Shown here: positions 1 to 64,000 of the stretch, piece by piece | How positions within the stretch are numbered: position 1 is the first letter of the stretch | How the letters are laid out: every line of letters begins with the position of its first letter | Assembly (NCBI RefSeq): GCF_020037015.1 | Contig: NZ_JAIQDE010000011.1 | Coordinates: forward strand, 1 to 64,000 | Direction: 5' to 3' | Source: Corallococcus sp. AS-1-6 | GTDB taxonomy: Bacteria > Myxococcota > Myxococcia > Myxococcales > Myxococcaceae | DNA length: 64,000 nt | Made by a program: the position numbers and the translations under genes | The notes under the pieces: model-generated | The model's database searches: none | Told to the model about the DNA's origin: nothing | The model's input: only the letters and a program-made list of their open reading frames with translations

Positions 1-450
1 GGACGCCTCGGGTGCAAAAGGGGGGGCCGATGCAATGCTCTGGGCCGTTCTCGAGGAGGCTTTTCTTCCAAGGTCCACGCTCTCTGCACCACCCAGGGCC
101 AGCCGCTCGAAGTGACGCTGACGCCCGGGCAGCGCGGCGACGTCACTGAAGCCGAGCACCTCATTCAGTATGCGCACGGCAAGGCGCTCATCGCCGACGC
201 CGGCTATGACGCCGACCACCTCGTGCAGGCCGTCCGCAAGCGCGGCATGAGGCCTGTCATCGCGATGAATCCAACGCGCAAGCACCACCGGCGCCGCAAC
301 TGCCGCGCTCTCTACCGGCTGCGCATCCAGGTGGAGTGCATGTTCCACCGTCTCAAGCGTTTCCGCGCCGTGGCCACCCGCTACGAGAAGACCGCCACCA
401 ACTACCTGGCGGTCCTCCATCTGGCCTGCATGATGCTCTGGCTTAATTAG
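1..450 (+). CDS. IS5-family transposase, C-terminal part, with a frame change near its start
   Basis: From base 40 onward the frame reads LGRSRGGFSSKVHAL, then LTPGQRGD, the IADAGYDAD segment and the R..VE..F..LK..R end motif, all typical of IS5 transposases; the YDAD/E region holds the later acidic catalytic residues. Upstream, the expected DASGAKGGADA sequence lies in a different frame (from base 2), so the reading frame changes around bases 18-42. The change follows AAAAGGGGGGG (17-27), so it could be a programmed -1 frameshift or a one-base deletion. The N-terminal catalytic Asp is outside the window. The gene is transcribed towards the methyltransferase. Confidence 0.75.
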   Translation, partial: GRLGCKRGGRCNALGRSRGGFSSKVHALCTTQGQPLEVTLTPGQRGDVTEAEHLIQYAHGKALIADAGYDADHLVQAVRKRGMRPVIAMNPTRKHHRRRNCRALYRLRIQVECMFHRLKRFRAVATRYEKTATNYLAVLHLACMMLWLN

Positions 451-464
451 GGACACCCCCTAGT
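1..464 (+). mobile_element. Right end of an IS5-family insertion sequence; left part lies outside the window
   Basis: The first 450 bases encode the C-terminal part of an IS5-type DDE transposase. The stop codon is followed at once by GGGACACCCC (about 450-459) and CTAG, which looks like a terminal inverted repeat of the IS427-like group plus a short target duplication. The matching left end is not in the window, so the terminus is inferred from position only. No other copy of the element is seen here. Confidence 0.7.
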
Positions 465-696
465 CCTTCCCGCTCCACAGCATCCGCAGCACCCCACGAG
501 CAGGGTCGTGGAGGGCCTCGAAAGACAGAGGCGCTCCCGCCCTGCTCGCGGTGTTTCAGCTTCCGGCGCTCGTCAAATTTCCGCCCGCGTTTTCGGTGCT
601 ACAGCCAATTACAGGCCAGAAATTCGACGTAGCAGCCAACTGACCGCACAGTCCGCCGCGTCCCAGAAAGACGTCTGTCCCAAAGACGGAGGCGTG

Positions 697-1575
697 ATGT
701 TCGCGGAAGCTGCTGCCCCTGCCCTGAAGATTGTCCGACGCTCCCAGAACGACAGCGTCTTCGCGAAGCGCGGGGAGGCCTACACGCTGCTGCAGGGCGA
801 CAGCCTGGAGCTGATGGCCCAACTGCCCGAGCAGTCCTTCGACCTCATCTTCGCGGACCCGCCGTACTTCCTCTCCAACGGCGGCACCACCTGCAAGGGC
901 GGCAAGCGCGTCTCCGTGGCGAAGGGCCAGTGGGACGTGTCCCGCGGGGTGGAGGAGGACCACGCCTTCACCACGAAGTGGCTCGCCGCCTGCCAGCGCC
1001 TCCTGCGCCCCACCGGCACGCTGTGGGTGAGCGGCACGCAGCACGTCATCTTCAACGCCGGCTTCGCCATGCAGAAGCTGGGCTACAAGCTGCTCAACAC
1101 CGTCACCTGGTACAAGCCCAACGCGAGCCCCAACCTGGCGTGCCGCTACTTCACGCACTCCACGGAGCTGCTCATCTGGGCCTCGCCGTCCTCCGGCGGC
1201 AAGCTGAAGCACGTCTTCAACTACCAGCGCATGAAGGCGGAGAACGGCGGCAAGCAGATGCGCGACGTGTGGAACCTGCCGCGCAACGGTGACGAGGAGC
1301 TCACCGCCGACGGCGCCGGCCGCATGTGGACGCAGACGGCCCCGCGCGGCGAGGAGAAGGCCTTCGGCAGCCACCCCACCCAGAAGCCGGTGGCCCTGCT
1401 GGAGCGCATCCTGGAGGCGAGCTGCCCGGAGAACTCGCTCATCCTGGACCCCTTCAACGGCAGCGGCACCACCGGCGTGGCCGCCCTGAAGCACGGCCAC
1501 CGCTACGTGGGCATCGACATGAACCCGGAGTACCTGGCCCTGTCCAAGAAGCGCCTGGACGCGGCCCTCAAGTAG
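697..1575 (+). CDS. DpnA-like adenine-specific DNA methyltransferase
   Basis: A 292-residue beta-class DNA methyltransferase, which transfers a methyl group from S-adenosylmethionine to adenine in a specific DNA site. The catalytic motif DPPYFLSNGG comes first, then a target-recognition region with PNASPNLACRYFTHSTE, then the AdoMet motif DPFNGSGTTG near the C-terminus. DPPYFLSNGG followed by a GKRVSVAKGQWD-type segment resembles DpnA/MboIB enzymes, which methylate GATC and can act on single strands. The ATG at 697 was chosen because GGAGG lies just before it; the open frame runs upstream to about 508 without protein-like sequence. No restriction nuclease or second methylase is adjacent, so it looks like an orphan or solitary enzyme. 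The GATC specificity is inferred. Confidence 0.88.
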   Translation: MFAEAAAPALKIVRRSQNDSVFAKRGEAYTLLQGDSLELMAQLPEQSFDLIFADPPYFLSNGGTTCKGGKRVSVAKGQWDVSRGVEEDHAFTTKWLAACQRLLRPTGTLWVSGTQHVIFNAGFAMQKLGYKLLNTVTWYKPNASPNLACRYFTHSTELLIWASPSSGGKLKHVFNYQRMKAENGGKQMRDVWNLPRNGDEELTADGAGRMWTQTAPRGEEKAFGSHPTQKPVALLERILEASCPENSLILDPFNGSGTTGVAALKHGHRYVGIDMNPEYLALSKKRLDAALK

Positions 1576-1582
1576 TCCCGGC

Positions 1583-3337
1583 TCAGGCGCGGGCGAGGAT
1601 GAGCTCGACTCCCTGCCGCGCGATGGGGTGGTACCTCGCCCCGTTCTTCTCGAACGCCGCGCGCGCCACCTTGCGGTGGTCGCGCGACGAGGCGAGCACG
1701 CTGTAGAGCGGCTTCAGGTACTTCATCCGGCCCACCTCGCCGAGGAACTCCTCGGCCCGGCCGAGCGGAGCATCGAAGCCCGCGCGCAGCGCCGCCACCA
1801 GCCACGCCACCAGCACCTCCGAGTTGCGGCTGCCCGTGAGCGAGTACCTCGCGTCCAGCTCCCGGAAGACGTCCTGGGCCGTGTCCGCCGGCATGGACTC
1901 CAGGAAGAGCTGCCACTCCGTGGGCGTCCAGTCCTTCGTGTCCTGCTTCGAAGGCACCGTCCCGCGCAGCTTCTCCAGCGCCTCCAGCCGCGCGGAGGTG
2001 GGCCGGGGCGCGCTTGGCGGCACGCCGGGCCGGTTCAGGTACGCGTCCGCGTCCACCTTCGCCAGGGCCCCCGGCAGCTCTGCTTCCGTGAAGCGGACGA
2101 ACTCCTCCGTGGTGAGCGCCTGGAAGCGGTACTTCGCCAGGTAGCGGCGCAGGAAGCCGTCGAAGGTGGGGCGGCCCACCGCGTCCTCCAGCGCGCGCAG
2201 GAGCAGGTAGCCCTTCTCGTAGGGGATCTGGGAGAAGGCCTCGTCCGGGTCCACGCCGGACAGGTGCGTGCGCAGCGCGGTGAGCTGCGGGTGCGCGCGG
2301 AAGTGGTGCAGCGCTTCATCCAGCGAGCGGCGCCCCAGGGCCGCGTGCAGCGCCGCGACCTCCGGCCCCGCCAGCGCCTCCAGGATGCGCCGCTCCGCGA
2401 AGACGGTGAAGCCTTCGTTCAGCCAGAAGTGCTCCGCGGACGCGTTCGTCACCAGGTTGCCCGTCCACGAGTGCGCCAGCTCGTGCGCCACCACGTTCAC
2501 CAGGCTCTTGTCCCCCGCGATGAGCGTGGGCGTGAGGAACGTCAGGCGCGGGTTCTCCATGCCGCCATAGGGGAACGACGGCGGCATCAGCAACAGGTCG
2601 AAGCGCTCCCAGTCGTACGGCCCGAAGAGCGACTCCGCGGCCTTGAGCATGTCGTCCACGCCCGCGAACTCGTCCGCCGCGTCCTCCAGCAGCTCCGGCT
2701 CCGCCCACACCCGCGAGCGCGGCCCCAGCTCCTTGGACGTGAGGCTGCCCACCGCGAACGCCAGCAGGTACGGGGGCACCGGCTGCGGCATCTCGTAGTG
2801 CTCCTCCGCCTCCACGCCGTGCTCTTCACGCGCCACGAACGACGCCGCCATCACGGACTTGAGCTGCTTGGGCACCCGCAGGGACGCGCGGTAGCGGATG
2901 CGGATGCGCGGCGTGTCCTGCAGCGGCACCACGCTGCGCGCGTGGATGGCCTGGCACTGGCTGAACAGGAACGGCTGCTGCCCACCCGCCGTCTGCGACG
3001 GCGTCAGCCACTGCAGCGCGCTCGCCTCCGGCGACGTCCGGTAGCGCACCGTCACCTGCTTCACCCCCGAGGGCAGCTCGATCCGCAGCCGGCTTCCAAG
3101 AATCGGTTCAGGAGGGGAGAGGATGTAGGGCAAGGGGCGACCCTGGGCATCCACCACGCCCCGGATGTCCAGGTCGCGGGTGTCCAGGTCGAGGGGGCCC
3201 GCTGACGCCTCCTTGAGCGTCAGGGTGGCCTCCGCGTGCAGGCGGCGCGTCCGGAAATCGACGCGGGCCTTCCAGTCCAGCGTTTCGGTCTCAGGCTGCG
3301 TGCTGTCGTTGTACGAGTGCGGGTCGAGGCGAGCCAT
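1583..3337 (-). CDS. M1-family zinc aminopeptidase (leukotriene A4 hydrolase-like)
   Basis: A 584-residue metallopeptidase that removes N-terminal residues from peptides. The zinc site HELAHSWTGN begins at about residue 285, with the downstream Glu in NEGFTVFAE; the substrate-anchoring GGMENP motif is about 30 residues earlier. The N-terminal saddle domain and the C-terminal helical domain (from about 460, including EWQLFLESMP) match LTA4H/cold-active aminopeptidase length and order. The start at 3337 gives MARLDPHSYND, the usual N-terminus of this family; the frame extends 15 codons upstream without support. No signal peptide, so probably cytoplasmic. It is divergent from fadN and convergent with the methyltransferase, 7 bases apart. 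Confidence 0.93.
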   Translation of the reverse strand: MARLDPHSYNDSTQPETETLDWKARVDFRTRRLHAEATLTLKEASAGPLDLDTRDLDIRGVVDAQGRPLPYILSPPEPILGSRLRIELPSGVKQVTVRYRTSPEASALQWLTPSQTAGGQQPFLFSQCQAIHARSVVPLQDTPRIRIRYRASLRVPKQLKSVMAASFVAREEHGVEAEEHYEMPQPVPPYLLAFAVGSLTSKELGPRSRVWAEPELLEDAADEFAGVDDMLKAAESLFGPYDWERFDLLLMPPSFPYGGMENPRLTFLTPTLIAGDKSLVNVVAHELAHSWTGNLVTNASAEHFWLNEGFTVFAERRILEALAGPEVAALHAALGRRSLDEALHHFRAHPQLTALRTHLSGVDPDEAFSQIPYEKGYLLLRALEDAVGRPTFDGFLRRYLAKYRFQALTTEEFVRFTEAELPGALAKVDADAYLNRPGVPPSAPRPTSARLEALEKLRGTVPSKQDTKDWTPTEWQLFLESMPADTAQDVFRELDARYSLTGSRNSEVLVAWLVAALRAGFDAPLGRAEEFLGEVGRMKYLKPLYSVLASSRDHRKVARAAFEKNGARYHPIARQGVELILARA

Positions 3338-3398
3338 GGGGCCCGACTTGTAGTCGGGGAGCCGACCTCCTGGCGAGCACACCCGACGGCAATGCCGG

Positions 3399-3414
3399 TT
3401 GACTTCCGGGTCAA
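3399..3414. promoter_or_regulatory. Candidate operator: TTGAC-N6-GTCAA inverted repeat upstream of fadN
   Basis: A perfect 5-base inverted repeat TTGAC-TTCCGG-GTCAA lies in the divergent promoter region between the aminopeptidase and fadN, 52 bases before the fadN start. TTGACT itself looks like a -35 element with TACATT 15 bases later, so a bound regulator would block the promoter. Fatty-acid regulators of the TetR and GntR families use short inverted repeats of this kind; the identity of the regulator is unknown. Confidence 0.35.
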
Positions 3415-3465
3415 TCGCCTACATTTGTGCAGTCCCCTACTTCCTTTCATGGGAGCCGATTTCCG

Positions 3466-5856
3466 ATGACGACCCGGATCCGAAAAGTGGCGGTGCTTGG
3501 CGCTGGCGTGATGGGCAGCGGCATCGCCGCGCATCTGGCCAACTCCGGCGTGCGCGCCCTGTTGCTGGACATCGTTCCGCCCCAGGCCGCTCCGGGCGAG
3601 GACACCGCTTCCAAGGCGTTCCGCAACAAGTTCTCGCAGGGCGCCATCGCGAACCTGCGCAAGGCGAAGCCCAGCCCCATCGTGTCCGAGCAGGTGCTCG
3701 CGGCCATCGAAGTGGGCAACCTGGAGGACGACCTCGCGCGCCTGGGCGAGTGCGATTGGATCATCGAGGTGGTGAAGGAGGACCTGGCCGTCAAGCAGGC
3801 CCTGTTCGCCAAGGTGGAGAAGCACGCCCGCAAGGACGCCATCATCTCCTCCAACACCTCCGGCCTCTCCATCGTGGGGATGACGGAAGGCCGCGGCGCG
3901 GACTTCAAGAAGAACTTCCTCGTCACGCACTTCTTCAACCCCGTGCGCTACATGAAGCTCCTGGAGCTCGTGGCGGGCCAGGAGACGAACCCGGAGGTCG
4001 TGAAGGCCATCCACAAGTTCGGTGAAGAGGTCCTGGGCAAGGGCATCGTCTACGGCAAGGACACCACCAACTTCATCGCGAACCGCATCGGCGTGTACGG
4101 GATGATGCGGACCATCTCCGAGATGCAGAAGTCGGAGATGACCATCGAAGAGGTGGACAAGATCTTCGGTCCGGCCATGGGCCGCCCCAAGTCCGCCGTG
4201 TTCCGCACCGCGGACATCGTGGGCCTGGACACGTTCACCCACGTGGCGAAGAACTGCTACGACACGCTGACGCACGACGAAGAGCGCGACGTCTTCGCCG
4301 CCCCGGACTTCCTCCAGAAGATGGTGGAGAAGAAGATGCTGGGCGACAAGAGCGGCGGCGGCTTCTACAAGAAGGACCGCTCCTCCGGCGGCAAGGACAT
4401 CCTCGCGCTGGACCTGAAGACGCTGGAGTACCGGCCGCAGGCGAAGGTGCGCTTCGACTCGCTGGGCGCCGCGAAGGACATTGAGAACGTCAAGGAGCGC
4501 GTGGCGTCCGTGATGAACGCGGACGACAAGGCCGGCAAGTTCGCCGAGCGCGTCACCCTGGACGTGCTGGCGTACTCCAGCCGCCGCATCCCGGAGATCG
4601 CGGACGACCTGGTCAACGTGGACCGCGGCGTGCGCTGGGGCTTCGGCTGGGACCTGGGGCCCTTCGAGGTCTGGGACGCCTACGGTGTCCAGAAGGGCGT
4701 GGAGCGCATGAAGGCGCTGGGCCTCAAGCCCGCCGCCTGGGTGGAGGAGATGCTGGCCAAGGGCCGCACGTCCTTCTACGGCGTGCAGGACGGCCGCGAC
4801 ACCTACTGGGACATCCCGTCCAAGTCCGTGAAGCCGGTGGCGGAGAACGCGCGCACCTTCCGCGTGGAGTACCTGAAGCGCGGCAACAAGAAGATCACCG
4901 GCAACGACAGCGCGTCGCTGTGGGACATGGGCGACGGCGTCACGCTCTTGGAGTTCCACTCCAAGATGAACTCCATCGACGATGAGATCATCGCGATGAT
5001 GAACACCGCGCTGGACGAGACGGAGAAGAACTTCAAGGGCCTCGTGATTGGCAACGACGGCTCCAACTTCTCCGCCGGCGCGAACATCATGGCCATGCTG
5101 ATGGCGGCCAAGAGCGAGGACTTCGACTCCATCCGCAAGATGGCGTCCGCGTTCCAGGCGGCCAACCAGCGCATGCGCTACAGCCCCGTGCCCGTCGTGA
5201 CGGCGCCCTTCAACCTCACGCTGGGCGGCGGCGCGGAGGTCACCATGGGTGGCAACGCGGTGCAGGCCAGCGCGGAGCTGTACATGGGCCTCGTGGAAGT
5301 GGGCGTGGGCCTCATCCCGGGCGGCGGCGGCACCATGATGCTGCTGCGCAACGTGTTCGGCACCTACGCGGCGGACAAGGACTTCGACGCGCTGCCCTTC
5401 CTCAAGAAGGTGTTCCTCGCCATCGGCATGGCGAAGGTCGCGACGAGCGCGGAAGAGGCCCGCGAGATGGGCTTCCTGTCGCAGCAGGACGGCATCACGG
5501 GCAACCGCGACTTCCTACTGTCGGACGCGAAGTCGCGCGTGCTGGGCCTGGCCAACGGCGGCTTCCGCCCGCCGCGTCCCACGCGCTTCCGGCTGCCGGG
5601 CCCCAACGGCGCGGCCACCATCGACATGATGCTGTACGACATGCAGCTCAACAATCAGATCAGCGCCCACGACCGGAAGATCGCCCAGAAGCTGGCGCGC
5701 GTGCTGTCCGGTGGTGACACCAGCCCGTCCGTGCTGGTGACGGAAGAGAAGCTGCTGGAGCTGGAGATGGAAGCGTTCCTGAGCCTCATCGGCGAGGAGA
5801 AGACCCAGGACCGCATGATGTTCATGCTCGAGAAGGGCAAGCCGCTGCGCAACTAG
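3466..5856 (+). CDS. fadN: Bifunctional 3-hydroxyacyl-CoA dehydrogenase / enoyl-CoA hydratase (FadN type)
   Basis: A 796-residue beta-oxidation protein that hydrates enoyl-CoA and oxidises 3-hydroxyacyl-CoA with NAD+. The dehydrogenase comes first: VAVLGAGVMGSGIA is the NAD-binding glycine motif (residues 8-21), with SSNTSGLS and THFFNPVRYMKLLELV further on. The hydratase/crotonase domain is C-terminal (about 480-720), with GSNFSAGANI and the oxyanion region LGGGAEVTMGG. This order is that of Bacillus FadN, not of FadB/FadJ where the hydratase is N-terminal. Start at 3466 has GGGAG 10 bases upstream. Thiolase fadA follows 81 bases later, so the two form a degradation operon. Confidence 0.94.
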   Translation: MTTRIRKVAVLGAGVMGSGIAAHLANSGVRALLLDIVPPQAAPGEDTASKAFRNKFSQGAIANLRKAKPSPIVSEQVLAAIEVGNLEDDLARLGECDWIIEVVKEDLAVKQALFAKVEKHARKDAIISSNTSGLSIVGMTEGRGADFKKNFLVTHFFNPVRYMKLLELVAGQETNPEVVKAIHKFGEEVLGKGIVYGKDTTNFIANRIGVYGMMRTISEMQKSEMTIEEVDKIFGPAMGRPKSAVFRTADIVGLDTFTHVAKNCYDTLTHDEERDVFAAPDFLQKMVEKKMLGDKSGGGFYKKDRSSGGKDILALDLKTLEYRPQAKVRFDSLGAAKDIENVKERVASVMNADDKAGKFAERVTLDVLAYSSRRIPEIADDLVNVDRGVRWGFGWDLGPFEVWDAYGVQKGVERMKALGLKPAAWVEEMLAKGRTSFYGVQDGRDTYWDIPSKSVKPVAENARTFRVEYLKRGNKKITGNDSASLWDMGDGVTLLEFHSKMNSIDDEIIAMMNTALDETEKNFKGLVIGNDGSNFSAGANIMAMLMAAKSEDFDSIRKMASAFQAANQRMRYSPVPVVTAPFNLTLGGGAEVTMGGNAVQASAELYMGLVEVGVGLIPGGGGTMMLLRNVFGTYAADKDFDALPFLKKVFLAIGMAKVATSAEEAREMGFLSQQDGITGNRDFLLSDAKSRVLGLANGGFRPPRPTRFRLPGPNGAATIDMMLYDMQLNNQISAHDRKIAQKLARVLSGGDTSPSVLVTEEKLLELEMEAFLSLIGEEKTQDRMMFMLEKGKPLRN

Positions 5857-5903
5857 CGCGAGGCGTTTACCCAATGGTTTTCCAGACGCGAATTCCGAAG
5901 CAC

Positions 5904-5922
5904 GCCCGGACGGTGTCCGGGC
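5904..5922 (+). other. Intercistronic hairpin between fadN and fadA
   Basis: GCCCGGAC-GGT-GTCCGGGC is a perfect 8-base-pair stem with a 3-base loop, ending immediately before the fadA ribosome-binding site (AGGGAG, 5923-5928). It lacks a T tract, so it is more likely an RNA-stability or translation-tuning element than a terminator. Confidence 0.5.
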
Positions 5923-5937
5923 AGGGAGACATCTAAA

Positions 5938-7110
5938 ATGTCCGGTCGAGTCGTGATTGCCAGCGCGGTGCGCACCCCCTTCACCCGCGCCCACAAGGGA
6001 GAGTTCAAGGACACGCGGCCGGATACGCTCGCGGCCCTTGCCATCAAGGAGGCCGTCGCCCAGGTCCCCGGCCTGAAGCCGGCGGACGTGGAGGACGTCA
6101 TCATGGGCTGTGCCATGCCGGAGGCGGAGCAGGGCATGAACGTCGCCCGCAACGCGAGCCTGCTCGCCGGCCTGCCCGACACCGTTCCGGGCCTGACCAT
6201 CAACCGCTTCTGTTCTTCCGGCGTGCAGTCGGTGGCGCAGGCGGCGCAGGGCATCAAGTCCGGCATGCTCCAGGTGGCCGTGGCCGGTGGCACCGAGTCC
6301 ATGACCATGGTGCCCATGGGCGGCAACAAGGTCTCCGCCAACCCGGAGATCATGCAGAAGCTGCCGGAGGTCTACACCTCCATGGGCGCGACGGCGGAGA
6401 ACATCGCCTCCCGCTACAACGTCACCCGTGAGGACGCGGACAAGTTCGCCGCCGAGTCCCAGCGCCGCGCGGCCACCGCCCGCGAGCAGGGGAAGTTCAA
6501 GGAGGAGATCTTCCCCGTCACCACCACGATGTTCGACGAGGACGGCAACCAGAAGCAGGTGACCGTCACGGTGGACACCATCCTGCGCCCGGAGACGACG
6601 GTGGAGGGCCTGGCCAAGCTGCGCCCGGCCTTCAACGCCAAGGGCGTGGTGACGGCGGGCAACGCGTCGCCGCTGACGGACGGCGCGGCGGCCGCGGTGG
6701 TGATGAGCGAGGAGAAGGCGAAGGAGCTCAACGTCAAGCCGCTGGGCTACTTCGTGGACTACGTGGTCGCCGGCGTGCCGCCCGAAATCATGGGCGTGGG
6801 CCCGGTGCCCGCCATCCGCAAGCTGCTGGAGCGCAACAAGCTGAAGATTGAGGACATCAGCGTCTTCGAGCTCAACGAGGCCTTCGCGGCGCAGGCGCTG
6901 CACTGCATCCGCGAGCTGGGCATCCCCCAGGACAAGGTGAACCCGAACGGCGGCGCCATCGCCCTGGGTCACCCGCTGGGCGTGTCCGGTGCGCGCATGG
7001 TGGCCACCATCCTGCGCGAGCTGAAGCGCCGGGACGGCCGCTACGGCGTGGTGAGCATGTGCATTGGCGGCGGCATGGGTGCCGCGGCGCTGGTGGAGCT
7101 GGCGAAGTAA
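5938..7110 (+). CDS. fadA: Acetyl-CoA acyltransferase (thiolase)
   Basis: A 390-residue thiolase that cleaves 3-ketoacyl-CoA to acetyl-CoA and a shortened acyl-CoA, the last step of beta-oxidation. Cys92 in [10 protein letters not shown] is the acyl-accepting nucleophile; [16 protein letters not shown] carries the active-site His and CIGGGMG the second catalytic Cys. Length and motif order match the FadA/FadI family. The preceding AGGGAG supports the ATG at 5938. It follows fadN and works on its product. Confidence 0.94.
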
Positions 7111-7124
7111 TCCGCTTCCCGTTC

Positions 7125-7151
7125 GCGCCCCCTGTCGGTTGAAGGGGGCGC
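7125..7151. terminator. Hairpin between convergent fadA and the MutS-like gene
   Basis: GCGCCCCCT and AGGGGGCGC form a 9-base-pair GC-rich stem between the two convergent stop codons. There is no clear T run, so bidirectional termination is inferred from position and stem strength. Confidence 0.5.
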
Positions 7152-7162
7152 GGAGGGGACTG

Positions 7163-9001
7163 TCAGGAGGCCGGGGCGTCCGGGTCGTTCACCGGGACGC
7201 CCGCCAGGCGCAGCACCCGCAGCGCGTTGGTGGTGTCCACCACCCCCTGCCGGAGCCGGTAGTCGAACACCATCTTCCCGTCCTCCAGGTGGTCGCGGAA
7301 GTGGACGTTCACCACGTGCGAGCCCGGCTCGTCCGCGAGCACCGCCAGGGACAGGTCGTGCGTCGTCACCGCGCCACACGCGCCGGAGGCGAGCAGCAGC
7401 CGCAGCACCTCGCGCGAGGCAATCTGGCGCTCGCGGGTGTTGGTGCCCAGCAGGATCTCGTCCAGCAGGAAGAGGGCCTGACCCTTCGCCGCCGCCGCCG
7501 CGTCCAGGACCATCTTCAGCCGCAGCACCTCCGCGTGGAAGTACGACACGCCGCGCTCCAGCGAGTCCTTCACGCGCATGCTGGTGAGCACCTGCACGGG
7601 GGACAGCCGGAACGACGCCGCGGACACCGGCGCGCCCGCCAGCGCCAGCACCACGTTCGCGCCCAGCGCGCGCATCAGCGTCGTCTTGCCGCTCATGTTG
7701 GAGCCGGTGATGAGGAGCGCGTGGCGCGGGCCGGGCAGGGACACGTCGTTGGGCACGGGCGCGTCCAGCAGCGGGTGGCCCAGCGCGGTGGCCTCCACGC
7801 TGGGGCCCTGGGCCTGCAACTGGGGCCAGGTGAAGCCAGGGCGGTCATGGGCCAGGCCTCCCAGGCAGCAGAGGGCCTCCAGCTCCGCGAGCCCCTCGAA
7901 CCACTGGCGCACGTCGCGGCCGTGGGCGGCGCGCCAGCTCTCCAGCGCGAAGAGGGCGTGGATGTCCCAGAGCGTGAGCCAGTGCACCAGGGGGTGGAAC
8001 TGGTGCCGCTTGAACTCGATGAGCGAGTACAGCCGGCTGAAGCGCTGGAACAGCACGGACACTGGCGGGCCACCCTGTGCCCTCAGGCCGGACTGGAGCT
8101 GCTTGAGGCGCGGGTGCTCGAAGGGCTGCTTCTCCACGCGCTCGAAGAGGGACGCGTAGCGCACGAAGCCGCGCTCGCCGCGCTCCACGGCTTCGTCCAT
8201 CTGCCGCAGCGTGCGGCGCGTGGCCACGGCGATGCCCAACTGCGCGAGCAGCCCGACCCAGACGACGCTGTCGGGAATCACGCCGACCGTGCCCAGGATG
8301 AACAGGGTGAGCGTCACCAGGGGCAGCACGATGGCCAGGGGCCGGGCCCAGCGGATGGCGTCCAGGGAAGGGCCGGCCTCCGCCCATTGGATGAAGAGGG
8401 CCGGGTCCGCCTTGTCCTTCGCCACCACGCGGGCGTCCACGCAGAGGTCCTGGCGGAAGTCCACGCGCGGGGCCAGCTCTTGCGCGGCGCCCTGGCGGGT
8501 CACCACCGTCTCCGCGGTGGCGGGAGCGGACAGCCACGCGGCCAGCCGCTCCTCGCCCGCGCGCGTCGCCGTCTCGTTGATGAGCTGGAAGAGGCTGCCC
8601 TGGCCAAAGACATCCAGGTCCGTGGCGTAGAGGTGGTTGGGGGAGAGGAACCGCTCCCCCGTCTCCGTGAAGGCGTGCCAGCCGCCCTCCAGCCGCGCCA
8701 GGCCGCGCTCGTTGAGCAGCACGAAGAGGCGCGCGCGCTGCTCCTTGAGGAACACCTGGTGGTGCAGCACCGCCAGCACGCCATAGACGGCGAGCGCCCC
8801 GGCCGCCGCCCACCACCAGGGCTTGGGCAGCCGGCCCATCAGCGTCAGCGCGGCGATGACGAGCGCCGTGACGAAGGCTACGGTGCGCAGGTTGGCGTAC
8901 CTCGCGCTGACACGGTCCAGCTCCGTGAGGTCCGCCTGCGCGGCGGCGCGGCGGTCGGTGTACGTGCGATGCGGGCTCTGGGCTTCGGTCGGGACGGGCA
9001 C
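7163..9001 (-). CDS. Membrane-anchored MutS-family ATPase
   Basis: About 612 residues. The C-terminal half is a MutS ATPase domain: Walker A GSNMSGKTT, Walker B LFLLDEIL, the signature region RVKDSLERGVSYFHAE and TTHDLSLA. The N-terminal quarter has two pairs of hydrophobic segments (TVAFVTALVIAALTL, WWWAAAGALAVYGVLAVL and later ones near residue 230), and the mismatch-recognition domain of true MutS is missing. Proteins of this build are annotated as MutS-related but their function is unknown. The GTG at 9001 was chosen because sequence before it is not protein-like and the resulting length fits the family; the frame is open to 9250. Confidence 0.8.
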   Translation of the reverse strand: MPVPTEAQSPHRTYTDRRAAAQADLTELDRVSARYANLRTVAFVTALVIAALTLMGRLPKPWWWAAAGALAVYGVLAVLHHQVFLKEQRARLFVLLNERGLARLEGGWHAFTETGERFLSPNHLYATDLDVFGQGSLFQLINETATRAGEERLAAWLSAPATAETVVTRQGAAQELAPRVDFRQDLCVDARVVAKDKADPALFIQWAEAGPSLDAIRWARPLAIVLPLVTLTLFILGTVGVIPDSVVWVGLLAQLGIAVATRRTLRQMDEAVERGERGFVRYASLFERVEKQPFEHPRLKQLQSGLRAQGGPPVSVLFQRFSRLYSLIEFKRHQFHPLVHWLTLWDIHALFALESWRAAHGRDVRQWFEGLAELEALCCLGGLAHDRPGFTWPQLQAQGPSVEATALGHPLLDAPVPNDVSLPGPRHALLITGSNMSGKTTLMRALGANVVLALAGAPVSAASFRLSPVQVLTSMRVKDSLERGVSYFHAEVLRLKMVLDAAAAAKGQALFLLDEILLGTNTRERQIASREVLRLLLASGACGAVTTHDLSLAVLADEPGSHVVNVHFRDHLEDGKMVFDYRLRQGVVDTTNALRVLRLAGVPVNDPDAPAS

Positions 9002-9275
9002 GATGGTCGCGCATGCTGTGCGGCCCCCCGTCCGAGGGCAAGCGCTCAACGCGCTCCCGGTGCGGGCCGACAACATTTCTTCTCGGTGGAATCGCGAGGA
9101 GGCGAACGGGCGCGGACGGTGCTCCTTGCCCCGGCGCCGTCCTGGCCCGGCGCTGGCGGGAGCGTCACGGGTCGCATTCTGGATGAGATGGTTTGGGAGG
9201 GGGCCCGTGGCGCCACAAAGGCTCACGTCCGTGGCGATTGACTCGCGCAAGTCACCGGGTCAGAAACCGCCGACT

Positions 9276-10952
9276 ATGTCTACCCATGGCGCGCCCCTCC
9301 GGCTCGTGAGCGCTTTGCTCCTGTCTGTGTCGCTCGTGTTGTCTGCCTGTGGCAAGGATGACTCGTCCGGCCCGGACGGTGGCCCGTCGACGGGCCAGCA
9401 GGATGCCTCCACCGCGGACAGCGGCATGGATTCGGGGACCGACCCTGTCGCTGACTCCGGGACGGATGCGGGGACGGACGCCGACGCGGGAGTGGAGGCG
9501 GGGACGGAGGCCGACGCGGGGACGGAGGCCGACGCGGGGACGGAGGCCGACGCGGGGACGGAGGCCGACGCGGGAGTGGATGCGGGGACGGAGGCTGACG
9601 CCGGAACCGGGGTTTGTGGCGATGGCCGGGTGGACGGCACCGAGTCCTGCGATGACAGCAACACGGCGAGCGGCGACGGGTGCTCCGCCAGTTGCGCCGT
9701 GGAGCCCGGGTGGCAGTGCCCGGCATCCGGCGGCGCTTGCGGCACGGTGTGCGGTGACGCCATCCTCGCCGGTGACGAGCAGTGCGACGACGGCAACAGC
9801 GTCGGCAACGATGGCTGCGGCGCCTCGTGCCACCTGGAGCCGGGCTACAAGTGCCCCGTCGCCGGCCAGCGCTGTGTCACGACCACCTGTGGCGACGGTG
9901 CGGCCGAGGGCACCGAGCAATGCGACGACGGCAACAACGACCTGGGCGATGGCTGCACGCCGCTGTGCACGCTCGAGCCTCGCTGCTCCAACGGAGTCTG
10001 TCAGGGCATCTGTGGCGACGGCGAACTGCTGGCGAACAGCACGACCGAGCAGTGCGACGACGGCAACACGCGAGCGAACGACGGCTGCTCTCCGACCTGC
10101 CAGCTCGAGCCGGGGTTCGCCTGCACCGTGGTCGTGTCGCCCCGTCCGGAGCTGCTGACCCTGCCCATCGTCTACCGCGACTTTCGCGGGTACGACGTGC
10201 CGGCCTCCGGGGGCCTGCCGCGCGGGCACATCGACTTCGAGAACGCATCCGGCTCGGAGACGGGCATCGTGGCCGACACGCTGGATGCTCGGGGCAAGCC
10301 TGTCTATGCGAAGGAAGGCATGAACTCCGCCACCACCCATGGCCGGACGGCGTTTGATCAATGGTTCCGGGACGCGCCGGGCGTGAACAAGACCGTCGTC
10401 AAGCGCCTGGACCTCCCCCGTGGGTCGGGCAACTCGTACCGGTTCAGCTCCCAGGCCTTCTTCCCGCTGGATGACGCGGGCTGGGTGGCCTCCGGTCAGG
10501 AACCCCTCCGTGCGGATGCCAGCAGCCCCAGCGTGCTTCGCAACTTCAGCTTCACCAGCGAGACGCGCTACTGGTTCGAATACCGTGGCACCGAGGTGCT
10601 CTCCTTCACCGGAGATGACGATGTCTGGGTATTCATCAACCGCCGCCTCGTGCTTGACCTGGGCGGGGTCCATGGCCCTGCCACTGGCAGCGTCACCCTG
10701 TCGCAGCGGGCCAGCGCGCTGGGCCTCACGCTGGGGGGCATCTACGAACTCGTGGTGTTCCAGGCCGAGCGCCACACGACCGGTTCCTCCTACCAGCTCA
10801 CGCTCGACAGTTTCATCTATCCCCACAGCCACACCCAATGCGCACGCCTCTGCGGCAATCACGTCGTGGACGTGGGCGAGGAGTGCGACGACGGCAACAC
10901 CCAGAACGGAGATGGGTGCAGCGCCACCTGTAAGCTCGAGCTGGGGAGTTGA
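9276..10952 (+). CDS. Lipoprotein with Asp/Ala/Gly/Thr tandem repeats, Cys-rich DUF4215-type repeats and a fibro-slime domain
   Basis: A 558-residue predicted lipoprotein; the signal peptide ends in LVLSAC, the lipobox Cys. Residues about 55-110 are a low-complexity linker built from AGTEAD repeats. Four Cys-rich repeats follow, each with a CGDG...G.E.CDDGN...GDGC...C pattern, as in the myxobacterial DUF4215 family. A fibro-slime domain (about 290-510) contains YRDF, SFTGDDDVWVFINRRLVLDLGG and a fifth Cys-rich repeat ends the protein. The fibro-slime domain is known from Dictyostelium prespore and bacterial surface proteins. A surface or matrix adhesion role is likely but inferred. ATG at 9276 gives the complete signal peptide. 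Confidence 0.85.
   Translation: MSTHGAPLRLVSALLLSVSLVLSACGKDDSSGPDGGPSTGQQDASTADSGMDSGTDPVADSGTDAGTDADAGVEAGTEADAGTEADAGTEADAGTEADAGVDAGTEADAGTGVCGDGRVDGTESCDDSNTASGDGCSASCAVEPGWQCPASGGACGTVCGDAILAGDEQCDDGNSVGNDGCGASCHLEPGYKCPVAGQRCVTTTCGDGAAEGTEQCDDGNNDLGDGCTPLCTLEPRCSNGVCQGICGDGELLANSTTEQCDDGNTRANDGCSPTCQLEPGFACTVVVSPRPELLTLPIVYRDFRGYDVPASGGLPRGHIDFENASGSETGIVADTLDARGKPVYAKEGMNSATTHGRTAFDQWFRDAPGVNKTVVKRLDLPRGSGNSYRFSSQAFFPLDDAGWVASGQEPLRADASSPSVLRNFSFTSETRYWFEYRGTEVLSFTGDDDVWVFINRRLVLDLGGVHGPATGSVTLSQRASALGLTLGGIYELVVFQAERHTTGSSYQLTLDSFIYPHSHTQCARLCGNHVVDVGEECDDGNTQNGDGCSATCKLELGS
9498..9569 (+). repeat. Four perfect tandem copies of an 18-bp unit, in frame
   Basis: GCGGGGACGGAGGCCGAC is repeated four times without a mismatch, followed by a degenerate copy at 9582-9599. 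The unit is a multiple of three and encodes AGTEAD, so copy-number change would alter only linker length. Identity at third codon positions suggests recent expansion. Confidence 0.95.
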
Positions 10953-11034
10953 CTCCCGGTGGGCCCCCGGGATTTGAATGCGGCACGTGAGGGACGGTCG
11001 GGCCGGCCGTGTCTCACCGAGGGGGCTTCACCCC

Positions 11035-11937
11035 ATGTCGTTACCCAAGGTCGTGCTGGGCGGAGGGCTCCTCGCGAGCCTTCTCGCCGCGCCTCAAGCC
11101 GAGGCGCGCTTCGGCAAGCGCTCGGACTCCCACGAAACGTCGAAGCCCGTCCACGAGGCGACCGCCATCGGCTCGGACAGGGACGGCGATCCGAAGAAGG
11201 ACGACGAGAACAAGAACCGCTCGTCCAAGACGACGACCGTGTCCTCCACGGATGACCGCTTCGAGTTCAACTCGAGCGCGTCCAGCGACGTGGGCGCCGC
11301 GCTCGTGGGCGCCCTCATCGAGCTGATGTTCCGCGGAATGGGGGAGGCCATCGGCAGCCTGGGCACCCACCACGGCCAGGACATCAACAATCCGGATGCG
11401 CCTCCCGAGCGCAACTCGCTGCGGCACGCCGTCCCGTTCTCCTTTCGCGCGGGGCTGCTGGTGTCACCCCTCCGGGGCGGCACGGGCCTGGATTTCGACG
11501 CCGGCTGGGACGCCCGCCAATTCGGCGTGGACCTGCGCGTCTCCCGGTTGGTGGGCACCTGGGAAGGCGCGACCTCCCGCGACGCGCGCACCCTGGGGCA
11601 GATGCACGTGACCTACTCCCCGCTCGTCCGGGAGGAGCTCCGCCTGCGCGTGGAGGCCGGCGTCGCCACCCTGGATGCACCCGGGGCCCTCTACGTGGCC
11701 CCCAGCCTGGGCGCGTCCGTGGACGCGTGCCTCCTGGGCCCCCTGGACGTGGAGGGGCGCCTGCAGATGACGCCCGGTCCCTACCAGCAGTTGGACGCGC
11801 GCGCGGGGCTGGCGCTGCACCTGGGCGGCTTCATGCTGCGCGGCGGGGTGCGCTACCTCCTCCTGGACTCCGAGGTGACCCCGCTGGGGCTGGCCCTCGG
11901 CTTCACCCCTGAGTTCGGCCTAGGCTTCGTGTTCTGA
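11035..11937 (+). CDS. Secreted protein, probable outer-membrane beta-barrel
   Basis: A 300-residue protein that I do not recognise. It starts with a signal peptide (hydrophobic VVLGGGLLASLLAAPQAEA). Residues 20-80 are charged and low in complexity. The C-terminal 160 residues alternate polar and hydrophobic positions and contain repeated strands such as GVDLRVSRLVG, LRLRVEAGVATL and FMLRGGVRYLLL. It ends in GLGFVF, and a C-terminal aromatic is usual in outer-membrane barrels. It lies 80 bases after the fibro-slime lipoprotein on the same strand, so the two may be co-transcribed. Confidence 0.65.
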   Translation: MSLPKVVLGGGLLASLLAAPQAEARFGKRSDSHETSKPVHEATAIGSDRDGDPKKDDENKNRSSKTTTVSSTDDRFEFNSSASSDVGAALVGALIELMFRGMGEAIGSLGTHHGQDINNPDAPPERNSLRHAVPFSFRAGLLVSPLRGGTGLDFDAGWDARQFGVDLRVSRLVGTWEGATSRDARTLGQMHVTYSPLVREELRLRVEAGVATLDAPGALYVAPSLGASVDACLLGPLDVEGRLQMTPGPYQQLDARAGLALHLGGFMLRGGVRYLLLDSEVTPLGLALGFTPEFGLGFVF

Positions 11938-11950
11938 CGCTGGAAACACC

Positions 11951-11991
11951 ACGGGCCCGGCCGCGGAGTGCTCTTCCGCGGACAGGCCCGT
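11951..11991. terminator. Bidirectional hairpin between the outer-membrane protein gene and mrpC
   Basis: ACGGGCC and GGCCCGT form an outer stem, and CCGCGGA with TCCGCGG an inner stem, between two convergent genes. On the minus strand it lies just beyond the mrpC stop codon. Confidence 0.6.
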
Positions 11992-12017
11992 TGGACGTCC
12001 CGAAGGGACGGTGGGGA

Positions 12018-12764
12018 TTACTTCTCCTTGGAGGCCAGCTTGCGCAGGGCCTTCTGGTCACGCACGCAGAGGATGCGGCCGACGTTGCCGAGCACGCCCT
12101 CGCGCTTCATCTCGTTGATGAGCGTGGACACGAAGGAGCGCGAGGCGCCCACCAGGTCCGCCAGGTCCTGCTGGGTGATGCCGCGCAGGTCCGTCTCACC
12201 GCCGTGCGGGCAGCGCTCGCCGTGCGCCTCCACCAGCGTGAGCAGGGTGTCCGCCAGCCGGGCCGGGACCTCCTTGAAGGTCAGGCCCAGCACGCGCTTG
12301 CGCAGCGAGCGCACGCGGTCCGCGTAGGCGCGCACCACGTCCACCGCCAGGGCCGGACGGGCCTCCAACTGGGCGCGGAAGTCACGGCCCTCGATGCTCC
12401 ACACCTCGGCCTCGCCCGCCGCCACGGCCATCTCCTCGATGGGCGTGCCTTCCGGGCGGAACAGCTCGCCGAACAGGTCGCCCGGGCGCAGGATGGACAC
12501 CACCGAGCGGGTGCTGTTCTTCCCAATGCGCATCAGGCGCACGCGGCCGGACTTCAGCAGGTACACGCGGTCCGACGTGTCGCCGGGGCGGTAGATGGTC
12601 GAGTTGTGCGGGAAGGACTCGACCTTGAAGTACCCCTTGAAGTCGATGGCCTCCTGGCCGGGGACCAGCTTGTTCGCGGTCACCATCATGCCGGAGGACG
12701 TCGCCTGCAGCGGCGCCACGACGTTGGAACCGATGGGGCCGAGGGGGCGATTGAAGCCGTGCAT
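12018..12764 (-). CDS. mrpC: MrpC, CRP/FNR-family developmental transcription regulator
   Basis: A 248-residue regulator, the same length as M. xanthus MrpC, which it appears to match almost throughout from memory. It has an N-terminal cyclic-nucleotide-binding fold (about 30-150, with FPHNSTIYRPGD and SILRPGDLFGELF) and a C-terminal winged helix with ITQQDLADLVGASRSFVSTLINEMKREG. In M. xanthus MrpC controls the switch to fruiting-body development, activates fruA and many other genes, and represses its own promoter. The cNMP-pocket Arg-Ser pair of CRP is not evident, which fits ligand-independent activity. It is transcribed separately from mrpAB, with a 265-base upstream region holding several regulatory signals. 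Confidence 0.94.
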   Translation of the reverse strand: MHGFNRPLGPIGSNVVAPLQATSSGMMVTANKLVPGQEAIDFKGYFKVESFPHNSTIYRPGDTSDRVYLLKSGRVRLMRIGKNSTRSVVSILRPGDLFGELFRPEGTPIEEMAVAAGEAEVWSIEGRDFRAQLEARPALAVDVVRAYADRVRSLRKRVLGLTFKEVPARLADTLLTLVEAHGERCPHGGETDLRGITQQDLADLVGASRSFVSTLINEMKREGVLGNVGRILCVRDQKALRKLASKEK

Positions 12765-12838
12765 GGGAGTCTCCTGGAAAGACGGAAAGGGATGGGGAAG
12801 GTTGGTCGCTGCTGCTGCTGCGGACGGACCTTGCCCTT

Positions 12839-12854
12839 TCCAAGAGGCGTGCCA
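12839..12854 (-). promoter_or_regulatory. Candidate sigma-54 promoter of mrpC
   Basis: The minus strand reads TGGCACGCCTCTTGGA, matching the sigma-54 consensus TGGCAC-N5-TTGCW except for G instead of C in the -12 element. Transcription would start near 12828, giving an mrpC leader of about 64 bases. This fits the known model in which MrpB, an NtrC-type activator with a GAFTGA loop encoded just upstream, drives mrpC. Confidence 0.6.
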
Positions 12855-12955
12855 TGAGCACTTGAACTATTCCCAGGGGAACAGTTCGAGGAATGCCGGG
12901 TACTTAGCGCTACACCCCGGTGCGGCCCCCCCCACTGTGTCCAAAACCTGAAACA

Positions 12956-12998
12956 GAACGTTCAAACAGTCTGATCAGTTTGAACGAAACGTTCAAGC
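12956..12998. promoter_or_regulatory. Cluster of GAAC/GTTC inverted repeats upstream of mrpC
   Basis: GAACGTTC (12956-12963) is a perfect palindrome. GTTCAAAC (12960-12967) and GTTTGAAC (12978-12985) form an 8-base inverted repeat with a 10-base spacer. GTTCAAGC (12991-12998) adds a further half-site, so TGAAC-N5-GTTCA is also an inverted repeat. The cluster lies about 105-145 bases upstream of the candidate sigma-54 promoter, a usual place for NtrC-type enhancers; MrpB is the obvious candidate to bind. A GAAC-A-GTTC element also occurs at 12879-12887. Confidence 0.6.
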
Positions 12999-13010
12999 GC
13001 CACACCGGTT

Positions 13011-13026
13011 TGTCCGGGCTGGGACA
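13011..13026. promoter_or_regulatory. Candidate MrpC-binding site
   Basis: TGTC-CGGGCTGG-GACA matches the TGTY-N8-RACA pattern that I recall for MrpC binding. It sits at the very end of mrpB and about 13 bases upstream of the GAAC/GTTC cluster, consistent with MrpC competing with MrpB at the mrpC promoter. Confidence 0.55.
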
Positions 13027-13029
13027 GTG

Positions 13030-14499
<1,470 letters not shown>

Positions 14500-14506
14500 G
14501 GGGGCC

Positions 14507-15493
14507 TCAGGCGGCGAACGTCAGCGTGAACACCATCCCCGGTTCCGAGCTCCCCTGGGCCGCCACGTCGCCCCCCACGCCCGTCATCACCCGCCGCAAG
14601 GCAGCCAGGGACAGCCCCGCGCCCCGCGCCAGCCGCGAGCCGAAGGGGTCGAACAGCGTGCCCCGCTCTTCCGGAGGCAGGGCCGCGGCCGGATCATCCA
14701 GGATGAGGCTGACGTGGCTGGGGTCGTCCTTGCGCAGCGTCACCTGGACACGGCCTTCTTCCGGGAGGCCCATGGCCACGTTGAGCAGGACTTGAGCGAG
14801 CACGGGTCTCAGCCGGTTGGGATCCACCCGCACGCGGGGCAGGTCCGCCTCTTCCTTCACATCCACCTCGATGCGGCGCTCGGCCAGTTCCGGGGCCACC
14901 ATGGCGGTCGCCTCCTGGACGACCGACCGCAGGGCGTGGGCGTCCAGGTTCGCGGCGCTCTCGCGGCCGTACTCGGAGAGCAGCCAGAGCATGCGCTCCA
15001 TGGTCCGGATTTCGCGGTTGGCGATGGTGAGCCGCCGCTTGTCCCGGTCCGACAGGCCGGTGTTCCGGGCCAGCGTCTGCACCGCCATCTTCACGGAGGA
15101 GAGCGGGTTGCGGATCTCATGGCTGAGCGACGAGGACAGCTTGGAGATCTGCACCGGCGGGGCGCCCTCCAGCACGGCGCCCAGGTCGAGCACGCCCGCG
15201 GCGGCCTCGTCGCCGTCCATGCCCAGCACGAGCCGCAGGTGGGTGGGGGGCGGGGTGCCGCCGGGGCCTCCCGCGGAGACGGTGACGAACTCCACCGCGC
15301 GGCGGTCCTCGCGCGCGCGCGCATCCAGCTCGCGGGCGCGCTCCTGGGGAACGCCGAGCGCGGTGTGCAGGGGCATGCCCACGAGCGCCTTGGCGTCGCG
15401 GCGCAGCACCTGGGCGCAGTCACCGTCGGCGCGTGTCACCCGGAGGTGGGGGGACCAGGCGAGCTGCGCGGCTTGCAGGAGATGGGCGTTCAT
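14507..15493 (-). CDS. mrpA: MrpA, sensor histidine kinase
   Basis: A 328-residue soluble histidine kinase. Residues 1-110 resemble a PAS-type sensory domain. His125 in SSSLSHEIRNPLSSVKM is the phosphorylated residue. The ATPase part has a recognisable C-terminal G-box region (ARGAGLSLAALRRVMTGVGGDV), although the N-box is weak around VLLNVAMGL. No membrane segment is seen. In M. xanthus MrpA is reported to act on MrpB, probably as a phosphatase as well. It is the first gene of mrpAB and is divergent from the next gene, 44 bases away. Confidence 0.9.
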   Translation of the reverse strand: MNAHLLQAAQLAWSPHLRVTRADGDCAQVLRRDAKALVGMPLHTALGVPQERARELDARAREDRRAVEFVTVSAGGPGGTPPPTHLRLVLGMDGDEAAAGVLDLGAVLEGAPPVQISKLSSSLSHEIRNPLSSVKMAVQTLARNTGLSDRDKRRLTIANREIRTMERMLWLLSEYGRESAANLDAHALRSVVQEATAMVAPELAERRIEVDVKEEADLPRVRVDPNRLRPVLAQVLLNVAMGLPEEGRVQVTLRKDDPSHVSLILDDPAAALPPEERGTLFDPFGSRLARGAGLSLAALRRVMTGVGGDVAAQGSSEPGMVFTLTFAA

Positions 15494-15537
15494 TGGTGGA
15501 CCTGAAACATACCGGGTAACGTCGAGCGCTGTCCTTT

Positions 15538-18420
15538 ATGACCAGCACCGCCCGTCCTCCGAAGAACCTTGTGGCCGCCCTTCTGTTCCTGTCCGGGGCC
15601 ACGGCGCTCGTCTACGAGCTGGTCTGGTCCAAATACCTGGGGAACGTGCTGGGCAACAGCGGTCAGGCGCACGCCGTCGTGCTGGCCACGTTCATGGGGG
15701 GCCTGGCGCTGGGGGCGTTTGTCTTCGGGCGGACAGCGGACCGGGTGAAGAACCCCCTGGCGCTCTACGGCGTGCTGGAGCTGGGCGTGGGGCTGTACGC
15801 GCTGGCGTTCCCGTACGTCCTGGGTGCGCTGGAACACCTGTGGCTGTCACTGGCACCCCACGTGCCGGAGGGCCTGCGGGTGGCGCCGCGCCTGCTCGTG
15901 TCCTCGCTGTCCCTGGTGGTGCCCACGCTGCTGATGGGCGGCACGCTGCCGGCGTTGGTGCGCCACTTCGCGGCGAGCCTCGCCGGGGTGCGCAAGGAGC
16001 TGGCGCGGCTGTATGCCATCAACAGCCTGGGCGCGGCGGTGGGCGTCTACGTGGCGGGCACGCGGCTGGTGCCGCTGGTGGGCCTGTCCGCGTCCGCGAA
16101 GCTGGCCGCGGGCATCAACGTGCTGCTCGCGCTGGCGGCGCTGGCGCTGGCCCGGCGGCACCCTCCGGCGGTGTCGGTGGGGGCGGCGGCGGCCGCGGCG
16201 GACGTGGCCTATCCCCGGCGGGCGGTGCGGGCGGCGCTCGTGGGCGTGATGCTGTCGGGCTTCACGTCGATGCTGTACCAGGTGACGTGGATCCGCCTGC
16301 TGTCCATCGTGCTGGGGGCGTCCACGTATGCCTTCACGCTCATCCTGACGGCGTTCATCCTGGGCATCGGCCTGGGCAGCTTCTGGCTGATGACGCGCAA
16401 GGAGGGCGGGGACTCGCTGAAGCTGTATGGCTGGACGCAGGTGGGGCTGGTGTTGAGCCTCTGCGTGGCGCTGCCTTTGTACGTGCGGCTGCCGCACCTG
16501 TTCCGCTGGTCGGAGTGGATGCTCACGCGCGCGGTGGAGACGTGGCCCGTGTTCCAGGGCATCACCTTCGCGTTCTGCTGCGCGGTGCTGCTGGTGCCCA
16601 CGTTCATCATGGGCGTGGCGTTCCCGGCGGCGGCGCGCGTGGCCACGGCGAAGGTGTCCGAGGTGGGGCGCCAGTTGGGCGGCGTGTACCTGTGGAACAC
16701 GGCGGGCACGCTCTCCGGCTCCGTGCTGGGCGGGCTGGTGCTGATGCCCTTCTGGGGCATGCAGGGCAACTTCATCGCCGGGGCGGTGGCGAACCTCCTC
16801 TCCGCGGGGCTGGCGTTCCACGCGCTGTCCACGCCGGGGGAAGGGGAGGGCGCGAACGCGGCGCCCGCGTGGCGGAGGCTCTTGCCGGTGGGCGTGACGG
16901 CGGTGCTGGCGGTGGGGGTGCTGGGGAGCATGCACGGCTGGCCGCAGCGGCTGTCCAACATCGCGGCGATCCGCGCGCACCAGAAGCCGCCGGACAGCTA
17001 CGCGAAGCTGGTGGAGGGCACGGAGAAGGCCATCGTCCCGCGCTTCTACGCGGACGACACCTTCGCCACGGTGATGGTGGGGGACCTGCCCAGCGAGGAC
17101 CTCCGCTTCATGAAGATCAACGGGAAGACGGACGCGTCGAACGGCAGCGACATCGAGACGCAGGTGATGGCGGGTCACCTGGGCGTGCTGTTGCACCCGC
17201 GCGACCCGAAGAACGTGCTCGTCATCGGCTCGGGCGCGGCCATCACCACGGGCAGCGTGCTGGCGCACCCGGTGGAGCGCCTGGACATGGTGGAGATCTC
17301 CCCGGCGGTCATCGACGCGGCGCGCCTGTTCAAGGAGGACAACCGCAACGCGGTGGATGATCCGCGCACGCACGTGCACATCGACGACGCGAAGACGTTC
17401 ATGGCGCTGGCGCCCCTCCGGTATGATCTCATCGTCAGCGTGCCCTCCAACCCCTGGGTGTCCGGCGTGTCCGGCCTCTTCACGCGCGACTTCTTCCAAC
17501 TGGTGGACAAGCACCTGACGGACGACGGCGTGATGGTGCAGTGGATCCACACCTACGAGAGCAACCGCGAGCTGGTGCGGCTGGTGATCCGCACGCTGCA
17601 GGACACCTTCCCGCACGCCACGACGTGGCTGGGCCCGGAGGACCTGGTGATGGTGGCCAGCCGCAAGCCGCTGTCGTTCGACGCGGCGGCGGTGGCCGCG
17701 CGCATGGCCCGGCCGGACGTGAAGGCGGACCTGGCGCGGGTGGAGATCCACGACCTGTTCGGCCTGCTGTCCAAGCAGGTGCACACGGAGGCCGGGCAGA
17801 AGGCGTTCGCGGGCGAGGGGCCCATCAACACGGACGACCACAACCTCCTGGAGTACGCGTCGCCGGTGGCGTTCTTCCTGGCGGACCTGGACGTGCGCGT
17901 GAACGACGAGCGCCGGTCGCCGGAGATGGGGCCGGGGCTGCTGCTGCACCAGTACCTGCGCGAGCATCCGCCCACCGCCGAGCAGGCCGCAGGGCTGTAC
18001 CGCAACGTGCAGCGCTACCACGCGGACAAGGATCCGACGGTCCGGGGCGTGGCGGCGCTGTGGCGCTCGCTGGCGCCGGAGGATCCCGCGTCGGCGCTCG
18101 CGCTGGGCCGGGCGGTGCTGGCGCAGGGGGACCTGACCCTGGCGGCGTCGCTGTTGGAGCCGGAGGTGGAGCGGGGCGGCCGTTCCCCGGAGCTGGTGAC
18201 GGAGTACCTGAAGCTGGTGACGGCGCGGACCTGGGCGTCGCGCACGGTGTGGACGCCGGTGAACGCGGACGGGGCGCTGGCGGTGGGGCGGGAGGTGGCG
18301 GCGCGCTACCCCCAGGACGCGAGGCTGCAGAAGGCGTTCAAGGCCTACTGCGAGGCCCTGCCTCCGGACGCCTGCGGGAGGCCCGCGCGGATGCCCACGG
18401 CGGCGCCCGGTGAGCCCTGA
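15538..18420 (+). CDS. Fused polytopic membrane transporter-like / spermidine synthase-like protein
   Basis: A 960-residue fusion. The first 480 residues carry about 12 hydrophobic segments, beginning with LVAALLFLSGATALVYELVW, a start typical of fused MFS/spermidine synthase proteins. The next part (about 490-760) is a spermidine-synthase Rossmann fold: VLVIGSGAAITTGSVLAHPVERLDMVEISP binds the aminopropyl donor, and DLIVSVPSNPWVSGVSGLFTRDFF follows. The last 150 residues are helical and TPR-like. The family is common in myxobacteria; whether it makes polyamines or modifies another substrate is unknown. It is divergent from mrpA. The Shine-Dalgarno sequence is poor. Confidence 0.85.
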   Translation: MTSTARPPKNLVAALLFLSGATALVYELVWSKYLGNVLGNSGQAHAVVLATFMGGLALGAFVFGRTADRVKNPLALYGVLELGVGLYALAFPYVLGALEHLWLSLAPHVPEGLRVAPRLLVSSLSLVVPTLLMGGTLPALVRHFAASLAGVRKELARLYAINSLGAAVGVYVAGTRLVPLVGLSASAKLAAGINVLLALAALALARRHPPAVSVGAAAAAADVAYPRRAVRAALVGVMLSGFTSMLYQVTWIRLLSIVLGASTYAFTLILTAFILGIGLGSFWLMTRKEGGDSLKLYGWTQVGLVLSLCVALPLYVRLPHLFRWSEWMLTRAVETWPVFQGITFAFCCAVLLVPTFIMGVAFPAAARVATAKVSEVGRQLGGVYLWNTAGTLSGSVLGGLVLMPFWGMQGNFIAGAVANLLSAGLAFHALSTPGEGEGANAAPAWRRLLPVGVTAVLAVGVLGSMHGWPQRLSNIAAIRAHQKPPDSYAKLVEGTEKAIVPRFYADDTFATVMVGDLPSEDLRFMKINGKTDASNGSDIETQVMAGHLGVLLHPRDPKNVLVIGSGAAITTGSVLAHPVERLDMVEISPAVIDAARLFKEDNRNAVDDPRTHVHIDDAKTFMALAPLRYDLIVSVPSNPWVSGVSGLFTRDFFQLVDKHLTDDGVMVQWIHTYESNRELVRLVIRTLQDTFPHATTWLGPEDLVMVASRKPLSFDAAAVAARMARPDVKADLARVEIHDLFGLLSKQVHTEAGQKAFAGEGPINTDDHNLLEYASPVAFFLADLDVRVNDERRSPEMGPGLLLHQYLREHPPTAEQAAGLYRNVQRYHADKDPTVRGVAALWRSLAPEDPASALALGRAVLAQGDLTLAASLLEPEVERGGRSPELVTEYLKLVTARTWASRTVWTPVNADGALAVGREVAARYPQDARLQKAFKAYCEALPPDACGRPARMPTAAPGEP

Positions 18421-18593
18421 AACAGGGGGGATGAAACCTTGAGAGGGGCTAGACCCGCGATATTCCTTGATCCGGCCCCCCATCCTCCCGTTGACGGATG
18501 GAGGCGCTTGCCCGCCCGTTGTACTGTCTGTATCGACCCTGACTTCCCGCAGGGTGTGTCTCTCCACCGCTGCAACGACCCCCGGAGTTTCCC

Positions 18594-18857
18594 ATGAACG
18601 CGATCGCGAAGGCCCCGAAGAAGCAGTTCCGCAAGAACCGTGGTCAGGGCATGACCGAGTACATCATCATCGTTGCCCTCATCGCGATCGCCGCCATCGG
18701 CGTGATCACCCTGTTCGGTGACAACATCCGCAAGCTGTTCGGCGCCTCCGCGGCGGCCCTGGCCGGTGAGGACAACGTGGCCAACGACGGCCAGCTCTCC
18801 AACGACCAGCTCAACAAGAAGACCATGAAGTCCTTCGGCCAGAACAACACCTACTGA
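18594..18857 (+). CDS. Flp/Tad-type pilin-like small protein
   Basis: An 87-residue protein with a short basic leader (KKQFRKNRG) followed by QGMTEYIIIVALIAIAAIGVI. Cleavage after Gly would leave Glu at +5 and Tyr at +6, the signature of Flp pilins cut by a prepilin peptidase. The rest is a polar tail ending in FGQNNTY. No tad assembly genes are in the window, so it may be an orphan pilin served by machinery elsewhere. A possible promoter, TTGCCC with TATCGA 17 bases on, lies at about 18508-18536, and a hairpin follows the gene, suggesting a single-gene transcript. Confidence 0.8.
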   Translation: MNAIAKAPKKQFRKNRGQGMTEYIIIVALIAIAAIGVITLFGDNIRKLFGASAAALAGEDNVANDGQLSNDQLNKKTMKSFGQNNTY

Positions 18858-18920
18858 GCCGCTTCTCTGGCTTCGTCCGGGAGGTGCTGGCCCCGCGAGG
18901 GTGTCGGTGGTGTCCCGGTG

Positions 18921-18956
18921 AATGGCAGGTCCCTCCAACTGGAAGGGCCTGCCATT
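18921..18956 (+). terminator. Strong hairpin after the pilin gene
   Basis: AATGGCAGG...CCCT pairs with AGGGCCTGCCATT, a 13-base-pair stem with one bulged T. It lies 64 bases after the pilin stop codon and before the next start. Confidence 0.7.
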
Positions 18957-18993
18957 CGTGTTTCAGGAGGCTGAAGCTGGCATCGTGCGCGCC

Positions 18994-19875
18994 ATGACCG
19001 TGTCGTCACCGGAGGTTGTCGCCGGGCTGCGCCGCCGGCTCTGGGTCTACCGGATGCTGGTGGTGGGGCTGTGTGTCGCGTTGCTCGGGTTGCTCCTGGG
19101 GCTCCGGCGCGCGCTGACCCCGCTGCCTCCGCCCGACGTGGAGGTGATCGACGTCCGCGAGCGGATGGCGGCCCTGGAGAAGGCGCGGCCGGGCGCCTCG
19201 GATGTCTCGGAGACGTACTTCGCGTCGGACACCTCCAGCGTGCACCAGCACCTGATGGGGCGGGGCCAGACATGCCCCCTGCACATCCACCGCGCGCCCT
19301 TCGAGGCCACCATCATCGTCTCGGGCGAGGCGCACGTGTGGCAGGTCTGGGGCGAGGAGGGGCGGCGGATGGAGCGGCGCGGGGTCCACGGGCCGGGCTG
19401 GCTCGTGGCCTCGCCCCCCTTCACGGGGCACGAGTGGCGCAACCCCGATGAGGGCCGGGCGCTGAGCAACCTGGTCTTCACCGTGCCGGGCTTCGACGGG
19501 AACCTCTACGTCTCCGCGGAGGACGCGCGGCTGCTGCGCGGCACGGCGCCCTTTGCCCAGGAGCCGCGCGAGGCCCTCGCGGGGCTGCGGAAGCGGGGCG
19601 TGAAGCAGGAGGAGACGCCGCTGCCGGTGCTCCAGGGGCGCATGTCGCGCGTGCTGCTGGAGGGTGGGACGTGGGCGGTGAAGGCGACGCCCGGCGCGCC
19701 GGTGGTGGCCTACGTGGCGGCGGGACGGGGCATCGCGGAAGTGGCGGAGGCCCGTCCCCTGCACGAGGGCCAGCTCTGGGTGCTGCGCCGGGATGCCCGG
19801 GTGCGCTCGGAGGAGGGCTCGCCGGTGGCGCTGTATGTGTTTCACCCGCCGCCGGAAGCGGTCGCGGGGCGCTGA
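18994..19875 (+). CDS. Membrane-anchored cupin-like protein
   Basis: A 293-residue protein with one membrane segment near the N-terminus (MLVVGLCVALLGLLLGL) and an extracytoplasmic remainder. Residues about 75-170 look like a cupin fold: HQHLMGRGQTCPLHIHRAPFEATIIVSGEAHVWQVWG has the HxH and Glu pattern of a metal-binding cupin, with PPFTGHEWRNPD as the second motif. A second, weaker cupin-like half follows. The substrate is unknown. The ATG at 18994 was chosen because the upstream extension overlaps the pilin terminator. The 3' end overlaps the convergent gene by 34 bases. Confidence 0.65.
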   Translation: MTVSSPEVVAGLRRRLWVYRMLVVGLCVALLGLLLGLRRALTPLPPPDVEVIDVRERMAALEKARPGASDVSETYFASDTSSVHQHLMGRGQTCPLHIHRAPFEATIIVSGEAHVWQVWGEEGRRMERRGVHGPGWLVASPPFTGHEWRNPDEGRALSNLVFTVPGFDGNLYVSAEDARLLRGTAPFAQEPREALAGLRKRGVKQEETPLPVLQGRMSRVLLEGGTWAVKATPGAPVVAYVAAGRGIAEVAEARPLHEGQLWVLRRDARVRSEEGSPVALYVFHPPPEAVAGR

Positions 19876-21350
19876 GGCGTTCCGGGGACCATGGGCGTGC
19901 GCTCCCGGGCCCAGAGGACCCAGCCGTTCGCCTTCGTCAGCTCGCGCCAGCCGCCTCGTGCCCGGAGGTGATCCAGCAGGAGGTTGCCCGGGTTCTGCGT
20001 GTCCCAGACGACGTAGTCGGGATCATAGGCATCCAGCGCCTCTTCCCAGCCGGGCTCGGACCACACGAGCCGCTCATAGGCCTGGTGGATGGCGGCGGGG
20101 AACGGATCATTCCGGCTGTCGATGTAGACCTTGTACGGGGCGCCCGCGAAGTAGGAGATGGGGCCGCCCATGATGAAGCGGTTGAGCACGCGGCCCGGGG
20201 GCTGTTGGCTCAGCGTCTGGAGCACGGGCAGGGGAATGCCGGGGTGCGTGCCCTTCTCAACGGGACGGGGCGCGCTCGCGTTCAGCGCGAACAGGCCGGC
20301 CAGCAGGACGGTGGGCCACAGCGCCAGGGACGTGCCGGTGCTCCAGGTGGCGAGGGGGCGCTCCAGCCAGGACAGGTAGCGGGGGAGGGCGGGTGCGTCG
20401 CTTGTGCGCGCGTGCTCCACCAGGGTGAGGGCGAGGAGCACGGAGGCGAACGGCGCGTGGCGCTGCACCTTCAGCGCCGCGATGCCCAGCACCAGCGTGG
20501 GCAGGAGGGCCGCGGCGCGCCGCAAGCGGGCCCGGCCGATGACGAAGAGGCACGCACCGAAGAGGAGGAGGTAGGCCCAGCTCCATCCCAGGTCCAGGTC
20601 CAGCGGGCGCCACTCGTTGATGTGCTGGGTGGACGCGAGCAGCGAGTGCTGGAGCGGATACAGGTAGATGCGGGGCCCGTCCGGCGACAGGCCCGCGACG
20701 AGGAACATCGCGAGCGCCGCCGCGAGCGCGGCCCCACAGCGCCGCAGCGACGCGGGCGTGCGGTCGTCCAGGGCCGTGCCCATCGCGGTGGACGCGAGCA
20801 GCGCCGGGCCCAAGAGCCAACTGCCATGCAGGTTGGCCCAGGCGAGTCCCAGGAGCGGAAAGGCCCAGAGCACCCGGTCCTTTCCCTGTCGCCACGCCTG
20901 GACGCCCAGGGCGGCGAGGGCGAACAGCAGGTGCCCCAGATGGAAGGGGCGCTCCTGGATCCAGGTGGAGGCCTGGACGCCCGAGATCAATCCCAGACAG
21001 GCGAGGACGAGGAGGTGGGAGGGGTGTGCGTCCGCGCGCCGCAGGGCGATCCAGAGCAGGAGCACGTTGGCCGCCACGAGCGCTGCGACGAGGAGCGCTG
21101 GACCGGCGGCGCCCAGGACCTTGATGAGCAGGACGCAGAGCACGCCGAAGCCCCACTCGTGGGGGACCCAGCCCGCGGTGCCCGTGACGCTGAAGGGGTC
21201 CACGCGGTTGAAGCCGTGCTCCAGCACATAGCGGCCCCCCGCCAGGTGGAAGAACAGGTCGTAGTTGCGAAGGGGGAGGAACCCCAGCCAGAGGATGAGC
21301 CCCAGCGTGAACAGGGCCACGGGGGCGGGCAGGAGGGCGCGGAGCCGCAT
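19842..21350 (-). CDS. Polytopic membrane protein, GT-C glycosyltransferase-like
   Basis: A 502-residue protein with about ten hydrophobic segments. The N-terminal pattern YDLFFHLAGGRYVLEHGF..VDPFS..G..WVPHEWGFG resembles a widespread bacterial membrane family often annotated as GT-C-type glycosyltransferase or hypothetical. A soluble C-terminal part (about 400-490) has YIDSRNDPFP and DYVVWDTQNPG. The acceptor and donor are unknown. It is 15 bases downstream of the next membrane gene on the same strand, so they are probably one operon. Confidence 0.6.
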   Translation of the reverse strand: MRLRALLPAPVALFTLGLILWLGFLPLRNYDLFFHLAGGRYVLEHGFNRVDPFSVTGTAGWVPHEWGFGVLCVLLIKVLGAAGPALLVAALVAANVLLLWIALRRADAHPSHLLVLACLGLISGVQASTWIQERPFHLGHLLFALAALGVQAWRQGKDRVLWAFPLLGLAWANLHGSWLLGPALLASTAMGTALDDRTPASLRRCGAALAAALAMFLVAGLSPDGPRIYLYPLQHSLLASTQHINEWRPLDLDLGWSWAYLLLFGACLFVIGRARLRRAAALLPTLVLGIAALKVQRHAPFASVLLALTLVEHARTSDAPALPRYLSWLERPLATWSTGTSLALWPTVLLAGLFALNASAPRPVEKGTHPGIPLPVLQTLSQQPPGRVLNRFIMGGPISYFAGAPYKVYIDSRNDPFPAAIHQAYERLVWSEPGWEEALDAYDPDYVVWDTQNPGNLLLDHLRARGGWRELTKANGWVLWARERTPMVPGTPQRPATASGGG

Positions 21351-21365
21351 GACGTTCGGTGGGGC

Positions 21366-22571
21366 CTACTGAGCGCCGGGAGCGGTCAGTGGCGACCGGG
21401 GAGCGGAGGAGAAGCCCAGGCGGCGCAGCATCACCTGCCGGATGGAGGGGATGCGGAAGCGGAAGATGAAGGCATCCGCGAAGTAGTGCGCGAGCACGCA
21501 CGCGAAGCCCAGCGAGGTGACCGCGCGCAGCAGGGGATGCGCCTGCGCGCCACCGCCAATGCCCAGCGAGCCGCGCATGGGGCCATCCAGCAGGAAGCCA
21601 TGCACCACGCCCAGCGCGAACAGCGGGAGCATGGACACGACCATGGCGGGCCAGATGAGCTTCTGGCTCAGGCGGGGCCTGTCGCCCTCGCGAGGCTCCA
21701 GCATGCGGGCGCTGAGGAAGTAGTACTCCAGGCCGTGCATGCCCGGGAGCATCACGTACCCCCAGGACGGCGCCACGAGCGCCAGGCCGGTCGCGGTGGC
21801 CATGCCCAGGAGGTAGAGCACCTTGGGGCCGCTGGCGGTGCCGGAGCGGAGCACGGCGCGGAAGAGCAGGAGGAAGTAGCCCAGCCACACGGCGATGAGC
21901 ACGGGCAACGTCTGCCACGGAAGAACGACGCCCTGGCCCACGTCGAGGTAGGCGGGGGCGTTCGGTGCGGCGGACTCTGCGACGAAGAAGATGCGGACGA
22001 GGAGGACGGAGAGGAGCAGCGGCACGTAGAGCTGCTGGAGCTTGCGCTCGAGCGGGGAGGGCGCGGGAAGGCCCGCTTGTCCGCCGCGCAGGCCATGCAG
22101 GGACCACAGGCCCCGGTGCTGGGACAGGGTGTGGTGCATGCCGAAGACGTTGAAGATGACGGCCACGGCGAAGGTGTGGATGGAGCGGTCGGCGTAGAAG
22201 GTGAAGAACAGGGCAGCGCCCACGCCGAGCATGGCCAGCGCACCGGCGAGGATGGTGCGCGGCTGGTTGGGCGCGGCGGTGAGCACGTCGCGGTGCACGC
22301 CAAAGAGCAGGAACGTGAGGATGACGTGCGTGGCGTTGCCCAGGAGGTTCTGGGCGGTCCAGCCCAGGAGCCGGTGGGCGTTGTCCGCGGCGGCGGGGGC
22401 GAGGAGCGCGCTGGCGACGGCGGCGACCGCTGTCAGGGCCAGGGGGATGCCCAGGATGGCGAGGTCGGCCCGGGGAGAGAACAGCCAGAGGCGGCGAAAG
22501 CGCAGGGCGCCGGGCGCTGCCGGCGTGTCCTGCTCCGTGGCGGTGGCGACTCCGGGGCTCAACGGTGTCAT
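21366..22571 (-). CDS. Polytopic membrane protein of unknown function
   Basis: A 401-residue protein with about eight hydrophobic segments (for example ILGIPLALTAVAAVASALLAP, ATHVILTFLLFGV and PVLIAVWLGYFLLLF) and several His in or near membrane segments (NATHVILTF, FGMHHTLSQH, MLPGMHGLEYYF). I do not recognise a family with certainty. The ATG at 22571 was chosen because the extension to 22799 would overlap the divergent lipoprotein gene. A 20-residue piece (GALAMLGVGAALFFTFYADR) recurs in degenerate form at 23098-23154, evidence of local duplication. Confidence 0.65.
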   Translation of the reverse strand: MTPLSPGVATATEQDTPAAPGALRFRRLWLFSPRADLAILGIPLALTAVAAVASALLAPAAADNAHRLLGWTAQNLLGNATHVILTFLLFGVHRDVLTAAPNQPRTILAGALAMLGVGAALFFTFYADRSIHTFAVAVIFNVFGMHHTLSQHRGLWSLHGLRGGQAGLPAPSPLERKLQQLYVPLLLSVLLVRIFFVAESAAPNAPAYLDVGQGVVLPWQTLPVLIAVWLGYFLLLFRAVLRSGTASGPKVLYLLGMATATGLALVAPSWGYVMLPGMHGLEYYFLSARMLEPREGDRPRLSQKLIWPAMVVSMLPLFALGVVHGFLLDGPMRGSLGIGGGAQAHPLLRAVTSLGFACVLAHYFADAFIFRFRIPSIRQVMLRRLGFSSAPRSPLTAPGAQ

Positions 22572-22797
22572 GGGACTGGGAGTATACCGGGTCTCCAGGG
22601 GCCCAGGACCCACGCCACCCTGCCTGCCAGGCGGGATGAGGGCGGGGCAGGGCTCCGGGGGAGGGTTCACCCCAACGGAGATGGGACGGATGCCAGGCGG
22701 ACGAAGAATCCAGACCAGGTGCTGCTCCTGGCCGCTTTCGCGGTGAGTTGGAGCAGCGGCTTCGCCTTGCACCGCTGATGGAGGCTCACGGGAAATC

Positions 22798-23079
22798 ATG
22801 ATCCGGAAAGCGTTGGGCCTTGGCTGTGGGGTGTTGCTTCTGGCGGCGTCGTGCGCGAGAGACCTGGACTACCATCAAGAGTGTCGGTCGGATGGTGAGT
22901 GCAAGCAGGGCTTGATTTGCATGACGGGGTATACGGGGGAGCGCAGTTGCTCGTTGTTCGGTCGCTATCGCAGTTGTGAGCAGCCGTGTGCGCGGGACGC
23001 CGATTGTCCTGTTGGGTTTGAGTGTAAATTGATTCAGCCGGGGCCGGATCACTCGTCTTGTCGGAGAGAGTGGAAGTGA
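22798..23079 (+). CDS. Small Cys-rich lipoprotein A
   Basis: A 93-residue protein with a lipoprotein signal ending LLLAASC. The mature part has eight further Cys residues in the pattern C-x5-C-x5-C...C...C...C-x5-C...C (ECRSDGECKQGLICM, then CEQPCARDADCPVGFEC). It resembles the 97-residue lipoprotein at 23361, so the two are probably paralogues. Base composition is less GC-rich than its neighbours. The function is unknown; secreted Cys-rich myxobacterial lipoproteins of this kind are presumed to sit in the outer membrane. Confidence 0.75.
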   Translation: MIRKALGLGCGVLLLAASCARDLDYHQECRSDGECKQGLICMTGYTGERSCSLFGRYRSCEQPCARDADCPVGFECKLIQPGPDHSSCRREWK

Positions 23080-23097
23080 GAGCCGTGGTGTGAACGG

Positions 23098-23154
23098 GCG
23101 GTCGGCGTAGAGAAAGAACGGCGTTGCTTCCGCATCGAGCATGGCCAGCGCACC
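23098..23154 (-). pseudogene. Fragment of a duplicate of the polytopic membrane gene at 21366-22571
   Basis: On the minus strand this stretch reads GALAMLDAEATPFFLYADR, aligned to GALAMLGVGAALFFTFYADR in the intact gene (bases 22185-22244), with the DNA also nearly identical at both edges. One codon is missing and the reading frame has no credible continuation on either side, so this is a remnant. Confidence 0.65.
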
Positions 23155-23360
23155 GAAAGGTGGGTCCGATGGACAGGTCCGTGGCACCCGTCTTGTTCCG
23201 CTCTTCGTTGGGAAGGCCCCAGGGCTGGTGGGCCTGGCTCTTCCTGTGTCTGATGGTGGCGGGCGCCGTGCTGCTCTACGCCGGCTTTCAAGGTGCGGCA
23301 ATATCCACAGGTCTCCGTCTCCTTCGAGTCAGGACGTGTCTCCGTGTCGGAGGTGAGAAC

Positions 23361-23654
23361 ATGAAGCCCGAATGGCCTTTGCTGATGCTTCTGATTTTCC
23401 TTTCATCCTGTGCCGTGAGCCGTGACTCCAAGATGGCCTCAGCTCAAGTTCAGGATGGAGGGAGTTGCAAGAGTAGCGCTGACTGCGAGGAGGCACTGGA
23501 CTGCATGTTCTGGCCGCTGACAACACCGGGGTCGGCAGGTACGTGTCAGCGGGCGTGCGAAGAGACTTCGGACTGCCCCAGCGGACAGGTGAGCGGCGGA
23601 GGATTTTTTACCGATTCGCCGGGGTCTTTTTGCACGCCTCCGGGCGTCGACTGA
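23361..23654 (+). CDS. Small Cys-rich lipoprotein B
   Basis: A 97-residue predicted lipoprotein (signal LLMLLIFLSSC) with SCKSSADCEEALDC and CQRACEETSDCPSGQ segments, parallel to lipoprotein A. The Shine-Dalgarno GGAGGTGA directly before ATG 23361 supports this start. The frame is open upstream to ATG 23169 and would add a Trp-rich membrane segment (WWAWLFLCLMVAGAVLLY); I take that as a separate remnant because it would bury the signal peptide. Confidence 0.7.
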   Translation: MKPEWPLLMLLIFLSSCAVSRDSKMASAQVQDGGSCKSSADCEEALDCMFWPLTTPGSAGTCQRACEETSDCPSGQVSGGGFFTDSPGSFCTPPGVD

Positions 23655-23860
23655 TGGAGATGCGTTCGTCCGGAGCCGGTGAACGGCATCGAGAATCACC
23701 TGCGCCGGGGGAGCCCCAGGGACCTCCCTGACCGAGTCATGCCGGTGGCATTCACTCGCTGAATTGCGGAGCAGCCCTGCTTCCGGATGAACTCGGCCAG
23801 GGCCGCGATCAGATGGACCAGGAGGCGGTCGGTGGAGTCAGCCTGCAGAGGATACAGGTC
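23655..23860. other. Non-coding gap in the accessory island
   Basis: No convincing gene on either strand. The minus strand from 23830 to about 23730 reads like a protein fragment (LIAALAEFIRKQGCSA) but has no start or family match, so it may be another remnant. Confidence 0.4.
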
Positions 23861-24430
23861 ATGGCATCAGTGAGAAGAGAAGTCCTGGAGGTGGCTGGGG
23901 AGTTCGGCCTGCCTCTGGACAGGACGCAGCGCCTGGAGCCAGTGCTGGAGCGTGCGTGGCGGTCATCGACGCACTTCGCGCTCATCCGGCGCGGAAGGAT
24001 GCGGGTTGACGGCGCGGACGTCGTCGTGCCCACGCCAGAGTTGAAGCGCCTTCATCATGGCTTCGAGCGGATCCGGGTGGCGGCGGTGGAGTCCCGGTGG
24101 GTTTCGTCCTGGCCGGGGACGACCTCCGGCTCCAGTGCAGCGCTGTGGGTCCGGTGCCGGACGGATGGCGGCGTGCGCCTGCCCCTGAACGACGAGAGCC
24201 TCTGGAAGGGAATCGACGGCTGGGACGACTTCCAGTTGTTCGAAGGCCCCAAGCTGAAGCTGTTCGTCTGCAGCCATGAGGGATTTGGCACCGTCTGGGG
24301 AAACGAGCGATTCATCCGGGACCTGGGGATTTCTCCCGCGCGACAGAAGCATGAGACGTATGAACTGATTGGCGAACCCATGGCGCCTGCTGCCTGGTCA
24401 CTGCTCATGCAGGGAACGCCCATTCCGTAG
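23861..24430 (+). CDS. Hypothetical protein
   Basis: A 189-residue soluble protein that I do not recognise. It has no signal peptide or membrane segment. Noticeable features are charged helical segments near the start (MASVRREVLEVAGEFGLPL) and a Trp/Gly-rich central part (SLWKGIDGWDDFQLF). An alternative ATG at 23813 would add 16 residues. It is followed 7 bases later by a small membrane protein and then a lipoprotein, so the three look like one transcript. Confidence 0.5.
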   Translation: MASVRREVLEVAGEFGLPLDRTQRLEPVLERAWRSSTHFALIRRGRMRVDGADVVVPTPELKRLHHGFERIRVAAVESRWVSSWPGTTSGSSAALWVRCRTDGGVRLPLNDESLWKGIDGWDDFQLFEGPKLKLFVCSHEGFGTVWGNERFIRDLGISPARQKHETYELIGEPMAPAAWSLLMQGTPIP

Positions 24431-24437
24431 GACGGTC

Positions 24438-24662
24438 ATGCGATTCGTGCAGCTTGTCTGGATCTTCGTCGGGGCGTACCTGGGGCCAGTGGTGATGCTC
24501 TTTCTCGTAAGCCTTCTGCCGGAAGGATGGTTGCGTTCGCGAGACGCGCTGGAGATTCCGTTTTGTCTGGTGAATGATTTTGGTGGGGTCTGCGTGATGA
24601 CTGGCGGCGAGGGAGTGATGAGTCCTCTACCTGAGGTGTCATCGGGCGAGGTAAAACCGTGA
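24438..24662 (+). CDS. Small hypothetical membrane protein
   Basis: A 74-residue protein with one hydrophobic segment (VWIFVGAYLGPVVMLFLVSLL) near the N-terminus and a short polar tail. It overlaps the next gene by four bases (GTGA at 24659-24662), which indicates translational coupling. No family recognised. Confidence 0.5.
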   Translation: MRFVQLVWIFVGAYLGPVVMLFLVSLLPEGWLRSRDALEIPFCLVNDFGGVCVMTGGEGVMSPLPEVSSGEVKP

Positions 24663-25270
24663 GTCGCGCATTTCTTCAGGCGGGCTTGGGTCTTATCCTG
24701 CTGTGTGTTGCTGGTTGTGCTGGAAGCACCGCTGTGGCCTGTTATCACGCCGAGTGGCCTTTGCCATCGGAGCTTGTTCGAGTGAAGTTGGCCCCAGGTG
24801 TCAGCGTGCTTGCGCCGCCTGTCGGAGCTGGCGGAGAAGGTTCCGCCAATGCAGCGGGATCATGGTGCCGGAGGGTGCAGTTCTCCAGTGATTGGCACAA
24901 TGTGAAAGGCAGTTTGAGTTGTGCGTGGTTTTCTGGACGAAGCAATAGGGAACTCAGTGCCTCTTGGCACCCTGATGTTTTTGGGGAGCGTCAGTCGCAG
25001 AGTGAAAAAGTAGAGATGGTGAGGCGTGAGTTTGCATTGGGTGGAGATGGCGAAAAAGTGGTTGAATTGGGTTCGCCGTCGGTGGGGTTGGAGGTGCGAA
25101 TTCGATCTGGAGATAGCTTGATTGTCAGTAGGTTTGTTGTGAGTGGGCGGGATTTGGTTATGCTTCAGACTGTGTCTGGTTGGGGGGCGGTGTTTTCTGG
25201 AGGGGAGCTATTTTTGGATTCGTTGTCTGTTGGTGGTGAAGTTGAGCAGCAGCCTCTGCCGTCGAATTGA
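24659..25270 (+). CDS. Hypothetical lipoprotein with low-GC codon use
   Basis: A 203-residue predicted lipoprotein; the signal ends LILLCVAGC. The mature part is mostly beta-prone with alternating Val/Ser/Gly residues and no motif I recognise. It starts with GTG inside the previous stop. Its third codon positions are much richer in A and T than those of the core genes, a sign of recent transfer. Confidence 0.6.
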   Translation: MSRAFLQAGLGLILLCVAGCAGSTAVACYHAEWPLPSELVRVKLAPGVSVLAPPVGAGGEGSANAAGSWCRRVQFSSDWHNVKGSLSCAWFSGRSNRELSASWHPDVFGERQSQSEKVEMVRREFALGGDGEKVVELGSPSVGLEVRIRSGDSLIVSRFVVSGRDLVMLQTVSGWGAVFSGGELFLDSLSVGGEVEQQPLPSN

Positions 25271-25300
25271 CCGTGAGTTGATCCCCCGCAGGCAGGTTTC

Positions 25301-25693
25301 TTGGCGCCCCATGAGCCCCGCCCCCGGAAATACATCGAAATCGGGGACCCCTCCTCCCAGGTCAGGACGGGGTTCATCCTCCACCCATCCCGTGCTGAAA
25401 CGGGGATGTCCATGGAAGGCCGACTGCTGCCGAAGAACTGCGGCGTATACTTCCCGGTGACGGATCACATCGGCAAGCCGGTGGTGATGATGGACGCGTC
25501 GAGGCGGGTGACAGGGGCTGCGGACACGGACCCCTTCGGGTACGTCAACCGGGTGGGCCACCACGCGGAGGCGGCCCATCCGTGCGCGCACCGCACGTCC
25601 ACGACGCTAGCGTCCTTCTCCCAGCAGAGGGAGACGGCGTCCGTCCAGGTGCGGATGCGCGCCCGATACCACGTGAAGACCGGAAAGGAATGA
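25301..25693 (+). pseudogene. RHS/YD-repeat protein remnant joined to a duplicated amidohydrolase leader
   Basis: The open frame contains DHIGKPVVMMDASRRV...ADTDPFGYVNRV and AHP...TTLASFSQQ, close to the segment near the end of RHS repeats in myxobacterial RHS proteins, but it is only about 80 residues and stops at KTGKE with no core RHS cleavage motif or toxin. Its start (SMEGRLLPKNCGV, ATG 25406/25412) and the bases before it are copied from the 5' region of the amidohydrolase at 27237. It is therefore a chimera of two fragments and unlikely to be functional. Confidence 0.6.
25366..25446 (+). repeat. 81-bp direct repeat, copy 1 (duplicated amidohydrolase leader)
   Basis: Matches 27191-27271 with seven mismatches by eye. 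It covers the untranslated leader, the start codon and the first dozen codons of the amidohydrolase. Confidence 0.9.
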
Positions 25694-25721
25694 GGAGGCC
25701 TGCCTGACTCTTTTTGACTTG

Positions 25722-26105
25722 ATGGTGGTCGCGGGGGCTGTTGGTGGGGCGGTCCTCGGTGCTCGCGGGGGGCACCATGTGGCAGGGATCGCGGGGGGCG
25801 TCCTGGGAGGAATGCTGGGACTGCTTGCCGGTGCATGGCTGGGGCGGCTGCCGCTCGCTCTCGGCCTTCGACAAATCTGGAGGAGGCTCTCGCGAGCCAC
25901 TGTCCCGGAACTGGAGCGACAACTGGCGGAGGATTGTTTCCTTTCACATCTCATCCTGGCGGAGCTGAGCAGAAGGGGCGTGGACCTGGCTCCGTATGAG
26001 CCGCTGCTCCTGGACTGGATCCACTCCGATTCGCCGATGCGGCAGCAGTTCGGGCGGACCAGCCTCCAGATCTTCTTCCCCCAGCGAGCCGCGACACTGA
26101 AATGA
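25722..26105 (+). CDS. Hypothetical membrane-associated protein with glycine-zipper segment
   Basis: A 127-residue protein. The first 45 residues are Gly/Ala-rich and hydrophobic (GAVGGAVLGARGG, GGVLGGMLGLLAGAWLG), like glycine-zipper membrane segments; the rest is helical and charged (ELERQLAEDCFLSHLILAEL). AGGAGG lies at 25694-25699, too far from ATG 25722, so a non-ATG start such as CTG at 25704 (MTLFDLMVVAG) is possible. Its stop overlaps the next start (ATGA), so the two are coupled. It lies directly behind an RHS remnant, where effector or immunity genes are often found, but nothing in the sequence proves such a role. Confidence 0.5.
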   Translation: MVVAGAVGGAVLGARGGHHVAGIAGGVLGGMLGLLAGAWLGRLPLALGLRQIWRRLSRATVPELERQLAEDCFLSHLILAELSRRGVDLAPYEPLLLDWIHSDSPMRQQFGRTSLQIFFPQRAATLK

Positions 26106-26710
26106 AGACATCTGCCCGGTTGGGGATTATCGGCTTGCTGTGCTGGTTCGTGTCGTCGGTGGGCGTCACGGTCGCACTGGTTGGCTTGGGGCTTGGCGGA
26201 ACCTTTTCGGCGGATTCGCACCCTTTCCCTGGGGATCCCCCTCTCGTGGACATGCTCGCGGAGGTTGCGCTCTGCGGATGGGTGTTCGTCCTGGTGGGGT
26301 GTTGTTTCTTCTTCATCGCCCGGAAGGAGTCCGACCGGATCGTCCAGCTCTGGCGACGGGTGCTTCCTCCCCTGACCCTGCTGTCATTTCTCGCGATGTC
26401 GCCGGCCCTTGCGAAGGTTGCCGGCAGGCATTGGGGGGAATGGGGCCACCTCAAGGCCGTGCTTCGGGACTACGCGCCCCGGGTTCGGGCATTTTCGAGC
26501 CGGGCTGATGGTGCCTTGTCGGAGGAGGAGTACGCGCGGGCGAAGGCGTGGTTGCTGGCTCAGCCCGTCACCTTCCGGTTCGAGACAGAACCGGAACCCG
26601 TCAGGATTCGCCTCATGAGGACCGTCCCGCCCTACGTGGGCGTCGACTTCGGCCAGGGTCAGAATGCGGTCTTCGATCCGGTGACGATGCTCTGCGTCTA
26701 TTCGGATTGA
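26102..26710 (+). CDS. Hypothetical membrane protein
   Basis: A 202-residue protein with three hydrophobic segments in the first 105 residues (IIGLLCWFVSSVGVTVALVGLGLGG; MLAEVALCGWVFVLVGCCFFFIA; VLPPLTLLSFLAMSPALA) and a soluble C-terminal domain (about 110-202) with a conserved-looking VGVDFGQGQNAVFDP end. It overlaps the preceding gene by four bases. Not recognised. Confidence 0.55.
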   Translation: MKTSARLGIIGLLCWFVSSVGVTVALVGLGLGGTFSADSHPFPGDPPLVDMLAEVALCGWVFVLVGCCFFFIARKESDRIVQLWRRVLPPLTLLSFLAMSPALAKVAGRHWGEWGHLKAVLRDYAPRVRAFSSRADGALSEEEYARAKAWLLAQPVTFRFETEPEPVRIRLMRTVPPYVGVDFGQGQNAVFDPVTMLCVYSD

Positions 26711-26719
26711 GAGGTGTGG

Positions 26720-27187
26720 ATGAGAAAAGACTGGACCTGGCCCACGGAGGCATTGGCCGGCGTTGTTTCGGGGCTGGAGTTGCTCGACCCGAAGGTGTCG
26801 CAGGATCTGCGCGATGACTGGTGGCAGACGTTCCTGCCCGGATTGTCCGCGTCGGGGCCCCTTTATTCTTTCATCTTCGACTTCGCCAAGAAGGTCCAGG
26901 TGAAGATCGCGCTCAAGGCGGAGGTGCACTACTCGCGGCAACAGCAGGGCGGCGTGTTCTACGTAGTGTCGGAGCCCTTGCTTCCGGTCCTTCGCTTCGA
27001 GGCCGCGTCACCCCCACCCCTGAACATCCTGAAGGCAATGCTCTGGGAGTCTCCGAGACACGGAGCCCCTGAGTGGTGCGCCATCTGCCCCGACTCCATG
27101 GACTGGTCCATGGTCGTGGAGCATGACGGCCCCTACTTCCTGAAGCCCGCGCCCTGCATGGATCCGCCCCTCGGGGACTCTCTGTAA
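26720..27187 (+). CDS. Hypothetical soluble protein
   Basis: A 155-residue protein without signal or membrane segments, starting MRKDWTWPTEAL. It has a mixed alpha/beta look with many aromatic residues and two Cys in WCAICPDS. The ATG at 26720 follows GAGGTG by a few bases; a GTG six bases earlier is in frame. It follows the membrane gene by 9 bases and precedes the amidohydrolase leader repeat. An immunity-like role is possible from context only. Confidence 0.5.
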   Translation: MRKDWTWPTEALAGVVSGLELLDPKVSQDLRDDWWQTFLPGLSASGPLYSFIFDFAKKVQVKIALKAEVHYSRQQQGGVFYVVSEPLLPVLRFEAASPPPLNILKAMLWESPRHGAPEWCAICPDSMDWSMVVEHDGPYFLKPAPCMDPPLGDSL

Positions 27188-27190
27188 GGA

Positions 27191-27271
27191 GACGGGGTTC
27201 ATCCTCCACCCACCCCGTGCTAAAACGGGAAGGTCCATGGAAGGCCGACTGCTTCTGAAGAACTGCGCCGT
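27191..27271 (+). repeat. 81-bp direct repeat, copy 2 (native amidohydrolase leader)
   Basis: Partner of 25366-25446. Here the repeat continues into an intact gene, so this is the original copy. Confidence 0.9.
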
Positions 27272-28565
27272 GTTCCGGGCGGACGGTCGCGTCCGCCACG
27301 GCATGGCCGTCGTGGTCGAAGAGGGCATCATCCGCCGCGTCGCCCCGGACGCCGAGGTGCCCGTGCTCCCCGGTGATTGGGAAGTCGCCTGTCGCGGCCG
27401 CCTCGTCGCCCCCGGGCTCGTGGACTGCCACTCGCACATGGTCAACGGGCAGCTTTTGCCCCCCAATGGCGACTTCCTCCTGCGCCAGCCCCGCTCGCGC
27501 CTGGACCGCATGCGCTCGGTGGCCAACCTCCTCACCGCCGAGGACGTGGAGGTCCTGACCCGCTTCGCCTCCGCCCGCGCGCTGCTCGATGGCGTCAGCC
27601 TCGTCGTGGACCACCTGTCGTGCCCCACCGACGTCGCCGGCGGCCTGGAGGCCCAGGCCCGCGCCGCGAACACACTGGGCATCCGCCTCGTCACGTCCCA
27701 CTCCACGCACAGCCTGGACGGCGCGGACGTGGCCCACGCGCAGGCGGACGCCAACGCCGACTTCGTCCGCCGCTACCGCGAACACCCCCGCGTCCGGGGC
27801 GCGCTCGGCTTCCACGCCTCCTACACGTGCGAGGACTCCCTCCTGTCCCGCATCTCCGGGCTGCGCCAGGAGCTGAACGCGTCCGTCGTGTTCCACCTGG
27901 CGGAGAACGAGGACGACCTCTCCACCACCTACGCCACGCACGGCCGCCGCGTCGTGCCCCGCCTGGACGCGCTGGGCCTGCTGGGCCCCCACGCCATCGC
28001 CGGCTACCCGCGCGCCGTGGAGCGCTCCGAGTCCGAGCGGCTGGCCGCCTCCGGCACCTTCATCGCCCTCACGCCCCGCGCCACCCGCTCCATGGACCGC
28101 GCGGCCGAGTCCGCCGACGGCGCGCTGTCCAGCCTCCACCTCGTGGGCCTGGGCACCGGCGGCCATGGCACCCTCCAGGAGGAGCTGGCCGGGGCGCTCG
28201 TCAGCATGCTGTCCCTGGCGCGCTCCGGCCGCATGCCGGACCTGGATGACTCGCTGGCGCACCTGTTCGTCAGCGGCCCTGCGGAGCTGTGCACCCGCCT
28301 GTATGGCAAGCCGTCGGGCGGGGTGGACGAGGGCAGCATCGCGGACCTCGTCGTCTACGACGCCATCCCCGCCGCGGACCCGGAGACCGGCTACTCGCCC
28401 TTCCTCCTGGGGCAGCTCACCGCCGCCCGCGTGGCGTGGACCATCGTGGATGGCCGCGTCTGCGTCCGCGAAGGGCAGCTCCTGGGCAGCGACTTCGTGG
28501 ACCTGTCCCGGGACGCCGCCGCCGCGCTCGCCCGCGTCTGGTCCCGCGCGCGGCTGGGTTCGTAG
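27237..28565 (+). CDS. SsnA-like amidohydrolase-superfamily protein lacking some metal ligands
   Basis: A 442-residue TIM-barrel amidohydrolase related to SsnA/chlorohydrolase enzymes, which hydrolyse amino groups from heterocycles. The first metal motif HSH is present in VDCHSHM, and His residues aligned to family motifs occur in GFHASYT and VFHLAEN. Where SsnA has the VAHG ligand this protein reads AIAGYP, and the catalytic Asp of LGTDG is Gly in LGTGGHG. It may therefore be inactive or changed in chemistry. The GGAAGG before ATG 27237 supports the start. It is followed 14 bases later by an RlmI-like gene. Confidence 0.8.
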   Translation: MEGRLLLKNCAVFRADGRVRHGMAVVVEEGIIRRVAPDAEVPVLPGDWEVACRGRLVAPGLVDCHSHMVNGQLLPPNGDFLLRQPRSRLDRMRSVANLLTAEDVEVLTRFASARALLDGVSLVVDHLSCPTDVAGGLEAQARAANTLGIRLVTSHSTHSLDGADVAHAQADANADFVRRYREHPRVRGALGFHASYTCEDSLLSRISGLRQELNASVVFHLAENEDDLSTTYATHGRRVVPRLDALGLLGPHAIAGYPRAVERSESERLAASGTFIALTPRATRSMDRAAESADGALSSLHLVGLGTGGHGTLQEELAGALVSMLSLARSGRMPDLDDSLAHLFVSGPAELCTRLYGKPSGGVDEGSIADLVVYDAIPAADPETGYSPFLLGQLTAARVAWTIVDGRVCVREGQLLGSDFVDLSRDAAAALARVWSRARLGS

Positions 28566-28579
28566 GGTAGAAGGGGCGC

Positions 28580-29566
28580 GTGAGTGCCCTGCCTCTCCGC
28601 CTCGTGGACCTGCTGCGTGCCTCCCGCGCCCGCCGGGGTCCGCTGCTCTCGGACCCCGCCACCTCCGCCTTCCGCCTGCTGAACGGCGCCGCGGACGGCG
28701 TGCCCGACGTGACCGCGGACCTCTTCGGCGACGTCGTCGTGGTCAGCCTCTACCGCGACCTGACCGACGCGGAGGAGACCACGCTGCTGGACGCCGCCGT
28801 CGCCGCCTGGACGCCTCGGAGCGTCTACCTGAAGCGCCGTCCCCGGGAGGCGCGCGTGCTCGCCAACGTGGCGAAGGACGCGCTCGCCCCGGAGTCCGCC
28901 GCGCGGGGCGAGCCCGTGGAGGACTTCGTCGCGAAGGAGAACGGCCTGTCCTTCCACATCCGCCCCGGACAGGGCCTCTCCGTGGGCCTCTACCTGGACA
29001 TGCGCGACACCCGCGCGTGGCTCCAGGCCCAGGCCTCCGGACTCACCGTCCTCAACCTCTTCGCGTACACCTGCGCCTTCGGCGTCGCCGCCACCGCCGG
29101 GGGCGCGAAGCGCGTGCTCAACATGGACGCCAGCCGCCGCGTGCTCGAGTGGGGCGAGGAGAACGCGCGCCTCAACGGACAATCCGTGGATCGCTACGAC
29201 TACGTGGCTGGCGATGTCTTCGATTGGCTCGGGCGGCTCGCGAAGAAGGGGGAGTCCTTCGATGTCGTGGTCGCGGATCCCCCGTCGTTCTCCACCACCA
29301 AGACGACCCGCTTCTCCGCCTCTCGCGACTACGCCCGGCTGGCCGAGGCCGCCGCGAAGGTGGTGGCCCCCGGGGGCCGCCTGGTCGCCTGCTGCAACCT
29401 GGCGGGACTGCCCTCGCGCCGCTTCGAGGCGATGGTGCTGGAGGGCGTGACGCGGGCTGCCAGGAATGGGAAGGCAGTCGGGTCGCTCGGCCCCTCGGGG
29501 CTCGACTTTCCAACACCTCCGGGGGAGGAACCGGCACTCAAGGTGCACGTCGTCCAACTTCGTTAG
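28580..29566 (+). CDS. Class I SAM-dependent rRNA methyltransferase (RlmI/RlmL-type)
   Basis: A 328-residue methyltransferase. The AdoMet-binding region is VLNLFAYTCAFGVAAT..GAKRVLNMDAS, and VVADPPSFSTTK is the DPPSF motif typical of 23S rRNA m5C methyltransferase RlmI and m7G RlmL/K. The N-terminal 120 residues lack a complete PUA domain compared with RlmI (about 396 residues), so the target is uncertain. It starts with GTG. Confidence 0.85.
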   Translation: MSALPLRLVDLLRASRARRGPLLSDPATSAFRLLNGAADGVPDVTADLFGDVVVVSLYRDLTDAEETTLLDAAVAAWTPRSVYLKRRPREARVLANVAKDALAPESAARGEPVEDFVAKENGLSFHIRPGQGLSVGLYLDMRDTRAWLQAQASGLTVLNLFAYTCAFGVAATAGGAKRVLNMDASRRVLEWGEENARLNGQSVDRYDYVAGDVFDWLGRLAKKGESFDVVVADPPSFSTTKTTRFSASRDYARLAEAAAKVVAPGGRLVACCNLAGLPSRRFEAMVLEGVTRAARNGKAVGSLGPSGLDFPTPPGEEPALKVHVVQLR

Positions 29567-29599
29567 CGCCTCCGGGCGGGGCGCGGCTACATTGCTTCC

Positions 29600-30820
29600 A
29601 TGGCTCCCGCCGCCTCCTCGCCTCCGCGCGATGCGTTCCGCTTCGGCAACTACCGGCTCATTGATCGGATCGCCGTGGGGGGCATGGCGGAGATCTTCCT
29701 CGCGCACCAGTTGGACGCCAGCGGTGACGAGACGCCCATCGTCATCAAGCGCATCCGTCCGCATCTGTCCAAGCACGCGGCCTTCGTGAAGATGTTCCTC
29801 AACGAGGCGCGGCTGGCCGCCCAGCTCAACCACCCCAACATCGTGCAGATCCACGACCTGGGGAAGATCGTCGACAGCTACTTCATCGCCATGGAGTACG
29901 TGTCCGGCCGCGACATGCGCCGCGTCGTGCCCAAGGCCGAGTCCCTGGGGATCCCCTTCCCCATGGTGTACGCGCTGAAGATCGCCTCCTGCGTCTGCGC
30001 GGGATTGCACTACGCGCACCAGAAGAAGGACCGCTACGGCAACCCGCTCAACATCGTCCACCGCGACGTGACGCCGGAAAACATCGTCGTCGCGTTCGAC
30101 GGCTCGGTGAAGGTGCTCGACTTCGGCATCGCCAAGGCCGCCAACCAGGTGGAGGAGACGCGCTCGGGGGAGATTAAAGGCAAGCTCAGCTACCTGTCCC
30201 CGGAGCAGTGCCTGGGTCGGCCGCTGGACTGCCGCAGTGACATCTTCTCGCTGGGCACCGTCCTCTACGAGTGGCTCACCGGCTTCAAGCTCTTCACCGG
30301 CGACTCCGACGTCGCCGTCATGCGCAGCATCACGGAGGCGAAGATCTACGCGCCGTCGTACTTCCGCGAGGACCTGCCGGAGCGCGTGGAGGCCATCCTG
30401 ATGCGCGCGCTCGCCCGCGACCGCGAGCGCCGCTACCAGACGGCGCTGGAGATGCAGCGCGACCTGGACGCCTTCCTGGAGTCCTACGACTTCACGCCCA
30501 CGCCGCTGCACCTGGCCAACTTCGTCAAGCAGCTCTTCGAGGACGAGCGCCCGCAGGAGCTGAAGCGCCTGTCCACGCGCCAGTCCTCCGCGCCCACGTC
30601 GGAGATGGCGCTGGAGGTGGCGGAGGTGGTGGCCTCCGTGGACGGCCCGCCCACGGAGGCCATGCGCCTGGACGACCTCCCCGCCACCGAGCCGCGCCTG
30701 CTCGCGCTGCCCCTGGACCCCGCCCTGTACGAGAAGCTGGAGGCCCAGGCGCGCAAGGCGAACGTCTCCCTGGCGAAGCTGGCGGCGGATGTGCTGGAGG
30801 GATGGCTGAAGTCGCGTTGA
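29600..30820 (+). CDS. Serine/threonine protein kinase with C-terminal ribbon-helix-helix-like tail
   Basis: A 406-residue kinase with a eukaryote-like domain (17-290): glycine loop RIAVGGMAEIFLA, catalytic Lys50 in VIKRIRP, HRDVTPEN at 154-161 and DFGIAKA at 174-180, then SYLSPEQ. There is no membrane segment or PASTA domain. After a linker (about 325-370) the last 36 residues read PLDPALYEKLEAQARKANVSLAKLAADVLEGWLKSR, a strand plus two helices as in Arc/CopG repressors. It could be a DNA-binding or dimerisation module. It stands between rlmI-like and truA genes on the same strand. Confidence 0.88.
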   Translation: MAPAASSPPRDAFRFGNYRLIDRIAVGGMAEIFLAHQLDASGDETPIVIKRIRPHLSKHAAFVKMFLNEARLAAQLNHPNIVQIHDLGKIVDSYFIAMEYVSGRDMRRVVPKAESLGIPFPMVYALKIASCVCAGLHYAHQKKDRYGNPLNIVHRDVTPENIVVAFDGSVKVLDFGIAKAANQVEETRSGEIKGKLSYLSPEQCLGRPLDCRSDIFSLGTVLYEWLTGFKLFTGDSDVAVMRSITEAKIYAPSYFREDLPERVEAILMRALARDRERRYQTALEMQRDLDAFLESYDFTPTPLHLANFVKQLFEDERPQELKRLSTRQSSAPTSEMALEVAEVVASVDGPPTEAMRLDDLPATEPRLLALPLDPALYEKLEAQARKANVSLAKLAADVLEGWLKSR

Positions 30821-30842
30821 ACCGCGTGCCCCTGCGCTCCCC

Positions 30843-31640
30843 ATGCCCCGGCTGAAGCTGACGCTCGAATACGAAGGCACCCGGTACGTGGGCTGGCAGG
30901 TGCAGCCCAACGGCCCGTCCATCCAGTCCACGCTCCAGGACGCGCTCCAGAAGCTGCTGGGGGAGCGCGTGTTCGTGGCCTCCGCGGGCCGCACCGACGC
31001 GGGCGTGCACGCGACGGGGCAGGTGGCCTGCTTCGACACGCCGCGTGTGCTGCCGATGAAGGCCTACACCATGGGCCTCAACGGCATCCTCCCGCCGGAC
31101 ATCGCGGTGGTGGCGGCGGAGGAGGTGGCCGCGGAGTTCGATCCGCGCCGGTGGTCTCGCGGCAAGCGCTACCGCTACCGGGTGAGCAACCGGCGCACGC
31201 GGTCCCCGCTGCTGCGCACGACGCACTGGGAGGTGTTCGCCCCGCTGGACGTGGAGGCCATGCGCCGCGCGGCCCAGGTGCTCGTGGGCCGGCATGACTT
31301 CTCCGCGTTCCGCGCCGCGGACTGCCAAGCGAAGCACGCGGTGCGCGAGATCCGTCAGGTGCGCGTGGAGGGCGCCTCCGGCGACACGGTGGCCTTCGTG
31401 GTGGAGGGCACCGCGTTCCTCAAGCACATGGTGCGCAACCTGGTGGGCACGCTGGTGGAGGTGGGCAAGGGCCGCCGCCCCGAGGCCTGGGTGGCCCAGG
31501 TGCTGGCCTCGCGCGACCGCAAGCAGGCCGGGGCCACCGCGCCGCCGCAGGGGCTGGTGATGGAGGAGGTCTTCTACGGCGACGGCCCGCCCCCTCGCTC
31601 GGCGGGGGACGCGGCTGTCGGGGAAGAGGACGAAGGGTGA
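30843..31640 (+). CDS. truA: tRNA pseudouridine(38-40) synthase TruA
   Basis: A 265-residue pseudouridine synthase that modifies positions 38-40 of the tRNA anticodon arm. The catalytic Asp52 is in SAGRTDAGVHATGQVACFDT, the family signature, with KRYRYRV and FLKHMVRNLVG further on. Length is normal. It begins 22 bases after the kinase stop codon. Confidence 0.95.
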   Translation: MPRLKLTLEYEGTRYVGWQVQPNGPSIQSTLQDALQKLLGERVFVASAGRTDAGVHATGQVACFDTPRVLPMKAYTMGLNGILPPDIAVVAAEEVAAEFDPRRWSRGKRYRYRVSNRRTRSPLLRTTHWEVFAPLDVEAMRRAAQVLVGRHDFSAFRAADCQAKHAVREIRQVRVEGASGDTVAFVVEGTAFLKHMVRNLVGTLVEVGKGRRPEAWVAQVLASRDRKQAGATAPPQGLVMEEVFYGDGPPPRSAGDAAVGEEDEG

Positions 31641-31662
31641 GATTGCGCTAGGCTTTCGGGCC

Positions 31663-32334
31663 GTGAGCTCCAAGCCTGGTGTCCTCGAACCCCTGCGCGT
31701 CCGCGTCCGACGCTTCCAGTTCATCGTCGGACTGGGTTTCCTGTCGCTGGTGGTGGGCGCGATGCTCAGCGTGTCGCTGGTGCTGCGCCTGCACGCGCGG
31801 GTGAACGCGCTGCCGTCCGACCTGCTGCGCATCCCGGTGGCGGTGGTGCTGGAGGACCTGTGGGTGCTCGCGGTGCTGCCGGTGCTCTGCTACGGCGCCG
31901 CGCGCATCGTCGCGCTGCGCACGTGGACCACCGCCGTGGGGGCCGCGCTGTCCGGGGGCGTGTTCGTCATCGCGCTCAACTTCGTGCGCGACGGCTTCGA
32001 GGGCCTCGCCACGGGCTGGAGCTTCGCGTCGGCGCTGCGGGTCGTGGCCTTCGTGGGCGGCATCCTGCTGAGCGCCCGGGCCATCCGCGCGGGCCGCGCC
32101 GCGGCGGAGAAGGGCTCCGCCGAAGCCGAGGCGAAGGCCGCCGCCCGCAAGTCGGAGTACGACGAGTTCCTCAAGGCCGCCGAGGCTGGCGGCGCGCGCC
32201 TGGAGCAGCGCGAGGGGGGCGCCGCCGCCGAGGCTCCGGCTGCGTCCGGGAGCGGGCCTGTCGCGGGAGATTCCGCCGCGCCCGAGGGGAGTGCCTCCCC
32301 CCCGGGCGACGTGCCGAAGACGCCCGCGGCCTGA
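31663..32334 (+). CDS. Hypothetical membrane protein with disordered C-terminal tail
   Basis: A 223-residue protein starting with GTG. It has four hydrophobic segments in the first 145 residues (FIVGLGFLSLVVGAMLSVSLVL, LWVLAVLPVLCYGAARI, AVGAALSGGVFVIALNF, VVAFVGGILLSARAI) and an Ala/Glu/Pro-rich tail that is probably disordered and cytoplasmic. I do not recognise a family. It follows truA by 22 bases. Confidence 0.65.
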   Translation: MSSKPGVLEPLRVRVRRFQFIVGLGFLSLVVGAMLSVSLVLRLHARVNALPSDLLRIPVAVVLEDLWVLAVLPVLCYGAARIVALRTWTTAVGAALSGGVFVIALNFVRDGFEGLATGWSFASALRVVAFVGGILLSARAIRAGRAAAEKGSAEAEAKAAARKSEYDEFLKAAEAGGARLEQREGGAAAEAPAASGSGPVAGDSAAPEGSASPPGDVPKTPAA

Positions 32335-32338
32335 GACC

Positions 32339-33409
32339 CTACGGGTAGCAGGCCGCCTGGCGCAGGCCGGTGTCCTCGGGGAAGCCGAGGGCCACGTTGA
32401 AGTTCTGCACGGCCTGGCCGGCCATGCCCTTCACCAGGTTGTCCAGCGCCGCCATCACCGCCACCGAGCGGCCCTTCGTCGCCACGGAGATGTCGCAGAA
32501 GTTGCTGCCCGCCACCGCCGCCACGCGCGGCGTGCCCTCCACGATGCGCACGAACTTCGAGCCCTCGTAGTAGCGGCGGTACTTCTCCGTCAGCGACTGC
32601 GTCACCACCGCGCCGCCGTGCTCCGGCCACTCGAACTGCACGGTGGCGAAGATGCCGCGCACCATGGGCGCCGAGTGCGGCACGAAGGCCAGCCGGTGCC
32701 GCTGCGCGCCGTGCGCCACCAGCATCACCTCCACCTCCGCCTCGTGCTGGTGCTCCAGCGGCTTGTACGCGCGGAAGTCATGCGCGCGCGTCGGGTGGTG
32801 CGTGCCCTCGCCCGGCAGCGAGCCGGAGCCGGACGAGCCCGTCACGCCCGACACCGCCAGGAGCCCCAGCCCCGGCGTGGCCGCGATGGGCAGCAGCGCC
32901 AGTTGCACCGCCGTGGCGAAGCAGCCCGGGTTGGCGATGCGCTTCGCCGTCTTCACCTGCTCGCGCTTCCACTCCGTGAGGCCGTAGGTGAACGTGCCCA
33001 ACAGCTCCGGGGACGGGTGCGGCCGGCCGTAGGCGCCCGCGTACCGGCCCGGGTGGTCCAGGCGGAAGTCGGACGACAGGTCGACGAGCAGCATCCGGTC
33101 CGTGAGCCCCGCGTCCGCCCACTGCTTCTCCAGCCCGGCGAACTGCGTCGCCAGGTCGCCGTGGCCCAGCGCGCTGAACACCACCGGGCGCTGCGAGTCC
33201 GCCAGCCAGCGCCAGTCCGGCTCCGCCTCGAAGCGGCCGTCCACCAGGCCGCGCAGGTGCGGGTGCACCTTGTGGATGGGCGAACCCGCGTGGTGCCGGG
33301 ACACCACGCGGACACCGGCGTTGCCGGGGTGGCCCGCGAGCAGCCGCAACAGCTCGCCTCCGCCGAAACCGGAGGCCCCCAGGATGTAGATGTGCGCAGG
33401 CGACGTCAT
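32339..33409 (-). CDS. argC: N-acyl-gamma-glutamyl-phosphate reductase
   Basis: A 356-residue reductase that converts N-acylglutamyl phosphate to the semialdehyde with NADPH. It has the nucleotide-binding start YILGASGFGGGELLRLLA, the catalytic Cys in ANPGCFATAVQL, and the later HQHEAEVE and VPHSAPMVRG motifs. Last gene of the arginine operon; its ATG overlaps the stop of the preceding P-loop gene by four bases. Confidence 0.93.
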   Translation of the reverse strand: MTSPAHIYILGASGFGGGELLRLLAGHPGNAGVRVVSRHHAGSPIHKVHPHLRGLVDGRFEAEPDWRWLADSQRPVVFSALGHGDLATQFAGLEKQWADAGLTDRMLLVDLSSDFRLDHPGRYAGAYGRPHPSPELLGTFTYGLTEWKREQVKTAKRIANPGCFATAVQLALLPIAATPGLGLLAVSGVTGSSGSGSLPGEGTHHPTRAHDFRAYKPLEHQHEAEVEVMLVAHGAQRHRLAFVPHSAPMVRGIFATVQFEWPEHGGAVVTQSLTEKYRRYYEGSKFVRIVEGTPRVAAVAGSNFCDISVATKGRSVAVMAALDNLVKGMAGQAVQNFNVALGFPEDTGLRQAACYP

Positions 33410-34467
33410 GACTTCCTCCCCGCTCCCAGCTTGGGCGCGAGCTTCTCCACGATGAGATTCCCCAGGGCGTTCGGATCCGCGCGCGCGTTGCGAGCGGGCA
33501 GCCCCACCACCTGCTCCACGAAGCGCACGCCCACCGCGTTGTCCGTGGCGGGCCCGGCCACCATGTCCATCTCGATGCCGTACACCTCGCGCAGGTGCCG
33601 CACACCGCCGGCCGCGCCCACCGGGTCGTTCGCGCACAGGATGAACGCGCCGCCCAGCGCCTTGAGCTCCGGGTCCGCCAGGATGGCCTGCACGCCGTAC
33701 TCGCCCATGATGCCGTCGCCCGTCTCCGCGACGATGACGTCCACGTCCTGGGCCGCCATCTCCGAGAAGACGATGCGCGCCACCTTGGACGCCGTGCGCG
33801 CGCCGGTGCACACGACGCCCGCGTCGGTGAAGTCCATCACCACGTCCGCGCCGCTGTCCTGCATGGACAGGGTGTCACGCATCAGCGACACGCCCGTGAG
33901 CTTCGCGCCGCCCACGCGGTAGCCCGCCTGGGAGAGCTTGCGCACCACCACGCTGGCCGCGTACGTCTTGCCCGCGTTCATGCAGGTGCCCACCACGTAC
34001 ACCACCGGGCACGTCACCGCCCGCGACGTGCCCTTGAGCGCGCCGGTGGAGATGTGCGCGTGCTGGCCCGCGCGCGACTGGAACTCCGGGAAGGTGAGGA
34101 CCTGGCCCAGCACCTCCGCCTCGAAGGGGGCGCCCACGCCCGGGTTGTGCGACGTGCACTTCCCGATGACGCCGCCCATGTTGAGGATGTGGAGCCGGTC
34201 GCCCACCGTGACGGACGTGGGCACGACGCCCTCGTAGCCGTGCAGGGCGTTGCGGTGGCCCAGCGCGCCCACGACGATGTCGCCCGCGTGGAGCGTGACG
34301 AGCCGGCCGTTCACGTCCTCCAACTGGTTGTAGACGCTCTTCTCCCCGTGGATGCGCACCGCGATGACGGCGCCCTCCTCGCACTTGACCTCATCCGTGA
34401 GGTGCACCGTGCGCCCCACCTGGAGGTTGCGGGTGACACTTCCCACCTTGTCGACGTGGATCTTCAT
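33406..34467 (-). CDS. Uncharacterised P-loop protein embedded in the arginine operon
   Basis: A 353-residue protein with two halves. Residues 1-150 are beta-rich with a hydrophobic, Gly/Val-rich character (AGDIVVGALGH, VGDRLHILNMGG). Residues 155-340 form a P-loop fold: VVYVVGTCMNAGKTYAA is a Walker A-like loop, followed by GAKLTGVSLMRDT and IVAETGDGIMGEYGVQ, recalling dethiobiotin-synthetase and DUF1611/DgcN-type proteins. It sits between argG (4 bases) and argC (4-base overlap), so it is co-translated with arginine enzymes. No known arginine gene has this sequence. DUF1611 proteins include a D-glutamate N-acetyltransferase, so a role in making acylglutamate is worth testing, but this is inference. 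Confidence 0.75.
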   Translation of the reverse strand: MKIHVDKVGSVTRNLQVGRTVHLTDEVKCEEGAVIAVRIHGEKSVYNQLEDVNGRLVTLHAGDIVVGALGHRNALHGYEGVVPTSVTVGDRLHILNMGGVIGKCTSHNPGVGAPFEAEVLGQVLTFPEFQSRAGQHAHISTGALKGTSRAVTCPVVYVVGTCMNAGKTYAASVVVRKLSQAGYRVGGAKLTGVSLMRDTLSMQDSGADVVMDFTDAGVVCTGARTASKVARIVFSEMAAQDVDVIVAETGDGIMGEYGVQAILADPELKALGGAFILCANDPVGAAGGVRHLREVYGIEMDMVAGPATDNAVGVRFVEQVVGLPARNARADPNALGNLIVEKLAPKLGAGRKS

Positions 34468-34471
34468 GTCG

Positions 34472-35659
34472 TCACTTCGCTTTCTGCGAGAGCATCTGCG
34501 CGACGCCGTAGAGCTTGGCGAACCCCGCCGCCTCCGTCCCCGTCCACAACACGTTGGCCTCTCCGTACGTGGCCACCTTCGCGTCCATCAGCGAGTGCGG
34601 CGAACGCACGCCTTCCACGACGTGGGCGCGCGGGGTGAGCACCAGCTTCACCTCGCCCGTCACGCGGTCCTGCGAGGAGGCGAGGAACGCCTCCAGGTCC
34701 TTCACCAGCGGGTCGAAGAAGTGCCCCTCGTGCAGGAGCGACCCGTACAGGTTGCCCACCGTCTCCTTCCAGAAGAGCTGCTTGCCCGACAGCACCAGCT
34801 TCTCCAGCTCGCGGTGCGACGCGATGAGCAGGTGCGCCGCCGGGGCCTCGAAGCCCACGCGGCCCTTGATGCCCAGGATGGTGTCGCCCAGGTGCACGCC
34901 CCGGCCGATGCCGTACGGCCGCCCCAGCGCGTTGAGCTTCTCCACCACGTCCACCGCGGACATCGCCTGGCCGTCGAGCGCCACCGGCACGCCCTTGTCG
35001 AAGGAGATGACGAGCGGCCGGGGCTTCAGGTCGGTGGGAATCTCTCCGCCCGGGAAGGCCGCCTCCGGCAGCGTGCTCCACGAGTCCAGCGTCTCCCGGC
35101 CGCCCACGGATGTGCCCCACATGCCCTCGTTGACGGAGTACGTGCCCGTCTTCGCCGGCAGGTGGAAGCCGCGCTCCGCGAGGAAGGAGATCTCCTGCTG
35201 ACGGGAGAGCGCCAGGTCGCGGATGGGGGTGATGAGCTGCAACTGCGGCGCGAGCGTGCGGAAGGCCACGTCGAAGCGGACCTGATCATTCCCCGCGCCG
35301 GTGCTGCCGTGGGCCACGGCCTGCACGCCCAGCTTCTCCGCCATGCGCACGGCCTCCACGGCCTGGCAGGCGCGCTCGGCGGAGACGCTCAGCGGGTAGA
35401 GCTGGCCGCGCAGGACGTTGCCCGCGATGAGGAAGCGCAGGTAGCCCTGGAACAGGGTGTCGCGCGCGTCCACCGTGTGGTGCGCCACCGCGCCCAGCTT
35501 CTGGGACAGGGCCTGGATGCGCTCCAACTGCTCGGGCGGGAAGCCGCCCGTGTCCACGGTGACGGTGGTGACGTCCCAGCCCTGCTCGCGCAGGTACACC
35601 GTGCAGAAGGCGGTATCGAGGCCGCCGGAGAACGCCAGCACCACGGACTTCTTGCTCAT
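34472..35659 (-). CDS. argG: Argininosuccinate synthase
   Basis: A 395-residue enzyme that joins citrulline and aspartate using ATP. The ATP-binding motif VLAFSGGLDTAF is at residues 7-18, followed by HGSTGAGNDQVRF and the GRGVHLGDTILGIKGRVGFEAPA segment. AGGAGT precedes the ATG. Within the operon it needs free citrulline, so the acyl group must be removed by the upstream deacylase. Confidence 0.95.
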   Translation of the reverse strand: MSKKSVVLAFSGGLDTAFCTVYLREQGWDVTTVTVDTGGFPPEQLERIQALSQKLGAVAHHTVDARDTLFQGYLRFLIAGNVLRGQLYPLSVSAERACQAVEAVRMAEKLGVQAVAHGSTGAGNDQVRFDVAFRTLAPQLQLITPIRDLALSRQQEISFLAERGFHLPAKTGTYSVNEGMWGTSVGGRETLDSWSTLPEAAFPGGEIPTDLKPRPLVISFDKGVPVALDGQAMSAVDVVEKLNALGRPYGIGRGVHLGDTILGIKGRVGFEAPAAHLLIASHRELEKLVLSGKQLFWKETVGNLYGSLLHEGHFFDPLVKDLEAFLASSQDRVTGEVKLVLTPRAHVVEGVRSPHSLMDAKVATYGEANVLWTGTEAAGFAKLYGVAQMLSQKAK

Positions 35660-35698
35660 CTTAGGACTCCTGTTGCTGCGAAAGGGGTGAGGAAGGTT

Positions 35699-37048
35699 TC
35701 AGGGGGCCCAGACGCGCGCGGCGGCCTCGGCTTGCCGTGCGTGGGTGCGCGTGAGCCAGTCGCGCGCCTCCGCCAGCTCCTCGCGCGCGGTGGCGAGGCC
35801 CAGGTTGCCGGCGCCACCCAGGTGGGTGGCCGTCAGCGCGCCGCGGTCCGGCTGGAAGGTGCCTTCGTTCAACTGCCGGCCCACCTCGCGGTACGCGTCG
35901 CGGAAGGGCTGGCCCTTCGCCACGAGCGCGTAGGCGTGGTGCGCGGCGTAGAGCGTGTCGTCGCACGCCGCGCGCGCCTTCTCCGCGTTCACCTTCAGCG
36001 CGGGCACCAGCCGCGCCAGCACGTCCAGCAGCGCCTTCGCGCTGGTGAGTGCCTGGAGGGTGGGGCGCTTCAGCAGTTGGAAGTCACGGTGGTAGCTGGA
36101 GGGAAGCCCGCCGGCCACCGCCTCCACCTGGTGCGCAAGGCCGCGCAGCTCGCGGCAGCGGCCCCGGGCCAGCTCCACCACGTCCGGGTTCTTCTTCTGC
36201 GGCATGATGGACGAGCCGGTCGTGAAGGCATCCGGCAGGGCCAGGAAGCCGAACTCGTCCATGCTGTAGAGCTGCACGTCCCAAAGCCACTTCTCCAGAG
36301 TGCCCGCCACCGAGCACGCCCAGGTGAGCAGCGCCGCCTCATGCCGCCCCCGACTGTCCTGCGCGTCGATGGGGCTGCGTTGAACCCGGGTAAAACCGAG
36401 GAGCCGCGCGACATATTCACGGTCGATGGGCAGCGGCACACCGAAGCCCGCGGCGGCGCCCAGCGGGCAGCGGTCGAGCCGCCCCCACACGCCCTTCAGC
36501 GCCTCCAGCTCCTCCAGCAGCCCTTCCGCGAAGGCCATGCCCCACAGGCCGAAGGTGGACGGCATCGCGCGGCGCAGGTGCGTGTAGCCGGGCAGGGGCA
36601 GGTCCGCGTGGCTTTGCGCGAAGTCCAGGAACGTGCCCGCCAGCTCCGCCGTGCGCGCGCCCAGCGCGAGCAACTCCTCGCGCATGAAGAGGCGCAGGGC
36701 CAGCAGCACCTGGTCGTTGCGCGAGCGCGCCAGGTGGATGCGCTTGCCCGCTTCTCCAATGCGCTCCACGAGCGCGGCCTCCAGCGCGGTGTGGCCGTCC
36801 TCCTGCTCCGGGCGGATGGTGAAGCGGCCCGCGCGGGCCTCGTCGTGCAGCGTGTGCAGGGCGCCCACGAGCGACGCGGCGGCCTCCGGCGCGAGCAGCC
36901 CGACGTGCGCGAGCATGCGCGCGTGCGCGGCGCTGCCCAGCGCGTCGTGCGGCACGAGCGACAGGTCCACCACGGGGTCGTCGCCCACGGTGAAGGCGTG
37001 GATGGCCGCGTCCAGCGGCTGGCCCTTGCCCCACAATGTCTCAGCCAC
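35699..37048 (-). CDS. argH: Argininosuccinate lyase
   Basis: A 449-residue lyase that splits argininosuccinate into arginine and fumarate. It has GSSIMPQKKNPD, the fumarase-superfamily signature, and the HLARSRNDQV motif near residue 95. The GTG at 37048 is the best start: it has GGGGAGG seven bases before and gives VAETLWGKG; the ATG at 37066 has no ribosome-binding site. It overlaps the end of argE by eight bases. Confidence 0.94.
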   Translation of the reverse strand: MAETLWGKGQPLDAAIHAFTVGDDPVVDLSLVPHDALGSAAHARMLAHVGLLAPEAAASLVGALHTLHDEARAGRFTIRPEQEDGHTALEAALVERIGEAGKRIHLARSRNDQVLLALRLFMREELLALGARTAELAGTFLDFAQSHADLPLPGYTHLRRAMPSTFGLWGMAFAEGLLEELEALKGVWGRLDRCPLGAAAGFGVPLPIDREYVARLLGFTRVQRSPIDAQDSRGRHEAALLTWACSVAGTLEKWLWDVQLYSMDEFGFLALPDAFTTGSSIMPQKKNPDVVELARGRCRELRGLAHQVEAVAGGLPSSYHRDFQLLKRPTLQALTSAKALLDVLARLVPALKVNAEKARAACDDTLYAAHHAYALVAKGQPFRDAYREVGRQLNEGTFQPDRGALTATHLGGAGNLGLATAREELAEARDWLTRTHARQAEAAARVWAP

Positions 37049-38111
37049 GCGACACCTCCCCGGCATAGCCGTGCAGCAGTCGTCGATAGAACGCGAGCCC
37101 CGCCTCCAGCTCCGCGCGCGTGAGGTACTCGTTCGCCTGGTGGCTCCGCAGCGTGTCGCCCGGGCCCACCTTCACCGCCGGGATGTCGCCCAGGAACGCC
37201 CAGTCGGACGTGGTGCTGGAGCCCACCGTGTCCTGGCCTGACGCTGCCACCGCCGCGCGCACCAGCGGGTGCGACGCGTCCGTCCCCTTGGGCAGGTAGC
37301 GCGCGGAGTGCACCAGCACCTCGCTCTCCAGCGCCCGGCCCACGTCCTCCGCCACCTTCGCGTGGTCCATGCCCGGCGTGGTGCGCAGGTCCACGAAGAA
37401 CTCGCACCGGTCCGGAATCTGGTTGCGCGCGAGGCCCCCGGCCACCTGCGTCACCTGCGCCCGCGCCTCACCCAACAGCGGGTGCGCGGGGAAGCGCAGG
37501 GCGGACACGGCCTGGATGTCCCGGGCCGCCTTGAGGATGGCGTTGGACTCCGAGCCCAGGCCGCCCGTGTGCGCGTGCGCCACGTGGCCGCTCTTGCCGT
37601 GCGCCACGCAGCGCAGGAGCAACATGCCCCGCTGCGCCGTGCAGGGCTTGAGCGACGTGGGCTCTCCCACGATGGCGGCGTCCAGCGGCCCCAGCGTGGG
37701 CAACAGCGGCCCCAGCCCCTTGCCGCCCGTCTCCTCCTCGGCGGTGAGCGCGAAGACGCACTCCACGCCCTCCGGCGCGCCTTCCGTGAGGAGCGCCTTC
37801 GCGGTGAGGAGCATGGCGGTGACGCAGCCCTTGGCGTCGTTGGCGCCCAGGCCGTAGAGCGTGTCGTCCTTCCACACGGCCTCGTGCGGCTCCGTGGTCC
37901 ACCCGGCGCACGGCTTCACCGTGTCCAGGTGGGAGTTCACGAGCAGGCGCTTCGGCCCGCTGCCCACGCTGAACCACACGTTGTGGCCCTGGCGGTGCAC
38001 GCGGGCACCCCAGGACTCCGCGTGGCCCGCGACGAGGTCCGCGATACGGGCCTCGTCGCCGGAGACGCTGGGCGTGGCGACCAGCGCGGTGAGCAGCTCG
38101 GCGGGGTTCAA
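37041..38111 (-). CDS. argE: M20-family N-acyl-citrulline/ornithine deacylase
   Basis: A 356-residue zinc hydrolase. The metal site begins with HLDTV in NSHLDTVKPCAGW, followed by LYGLGANDAKG with the bridging Asp and by the general base region LTAEEETGGKG. VGEPTSL and TTPGMD follow as in ArgE/DapE relatives. The LGxNDAxG form is seen in deacylases that serve the N-acyl-citrulline pathway, while E. coli ArgE has CDMKG there. It starts with TTG at 38111, overlapping the argB stop (TTGA), a translationally coupled and unusual start. Confidence 0.85.
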   Translation of the reverse strand: MNPAELLTALVATPSVSGDEARIADLVAGHAESWGARVHRQGHNVWFSVGSGPKRLLVNSHLDTVKPCAGWTTEPHEAVWKDDTLYGLGANDAKGCVTAMLLTAKALLTEGAPEGVECVFALTAEEETGGKGLGPLLPTLGPLDAAIVGEPTSLKPCTAQRGMLLLRCVAHGKSGHVAHAHTGGLGSESNAILKAARDIQAVSALRFPAHPLLGEARAQVTQVAGGLARNQIPDRCEFFVDLRTTPGMDHAKVAEDVGRALESEVLVHSARYLPKGTDASHPLVRAAVAASGQDTVGSSTTSDWAFLGDIPAVKVGPGDTLRSHQANEYLTRAELEAGLAFYRRLLHGYAGEVSRG

Positions 38112-39034
38112 CCCTTGGCCTCGCCGTGCTTCACCGGGTGCTCGCGCACGACCATGGTGCCGCTGCCCTCGTTGGTGAAGACCTCCTCCAACAGGGCATC
38201 GGACTGCTTGCCGCTCACCAGGTGTACGCTGCCCACGCCGCCCACGAGCGCGTGGCGCATGGCGTGCGCCTTGGGACGCATTCCGCCCGTGAGCCGGCCT
38301 TCGGCCTCCAGCGACGCCAGGTCCGACAGCGTGGCCAGCGAGATGAGCGACGACGGGTCGGAGACGTCCTTGAGGAGCCCCGGCACCTCCACCAGGAAGA
38401 AGAGCTTCTCCGCGTGCAGCGCCGCCGCCAGGGCCGCCGCCACCGTGTCCGCGTTGGTGTTGTAGACGGCGCCGTCCTGGCCGCCCGACAGCGGGGCGAT
38501 GACCGGCACGTAGTCTGCGGAGCGCAGGTGCTCCACGACGCGCGTGTCCACGGACTCGATGTCGCCCACGAGGCCGTAGTCCACCATGCGCCCCTGCGTC
38601 TCGCCGGGCTCCGTCACCAGCACGGGCGGGCGCTTGCGCGCCTTGATGAGGCCCGCGTCCACGCCGGACAGGCCCACCGCGGGCACGCCCGCGGCCTGGA
38701 GGTCCGCGAGCAGGTCCGTGTGCAGCTTGCCCGCCAGCACCATCTTCGCCGCGTCCAGCACGGGCGCGGAGGTGACGCGGCGGCCCGCCACCTTCTCGAT
38801 GGGCAGGTGCAGGGCGTCACACAGCGAGTCCAGCTCCGGACCGCCGCCGTGCACCACGACGGGGCGGATGGAGAAGGCCCACAGGAGGGCGATCTGCTCG
38901 CACGCCGTCTTGCGGGTGCGCGGATCCGTCAGCACGGCCCCGCCCAGCTTCACCACGAACGTCTTGCTGCGGAACTGCTTCACGTACTTCGCCGCGTTGC
39001 GAAGGGCGGCGTACGGATCGGGAGACAAGGGCAC
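38108..39034 (-). CDS. argB: N-acylglutamate kinase
   Basis: A 308-residue amino-acid kinase that phosphorylates acylglutamate. VVKLGGAVL is the phosphate-binding Lys-Gly motif, VVHGGGPE the second, and PVIAPLSGGQDGAVYNTNADTVA and GGMRPK complete the family pattern. It starts with GTG (39034) after AGAGG, 60 bases downstream of the transcarbamylase. The N-terminal helix found in arginine-inhibited hexameric enzymes is partly present (AALRNAAKYVKQF), so feedback control by arginine is possible. Confidence 0.92.
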   Translation of the reverse strand: MPLSPDPYAALRNAAKYVKQFRSKTFVVKLGGAVLTDPRTRKTACEQIALLWAFSIRPVVVHGGGPELDSLCDALHLPIEKVAGRRVTSAPVLDAAKMVLAGKLHTDLLADLQAAGVPAVGLSGVDAGLIKARKRPPVLVTEPGETQGRMVDYGLVGDIESVDTRVVEHLRSADYVPVIAPLSGGQDGAVYNTNADTVAAALAAALHAEKLFFLVEVPGLLKDVSDPSSLISLATLSDLASLEAEGRLTGGMRPKAHAMRHALVGGVGSVHLVSGKQSDALLEEVFTNEGSGTMVVREHPVKHGEAKG

Positions 39035-39094
39035 GGTGGACCTCTGGAAAGTCGAAAGGGGACGAAGAAGGGTGGGGCGGCGGGCTTTGACGGC

Positions 39095-40099
39095 TCAGCC
39101 GCCGCGCATCCAGGCCAGGAGGGCGCGCTGCACGTGGTAGCGGTTGCCCGCCTCGTCCACGACGCGGCTGCTCGAGTGGTCCAGCACCTCGTCGGCGACC
39201 TCCACGTTGCGGCGCACGGGCAGGCAGTGGAGGAAGGCCGCGTCCTTCGAGGCCTTCGCCATGTGCCGGCGCGTGGGCATCCAGCCCGAGTACGACGCGA
39301 GCAGCGCCGCGACGTCCGTGGGCGTGCTCGCCGTCTGCGCGGTGGGGCCCCAGGACTTCGCGTACACGGCGCGGCTGCCCACCAGCGCCTCGTCCTGGTC
39401 GTGCGTGTACGTGATGCTGCCGCCGGTGGCCCTGGCGTACGCCTCCGCCTCCGCGCGCACGGCCGGGTGCAGGTCGAAGCCCGGCGGATGCGCCACGCGC
39501 ACCTCGCAGCCCGCGGCCGCCGCGGACAGGAGGAAGGAGTTGGGCACGGCCTTGGGCAGCGGCTTGATGTGCGGCGCCCAGGTGAGCGTCACCGGCAGCT
39601 TCTTCGTGGTGCCGAACGTCTCGCGCAGGGTGAGCGCGTCCGCCAGGCCCTGGCAGGGGTGCTCGCGCGCGGACTCCATGCTCACCACCGGCACGGTGGC
39701 CCACTTGCGGAAGGCGTTGATGACGGGGTCGGCCTCATCCTCCTCGTCACCGCCACCCTGGGAGAAGGTGCGGATGCCGAGCATGTCCACGAAGCGCGAC
39801 AGGACGGGCGACGCCTCCTTGATGTGCTCCGCGCGGTCCGCGTTCATCACCGCGCCGGGCCGGTCCTCCAGCTTCCACACGCCAGAGCCCACGTCGAGCA
39901 CGATGGCGTGCCCGCCCGCGCGCAGCATCACCGCCTCGAAGGACGTGCGCGTGCGCAGGGACGGGTTGAAGAACACCATGCCCAGGAGCTTCCCCGGGAA
40001 GATGTGCCCCGGATCCTTCTGCTTCCACGCGGCCGCCTGCGAGAGGACCGCCTCGACGCCTTCCGGGCCCAGGTCCTGGATGCGGGTGACATGCTTCAT
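39095..40099 (-). CDS. argF': N-acyl-ornithine transcarbamylase (predicted succinyl- rather than acetyl-ornithine type)
   Basis: A 334-residue transcarbamylase. Carbamoyl-phosphate motifs are NPSLRTRTSFE (44-54) and HPCQ; HCLPVRRN is the distal motif. FFNPSLRTRTSF, VLDVGSGVWKLE, TWAPH.KPLP.AVPNSF and YAKSWG follow N-acetyl- and N-succinylornithine transcarbamylases, not ArgF. The residue that separates those two classes is Glu92 in the Xanthomonas acetyl enzyme and Pro90 in the Bacteroides succinyl enzyme; here it is Ala90 in DRAEH. The carboxylated Lys302 of the acetyl enzyme is replaced by Glu in RRNVEVAD. Ala at this position converts the Xanthomonas enzyme to succinylornithine use, as I recall from published mutants. 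The ATG at 40099 was chosen because the frame upstream enters the operator. Confidence 0.88.
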   Translation of the reverse strand: MKHVTRIQDLGPEGVEAVLSQAAAWKQKDPGHIFPGKLLGMVFFNPSLRTRTSFEAVMLRAGGHAIVLDVGSGVWKLEDRPGAVMNADRAEHIKEASPVLSRFVDMLGIRTFSQGGGDEEDEADPVINAFRKWATVPVVSMESAREHPCQGLADALTLRETFGTTKKLPVTLTWAPHIKPLPKAVPNSFLLSAAAAGCEVRVAHPPGFDLHPAVRAEAEAYARATGGSITYTHDQDEALVGSRAVYAKSWGPTAQTASTPTDVAALLASYSGWMPTRRHMAKASKDAAFLHCLPVRRNVEVADEVLDHSSSRVVDEAGNRYHVQRALLAWMRGG

Positions 40100-40143
40100 G
40101 GGCTTCGTGCTCCCCCGGCCGCGCCGGATGGGTGGAGACTGCT

Positions 40144-40171
40144 GAATATGCATCCGAATTCGTGCATATTC
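40144..40171. promoter_or_regulatory. Candidate ArgR operator (28-bp palindrome)
   Basis: GAATATGCA and TGCATATTC form a perfect 9-base inverted repeat with a 10-base spacer that itself contains CGAATTC. It is AT-rich in a GC-rich genome and resembles paired ARG boxes (TGAAT...ATTCA). It covers about +9 to +36 of the predicted transcript of the arginine operon, where a repressor would block elongation. More TATTCA/TGAAT half-sites occur at 40216-40280 before argR. Confidence 0.65.
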
Positions 40172-40186
40172 GTTGAGGAGGCGCGG

Positions 40187-40214
40187 ATATTATGCAGAAC
40201 GGCGCAGCGCACAA
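40187..40214 (-). promoter_or_regulatory. Candidate sigma-70 promoter of the arginine operon
   Basis: On the minus strand TTGTGC (40214-40209) and TAATAT (40192-40187) are separated by 16 bases. The start would be near 40180, immediately before the ArgR palindrome. Confidence 0.5.
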
Positions 40215-40279
40215 GAACATTCACTGGGATTTTTCATGCGCCTTGCGTGCGTATTCAGCCGCATGCATGGTGAACGTGA

Positions 40280-40699
40280 ATGAACCTGGACGACGCCATC
40301 CTTGAGCTCATCTCCCGGCAGGACGTTCCGGATCAGTTCGTCCTGCAGTCGTTGCTCGAAGAGGCAGGGCACACGCCCAGCCAGTCCACGCTGTCGCGGC
40401 GGCTGAAGAAGCTGAGCGTGCAGAAGGTGAACGGGCGCTATCAGCGCGCCGAGCCGCCGGTGGCGCCCGTGCCGCTGGCGCCGACGGTGACCATCATCGA
40501 GGCGCCGCCCAACATGCTGGTGCTGAAGACGGCGCCCGGCTACGCGCAGATCTTCGGGCTGGCGCTGGACCGCGAGGAGGTAGAGGGCCTGGCGGGCACG
40601 GTGGCGGGGGACGACACCATCTTCATCGCGGTGAGGGACCCGTCCTACCTGCGGGACGTGCGCGAGGTGGTGGAGGAGCTCATCCAGCGCGGCCCGTGA
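40280..40699 (+). CDS. argR: Arginine repressor ArgR
   Basis: A 139-residue regulator. The N-terminal winged helix (1-65) has TPSQSTLSRRLKKLSVQKVNGRY; the C-terminal arginine-binding/oligomerisation domain has VLKTAPGYAQIFGLALD and AGDDTIFIAVRD, where GDDT holds the arginine-contacting Asp pair. It is divergent from the arginine operon, and the shared 180-base region carries the palindrome and half-sites, so it probably also controls itself. The ribosome-binding site is weak (GGTGA). Confidence 0.92.
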   Translation: MNLDDAILELISRQDVPDQFVLQSLLEEAGHTPSQSTLSRRLKKLSVQKVNGRYQRAEPPVAPVPLAPTVTIIEAPPNMLVLKTAPGYAQIFGLALDREEVEGLAGTVAGDDTIFIAVRDPSYLRDVREVVEELIQRGP

Positions 40700-41204
40700 A
40701 CGGGAAGCGGCGCACGGATTCCCACGGGCCGCCGAGGTAGCGCCAGAGCAGCAGCGCGGGGGCGTGCGAGTCGAACGCGGACCAGCCCGCGCCCAGCTCC
40801 ACGAGCGCGGCCTTCGCCTCCTCCACGGTGGCCTTGTTCATCAGCGTGACGTGGGGGCGGAAGGGCTGACGGTCCTGCGGCGTGAGCCACTCCGCATAGG
40901 CGCGGGACAGCTCGCGGTGCACGGGCGCGAGGCCGGGGGCCTCCACGTCCACCGCCATGCCGCGACCCAGGCTCCGCAGCGTCGCGAAGCGCAAGCCGGG
41001 CGCGGGGCGCTCGGTGACGACCTCGAGCGCGGCCTCCACGGCGTCCTGCTCCCGCGCGGGCAGGTGGTGGAAGAGGGAGACGTGCGCCGGGATGACGTTG
41101 CGCTCGGGCGGGAAGTAGCGGCGGCGCAGGCCGTCCAGTCGCGTGAAGGCTTCTGGCTCCAGCTCGGCGGTGACGAGCAGCGGGGCTTCGGAGGGGGCGG
41201 CCAT
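40680..41204 (-). CDS. 2H phosphoesterase / 2'-5' RNA ligase-like protein
   Basis: A 174-residue protein with two HxS/T catalytic motifs, AHVSLFHHL (about residue 40) and RPHVTLMNK (about 117), the mark of 2H phosphoesterases that open cyclic 2',3'-phosphates or related bonds. Start at 41204 gives MAAPSEAPLLVTAEL; the upstream extension lacks support. It is convergent with argR, overlapping it by 20 bases. Confidence 0.8.
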   Translation of the reverse strand: MAAPSEAPLLVTAELEPEAFTRLDGLRRRYFPPERNVIPAHVSLFHHLPAREQDAVEAALEVVTERPAPGLRFATLRSLGRGMAVDVEAPGLAPVHRELSRAYAEWLTPQDRQPFRPHVTLMNKATVEEAKAALVELGAGWSAFDSHAPALLLWRYLGGPWESVRRFPFTGRAG

Positions 41205-41248
41205 GAAGCGCACACCTTCCGTCCGAAGCCCCCAGGGCACAAGGGGGC

Positions 41249-41947
41249 CTACTTCTGCGACGCGAAGAAGGCCTTCAACGAGTCGTCGGCCTTCTTGCGG
41301 TACTCCGGCAGGCGCGAGCGCTCTGCCTCCGCGAGGGCCTTCTTCACTCCCGCGGCGTCAAGGTCGTGCGTGTAGACCGGCGTGCCGGGCTGCTGGCGCC
41401 ACGAGTCCGCGAGGCTGCCCGAGTCGATGGCATCGAAGCCCAGCTCCTCCACCAGCTTGAGCACCTTCGCGCGGTGCTCCGGCGGATCCCCCGCGATGGG
41501 CAGCGCCACCCGGCCGGGCGTGCCCTTCGGCTTGCCCTTCTCCGCGAGGCTGCTGAAGTAGATGTTGTTGAAGGCCTTGATGACCGGGCGGCCGATGAGC
41601 TTCGAGACCCACTCGCTCTCCACCGTGCCCTTCTCCAGCTCCGGGATGCTGCCGTCGCGCACGGGGTAGTAGTTGCCCGTGTCGATGACCACGACGTCCT
41701 TCGGCACGTTCGCGAACAGCCCCTTGGGCAGGTCGGGGACCGCCTTCTGGGGAATGGTCACGACGACGACTTCGCCCGCCTTCGCGGCCTCTTCGACCGT
41801 GACGGCCTTCGCGCCCGTCTCCTTCGCCAGCTCGCGCAGGGTGTCCGGCCCGCGTGAGTTCGCGATGGACACCTCATGGCCCAGTTGCGTCCACCTGCGA
41901 GCAAGGGTCCCGCCGATCAACCCCGCGCCAATGATTCCGATCTTCAT
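41249..41947 (-). CDS. NADP-dependent F420-reductase-type oxidoreductase
   Basis: A 232-residue protein with a Rossmann fold at the N-terminus (MKIGIIGAGLIGGTLARRW, then ANSRGPDTL), typical of the NADPH-F420 reductase/NADP oxidoreductase family. It includes VIDTGNYYPVRDG and AFNNIYF. The natural substrate is not evident; several such proteins act as dinucleotide-binding reductases with unknown partners. It is divergent from the glutathione transferase-like gene. Confidence 0.8.
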   Translation of the reverse strand: MKIGIIGAGLIGGTLARRWTQLGHEVSIANSRGPDTLRELAKETGAKAVTVEEAAKAGEVVVVTIPQKAVPDLPKGLFANVPKDVVVIDTGNYYPVRDGSIPELEKGTVESEWVSKLIGRPVIKAFNNIYFSSLAEKGKPKGTPGRVALPIAGDPPEHRAKVLKLVEELGFDAIDSGSLADSWRQQPGTPVYTHDLDAAGVKKALAEAERSRLPEYRKKADDSLKAFFASQK

Positions 41948-42100
41948 GTCGTCCTCGTCCGGGAAGTGAGTGGCTCGTCTGCGAGCGCCGGTCGGATGCC
42001 CGACCTTTTTCCGCGATGCGCGGGACCTGGCGGGTTTCGCGCGAGGCCCCCCGGCAACCGGGCGCGTTCCCTCGCGCGCCTTGATAGGGTCCCGCCCCCT

Positions 42101-42841
42101 ATGCGAACCCTCGTCGGACTGTCCTCGTCGGGCTGGACGGAGAAGGCCCGGTGGGCGTTGGACCACCACCGCGTCGCCTACCGCTACCAGGACTACGTCC
42201 CCCTCATCCAGGAGCGCTGGCTGCGCAAGCAGGTGGCTCCTGGCGTGAAGCCCTCCGTGCCCCTGCTCGTGGACCCGCCGCAGCCGGCCACGCACGGCTC
42301 GTTCGCCATCGCGAAGCACGCGGAAGGCGTAGGGCAGGGCAGCCCGCTCTTCCCGGCCGCGCAGGTGGACGCCATCACCGCGTGGAACGACACCAGCGAA
42401 CACGTGCTGGACCTGGCGCGCGCCTACGCCATGCCGCGCATGCTGACGAACGCCCGCGCCCAGGCGGAGATGCTGCCGAAGTTCATCCCCGGCTGGCTGC
42501 GCCCGGTGTTCGCGCCCTCCGCGCGCCTGGGCATGCGCTTCGTGGTGAAGAAGCACCAGGTGGCGGACACCTCGCCGGAGGCCATCGAGGCCGCCGTCGC
42601 CCCCTCCTACGACAAGCTGCGCGCCGCGCTGGGCGGTCGGCCCTACCTGCTGGACACAGGCTTCACCTACGCGGACATCACCGCCGCGGTGATGCTCGTG
42701 CTCCTGGGGCCGCCGGCGGACCGGCACCTGCCCATGGGGCCGGGCACCCGCGAGGTGTGGACCCATGCGGGGCTCGCCGCCCGCTTCCCGGACCTGCTCG
42801 CGTGGCGCGACGCGCTCTACGACAAGCACCGCCGCACCTGA
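42101..42841 (+). CDS. Glutathione S-transferase-like protein
   Basis: A 246-residue protein with a thioredoxin-fold start (TLVGLSSSGWTEKARWALDHHRVAYRYQDYVP) and an all-helical C-terminal domain with GGRPYLLDTGFTYADITAA, the GST N-capping region. SSSGW stands where Ser or Cys of the catalytic site is expected. The substrate is unknown. ATG at 42101. Confidence 0.78.
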   Translation: MRTLVGLSSSGWTEKARWALDHHRVAYRYQDYVPLIQERWLRKQVAPGVKPSVPLLVDPPQPATHGSFAIAKHAEGVGQGSPLFPAAQVDAITAWNDTSEHVLDLARAYAMPRMLTNARAQAEMLPKFIPGWLRPVFAPSARLGMRFVVKKHQVADTSPEAIEAAVAPSYDKLRAALGGRPYLLDTGFTYADITAAVMLVLLGPPADRHLPMGPGTREVWTHAGLAARFPDLLAWRDALYDKHRRT

Positions 42842-42849
42842 GAAACACC

Positions 42850-42883
42850 GCGGGCCGCCTCCCGGTGAGGGAAGGCGGCCCGC
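42850..42883. terminator. Bidirectional terminator between the GST-like gene and clpB
   Basis: GCGGGCCGCCT and AGGCGGCCCGC form a perfect 11-base-pair stem, extended by ACAC/GTGT, between two convergent genes. Confidence 0.75.
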
Positions 42884-42911
42884 CGTGTGAATCACCGGTG
42901 CGTGAGGCCGG

Positions 42912-45536
42912 CTACCCCGCCTGCTTCACGCCCTTCGAGTTGTCCACCAGCACCTTCGCGAAGGTGAGCCCGTCCGGGCCCGCGTCCGCCTGGATGTGCT
43001 CGCCCGGCGCGAACTCCCCGTTCAGCACCTTGAGGGCGAGCGGATCCAACAGGTACTTCTGCACCGCGCGCTTCAGAGGCCGGGCGCCGTACGTGGGGTC
43101 GTATCCCCGCTCCGCCAGCAGCTCCCTCGCGCTGTCCGTCAAATCCAGCGTGAGGCGCTTGGCCTGGAGCAGCTTCTGGAGCCGGCCCAACTGGATGTCC
43201 ACGATGCGGTAGATGTCCTTCTTGCGCAGCGGCTCGAAGACGACGATCTCATCCACGCGGTTGAGGAACTCCGGCCGGAAGTGGCCGCGCAGCGCGTCCA
43301 TCACCTCGCCGCGCGTCTTCTCGTTGAGCGTGTCCGTGCCGGCCATGCCCTCCTGGATGGCCTGCGAGCCGATGTTCGACGTGAGGATGAGCACCGTGTT
43401 GCGGAAGTCCACCGTGCGGCCCTGGCTGTCCGTCACCCGGCCCTCATCCAGAATCTGGAGCAGGATGTTGAACACGTCGTGGTGGGCCTTCTCGATTTCG
43501 TCGAAGAGCACCACCGTGTACGGCCTGCGGCGCACGGCCTCCGTGAGCTGGCCGCCCTCCTCGTAGCCCACGTAGCCCGGGGGCGCGCCCACCAGGCGGG
43601 ACACCGCGTGCTTCTCCATGTACTCGGACATGTCGATGCGGACCATGGCCGTGTCGTCGTCGAAGAGGAACTCCGCCAGGGCCTTGGCCGTCTCCGTCTT
43701 GCCCACGCCCGTGGGGCCCAGGAAGATGAACGAGCCGATGGGGCGGTTCGGGTCCTGCAGCCCGCTGCGCGCGCGGCGCACGGCGTTGGACACGGCCTCG
43801 ATGGCGCTGCGCTGGCCAATCACGCGGTCCGCGAGCCGGTCCTCCATCTTGACCAGCTTCTGCATCTCGCCCTCCATCAGCTTGGAGACCGGGATGCCCG
43901 TCCACTTGGCCACCACGGAGGCGATGTCCTCGGAGTCCACCTCCTCCTTGAGGAACTTCTGGTTCTTCTGAAGCTCCGCCAGCTTCGCGTTCTGCGCCGC
44001 GACCTCCTTCTCCAGCGAGGGGATGACGCCGAACTTCAGCTCCGCCGCGCGGTTCAGGTCACCCTGGCGCTCGGCCGCGGCCTGGTCGTTGCGCGCCTTC
44101 TCCTGCTTCTCCTTGAGCGAGCGCAGGGACGCGATGGCCTTCTTCTCCTCGTCCCAGTGGGCCTTGAGCGAGTTGAACTTCTCGTTCAGGTTCGCGAGTT
44201 CCTTCTCGATGGTCGCCAGCCGCTCACGCGAGTGCGGATCCGTCTCCTTGCGCAGGCCCTCGCGCTCGATCTCGAGCTGCGTCACCTTGCGGCGGATGTC
44301 GTCGATCTCCGTGGGCATGGAGTCGATTTCGATGCGCAGGCGGCTGGAGGCCTCGTCGACCAGGTCGATGGCCTTGTCCGGCAGGAAGCGGTCCGCGATG
44401 TACCGGTGGCTGAGCGTGGCCGCCGCGACGAGCGCGGAGTCCTGGATGCGCACGCCGTGGTGCACCTCGTAGCGCTCCTTCAGGCCGCGCAGGATGCTGA
44501 TGGTGTCGTGCACCGAGGGCTCGCCCACGAACACCGGCTGGAAGCGGCGCTCCAGCGCGGCGTCCTTTTCAATGTGCTTGCGGTACTCGTCCAGCGTCGT
44601 CGCGCCGATGCAGTGCAGCTCGCCGCGCGCCAGCGCCGGCTTGAGCATGTTGCCCGCGTCCATGGCGCCCTCGGCCTTCCCGGCGCCCACGAGCGTGTGC
44701 ATCTCGTCGATGAAGAGGACGATCTCGCCCGCCGCGTCCGCGACCTCCTTGAGGACCGCCTTGAGGCGCTCCTCGAACTCGCCGCGGTACTTGGCGCCGG
44801 CCACCATGGCGCCCAGGTCCAGGGTGATGAGGCGCTTGTTCTTCAAGCCCTCCGGCACGTCGCCGTCCACGATGCGGCGGGCCAGGCCTTCGGCGATGGC
44901 CGTCTTGCCCACGCCCGGCTCACCGATGAGCACCGGGTTGTTCTTGGTGCGGCGGCTCAAGACCTGGATGCAGCGGCGGATCTCCTCGTCGCGGCCGATG
45001 ACGGGGTCCAGCTTGCCGCTGCGCGCGGCCTCCGTGAGGTCGCGGCCGTACTTCTCCAGCGCCTGGTAGGTGGACTCCGCGTCCGCGCTCGTCACGCGCG
45101 AGGAGCCCCGGACCTCCTTGAGGCCCGCCTGCACGCGCTCGCGCGTCACGCCGGAGGACTTCATGGCCTCGCCGACGGCGCCCTTGTCCTGGGTCAGCGC
45201 GAGCAGCAGGTGTTCCGACGAGGTGAACTCGTCCTTCAGCGCCTTGGCCTCGTCCTCGGCCTTGTCGAAGGTCTTCATCAGGCGCTGGCTGAGCATGGCG
45301 CTCTCGCCGCCCTGGATGCGCGGGAGCTTCTGGAGCGCTTCGCCCAGCCGCCCCGCGAAGAGCTTCACGTCCACGCCAATCTTGCGCAGGAGGGGGTCGA
45401 CGATGCCGTCCTTCTGCCCCAGCAGTGCCGCGGCGAGGTGCTCCGGCTCGTAATGGGGATTGTCGGCCCGGCGGGCCAGGGACTGACCCTCCTGGATCGC
45501 CTCCTGCGCCTTCACCGTATATTTGTCGAGTCGCAT
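42912..45536 (-). CDS. clpB: ATP-dependent chaperone ClpB
   Basis: An 874-residue disaggregase that works with DnaK. It has the N-terminal Clp repeats, first AAA+ module ([13 protein letters not shown]), coiled-coil middle domain (about 410-530, rich in Glu/Lys/Leu) and second AAA+ module ([27 protein letters not shown]-type Walker B). ATG 45536 gives [15 protein letters not shown]; the longer frame to 45578 is not supported. Pore-loop YRGEF and the arginine fingers are in place. Confidence 0.96.
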
Positions 45537-45615
45537 GAACTCAACGTAAGGGCCGGGGACCCCTTGGCAAGGCGACACTGCCCGTATGCCCGGCGATTTC
45601 CCCGGAATACTTTGA

Positions 45616-45630
45616 GCCGCTGGAAGCGGC
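45616..45630. other. Small palindrome in the clpB upstream region
   Basis: GCCGCT-GGA-AGCGGC, a perfect 6-base-pair hairpin, lies 80 bases before clpB. No CIRCE element or clear sigma-32 promoter is seen, so how clpB is induced is not evident. Confidence 0.35.
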
Positions 45631-45791
45631 CGGGTAATCGTGGTGGCGAAGTTGCCAGGGGGTGGGGGGGTCGGTTATAGGCGGCGCCCATCCTCGGGGG
45701 CTTCACTCTGGACGCGCACGGCGGCTATCTCGTTCGACTCGACACCTTCTCCGGGTTGGCGCTGGTGCGTCTGGCCCGGGAGGCCCTGTCG

Positions 45792-46310
45792 ATGGACAGC
45801 GCCCCGGCCGCCACGGCGCTGCGCGTCACCATCAACCGCCGCCGCAAGGTGGTGCGCCTGGCCTTCCTGGGGCCCTTCTCCCAGGGCCGGCAGGGCGCCC
45901 ACTGGTACGCGGCGCACCACGCCCTGGCCCGCCTGCTGTCCGCCGCCGCCAACGCCACCGTGCACGCCTACGTGTACGACGCGGACGAGGGCGAAGAGGT
46001 CATCGCCTACGGCAACGGCCGCCGGGTGGGTGGGGAGAAGGTGGTGTACGAGGACGCGGAGCTGCCGTGCCCCCTGGAGGAACTGGATGACGCGGCCTTC
46101 GCCCGGCTCCAGTCCCGCTGGCCCATGGGGCACCTGGCGTACGTGTTCGGCCTGACGCGGGACGAGCTCCTGCGCATCCCCCAGGCGCCGCTGGCCCGCG
46201 TGCTGCCGCTGGAGGGCTCGGCCGCCGTCTCGGAGGCGGACGCGATGGCCGCCCTGGAGGCGCTGCTCCTGGGGCCCGCGCTGCCCCGCGCGGAGACGGA
46301 CGCGGGCTGA
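45792..46310 (+). CDS. Hypothetical protein
   Basis: A 172-residue soluble protein that I do not recognise. It is rich in Ala and Leu with HWYAAHHALARLLSAAANATVHAYVYDADEGEEV in the middle, an alpha/beta look. ATG 45792 has GGGAGG nine bases before it; TTG at 45756 is in frame and also possible. It is divergent from clpB. Confidence 0.55.
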   Translation: MDSAPAATALRVTINRRRKVVRLAFLGPFSQGRQGAHWYAAHHALARLLSAAANATVHAYVYDADEGEEVIAYGNGRRVGGEKVVYEDAELPCPLEELDDAAFARLQSRWPMGHLAYVFGLTRDELLRIPQAPLARVLPLEGSAAVSEADAMAALEALLLGPALPRAETDAG

Positions 46311-46361
46311 AGCGGTACGGACCGCCTGTCCGCGCCGCGCCGCGTCAGCCCTGTTCGGACT

Positions 46362-47024
46362 TCAGGGGTCTTCCGTCGGCCCGTCGAGCGTGACGATGGC
46401 CTCGCGCACGCCCTCGCTGCGGAAGTACTGGGCGAGCACGGCGAAGCCACCGGCGACGAGCACCGTGGGCAGGATGGCGCTGAGCGTCATCAGGGACGGG
46501 ACGAGCGCGTAGAGCTGCTGCGCCGCGGCCGGGTCCTGGAACTCCGGCAGGGCCTTGAGCCCCTCCACCATGGCCTGGCTGGTGTGGCGGGCCACGACGG
46601 TCCACTGGGCCCCGTCGATGGTGCGCATCAGCGCGGCGAAGATGCCCGCTCCGCCCAGCAACTGCCGGAAGCCGTCCCGGGGGATGCCGTCCGGGGAGCG
46701 CAGCATGCGGCTGGAGGCGAAGAAGAGCAGGGTGCAGGCCACCGTCAGCCCGGTCAGCACCAGGGCGCGGGACTCGCGCATGGGGGAGAGCGCGGACAAC
46801 TGCGCCTCCATGATGGCCTGGGTGACGGCGGGGTCCTTGCCCAGGAGGGCGAGGGTGGGCGTGTGCTCGCGCTGCGCTTCGCGGTGGGCCTCGAAGTTCA
46901 TCATGACGGAGGCCTCGCTGCAGGCGAGGAACCCCGTCAGGGTGGAGAGCATCAGGCACAGCCCGGCGGCGATCCGCACACCCCGGGGCAACCCCCCCGG
47001 GCGGGTGACTTCAGGGGGCTTCAC
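46362..47024 (-). CDS. Hypothetical membrane protein
   Basis: A 220-residue protein with four hydrophobic segments: one near the N-terminus (AAGLCLMLSTLTGFLACS), a second (ALVLTGLTVACTLLFFAS), a third around GGAGIFAALM, and one before the C-terminus (LSAILPTVLVAGGFAVLA). Last of three overlapping genes. No family recognised. Confidence 0.6.
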   Translation of the reverse strand: MKPPEVTRPGGLPRGVRIAAGLCLMLSTLTGFLACSEASVMMNFEAHREAQREHTPTLALLGKDPAVTQAIMEAQLSALSPMRESRALVLTGLTVACTLLFFASSRMLRSPDGIPRDGFRQLLGGAGIFAALMRTIDGAQWTVVARHTSQAMVEGLKALPEFQDPAAAQQLYALVPSLMTLSAILPTVLVAGGFAVLAQYFRSEGVREAIVTLDGPTEDP

Positions 47025-47332
47025 TTCCGGCTCGCCTCCACGTAGCGCAGGCGCAGGTCGGACAGGAGGTTGTCCACCAGCTTCTCCTCCTCCGCGGTGA
47101 GGTTGCCGCGCGTCTTCTCGCGGAGCATCGCCAGGAGGTCCAGGTTCTGCCGGGCCGAAGGCAGGTCCTTCTCCATGCGGCCCGTGTCCGGGTTCGGCGC
47201 CCCACCCAGGTGGATGAGGACGGCGGAACCCAGCCCGACGATGAAGGTGCTGAACGACAGGGACTCCTCGGAGGCGGGGCTCGCTTCCCCCGTCATCACG
47301 AAGGTCTCACCCCGCTTCTCCGAAGGGCTCAT
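47021..47332 (-). CDS. DUF1844-family small protein
   Basis: A 103-residue protein matching DUF1844: LSFSTFIVGLGSAVLIHLGGAPNPDTGR, LPSARQNLDLLAMLREKTRGNLTAEEEKLVDNLL and LRLRYVE. The family is widespread in deltaproteobacteria; its function is unknown. It overlaps both neighbours by four bases (ATGA), so the three genes are coupled. Confidence 0.85.
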   Translation of the reverse strand: MSPSEKRGETFVMTGEASPASEESLSFSTFIVGLGSAVLIHLGGAPNPDTGRMEKDLPSARQNLDLLAMLREKTRGNLTAEEEKLVDNLLSDLRLRYVEASRK

Positions 47333-47613
47333 TCGGACGCCTTGTCCTCTTCGTCGGCCGGCTCGTCGGCGTCGTCGGACTCGTCCGCGTCGTCCTCGTC
47401 GGAGGCGTCGTCGTCCGTGTCGTCCTCGTCCTCGTCATCGAAGTCGTCGTCGATGTCGCCGTCCATCTGCGTGTCGATGGGGACGGCCTTGTCGGCCACG
47501 TCCGGCAGCTCCTCGAGGTGCTTCTTGTAGGCTTCCTCGTCCACCTGGCCGCTGCGCTGGTAGCGCTCGGCGGTGCGCTTGTCGAGGTGCTTCGGGTTGA
47601 TGCCATCGGCCAT
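47329..47613 (-). CDS. Small acidic protein
   Basis: A 94-residue protein with a basic/polar first half (GINPKHLDKRTAERYQRSG) and a highly acidic second half made almost only of Asp, Glu, Ala and Ser, probably disordered. Function unknown. First gene of a three-gene operon with DUF1844 and a membrane protein. Confidence 0.7.
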   Translation of the reverse strand: MADGINPKHLDKRTAERYQRSGQVDEEAYKKHLEELPDVADKAVPIDTQMDGDIDDDFDDEDEDDTDDDASDEDDADESDDADEPADEEDKASE

Positions 47614-47653
47614 GATTCAAATCCTCGGAATTGCTTGGAAAACAGCGCGGCAC

Positions 47654-47679
47654 CTTATAGCAGGAGGGGCGCCTGTCAA
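47654..47679 (-). promoter_or_regulatory. Candidate promoter of the acidic protein/DUF1844 operon
   Basis: Minus strand TTGACA (47679-47674) and TATAAG (47659-47654) with a 14-base gap, shorter than the ideal 17. Both hexamers are near consensus. Confidence 0.4.
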
Positions 47680-47705
47680 CGCTGGTGTCCCAGTCCCGGA
47701 AACCG

Positions 47706-48365
47706 ATGAACGTCTCGCCCCGCCTCCCGCTTCCCCCAGGTGCCTACCTGCTGTGCGACGACAGCGTCCGCCCGGAGCTGTCCCTGGTGGACAAGGCCGG
47801 ACGCCTGCTGGACGGCGGTGCCCGGGTGCTCCAACTGCGCATGAAGCACACGCCGCTCGGGGAGGCCCTGGCGGCGGCCCGGGCGGTGGTGGCCCTGTGC
47901 CGGCGGGCGGGCGCGGTGTGCCTCATCAACGACCGGGTGGACCTGGCGCTCCTGTCGGACGCGCACGGGGTGCACGTGGGGGACGAGGACCTGCCCCCGG
48001 AGGCGGCGCGGGAGCTGCTGGGCCCGGGGCGCTACGTGGGCGTGACGGCGCGGGGGACGGAAGGCGCGAAGGCGGCCCGGGCGGCGGGGGCGGACTACGT
48101 GGGCGTGGGGCCGCTGTTCGGCACGACGACGAAGGTGGTGGCGGCGCCGGTGCTGGGGCTGGAGGCCTTCCGGCGGGTGGTGGCCCAGAGCCCGCTGCCG
48201 GTGGTGGGCATTGGCGGCGTGGGGCTGGCGAACATCGCGAGCGTGGCGGCGGCGGGGGCGCACGGCGCGGCCGTGGTGTCCGACGCCCTGCTCGCCCAGG
48301 ACATCGCCGAGCGCGTGCGTCAGCTCTCGGCGGCGTTTGACAGCGCGCGGGGGACTGGCCTCTAA
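47706..48365 (+). CDS. thiE: Thiamine-phosphate synthase
   Basis: A 219-residue TIM-barrel enzyme that couples hydroxymethylpyrimidine pyrophosphate with thiazole phosphate. VLQLRMKHT binds phosphate, LINDRVDLALL and GVHVGDEDLPP carry family motifs, and DYVGVGPLFGTTTK and VVGIGGVG the phosphate loops. The ATG at 47706 is preferred to GTG 47685. The related kinase thiD is two genes downstream. Confidence 0.92.
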   Translation: MNVSPRLPLPPGAYLLCDDSVRPELSLVDKAGRLLDGGARVLQLRMKHTPLGEALAAARAVVALCRRAGAVCLINDRVDLALLSDAHGVHVGDEDLPPEAARELLGPGRYVGVTARGTEGAKAARAAGADYVGVGPLFGTTTKVVAAPVLGLEAFRRVVAQSPLPVVGIGGVGLANIASVAAAGAHGAAVVSDALLAQDIAERVRQLSAAFDSARGTGL

Positions 48366-48386
48366 CCCCAAGGCAGCGCCCCCACC

Positions 48387-49154
48387 ATGAACCATCCCCC
48401 TCCGCGTCATCACGGGACGACGCCGCGCCGTCCCAACATCGGCCTCACGCCGGACTGGGCCCAGCCGGCCGACTCCGCCTTTCCCCGCTACGAATTGAAG
48501 GTGCCCTACGCGGAGGCGGTGCTGCGCGCCGGGGGCCTGCCCTTCGTGATGCCGTACACCGATGACCCGTCCTGCGTGGACGCCTACCTGGAGCGGGTGT
48601 CCGGGCTGGTGGTGACGGGCGGCGCGTTCGACATCCCTCCGTCCGCGTACGGCGAGGAGGTCCGCGAGGGCATGGGGCCGCTGAAGGAGGGCCGCACGGC
48701 CTTCGAGGCGCACCTCATCCGCGGCGCGCTCAAGCGCAACCTGCCGGTGCTGGGCGTGTGCGGGGGCATGCAGCTCCTGGCCGTGGTGCTGGGCGGCACG
48801 CTGTTCCAGGACATCCCGCGGGAGATTCCGGGCGCTCGCGACCACGAGCAGAAGCACGACCGCACCCAGCCGCAGCACCCGGTGGAGGTGAAGAACGGCA
48901 CGCTCCTGGCGGAGGCCGTGGGGCACGGGCAGTTGATGGTGAACTCCACGCACCACCAGTCGGTGAACAAGCCGGGCACGGACGTGACGGTGAGCGCCGT
49001 GTCGCCGGACGGCGTGGTGGAGGCGATCGAGTCCACCGCGCACACCTTCGCGCTGGGCGTGCAGTGGCACCCGGAGCTGATGCTGGGGACCATCCCGGTG
49101 CACCTGGGCGTCTACAAGGCGCTGGTACAGAAGGCGCGAGAGCACCGCCGGTGA
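48387..49154 (+). CDS. Class I glutamine amidotransferase (gamma-glutamyl-GABA hydrolase type)
   Basis: A 255-residue peptidase C26-type hydrolase. The nucleophile Cys is in LGVCGGMQLLAV and the His/Glu partners in GVQWHPELM; GYVVTGGAFD-like residues are replaced by GLVVTGGAFD near the start. PuuD-type enzymes hydrolyse gamma-glutamyl amides. It sits between thiE and thiD, overlapping thiD by four bases, which suggests a link to thiamine metabolism or simple co-transcription. Confidence 0.85.
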   Translation: MNHPPPRHHGTTPRRPNIGLTPDWAQPADSAFPRYELKVPYAEAVLRAGGLPFVMPYTDDPSCVDAYLERVSGLVVTGGAFDIPPSAYGEEVREGMGPLKEGRTAFEAHLIRGALKRNLPVLGVCGGMQLLAVVLGGTLFQDIPREIPGARDHEQKHDRTQPQHPVEVKNGTLLAEAVGHGQLMVNSTHHQSVNKPGTDVTVSAVSPDGVVEAIESTAHTFALGVQWHPELMLGTIPVHLGVYKALVQKAREHRR

Positions 49155-49891
49155 GGCCGCGCGTCCTGCTGCTGGCGGGACTGGAGCCCACGGGCCGGGC
49201 GGGGCTGCTCGCGGACGTGGCCGCGGTGCGGGCGCGGGGCGGCGACGCGGTGGCTGTGCCCACGGCCCAGACGGCGCAGGGCTCGCACACCTTCGCGGTG
49301 GTGCCGGCGTCCCCGCGCATGCTGGCCGCGCAGGTGACGGCCGCGCGCGAGTGGGGCCCCCTGCACGCGGTGAAGTGGGGCGTGGTGCCCGGAGCGTCCC
49401 AGTTGGCCACGGCGAAGGCGGCGCTCAAGGGCGCGGACGCGTGGTGGGTGGTGGATCCGGTGGTGCGCTCGTCCCGGGGGCAGGCGCTGTCACGGCTGAC
49501 GCCCCGGCACTACCTGGCGCTCGCGGGCCCGCGCGTGCTGGTGACGCCGAACCTGGAGGAGGCCGCGTGGCTCCTGGGCCGGCCCGCGCTGGGCACGGTG
49601 GAGGACGCCCGGGAGGCGGCGGAGGCGCTGTGTCAGCGCGGCTTCGGCGCGGTGCTGGTGAAGGGCGGGCACCTGCCAGAAGGGCAGGGGCTGGCGGACG
49701 TGCTGGCGTACTCCGGGCGCACGGTGGTGATGCGGGGGCGCCGGCTGAAGCGGCCCCCGGAGCGCCGGGGCACGGGCTGCCGGCTGGCGTCCGCGCTGGC
49801 GGCGGAGCTGGGCCGGGGCACGGGGCCGGAGGCCGCGGTGCGGGCGGCCCGCGAGCACGTCACGGGCTACCTGCGCACCGGCCGGGACTGA
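49151..49891 (+). CDS. thiD: Hydroxymethylpyrimidine/phosphomethylpyrimidine kinase-like protein
   Basis: A 246-residue ribokinase-fold protein. It ends with the ThiD anion-hole motif GTGCRLASALAAEL and has VTPNLEEAAWLLG, VLVKGGHLP and WVVDPVV. The N-terminal substrate loop is divergent: ThiD normally has AGSDSSGGAG and here it is AGLEPTGRAG, so the pyrimidine substrate may differ. Start is GTG inside the previous stop (GTGA). Confidence 0.82.
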   Translation: MRPRVLLLAGLEPTGRAGLLADVAAVRARGGDAVAVPTAQTAQGSHTFAVVPASPRMLAAQVTAAREWGPLHAVKWGVVPGASQLATAKAALKGADAWWVVDPVVRSSRGQALSRLTPRHYLALAGPRVLVTPNLEEAAWLLGRPALGTVEDAREAAEALCQRGFGAVLVKGGHLPEGQGLADVLAYSGRTVVMRGRRLKRPPERRGTGCRLASALAAELGRGTGPEAAVRAAREHVTGYLRTGRD

Positions 49892-49904
49892 AGAGCCAAC
49901 GGGG

Positions 49905-51302
49905 CTACTCGCTCCGGGCGCGGCTTTCGAAGCGCGTGTACTCCGCGAGGAACACCAGCTCGACGGACCCGATGGGGCCGTTTCGCTGCTTGGCGACGAT
50001 GAGCTCCACGGGGATGACGGTGTTTCCGCCTCCGCCCCCGCCGCCGCCACCACCCCCGCCGCCTCCTCCTCCACCCCCTTCGCCGTCCTCCTCCGTCTCA
50101 CGGTGGATGAACATCACCACGTCGGCGTCCTGCTCGATGGAGCCGGACTCACGCAGGTCGGAGAGCATGGGCTTGCCGCCCTTGCGCTCCTCCACCTTAC
50201 GGCTGAGCTGGCTGAGCGCGATGATGGGCACCTCCAGCTCCTTGGCCAGTTGCTTGAGCGCGCGGGAGATCTCCGCCACTTCCAACTGGCGGCTCTCCAC
50301 CTTGCCCTTCTGGTGCATCAGTTGGAGGTAGTCGATGACGATGAGCGACAGGCGCGGGTCCTTCTGCTTCACGCGCCGCGCCTTCGCGCGCAGGTCGAAC
50401 GGGGACAGGCCGCCGGAGTCGTCGATGTAGATGGGCGCGTTGTAGAGCGCGCCCGCCATCTCCTGGAACTTCTCCTCGTCGTGCGGGGACAGCCGGCCGC
50501 CGCGCAGCTTCTTCATGTCCACGCGCGCCGTGGACGCGAGCAGACGCATGAGGAGCTGATCCGCGGGCATTTCCAGGCTGAAGATGCCGACGGCCTTGTT
50601 CTCCTTCAGCGCCGCGTGCACCGCGATGTTCATGGCGAAGGACGTCTTGCCGATGCCGGGACGCGCCGCGAGGATGATGAGCTCACCGGCGTGCAGGCCG
50701 GTGAGCTGGTTGTCCAGGTCGATGTAGCCCGTGGACAGGCCCGTCACGCCCGTCGCCGCGGTCTTCATCTTGTCCAGCAGGTCGAGCGTCTGCTCCATCA
50801 GCTCGCTGACCGGACGCAGGTCGCCTTCGCGCTTCTTCTCCGCGAGGAGGAAGACCTTGCGCTCGGCCTCGTCGAGCAGGACCTCCAGCTCGCCCGTCTC
50901 CTGGCTGGCGAGGTCTTGAATCTCCCGGCCCACGTTGGCCAGGCGCCGGCGCAGCGCCTGGTCCTTGACGATGTGGGCGTACTGGACGGCGTTGGCCGCC
51001 AGCGGGACGACCTGGTCCAGGCCCATCAGGTACGCGGGGCCGCCCACCGCGACGAGCTGGCCCAGGACCTTGAGCTCCTCCGCGAGCGTCAGGTGGTCCA
51101 CCTGCTTGCTCTGCTGATCCAGCCGCATCATCGCGGCGAAGATCTGCGCGTGCGAAGGGCTGGCGAAGTCGTCCGCGTGGACGACCTCCGCCACGGGCGT
51201 GATGAGCCCGTTGTCCGCCAGCACGGCGCCCAGCACCGCACGCTCCGCGGCGAGATCCTCGTGGACCCGCCGTCCTTCCCTACCGTCCAGGACGTTCTGC
51301 AT
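49905..51302 (-). CDS. dnaB: Replicative DNA helicase DnaB with an 18-glycine insertion
   Basis: A 465-residue hexameric helicase. The N-terminal domain begins at AAERAVLGAVL; the RecA-type domain starts at about 185 with Walker A ARPGIGKTSFAMN, Walker B LSLIVIDYLQLM and the SQLSRKVEER region. Residues 409-426 are 18 consecutive glycines inside the end of the RecA domain, between FIHRETEEDGE and NTVIPVELIVAKQRNG. Bacterial DnaB has a short loop here. The rest is normal, so the enzyme should be functional with a flexible loop. Confidence 0.95.
   Translation of the reverse strand: MQNVLDGREGRRVHEDLAAERAVLGAVLADNGLITPVAEVVHADDFASPSHAQIFAAMMRLDQQSKQVDHLTLAEELKVLGQLVAVGGPAYLMGLDQVVPLAANAVQYAHIVKDQALRRRLANVGREIQDLASQETGELEVLLDEAERKVFLLAEKKREGDLRPVSELMEQTLDLLDKMKTAATGVTGLSTGYIDLDNQLTGLHAGELIILAARPGIGKTSFAMNIAVHAALKENKAVGIFSLEMPADQLLMRLLASTARVDMKKLRGGRLSPHDEEKFQEMAGALYNAPIYIDDSGGLSPFDLRAKARRVKQKDPRLSLIVIDYLQLMHQKGKVESRQLEVAEISRALKQLAKELEVPIIALSQLSRKVEERKGGKPMLSDLRESGSIEQDADVVMFIHRETEEDGEGGGGGGGGGGGGGGGGGGNTVIPVELIVAKQRNGPIGSVELVFLAEYTRFESRARSE
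50025..50078 (-). repeat. Poly-glycine codon tract in dnaB
   Basis: 18 GGN codons in a row, using GGC, GGA, GGG and GGT in mixed order, so it is not a simple recent trinucleotide expansion. Confidence 0.95.
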
Positions 51303-51460
51303 GGCTGCTTGGAACCTCTACAGGCAGCGTCTGACACGTTCCAGCGGACGTCCAGTTTCCAGGCAACAGACCTGTAGCACCCGGTAGGTTCCGGAGGGTT
51401 GCCGCGACCCGCCGTGGGACCTCCGCCCGGCCTCCGGGTGAAGCGACCCGGCGCGTCGGG

Positions 51461-52231
51461 CTATTCAGCGGCGCCCCACTGCTGGAGGAAGGCCTCCCGG
51501 TAGGTGCGACTGAGGATCACCGTGGAGCCGTCCTTGAGCACCAGGATGCCGTCCCCATGGGTCCACGGCTCCAGGCGGGCCACGGCCTCCAGGTTCACCA
51601 GGTCGCCCCGGTGCACGCGCACGAAGCGGGTGGGGTCCAGGCGCTCCTCCAGGGCCCGGAGCGTCTGGCGCACCAGGTGTTCGCCCTGCGCGGTGATGAG
51701 CCGCACGTACTTGTCCTCCGACGACAGACGCCACACGGTGTCCAGGCGCAGGGGGACCCAGCCCTCGCCCACCTTCACCACCAGCCGCTCCAGGGGGCGC
51801 TCCGGGCGGGCCTTCGCCACCGTGGCGAGCAGGGCGTCCAGCGCGGCGGAGCCGTGCGTCCCCGCGCTCAGGAGCGCATGGGCCTTGTCGAGCGCCCGGG
51901 TGAAGCGGCCGGCGTCATAGGGCTTGAGGAGGTAGTCCGCCGCGTGGGCCTCGAAGGCCTGGAGCGCGAAGCGCTCGTAGGCGGTGGAGAAGATGACGGC
52001 GGGGCAGGCGTCCGGCCCGAGCGCCTCCAACACCTCGAAGCCGGTGAGGCCGGGCATCTGCACGTCCAGCACCACCAGGTCCGGCCGCAGCGCCTCGATG
52101 CGCGCGAGCGCCTCCGTCCCGTCCCCGGCCTCGCCCACGCAGGTGAAGCGCGCGTCCGCCGCCAGCAGGCGCTTCACCTTCGCGCGAGCGGGCGCCTCGT
52201 CGTCCACCACCAGTACGCGGAACACCGTCAC
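51461..52231 (-). CDS. LytTR-family response regulator
   Basis: A 256-residue regulator. Receiver domain with VVDDEAPAR at 8-16 and phospho-acceptor Asp56 in VVLDVQMPG; a LytTR DNA-binding domain (about 150-250) with RFVRVHRGDLVNL and LSRTYRE. Starts with GTG. Encoded just downstream of a LytS-type kinase, its likely partner. Confidence 0.9.
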   Translation of the reverse strand: MTVFRVLVVDDEAPARAKVKRLLAADARFTCVGEAGDGTEALARIEALRPDLVVLDVQMPGLTGFEVLEALGPDACPAVIFSTAYERFALQAFEAHAADYLLKPYDAGRFTRALDKAHALLSAGTHGSAALDALLATVAKARPERPLERLVVKVGEGWVPLRLDTVWRLSSEDKYVRLITAQGEHLVRQTLRALEERLDPTRFVRVHRGDLVNLEAVARLEPWTHGDGILVLKDGSTVILSRTYREAFLQQWGAAE

Positions 52232-52283
52232 GAGTCCTCCTCCCGGCGCGCTGGATGCGTCCGCGTCGCCACGCGCGTTGTCC

Positions 52284-53411
52284 TCATGACGCCTCCACCC
52301 GGGCCGCCTCGCGGGGCAGCCACACCGTCACGCGCGCGCCGCCCTCCGGCCCCGCGCCGCGCTCCAGCCGGGCCCGGTCGCCGTGCAGCAGCGTGAGCAC
52401 GCGCTCCAACTGCGTCAGGCCCACGCCGGGCCCGGAGGCAGGGGAGGCCGCCCCGAAGCCGCGCCCGGTGTCCTCCACCTCCAGCGCCCAGCGGTCCGCT
52501 TCGGCACGCGCGCGGATGCGCACCTCCAGCGCGCCGCGCAGGTCCTGGTTGTGCTTCACCGCGTTCTCCACCAGCGTCTGGAGCGCGAAGCAGGGCACGC
52601 GCTGGGACTCCAGGCCCGGCGCCACGTCCCAGCGCACCTCCAGCCGGTCGCCGAAGCGCGCCGCGAGCAGTGCGACGAAGCGCTCGGTGTGCCCGCGCTC
52701 CTCGGCCAGCGTCCAGGTGGGCTCGGTGCGCTCCAGGCTCGCGCGCAGCAACTGGCCCAGGTCGCTCAGCAGCCGGTCCGTGCGCGGCAGGTCCTCGTAC
52801 ATCACCGACCCGATGGTGTGCAGCGCGTTGAAGAGGAAGTGCGGGTGCAACTGGCCCGTGAGGGACTGGAGCTGCGCGGCCCGCAGCTCCCCCTCCAGCT
52901 CCGCCGAGCGCAGCGCGCGGGCCTGCCGCTCCCGCCACTCGTACAGGAGCGCGATGACCGCGCAGCCCAGGCCGTAGGTGATGAGGTCCTTCTGCGCCTC
53001 CATGGGGAGCGCGTACACGGGAGGCCCCAGGTCGTAGTCCCCCAGCTCCATCAGCGCGTAGACGCCGTGCCGCAGCCCCGCCATCAGCGCGATGTGCAGC
53101 GACGTGAAGACCGTGAACGCCGCCGCGTGGATGCCCAGGAAGCGCGCCCAGCCCACCCGGGGCGACGGCGCGTTGAGCACCGCCGTCATCAGGACCGGGA
53201 GCAGCAGCGTGACGGCGAGCGCGCTGGTCATCTCCCAGATGAACGCCGGTGCCCAGTGGCCGGGCTCCGGCCGCATGAGCTGCATCAGCCGCACCGCGCT
53301 GCCCTGCCACACGCCCAGGACCAGCCCGAACGCCAGGAGCTTCAGCGCCGGGCGCGTCCGCGGCCGGGGCCAGCGCCACCGCGAGGAGGGAACGTCCGTC
53401 CGGGCCGTCAC
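52284..53411 (-). CDS. LytS/YehU-type sensor histidine kinase
   Basis: A 375-residue kinase with about four hydrophobic segments in the first 160 residues and the His_kinase motif LHPHFLFNALHTIGSVM, followed by PCFALQTLVENAVKHN and GPGVGLTQLERVL. Starts with GTG that overlaps the stop of the acyltransferase gene (GTGA at 53411-53408). Forms a pair with the LytTR regulator 53 bases downstream. Confidence 0.88.
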   Translation of the reverse strand: MTARTDVPSSRWRWPRPRTRPALKLLAFGLVLGVWQGSAVRLMQLMRPEPGHWAPAFIWEMTSALAVTLLLPVLMTAVLNAPSPRVGWARFLGIHAAAFTVFTSLHIALMAGLRHGVYALMELGDYDLGPPVYALPMEAQKDLITYGLGCAVIALLYEWRERQARALRSAELEGELRAAQLQSLTGQLHPHFLFNALHTIGSVMYEDLPRTDRLLSDLGQLLRASLERTEPTWTLAEERGHTERFVALLAARFGDRLEVRWDVAPGLESQRVPCFALQTLVENAVKHNQDLRGALEVRIRARAEADRWALEVEDTGRGFGAASPASGPGVGLTQLERVLTLLHGDRARLERGAGPEGGARVTVWLPREAARVEAS

Positions 53412-54565
53412 CCCACGGCCTCCGGAGCGAGGACGGCCGGACGCGCGGCCCGGGGCTTCATCCCGAAGAGCGGCCGCAGCCACGACACGCGGGACACGCC
53501 CTCGCACAGCGCCAGCGTGAGGGCGAAGGACAGCGTGAGCACCGCGAGGAGCATGGCCCAGGGACCCACCGGCAGGCGCAGGCACACGTACCCCACGCAG
53601 ACGATGACCGTCTGATGGAAGATGTAGAACGGATACGACAGCGCCTGCGCGTGCGGAAGCCACGCGGGGGACGTGCGCACGTGGTGCCGCGCCCACGCCA
53701 TCGCCGTCAGCAGCCCGCTCCAGATGAGCACCGTGCCCCCCACGATGGCGGGCACCACCGGCATCACCGGCCACGGCCACACCAGCTCCACCAAGAGCGC
53801 CGCCAGGGCCACCGCCAGCAGCCCGTGGCGCAGCGCCACCAGCCGGTCCCACACGCCCGGGCAGCGGCCCAGCAGGTGGCCGTAGAGGAACAGCAGGCCG
53901 TAGTGCAGGAAGGTGCGCGGATCATCCAGCAGCGCGTGCGTCTCCGGGTAGTCGCGCAGGAGCACCCGGTTGAGCGCCAGCGGCACCCCGAGCCACAGCA
54001 CGTTCACCCCACGCGACAGCCACGCGTCCGCCGCCGCGAGGAACCGCTCCCCGGCTTTCGTGCGCAGCGCCGCGAAGAGGGGCAGGGCCAGCAGGCAGTA
54101 GACGAACAGGTAGGCCACGAACCACAGATGGTGCCAGCTCAAGCTGCCCGCGGGGTAGGGCACGAAGTCGAACACCGTCGGGTAGAACGCGGCGTAGCTG
54201 CCCTGGAAGCGGCCCTGGAACAGCCGCTCCACGTAGATTTGCGGCGGCACCACCACGAACATGCCGAACACCAGCGGCAGGAGCAGCCGCTTCGTCCGGT
54301 CCTTCGTGAACGCACTCAAGGAGCGCCGCCGGAGCGCGAACGCGGTGCCCGCGCCGGAGATGACCATCAGGAGCGGCATGCGCACCAGGTGCAGCACGCC
54401 CATCACGGGCTCCAGCACCGGCAGCGGCTGGGGGCTCTTGATGTGCCACTCCCAGGTGTTGAACATCATCCCGGTGTGGAACAGGTGCAGCACCACGATG
54501 GCCAGCACCCGGAGCCAGTCCAGGTCGGGGTGGTGCACGGCGGTGGGGCGGGGTGGGGCGCTCAT
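53408..54565 (-). CDS. Acyltransferase 3-family membrane protein
   Basis: A 385-residue integral membrane O-acyltransferase. It has about ten hydrophobic segments; DLDWLRVLAIVVLHLFHTGMMFN carries the family RVLAI..V...H pattern, and SAFTKDRTKRLLLPLVFGM the R/K-rich motif. Such enzymes acylate sugars or lipids at the cell surface. It overlaps the kinase gene by four bases, so it belongs to the same operon as the two-component pair. Confidence 0.85.
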   Translation of the reverse strand: MSAPPRPTAVHHPDLDWLRVLAIVVLHLFHTGMMFNTWEWHIKSPQPLPVLEPVMGVLHLVRMPLLMVISGAGTAFALRRRSLSAFTKDRTKRLLLPLVFGMFVVVPPQIYVERLFQGRFQGSYAAFYPTVFDFVPYPAGSLSWHHLWFVAYLFVYCLLALPLFAALRTKAGERFLAAADAWLSRGVNVLWLGVPLALNRVLLRDYPETHALLDDPRTFLHYGLLFLYGHLLGRCPGVWDRLVALRHGLLAVALAALLVELVWPWPVMPVVPAIVGGTVLIWSGLLTAMAWARHHVRTSPAWLPHAQALSYPFYIFHQTVIVCVGYVCLRLPVGPWAMLLAVLTLSFALTLALCEGVSRVSWLRPLFGMKPRAARPAVLAPEAVG

Positions 54566-54693
54566 GCGGTGGGGACCTCCAGGCGGTGTCCGCCGCTGAA
54601 GTACCCACGCCCGCGCTCCGGGCTCCACGCGGATGCCGTGAAACGGACCGCCCGCGGCGCGAGCCGGACGGCCAGGGAGGCTGGAGACGCGAA

Positions 54694-54722
54694 AAGGGCC
54701 GCCCGGTTGCCCGGACGGCCCT
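54694..54722 (-). terminator. Terminator after rplI
   Basis: On the minus strand AGGGCCGTCCGG pairs with CCGGGCGGCCCT, one mismatch, followed by CCCTTTTC. It ends the rpsF-rpsR-rplI operon. Confidence 0.8.
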
Positions 54723-54761
54723 CTCCTTGAAGCGATGGAGCGCTTCAGGTGATGCGGTGGA

Positions 54762-55205
54762 CTACTCGGCCACCACGTCGACCTTGATCTTCGCCGTCAC
54801 CTCGCGGTGCAGGCGCAGCTCCACGTCGTAGCTGCCCAGCGACTTGATGGGCTCGGCCAGGTGGAGCTGGCGGCGATCCACCTGCTGGCCCTGGGCCGCG
54901 AGCGCCTCGGCGATGTCCAGCACCGTGACGGAGCCGAACAGCTTGTCCTGCTCGCCCACCTTGCGCTTGATGGTGACCTTGACGGCGCCCAGCTTCTTGG
55001 CCTGCTCGTCGGCGGCACCCTTCAGCTTGGCGTTGCGCGCCGTCTGCACGGACTTCTCGTGCTCGAGCTGACGCAGGTTCTGCTCGCTCGCCAGGACCGC
55101 CTTCTTGCGCGGCAGCAGGAAGTTGCGGCCGAAGCCGTCCTTCACCGTGACGAGCTCGCCGGACTTGCCGAGGTTGTCGATGTCCTCACGCAGAATGACC
55201 TTCAT
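54762..55205 (-). CDS. rplI: 50S ribosomal protein L9
   Basis: A 147-residue protein binding 23S r[37 protein letters not shown] is the conserved N-terminal domain, followed by a helix and the C-terminal domain. Normal length. Third gene of rpsF-rpsR-rplI. Confidence 0.97.
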
Positions 55206-55235
55206 GTTCCTGTCTCCTGTGTTGCGGACCGGCGG

Positions 55236-55640
55236 CTAGCCGACCACCGCGTTGTAGGGGAGGAGCGCGATGCCGCGGGCGCGCTTGATGGCCACCGCCA
55301 CCTCACGCTGGTGCTTCGCGCAGTTGCCGGAGATGCGGCGGGGGATGATCTTGCCGCGCTCGGTGACGAAGTACTTCAGCGTCGCCTGGTCCTTGAAGTC
55401 CACCGACGCGTTCTTCTCCGCGCAGAACCGGCAGACCTTCTTGCGGCCGAAGCCACGACCACCGCGCTTGTCGTCGTCGCCGCCCATGCCGCCGCGGTCG
55501 CCGCGATCACCACCGCGGTCGCGGTCACCGCCGCGATCACCACCACGGTCGCCACCGCGCGAACCGCCGCCGTAGCCGCCGCCACCACCGGGGCCGCGGG
55601 AAGCGCCCGCGCCCTGCTTGCTATCCATGCCGTTGCTCAT
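55236..55640 (-). CDS. rpsR: 30S ribosomal protein S18 with Gly/Arg/Asp-rich N-terminal extension
   Basis: A 134-residue protein; S18 is usually 70-90. Residues about 68-134 form the conserved domain ([25 protein letters not shown]-like [21 protein letters not shown]). The first 65 residues are made of RGG/RGD/GGD repeats with a GGYGGG block, not found in most S18 proteins. CxxC plus a later Cys suggests the zinc-binding form. The operon partner rpsF is 49 bases upstream. Confidence 0.95.
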
Positions 55641-55688
55641 GAACGTTCTCGTTTCCTGGAAGGTTGGGGGAAGGTCCCGACAGAGGCG

Positions 55689-56165
55689 TTACGCCTCCTC
55701 GGCGGACTCCTCTTCCGAATCGCCACCCGCGAACTCAGCCGACTCGCCGCGGAAGCCACCCTCGCGCTCGGCGGGAGCGCCCGGACGGGTCTCCTCGACG
55801 TCGCCGGCCAGCTTGAGGTCCTCGAGCACCGGACGCGACTCGGGATCCACCTCGTCCGCGATCTTCACGGAGATGTAGCGCGTCACGTCGTCGATGTTGC
55901 GCAGGTTGCGCTCGATCTCCGCCACCAGCTTGCCGTCACCCAGGAAGCTCGTGTGGACGTAGATGGCGCGGGGCTGCTTGGCCACGGGGAACAGCGTCTT
56001 CTTCTTCCCCCACACCGTGAAGCGGAGGACCTTGCCGCCCTCACGCGAAACGATGCCGCGGACGCGCTCCTTGAGCTTGTCCACGTTGTCGTCGGTCACG
56101 TCCGGCTTGACCAGGAAGATGGTCTCGTACTCACGAAGCCGCTTGGCGGCCTGCGTCTCTGCCAT
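55689..56165 (-). CDS. rpsF: 30S ribosomal protein S6 with acidic C-terminal tail
   Basis: A 158-residue protein. Residues 10-110 are the conserved S6 fold (REYETIFLVKPD, VWGKKKTLFPVAKQPRAIYV, LRNIDDVTRYISVKI). The last 40 residues are rich in Glu, Ala and Gly and form a longer acidic tail than in E. coli. Start at 56165. Confidence 0.95.
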   Translation of the reverse strand: MAETQAAKRLREYETIFLVKPDVTDDNVDKLKERVRGIVSREGGKVLRFTVWGKKKTLFPVAKQPRAIYVHTSFLGDGKLVAEIERNLRNIDDVTRYISVKIADEVDPESRPVLEDLKLAGDVEETRPGAPAEREGGFRGESAEFAGGDSEEESAEEA

Positions 56166-56192
56166 GTTTCTCTCCCCTTGGGGTCGAGTGCC

Positions 56193-56209
56193 CCCCGGAC
56201 CATCCGGGG
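56193..56209 (-). other. Hairpin in the rpsF leader
   Basis: CCCCGGA-TGG-TCCGGGG is a perfect stem located about 30 bases upstream of the rpsF start. S6:S18 is known to bind the rpsF leader in many bacteria; the CCG and loop of this hairpin fit that role only loosely. Confidence 0.35.
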
Positions 56210-56440
56210 AGCGGGGAAACGGCCGGAGGCCCTCGAAGGCCACCACCGGGGACGGGAAATCCTCTCGCGCGCCCGTCACCGTCGCGCCTTGGCCCGTGCG
56301 TGAACACGGGAAGCTTTGAAAGAACATCCACCGGACCGCGTGGGACGCACTCCGGGGGAAGGGGCTTCTAAGAGGACCCCTTGCGGAAAGTCAAGCGGAG
56401 GCAGGGGGGCGGGCGGCCGGGCGCCGGAGGTCCGGGCGCT

Positions 56441-57016
56441 TCAGGCCCGGCGGTTGTGGCGGTTCATCGCCGTGGACAGGCCGTCCCGCACCCAGCTCTC
56501 CGCCATGTCCGCCGCCTTGCCGATGAGCTCCTCCAACTGCCGGCGCTCGCCGTCGTCGAAGTTGGACAGGACGTAGCCCGCCACGCGCTCCTTGGCGTTG
56601 GGGCCCTCCGGCTTGCCAATGCCCACCCGCACGCGGATGAAGGCGTCCTCGCCCAGGCACTGCACCATGCTCTTGAGCCCGTTGTGCCCGCCCGCGCCGC
56701 CGCCCGCCTTGAGCTGCAGCCGCCCGAAGGGCAGGTCCAGCTCGTCGTGCACCACGAGCACGTCCTGCACCGCGATCTTGTAGAAGCGCGCGGCCTCCGC
56801 CACGGAGCGGCCGGACAGGTTCATGTACGTCTGCGGCTCCACGAAGAGGATGCGCTCGCCGCCCAGGCTCCCCTGGCCCACCCGCGCCTGGAACTTGTCC
56901 TGGGTGAGCTCCGCGCGGGCGCGCGCCAGGAGCGCGTCCACCACCATGAACCCGACGTTGTGGCGGTGGCGCTCGTACTCGCGCCCGGGGTTGCCCAGCC
57001 CGCAGATGAGCTTCAT
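56441..57016 (-). CDS. pth: Peptidyl-tRNA hydrolase
   Basis: A 191-residue esterase that recycles peptidyl-tRNA. [24 protein letters not shown] includes the catalytic His region, PQTYMNLSG and [29 protein letters not shown] the rest of the signature. Encoded downstream of rplY, a common order. Confidence 0.96.
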
Positions 57017-57061
57017 GGACGGCTCCGGAAGGAGGGTGGGGCTTGATGGGGCCCACCCCCG

Positions 57062-57103
57062 GAAAAAGACAGCGGGGCAGGCCCTGGAAGAGGCCCGCCC
57101 CGC
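57062..57103 (-). terminator. Terminator between rplY and pth
   Basis: Minus-strand GCGGGGCGGGCC pairs with GGCCTGCCCCGC, followed by TGTCTTTTT. It ends rplY transcription or allows partial read-through to pth. Confidence 0.75.
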
Positions 57104-57133
57104 GAAGAGACACTGAACGGCGGAAGAAGGGGA

Positions 57134-57823
57134 CTACTTCTTCGCCGGGGCCTTGGCCGCGGCCGCCGCGGGGGCCTTCGCGTCGCCCGCCTTCGCGTCC
57201 GCCGCCTTGCCCGCCGCCGGGGCCGCAGCCGCCGCGGCCGCCGCCGGAGCCGCCTCCGCCGCTTCCGGCGCGGCGATGGTCGCGATGGTGTAGTTGACGT
57301 GCGTCTTCACGGACACGCCCTCGGGGAGCTTCACGTCGTTCACGTGGAGGGCTTCCGCGATCTTCAGGTTGGTGACGTCCACCTCAATCTGGAGCGGGAT
57401 GGCGCCGGGGAGCGCCCAGACCTCCAGGTTGCGGCGAACCTGGGTGAGCAGACCGCCGTCCGCCACGCCCGCGGCCTTGCCGGTGAGCACCACGGGGATG
57501 TTCACCTTGACCTGCTCCTTCTCGCTCACGGCGATGAAGTCCGCGTGCAGGATGTCGCGGGTGAGCGGGTCCATCTGGTAGTCCTTCAGGAGGACCTGCT
57601 GCTCGTTGCCCGCCAGCTTCAACTGGATGAGCGTGTTCAGCTTGTGCGGGGTGTTGATGGCCGTGCGGATGCCCTTGGGGTCCACGGAGATGTGCAGCGG
57701 CGCCTTCAGGTGCTTGCCGTAGACGACGGCGGGGACCTGGCCGGACGCACGCAGGCGGCGGGCAACGCCCTTGCCGGAGTTGTCACGGGCCTGCGCTTCG
57801 AGGGTGCTCTTGTCGGTGGCCAT
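57134..57823 (-). CDS. rplY: 50S ribosomal protein L25/general stress protein Ctc with Ala-rich tail
   Basis: A 229-residue protein. Residues 1-95 are the 5S rRNA-binding L25 domain (RRLRASGQVPAVVYG, QMDPLTRDILHADFI), 96-190 the TL5-type beta domain (NIPVVLTGKAAGVADGGLL), and the last 40 residues Ala/Lys/Pro-rich and low in complexity. Start at 57823. It follows prs, the typical prs-rplY-pth order. Confidence 0.94.
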   Translation of the reverse strand: MATDKSTLEAQARDNSGKGVARRLRASGQVPAVVYGKHLKAPLHISVDPKGIRTAINTPHKLNTLIQLKLAGNEQQVLLKDYQMDPLTRDILHADFIAVSEKEQVKVNIPVVLTGKAAGVADGGLLTQVRRNLEVWALPGAIPLQIEVDVTNLKIAEALHVNDVKLPEGVSVKTHVNYTIATIAAPEAAEAAPAAAAAAAAPAAGKAADAKAGDAKAPAAAAAKAPAKK

Positions 57824-57950
57824 GGAAGGCTCTCTTTTTCGGTGGGTACCGCGGTGTTCACCGGCGTCTGGGCGCCCTCGGCATCCCACCCCCATGGTGG
57901 GCCCCGAAGACGGCGCCCGGGCCGTTTGGGAGGCCCATGGAACCGGTGGA

Positions 57951-57973
57951 GGGGGCTGGACATGCCAGCCCCC
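57951..57973. other. Hairpin upstream of rplY
   Basis: GGGGGCTGG-ACATG-CCAGCCCCC, a perfect 9-base-pair stem in the prs-rplY gap. Together with the prs hairpin it may reduce read-through from prs. Confidence 0.5.
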
Positions 57974-57989
57974 GGGGTCCTTCGTCAAG

Positions 57990-58008
57990 CCGCCCGGACT
58001 CCGGGCGG
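57990..58008 (-). terminator. Hairpin just after prs
   Basis: CCGCCCGG-ACT-CCGGGCGG, 8 base pairs with a 3-base loop, begins 10 bases beyond the prs stop codon on the minus strand. No T run, so efficiency is uncertain. Confidence 0.5.
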
Positions 58009-58017
58009 CCGCCTGCC

Positions 58018-58971
58018 TCAGACGAACAGCGAGCTCAGCGAGTCCGCGCGGTGGATGCGCGCGATGGCCTCGCCGAAGAGGGCGTCCGTCTGCAGGGCGC
58101 GGATCTTCGGGCAGGCCTTGGCGTTGGCCGCCAGCGGCACCGTGTCCGTGAAGACGACCTCCTCCAGGACGGAGTCGGTGATGCGCTGGATGGCGGGGCC
58201 GGACAGGATGGGGTGCACCGCGTACGCGAGCACCCGGCGCGCGCCCTTGTCCTTCAGCGCGAGCGCCGCCTGGGCGAGCGTGCCCGCGGTGTCCACCATG
58301 TCGTCCACCAGGATGGCGTCCTTGCCCTTCACGTCTCCGATGAGGTTCATCACCTCCGAGGCGTTGGGGCGCGGGCGGCGCTTGTCGATGATGGCCAGCC
58401 CCGTGTTCAGCCGCTTGGAGTAGGCGCGCGCGCGCTCCACGCCGCCGGCGTCCGGGCTGACGATGACCAGCTCGCTCGACTCCGGGAAGCGCTTGCGGAT
58501 GTCCTCCAGGAACACCGGCGAGCCGTAGAGGTGGTCCGAGGGCATGTTGAAGAAGCCCTGGATCTGCCCGGCGTGCATGTCCATGGACACCACCCGGTTG
58601 ACCCCCGCGACCTCCAGCATGTCCGCCACCAGCTTGGCGGTGATGGGCGTGCGGGCCGCCACCTTCCGGTCCTGCCGCGCGTAGCCGTAGTACGGCATCA
58701 CGGCCGTGATGGAGCCGGCGCTCGCCCGCTTGAGGGCGTCGCACATGATCAACAGCTCCATCAGGTGATGGTTCGTCGGCGGGCACGTGGACTGGACGAT
58801 GAACACGTCCTGTCCACGTACGTTCTCGCCGATCTCGACGTGGATCTCCCCGTCGGAGAACGTATCCACCGTCGCCTTGCCCAGGGGACGCTGGAGGTAT
58901 TCGCAGATGCGATGCGCCAACGCCGGGTTGGAGTTCCCGGCGAACACCTTGAAGTCACGCGACGGCTGCAT
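58018..58971 (-). CDS. prs: Ribose-phosphate pyrophosphokinase
   Basis: A 317-residue enzyme making PRPP from ribose 5-phosphate and [27 protein letters not shown], the flexible loop [22 protein letters not shown] and the PRPP motif [11 protein letters not shown] are present. It lies 42 bases downstream of spoVG; together with rplY and pth this is a conserved neighbourhood. Confidence 0.96.
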
Positions 58972-59013
58972 GGGGGCGCTGACTAACCCGTGAGCGCCCC
59001 GAATGGAAGTTCG

Positions 59014-59313
59014 TTAGTCGAGTTCAGCCGCCACGGGACCGAGCGTCCCGTTCTGCGCCTGGTGAAGGTGTTTCTCGTACTCGATGAGGATGACCCGCTC
59101 CATCTGGCTACGGGTGTCCGCGTTCAGCGGATGAGCGATGTCCTTGTAGGTCCCGTCCTTCCGTTTCTTCGCGGGCATCGCGATGAAGAGCCCGGTGGAG
59201 CCGTGGATCACCTTCAGGTCGCGCACGACGAAGCAGTGATCCAGGGTGATGGTGACGTACGCCTTCAGCTTGTCCTCTTCGACCGGAAACACCCGGACGT
59301 CGGTGATGTTCAT
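59014..59313 (-). CDS. spoVG: Septation/development regulator SpoVG
   Basis: A 99-residue RNA/DNA-binding protein. MNITDVRVFPVEEDKLKAYVTITLDHCFVVRDLKVI and IAMPAKKRKDGTYKDIAHPLNADTR are the family signature. SpoVG affects sporulation and septation in Bacillus, so it may matter in development here. Start at 59313, before prs. Confidence 0.95.
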   Translation of the reverse strand: MNITDVRVFPVEEDKLKAYVTITLDHCFVVRDLKVIHGSTGLFIAMPAKKRKDGTYKDIAHPLNADTRSQMERVILIEYEKHLHQAQNGTLGPVAAELD

Positions 59314-59429
59314 GGTCCCCCCCCGAACCTGGAAGGCCGGAGCTACGGGGAAGCCTGGGACAGACCGAAGGTGAAAATCAAGCACCCCCTACCTGTCGCG
59401 CTGGGGACCGTTCACTGCTCCGCTAGCCG

Positions 59430-59801
59430 TCATGCCCCGAAGGGCCAGTGACTCACCAGGTGGGTAAGGAAGGCCAGGTGGTAGACCACGATGATGGCGT
59501 AGACGACGGCGCCCGCGCGGATGGCGAAGCGGCTGGCCTTGAGCCGGCGGTGCAGGCACAGCAGGCACAGCCCCGCGTTCACGATGAGCAGCTTGGAGAA
59601 CATGAAGAGCAGCGGTGACTGCTCGTACGCCACGCGCATCACCGGGTTGAGCTCCTCCGCCACCCCCAACTGGAGGAAGAGCAGGGTGAAGAGCCCGTCC
59701 AGCAGGTTCAGCAGCAAGAGCGCCACCGACGCCGGTGACATGTAGAAAGAAGCCTGCTGCGCCCAACTCCCCGCCTGCACCTCATTCGCCGTCGCCGCCA
59801 C
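59430..59801 (-). CDS. Small polytopic membrane protein, DUF5658-like
   Basis: A 123-residue protein with three hydrophobic segments and the pattern NLLDGLFTLLFLQLGVAEELNPVM, as in DUF5658 proteins. The function is unknown. It is divergent from the tdk gene. Confidence 0.65.
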   Translation of the reverse strand: MAATANEVQAGSWAQQASFYMSPASVALLLLNLLDGLFTLLFLQLGVAEELNPVMRVAYEQSPLLFMFSKLLIVNAGLCLLCLHRRLKASRFAIRAGAVVYAIIVVYHLAFLTHLVSHWPFGA

Positions 59802-59996
59802 GCCCCACCCCCAAGGTTCCCGTCCTGCGACCCGGGGCCAGGGCTATTCAAATCCCTTGCCAGGGCTTCCGGGACTTCACGGGAAGCAGCCGGGCAGGCG
59901 GCGGTGGGGGGACTTGCCGGGCTGGAAACGAAATTGACGGGAAGGGGTGGGTCGCGGAGATTGACCCCGCCCAGCCACACCCCCACCGAGCGTCCC

Positions 59997-60596
59997 TTGC
60001 ATCAATTCCCCAAAGATATCGGGTGGATAGAGGTCATCTGCGGATCCATGTTCTCCGGCAAGACGGAGGAGTTGATCCGCCGCGTCAAGCGCGCGCTGTA
60101 CGGCCGGCAGAAGGTGCGGGTGTTCAAGCCGCGCATCGACACCCGGTATGACGACACGCAGGTGGTGAGCCATTCCCAGTTGAAATTGACGTCCCTGCCC
60201 ATCGAAAGGGCTGAAGAAATTTTCCGGCACCTGTCCCCCGACACGCAGGTGGTGGGCATCGACGAGGTGCAGTTCCTGGGCGGAGAGGTGGTGCAGGTGT
60301 GCGAGGCGCTCGCCCAGCGGGGCATGCGCGTCATCTGCGCGGGCCTGGACCAGGACTACCAGGGGCGCCCCTTCGAACCCATGCCGCAGTTGATGGCGGT
60401 GGCGGAGTACGTGACAAAGGAGCTGGCCATCTGCGCGGTGTGCGGGAACCCGGCCAACCGTTCGCAGCGCATCATTGGCAGCGAGGAGCGGGTGGTGGTG
60501 GGCGCGGCGGGAGCCTACGAGCCGCGCTGCCGCAAGTGTCACGTGGCGGAACCCGCGGAGGCGAGCCCTCCGCAGACGCTGAAGCTGTTCGACTGA
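59997..60596 (+). CDS. tdk: Thymidine kinase
   Basis: A 199-residue type II thymidine kinase. GSMFSGKTEELIRRVKRA is the P-loop, VVGIDEVQFL the Walker B region, and the zinc ribbon CAVCGNP...CRKCH lies near the end. The TTG at 59997 gives MHQFPKDIGWIEVICGSMFSG, the family's usual start; no good ribosome-binding site is visible. First of three nucleotide-salvage genes. Confidence 0.92.
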   Translation: MHQFPKDIGWIEVICGSMFSGKTEELIRRVKRALYGRQKVRVFKPRIDTRYDDTQVVSHSQLKLTSLPIERAEEIFRHLSPDTQVVGIDEVQFLGGEVVQVCEALAQRGMRVICAGLDQDYQGRPFEPMPQLMAVAEYVTKELAICAVCGNPANRSQRIIGSEERVVVGAAGAYEPRCRKCHVAEPAEASPPQTLKLFD

Positions 60597-60636
60597 AGCC
60601 ACACGCCGCCGCAAGCCCGGCGCGGGAGCCCATCCG

Positions 60637-61452
60637 ATGCGCGACACCCTGTACGCGAACGTGCCCTTCAAGTTGAACGAGATGACCCACCACTATGGGC
60701 CCAACGTCCATCTGGTGGGCAATCCGTTTCTCCTCTCCCAACTGGCCACGCTGTGCGCCAAGGGCACGCTGCAGCCGCAGATCAACCGGCTGGTGGAGCA
60801 GCTCTACACGGACCTGGTGAAGACGGTCATCAACGCGGAGTTCCCGCGCAAGATGGTCACCCTCCCCACCCGGATGATCGACTCCACGCCCCTGGGCATC
60901 TACCAGGGCGAGGTGGTGGACCCGCAGTTGCGCGTGGTGACGGTGAACATCGCGCGGGCGGGCACGCTGCCGTCGCAGGTGACGTACGACCTGCTCAACT
61001 TCACGGTGGATCCGTCCCTGGTGCGCCAGGACCACATCATCATGAGCCGGATGATCGACGCGGCCCAGGCGGTGGTGGGGTCGGAGATTGGCGGCGCGAA
61101 GATTGGCGGGGACGTGGATGACGCGTTCGTGCTGTTCCCGGACCCCATGGGGGCCACGGGCGGCAGCCTGTCCACGGCCATCCAGTTGTACAAGACGAAG
61201 GTGCCCGGGCGGGCCCGGCGCATCATCACGCTCAACCTCATCGTCACGCCGGAGTACCTGCGCCGGATGACGACGGAGCACCCGGACGTCATCATCTACG
61301 CGCTCCGTCTGGACCGCGGCCTGTCCCCGCCGGAGGTGTTCGGCACCGCGCCGGGCCTGCTCTGGGAGAAGGAGCGGGGCCTGGATGACCGGCAGTACAT
61401 CGTCCCCGGCGGCGGCGGCTTCGGGGAGATCATGAACAACGCCTACGTGTAG
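60637..61452 (+). CDS. upp: Uracil phosphoribosyltransferase-family protein
   Basis: A 271-residue protein, longer than the usual 208 of bacterial Upp. FPDPMGATGGSLSTAI is the PRPP-binding loop and RQYIVPGGGGFGEIMNNAY the uracil-binding end of the family; the first 60 residues and the middle carry extra sequence. It probably converts uracil and PRPP to UMP. ATG follows GGGAG and it is 40 bases after tdk. Confidence 0.82.
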   Translation: MRDTLYANVPFKLNEMTHHYGPNVHLVGNPFLLSQLATLCAKGTLQPQINRLVEQLYTDLVKTVINAEFPRKMVTLPTRMIDSTPLGIYQGEVVDPQLRVVTVNIARAGTLPSQVTYDLLNFTVDPSLVRQDHIIMSRMIDAAQAVVGSEIGGAKIGGDVDDAFVLFPDPMGATGGSLSTAIQLYKTKVPGRARRIITLNLIVTPEYLRRMTTEHPDVIIYALRLDRGLSPPEVFGTAPGLLWEKERGLDDRQYIVPGGGGFGEIMNNAYV

Positions 61453-61464
61453 AGGGAGCACCCG

Positions 61465-62001
61465 GTGACGACGTTCCACGAGAAGGATGTCGGCGTCCTC
61501 ATCTCCGAGGAGGCCGTGCAGGCGCGCGTGAAGGAGCTGGGCGCGCAGATTACCCGCGACTACCAGGGCAAGGAGCTGACGCTCATCTGCGTGCTCAAGG
61601 GCTCCGCGTTCTTCGCCATCGACCTGGCGCGGGCCATCGACCTGCCGCTGACGCTCGAGTTCCTGGGCGTGGCCAGCTACCACGGCGGCACGGAGTCCAC
61701 GGGCGAGGTGCGCATCACCACGGACGTGTCCAAGCCGATGGCGGGCAAGCACCTGCTCGTCATCGAGGACATCATCGACACGGGGCTCACCATGAGCTTC
61801 CTCCTGGAGAACCTCCGGGCGCGCCACCCGGCGTCGGTGAAGATCTGCTCGCTGCTGGAGAAGCCCGCGCGGGCCAAGACGAAGGTGGACATCGACTACA
61901 AGGGCTTCGTCATCGAGGACAAGTTCGTCGTCGGGTACGGCCTGGACTACGGCGAGAAGTACCGGAACCTGCCGTTCATCGGCATCTGGAAGCACGCCTG
62001 A
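61465..62001 (+). CDS. hpt: Hypoxanthine phosphoribosyltransferase
   Basis: A 178-residue purine salvage enzyme. LICVLKGSAFFAIDLAR, VIEDIIDTGLTMSFL (PRPP motif) and KFVVGYGLDYGEKYRNLPFIG are the family signature. It starts with GTG 12 bases after upp, so tdk, upp and hpt are one operon. Confidence 0.94.
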   Translation: MTTFHEKDVGVLISEEAVQARVKELGAQITRDYQGKELTLICVLKGSAFFAIDLARAIDLPLTLEFLGVASYHGGTESTGEVRITTDVSKPMAGKHLLVIEDIIDTGLTMSFLLENLRARHPASVKICSLLEKPARAKTKVDIDYKGFVIEDKFVVGYGLDYGEKYRNLPFIGIWKHA

Positions 62002-62164
62002 GAGGCGCTTGATGGGCCCGGGTGCCCCTCCCTCCGGGGTGGGGGCCTCGGGACTGCGAGGGCCCCGTTCACGCGCCGCACGGCGGCCGTGGGCAGGGCC
62101 CTCATGCGTTGCGGGGCGCACGCATGCACAGCCTCTCCTCTGGACACTTCAAGGAGGCTTGACC

Positions 62165-62992
62165 ATGCGAGACGGGAGCGTGAGGGCTCCCCCGCGGACG
62201 GCGACCGCGGGCGGGGACGCGATGCAGAAGTACCTGGCGGAGGCCGTCGGCACGTTCGTGCTGGTGCTCGGCGGCGTGGGGGCGGCGGTGCTGGCGGGCG
62301 ACCGCATCGGCTTCCTGGGCGTGGCCTTCGCGTTCGGGCTGTCACTGCTGGCCATGGTCTACACGATAGGCCCCATCTCCGGCTGCCACGTGAACCCGGC
62401 CGTGACGGTGGGCCTCTTGATGGCGGGCAAGTTCGACAAGCGGCATGTGGCCGGCTACGTCATCGCGCAGTGCGTGGGCGCCATCGTCGCGGCGGGCGTG
62501 GTGCTGCTCATCGCGAAGGGCGCGCCGGGCGGCTACTCCGCGGGCGCGGAGGGGCTGGGCAGCAACGGCTACGGGGTGGCGTCGCCGGAGGGGTATGGCG
62601 GCGGGGCGGCGTTCCTCACGGAGGTCGCGCTCACCTTCCTGCTGGTGCTGACGGTGCTGGGGGCCACGGACTCGCGCGCGCCGGTGGGCTTCGCGGGCCT
62701 GGCCATTGGCCTGGTGCTGACGCTCATCAACCTGGTGGGCATCCCCGTCACCAACACGTCGGTGAACCCGGCGCGCAGCCTGGGCCCGGCGCTCTTCGCC
62801 GGAGGGGACGCCCTGCGCCAGTTGTGGCTGTTCATCATCGCGCCGCTGTTGGGGGCGGCCTTCGCGTCCGCGGTGTACCGGCTGGTGCACCGCCCGGCGG
62901 TGCAGATTACCGCCGCGCGCGCGGAGCAGGCGACGGACGAGGAGCGCCGCGAGCGCGTGGTGGGCCGGCGCGACGTGGAGCGCCCCGTTTGA
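62165..62992 (+). CDS. Aquaporin-type water/glycerol channel
   Basis: A 275-residue MIP channel with six membrane helices and two NPA boxes, GCHVNPAVTVG and TSVNPARSLGP. The arginine following the second NPA favours water selectivity, as in AqpZ. AAGGAGG before ATG 62165 supports the long start, although ATG 62222 (MQKYLAEAVGT) is the usual family start; the first 19 residues are unusual. A 35-residue charged tail follows. Confidence 0.9.
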   Translation: MRDGSVRAPPRTATAGGDAMQKYLAEAVGTFVLVLGGVGAAVLAGDRIGFLGVAFAFGLSLLAMVYTIGPISGCHVNPAVTVGLLMAGKFDKRHVAGYVIAQCVGAIVAAGVVLLIAKGAPGGYSAGAEGLGSNGYGVASPEGYGGGAAFLTEVALTFLLVLTVLGATDSRAPVGFAGLAIGLVLTLINLVGIPVTNTSVNPARSLGPALFAGGDALRQLWLFIIAPLLGAAFASAVYRLVHRPAVQITAARAEQATDEERRERVVGRRDVERPV

Positions 62993-62998
62993 AGCACG

Positions 62999-63034
62999 AA
63001 GGCCGTGCCTCGCTTCGGCGCGGGGCACGGCCTT
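62999..63034. terminator. Bidirectional terminator between the aquaporin gene and nrdB
   Basis: AAGGCCGTGCC and GGGCACGGCCTT form an 11-base-pair stem with a 13-base loop between convergent genes. Confidence 0.75.
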
Positions 63035-63060
63035 GAGTGTGTGGAGCAGGGGAGGGGGCC

Positions 63061-64000
63061 TTAGAAGGCGGCGTCGAAGACGACGTCGTTGGCGGCGCCC
63101 ACGCCCACGGCGACCTGGTAGGACGACACGCGGCGCTCGAAGAAGTTGGTGAGCTCCTGCACGTCCTGCAGGTCCATGAAGTGCAGCGGGTTCTTGGTGT
63201 GGAAGATGGGGGCCATGCCCAGCATCTGGAGGCGCTGGTCGGCCACGTACTCCAGGTAGCCGCGCATCTCCTGCACCGACAGGCCCATCACGCCGCCGCT
63301 CAGCAGGTCCTGGGCGAACTGCGTCTCGCACTCCACCGCGTCGCGCATCATCTGCACGACGTCCTTCTCCAGGCTCGCGTCGAAGAGGTCCGGCTCCTCC
63401 TTGCGCGCCGTCTGGATGGCCTCGAAGGCGAAGGCCATGTGGGCGGACTCGTCGCGGAACACCCAGTTGGTGCCCGCGGCCAGGCCGTTGAGCAGCCCCT
63501 TGCTGCGCAGGAAGTACACGTACGCGAAGGCCGCGAAGAAGAAGAGGCCCTCGATGCAGCCCGCGAAGCAGATGAGGTTCAGGAGGAACTGGCGGCGGTC
63601 CGACCTGGAGCGGACCTGATCCAGCGCCTGGATGCTGTCCATCCACTTCATGCAGAAGCGCGCCTTGCGCTGGATGGACGGGATGTTGTCCACCGCCGCG
63701 AAGGCCTTGGCGCGCTCCGCCGGGTCCGGCACGTAGGTGTCCAGCAGCGTCAGGTAGAACTGGACGTGCAGGGCCTCTTCGTAGAGCTGGCGCGACAGGT
63801 ACATGCGCGCTTCGGGCGCGTTCAGGTGCTTGTAGAGGTTGAGCACCAGGTTGTTGCCGACGATGGAGTCGCCCGTGGCGAAGAAGGCCACCAGCCGGTG
63901 GATGAGGTGACGCTCCGCGTCCGTCATCTTCGAGCGCAGGTCCACCAGGTCCGTGGAGAAGTCGATCTCCTCCACCGTCCAGGTGTTCTTGATGGCGTTG
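63061..64000 (-). CDS. nrdB: Ribonucleoside-diphosphate reductase small subunit, N-terminus beyond the window
   Basis: At least 313 residues of a class I NrdB, which holds the di-iron/tyrosyl radical used to reduce ribonucleotides. Metal ligands are seen in LYEEALHVQFY (Glu, His and the radical Tyr) and RDESAHMAFAFE (Glu, His). ICFAGCIEGLFFFAAFAYVYFL is the hydrophobic core region. The frame is open at the window edge; the start is outside. Confidence 0.93.
   Translation of the reverse strand, partial: NAIKNTWTVEEIDFSTDLVDLRSKMTDAERHLIHRLVAFFATGDSIVGNNLVLNLYKHLNAPEARMYLSRQLYEEALHVQFYLTLLDTYVPDPAERAKAFAAVDNIPSIQRKARFCMKWMDSIQALDQVRSRSDRRQFLLNLICFAGCIEGLFFFAAFAYVYFLRSKGLLNGLAAGTNWVFRDESAHMAFAFEAIQTARKEEPDLFDASLEKDVVQMMRDAVECETQFAQDLLSGGVMGLSVQEMRGYLEYVADQRLQMLGMAPIFHTKNPLHFMDLQDVQELTNFFERRVSSYQVAVGVGAANDVVFDAAF

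Follow-up and report, generated by a model that had tools for sequence, protein, structure and literature searches.

The arginine operon of Corallococcus sp. AS-1-6 raises two linked questions: which acyl group is carried by the intermediates that its transcarbamylase would use, and which protein puts that group on glutamate. We addressed them with the window (the first 64,000 nucleotides of contig NZ_JAIQDE010000011.1), the rest of the genome, and related gene clusters in other bacteria. Table 1 lists the features discussed.

Table 1. Features of the arginine locus, in window coordinates.
Feature	Position	Strand	Basis
argC, N-acyl-gamma-glutamyl-phosphate reductase	32339..33409	-	domain and family models
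P-loop protein of 353 aa, uncharacterised; candidate N-acyl(succinyl)glutamate synthase	33406..34467	-	context, alignment, predicted structure
argG, argininosuccinate synthase	34472..35659	-	domain and family models
argH, argininosuccinate lyase	35699..37066	-	domain and family models
M20 metallo-deacylase, probably N-acyl(succinyl)citrulline deacylase; overlaps argB	37041..38111	-	models; 3ct9 match of orthologue
argB, single-domain N-acylglutamate kinase, 308 aa, without fused N-acetyltransferase domain	38108..39034	-	domain and family models
N-acyl-ornithine transcarbamylase, succinyl (SOTCase) type, 334 aa	39095..40099	-	motifs, model scores, PDB alignment, tree
Glu300 codon, equivalent of acetyl-enzyme Lys302	39200..39202	-	PDB alignment
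Pro182 codon, equivalent of acetyl-enzyme Asn185	39554..39556	-	offset counted on PDB alignment
Ala90 codon, acetyl/succinyl specificity residue (X. campestris Glu92, B. fragilis Pro90)	39830..39832	-	PDB alignments, Myxococcaceae alignment, rule in PMC4581275
Palindrome GAATATGCA-N10-TGCATATTC, probable ArgR operator	40144..40171		repeat finder
argR, arginine repressor, divergent from operon	40280..40699	+	domain and family models

In the direction of transcription, the operon runs from the transcarbamylase through argB, the M20 gene, argH, argG and a gene for a 353-aa protein to argC. The first five gaps are 60, -4, -26, 39 and 4 nt, the last of these placing the 353-aa gene immediately after argG, and its stop codon overlaps the argC start (ATGA). 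The original prediction had described a divergent M20 deacylase; the M20 gene is real, but it is codirectional with the transcarbamylase and the divergent gene is argR. The interval between argR and the operon (40100-40279) contains a perfect 9-nt inverted repeat, GAATATGCA-N10-TGCATATTC, and a second, imperfect copy of it towards argR; the palindrome is partly conserved in Citreicoccus and Myxococcus. A first search with an ArgR-box pattern gave no match and the palindrome came from a repeat finder; we regard it as a probable ArgR operator. The argD gene is unlinked, with a match over cut-off elsewhere in the genome. Further along the window, the ORF of a DnaB-like replicative helicase (49905-51302, minus strand) encodes a run of about 20 glycines near its C-terminus.

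The transcarbamylase ORF, which starts with an ATG at 40099, contains the motifs FFNPSLRTRTSF, DRAEH, TWAPHIKPLPKAVPNSF and HCLPVRRN, the first and the last two of which had been the basis for the original claim that the enzyme is not ArgF. It scored 446 bits against the NCBIfam model for N-acetylornithine carbamoyltransferase (cut-off 288) and remained under the cut-off of every NCBIfam OTCase model (204.9 versus 306 and 167.5 versus 280.85 bits). The top PDB chains found by phmmer were those of the Xanthomonas campestris acetyl enzyme (AOTCase; 3kzc and mutants), with the E92A mutant 3l02 scoring best and the Bacteroides fragilis SOTCase (1js1, 2fg6) ranking after them, such that by score the window enzyme is nearer overall to the Xanthomonas protein, a member of the same knotted family. 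A proline-rich loop together with a Trp in the 80s loop is the published criterion for knotted transcarbamylases (PMC4581275), and it is met here by TWAPHIKPLPKAVPNSF and by Trp75 in GVWKLE. In our tree, for which the Xanthomonas row was taken from the printed PDB alignment of chain 3m5c, the 23 enzymes linked to the 353-aa gene form one clade (support 95/85) adjoining the acetyl clade (100/100), which includes X. campestris; YgeW and the OTCases fall outside both, and the window enzyme lies far from the OTCases. Placement among true ArgF proteins would have refuted the original claim, which survived this check. Although the CP-binding and HCLP motifs are common to the whole superfamily and would also suit an ordinary ornithine carbamoyltransferase, the model scores, the proline-rich loop and Trp75, the specificity residues described below and the tree all contradict that reading, and we reject it with very little reservation. 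Judged by its sequence, the enzyme is a knotted N-acyl-ornithine transcarbamylase, whose substrate preference can only be inferred. YgeW-like proteins from five Myxococcota genomes that matched the transcarbamylase profile (G061, G062, G063, G065 and G067) were set aside; the YgeW-like knotted transcarbamylases at loci L169-L173, in several Myxococcota, have no recognised arginine genes nearby.

Three positions have been reported to discriminate between the acetyl and succinyl enzymes: Glu92, Asn185 and Lys302 of AOTCase correspond to A/S/P/V/Q, P and V/I/E, respectively, in SOTCase (Shi, Allewell and Tuchman, PMC4581275), and according to GapMind a preference for the succinyl substrate is caused by any of the residues S, P, A and V at position 90 (PMC7311316). 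The window enzyme is succinyl-type at all three, with Ala90, Pro182 and Glu300 where X. campestris has Glu, Asn and Lys; it fails the AOTCase residue criterion as well as lying outside the AOTCase clade. The placement of Ala90, within DRAEH, at the specificity position was correctly predicted: it aligns with Xanthomonas position 92 in the PDB-chain alignment, and a fragment that aligns without gaps on B. fragilis residues 73-113 makes it the equivalent of Pro90. That fragment had been changed at two residues (K for R89 and P for A90) so that the Bacteroides protein would be picked up, and its alignment speaks for position only, not for similarity. Ala90 is not a sequencing error, because it is invariant in a 10-member Myxococcaceae alignment. 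The change from Asn185 to Pro182 had gone unmentioned in the original prediction. The replacement of Lys302 by Glu, which had been included, is confirmed as to position (Glu300 is opposite Lys302) but is weak evidence alone, and we rejected it as a decisive mark: two related clusters keep Lys with Val at 90. In the Xanthomonas enzyme Lys302 is carboxylated, and Glu can substitute for the carboxylated residue, which leaves Glu300 with little to tell us about which acyl group is used. With the B. fragilis SOTCase the window enzyme shares the TWAPH..PLP.AVPNSF loop, the small size of residue 90, a proline where AOTCase has Asn185, and an anabolic arginine context; it differs in having Ala90 rather than Pro90. 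Succinate is anchored in the B. fragilis enzyme by His176, Arg178 and Arg278, of which the first is conserved here as His177 and the second is replaced by Lys179, so that the anchoring residues do not settle the matter either way.

For the deacylase, we used the Myxococcus xanthus orthologue of the window M20 protein, which matched 3ct9 with 209 bits, versus 82 bits for the X. campestris acetylcitrulline deacetylase (2f7v) and 75 for Escherichia coli ArgE. We take 3ct9 to be a B. thetaiotaomicron protein, possibly BT3549. The latter is GapMind's candidate succinylcitrulline desuccinylase (PMC7311316).

Six other Myxococcota genomes provide a natural contrast, in that they encode a knotted enzyme but lack the 353-aa gene. 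All six of these enzymes show Glu, Asn and Lys at positions 90, 185 and 302, respectively, whereas in the partner transcarbamylase of the 353-aa gene residue 90, wherever it can be read, is A, P, S, T or V and never E. In all three of the Glu90 Myxococcota clusters in which argB was read, it encodes a fusion with an N-acetyltransferase domain, an arrangement like that of Xanthomonas NAGS/K and unlike the window's argB. Similarly, the deacylases of the Glu90 clusters share only 25-27% identity with the window M20 protein, against 39-76% for those sampled from clusters with the 353-aa gene. These contrasts imply that residue 90, the deacylase and the acylating module switch as a set. The Xanthomonas-type cluster (Glu90 transcarbamylase, argG, M20, argB-NAT, argC and argH) is seen at loci L174-L179, in deep-branching Myxococcota.

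What, then, acylates glutamate in Corallococcus? Its 9.5-Mb genome has no ArgJ and no ArgA over the cut-off (no full-length ArgA), and among 39 of its GNAT proteins none matches a glutamate N-acyltransferase model at 1e-10. Myxococcaceae relatives without this operon instead have argC-argJ-argB-argR-argH-argF. The 353-aa gene, which the original prediction passed over, is the only one in the window operon without a known role, and an argD-like aminotransferase fills the remaining gap in many of the clusters with the 353-aa gene outside the Myxococcaceae. With the other arginine steps assigned in many clusters, the 353-aa gene and the acylation of glutamate are the sole leftovers. This makes the 353-aa gene the strongest contender for the first enzyme that is otherwise lacking, both here and in at least seven other phyla, with catalysis inferred.

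The distribution of the gene fits with that of the transcarbamylase: the two are present in the same 19 of 59 relatives. Among 195 Myxococcota genomes, 59 have a strong match to the 353-aa protein and 57 of these also have the transcarbamylase; in the two that do not, the 353-aa gene lies within about 100 bases of the contig start. ArgJ is found in none of the 59 strong carriers versus 90 of the other 136 Myxococcota, and in none of the 19 genomes carrying the 353-aa gene outside the Myxococcaceae. Since a single family accounts for most of the 59 carriers, these counts are not independent of one another and overstate the support; the independent support for the role of the 353-aa protein is its spread over phyla. 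When GTDB contigs were scanned, the gene turned up at 42 loci from at least eight phyla, with carriers in Myxococcota, Holophagaceae, Gammaproteobacteria, Verrucomicrobiota, Eisenbacteria, Armatimonadetes, Phycisphaerae and Elusimicrobia. In all 42 the gene is part of an arginine cluster, where it adjoins argC or the transcarbamylase, and all but L125, whose contig is cut, include a transcarbamylase of this type. The gammaproteobacterial clusters (L122-L127) have no M20 gene similar to the window's alongside, which weighs against the scheme proposed below. Two records deserve mention for other reasons: L115 (BNCN01000006.1), labelled Comamonas sp. KCTC 72670, contains a Myxococcus arginine operon at about 84% identity and, from its resemblance to neighbouring Myxococcus loci, looks mislabelled, and in a Myxococcaceae MAG (L103, 6774-8612) the matches to M20 and argH are truncated or broken up, for which an assembly error may be responsible.

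The 23 aligned members of the 353-aa family are 45-100% identical, with DK, YNQLEDV, GR, a GKT P-loop and GDG invariant. AlphaFold gave a model with a pLDDT of 90 and a pTM of 0.87, the best structural match of which is 2g0t (Z 17.6, over model residues 98-346). It also resembles the DUF1611 structure 2obn (Z 16.1) and, with a Z of 14.9, 7xrj, whose title names it as the N-acetyltransferase DgcN, as well as CTP synthase and dethiobiotin synthetase (BioD), which match at Z 15-16.6 over residues 150-350 only. The beta-rich N-terminal half has no structural match above Z 3.1. At the sequence level, the protein misses the gathering score of Pfam PF07755 (23.3 versus 25 bits), hhalign aligned only the P-loop (6%) with DUF1611/DgcN, and no ArgJ, N-Ac-Glu-synth or GNAT domain was detected (Pfam up to E = 1, NCBIfam to 0.001). 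We therefore do not regard it as a proven member of DUF1611, the sequence evidence for which failed: its P-loop half is predicted to fold like DUF1611/DgcN, with CTP synthase and BioD scoring almost as high, and without demonstrated sequence homology. The predicted likeness to DgcN, 2g0t and 2obn extends over the C-terminal P-loop fold, including the strands before the P-loop, and both DgcN and the 353-aa protein would acylate the amino group of glutamate; the N-terminal half of the latter is unmatched, the sequence likeness is limited to the P-loop, and the pathway and stereochemistry differ. Yu et al. (2023, cited in PMC12363236) are reported to have found that DgcN acetylates D-glutamate, and the PDB title of 7xrj is the other source for this activity. 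The model leaves room for the idea that the 353-aa protein may work like DgcN, without membership of DUF1611 being claimed. DgcN plus a racemase as a general source of N-acetyl-L-glutamate was rejected, because no true DUF1611 protein was found in several cluster-bearing genomes (e.g. G030, G032, G112 and G116-G118). The Corallococcus genome itself encodes a true DUF1611/DgcN-like protein elsewhere (G000:C76:331420-332010; L166, L220), whose similarity to 7xrj reaches 1e-119.

The alternative that best withstands these data keeps the succinylated route but assigns its first step to an unlinked GNAT, leaving the 353-aa protein some other employment such as flux regulation or help to ArgB/ArgC. 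There is precedent in Bacteroides, where the first step is carried out by the GNAT BT3761/ArgA2 (PMC7311316, PMC9026213), and a family without a curated model could hide among the roughly 40 GNATs of this genome, no direct search with a Bacteroides-type GNAT being behind our negative result. Against this, none of the 39 GNATs matched a synthase model, every such cluster in at least eight phyla has the 353-aa protein, encoded beside argC or beside the transcarbamylase, and acetyl-type clusters have a fused N-acetyltransferase domain in its place. We consider this alternative unlikely, if still worth keeping in mind.

Somewhat harder to sustain is an acetylated pathway, in which the Ala90 enzyme would use N-acetylornithine and the 353-aa protein, if it is an acyltransferase, would use acetyl-CoA like DgcN. 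The database model that the transcarbamylase fits is named for N-acetylornithine, reviews list M. xanthus with the acetylornithinase ArgE (PMC1382215, PMC1865377), and DgcN, the closest functional relative by fold, is titled an N-acetyltransferase. However, the three discriminating residues are all succinyl-type, including an alanine at position 90 that predicts a succinyl preference under the GapMind rule (PMC7311316), the deacylase is more like 3ct9 than like the X. campestris enzyme, and acetyl-type clusters from the same phylum have Glu90, which together render acetylation improbable. More doubtful again is an acyl group that is neither acetyl nor succinyl but of similar size, which a small residue at position 90 would accommodate. 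That position does vary (A, P, S, T, V), a lysine stands here in place of the B. fragilis anchoring residue Arg178, and a P-loop enzyme could take an unusual donor, but nothing speaks positively for another acyl group, and both the transcarbamylase and the deacylase resemble those of the Bacteroidetes succinyl pathway.

We return to succinyl-type arginine biosynthesis begun by the 353-aa P-loop protein, which we consider likely as a whole, with all substrates and the identity of the succinyl group inferred. In this scheme the 353-aa protein would acylate L-glutamate, presumably from an acyl-CoA donor; ArgB and ArgC would convert the acylglutamate to the semialdehyde, which the unlinked ArgD would aminate to N-acylornithine; the Ala90 transcarbamylase would then form N-acylcitrulline, from which the M20 enzyme would strip the acyl group, leaving ArgG and ArgH to complete arginine. 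The enzyme family, the succinyl-type residues, the gene content and linkage, and the absence of ArgJ, full-length ArgA and any GNAT matching a synthase model are observed. That the route passes through an acylated, probably succinylated, citrulline, as originally proposed, is supported by sequence, tree and gene context, although substrate use remains an inference. For the 353-aa protein, a function as a glutamate N-acylating enzyme is inferred from context, and we favour it with some confidence. It would be an N-acyl-(probably succinyl)glutamate synthase of a new kind that is not a GNAT, an activity inferred without assay data.

Most Bacteroidetes use a succinylated arginine pathway according to GapMind (PMC7311316), and the alternative first enzymes in the papers we searched are the GNAT ArgA2 of Bacteroidetes and the M20-like ArgA3 of Veillonella and Dialister (PMC9026213). 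With the Bacteroidetes pathway (BT3717, BT3761, BT3549) the window operon shares the acylated citrulline route and a transcarbamylase of the succinyl type, and the M20 deacylases are related too, to the extent that the 3ct9 match reveals it; the difference is in the first step, for which Bacteroidetes have a GNAT (ArgA2/BT3761) and the window has no recognised GNAT but the P-loop protein in its place. We lean, if only modestly, towards the broader proposal that the 353-aa protein founds a new family of P-loop N-acyl-(succinyl)glutamate synthases, unrelated to ArgA, ArgJ, GNATs or LysX-type ligases, that starts succinylated arginine biosynthesis in eight phyla (Myxococcota, Acidobacteriota, Pseudomonadota, Verrucomicrobiota, Planctomycetota, Armatimonadota, Elusimicrobiota and Eiseniibacteriota), its catalysis again being inferred. 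Among the papers searched we found no description of the protein, and the only two that name DUF1611 both concern Dickeya, with arginine absent from the titles; most subscription journals were not covered by our search, and an earlier report cannot be excluded.

On the evidence of sequence, the succinylated arginine pathway described for Bacteroidetes extends to eight further phyla or more. One of the organisms concerned is M. xanthus, a model predator that reviews list with the acetylated route. If the 353-aa protein is indeed the synthase, the opening step of arginine biosynthesis, which commits the pathway and is often under feedback control, would have been solved independently once more, and a P-loop fold like that of DUF1611 would have been put to catalytic use on glutamate a second time. 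The annotation gap that automated pipelines have left in all of these genomes would then be closed as well.
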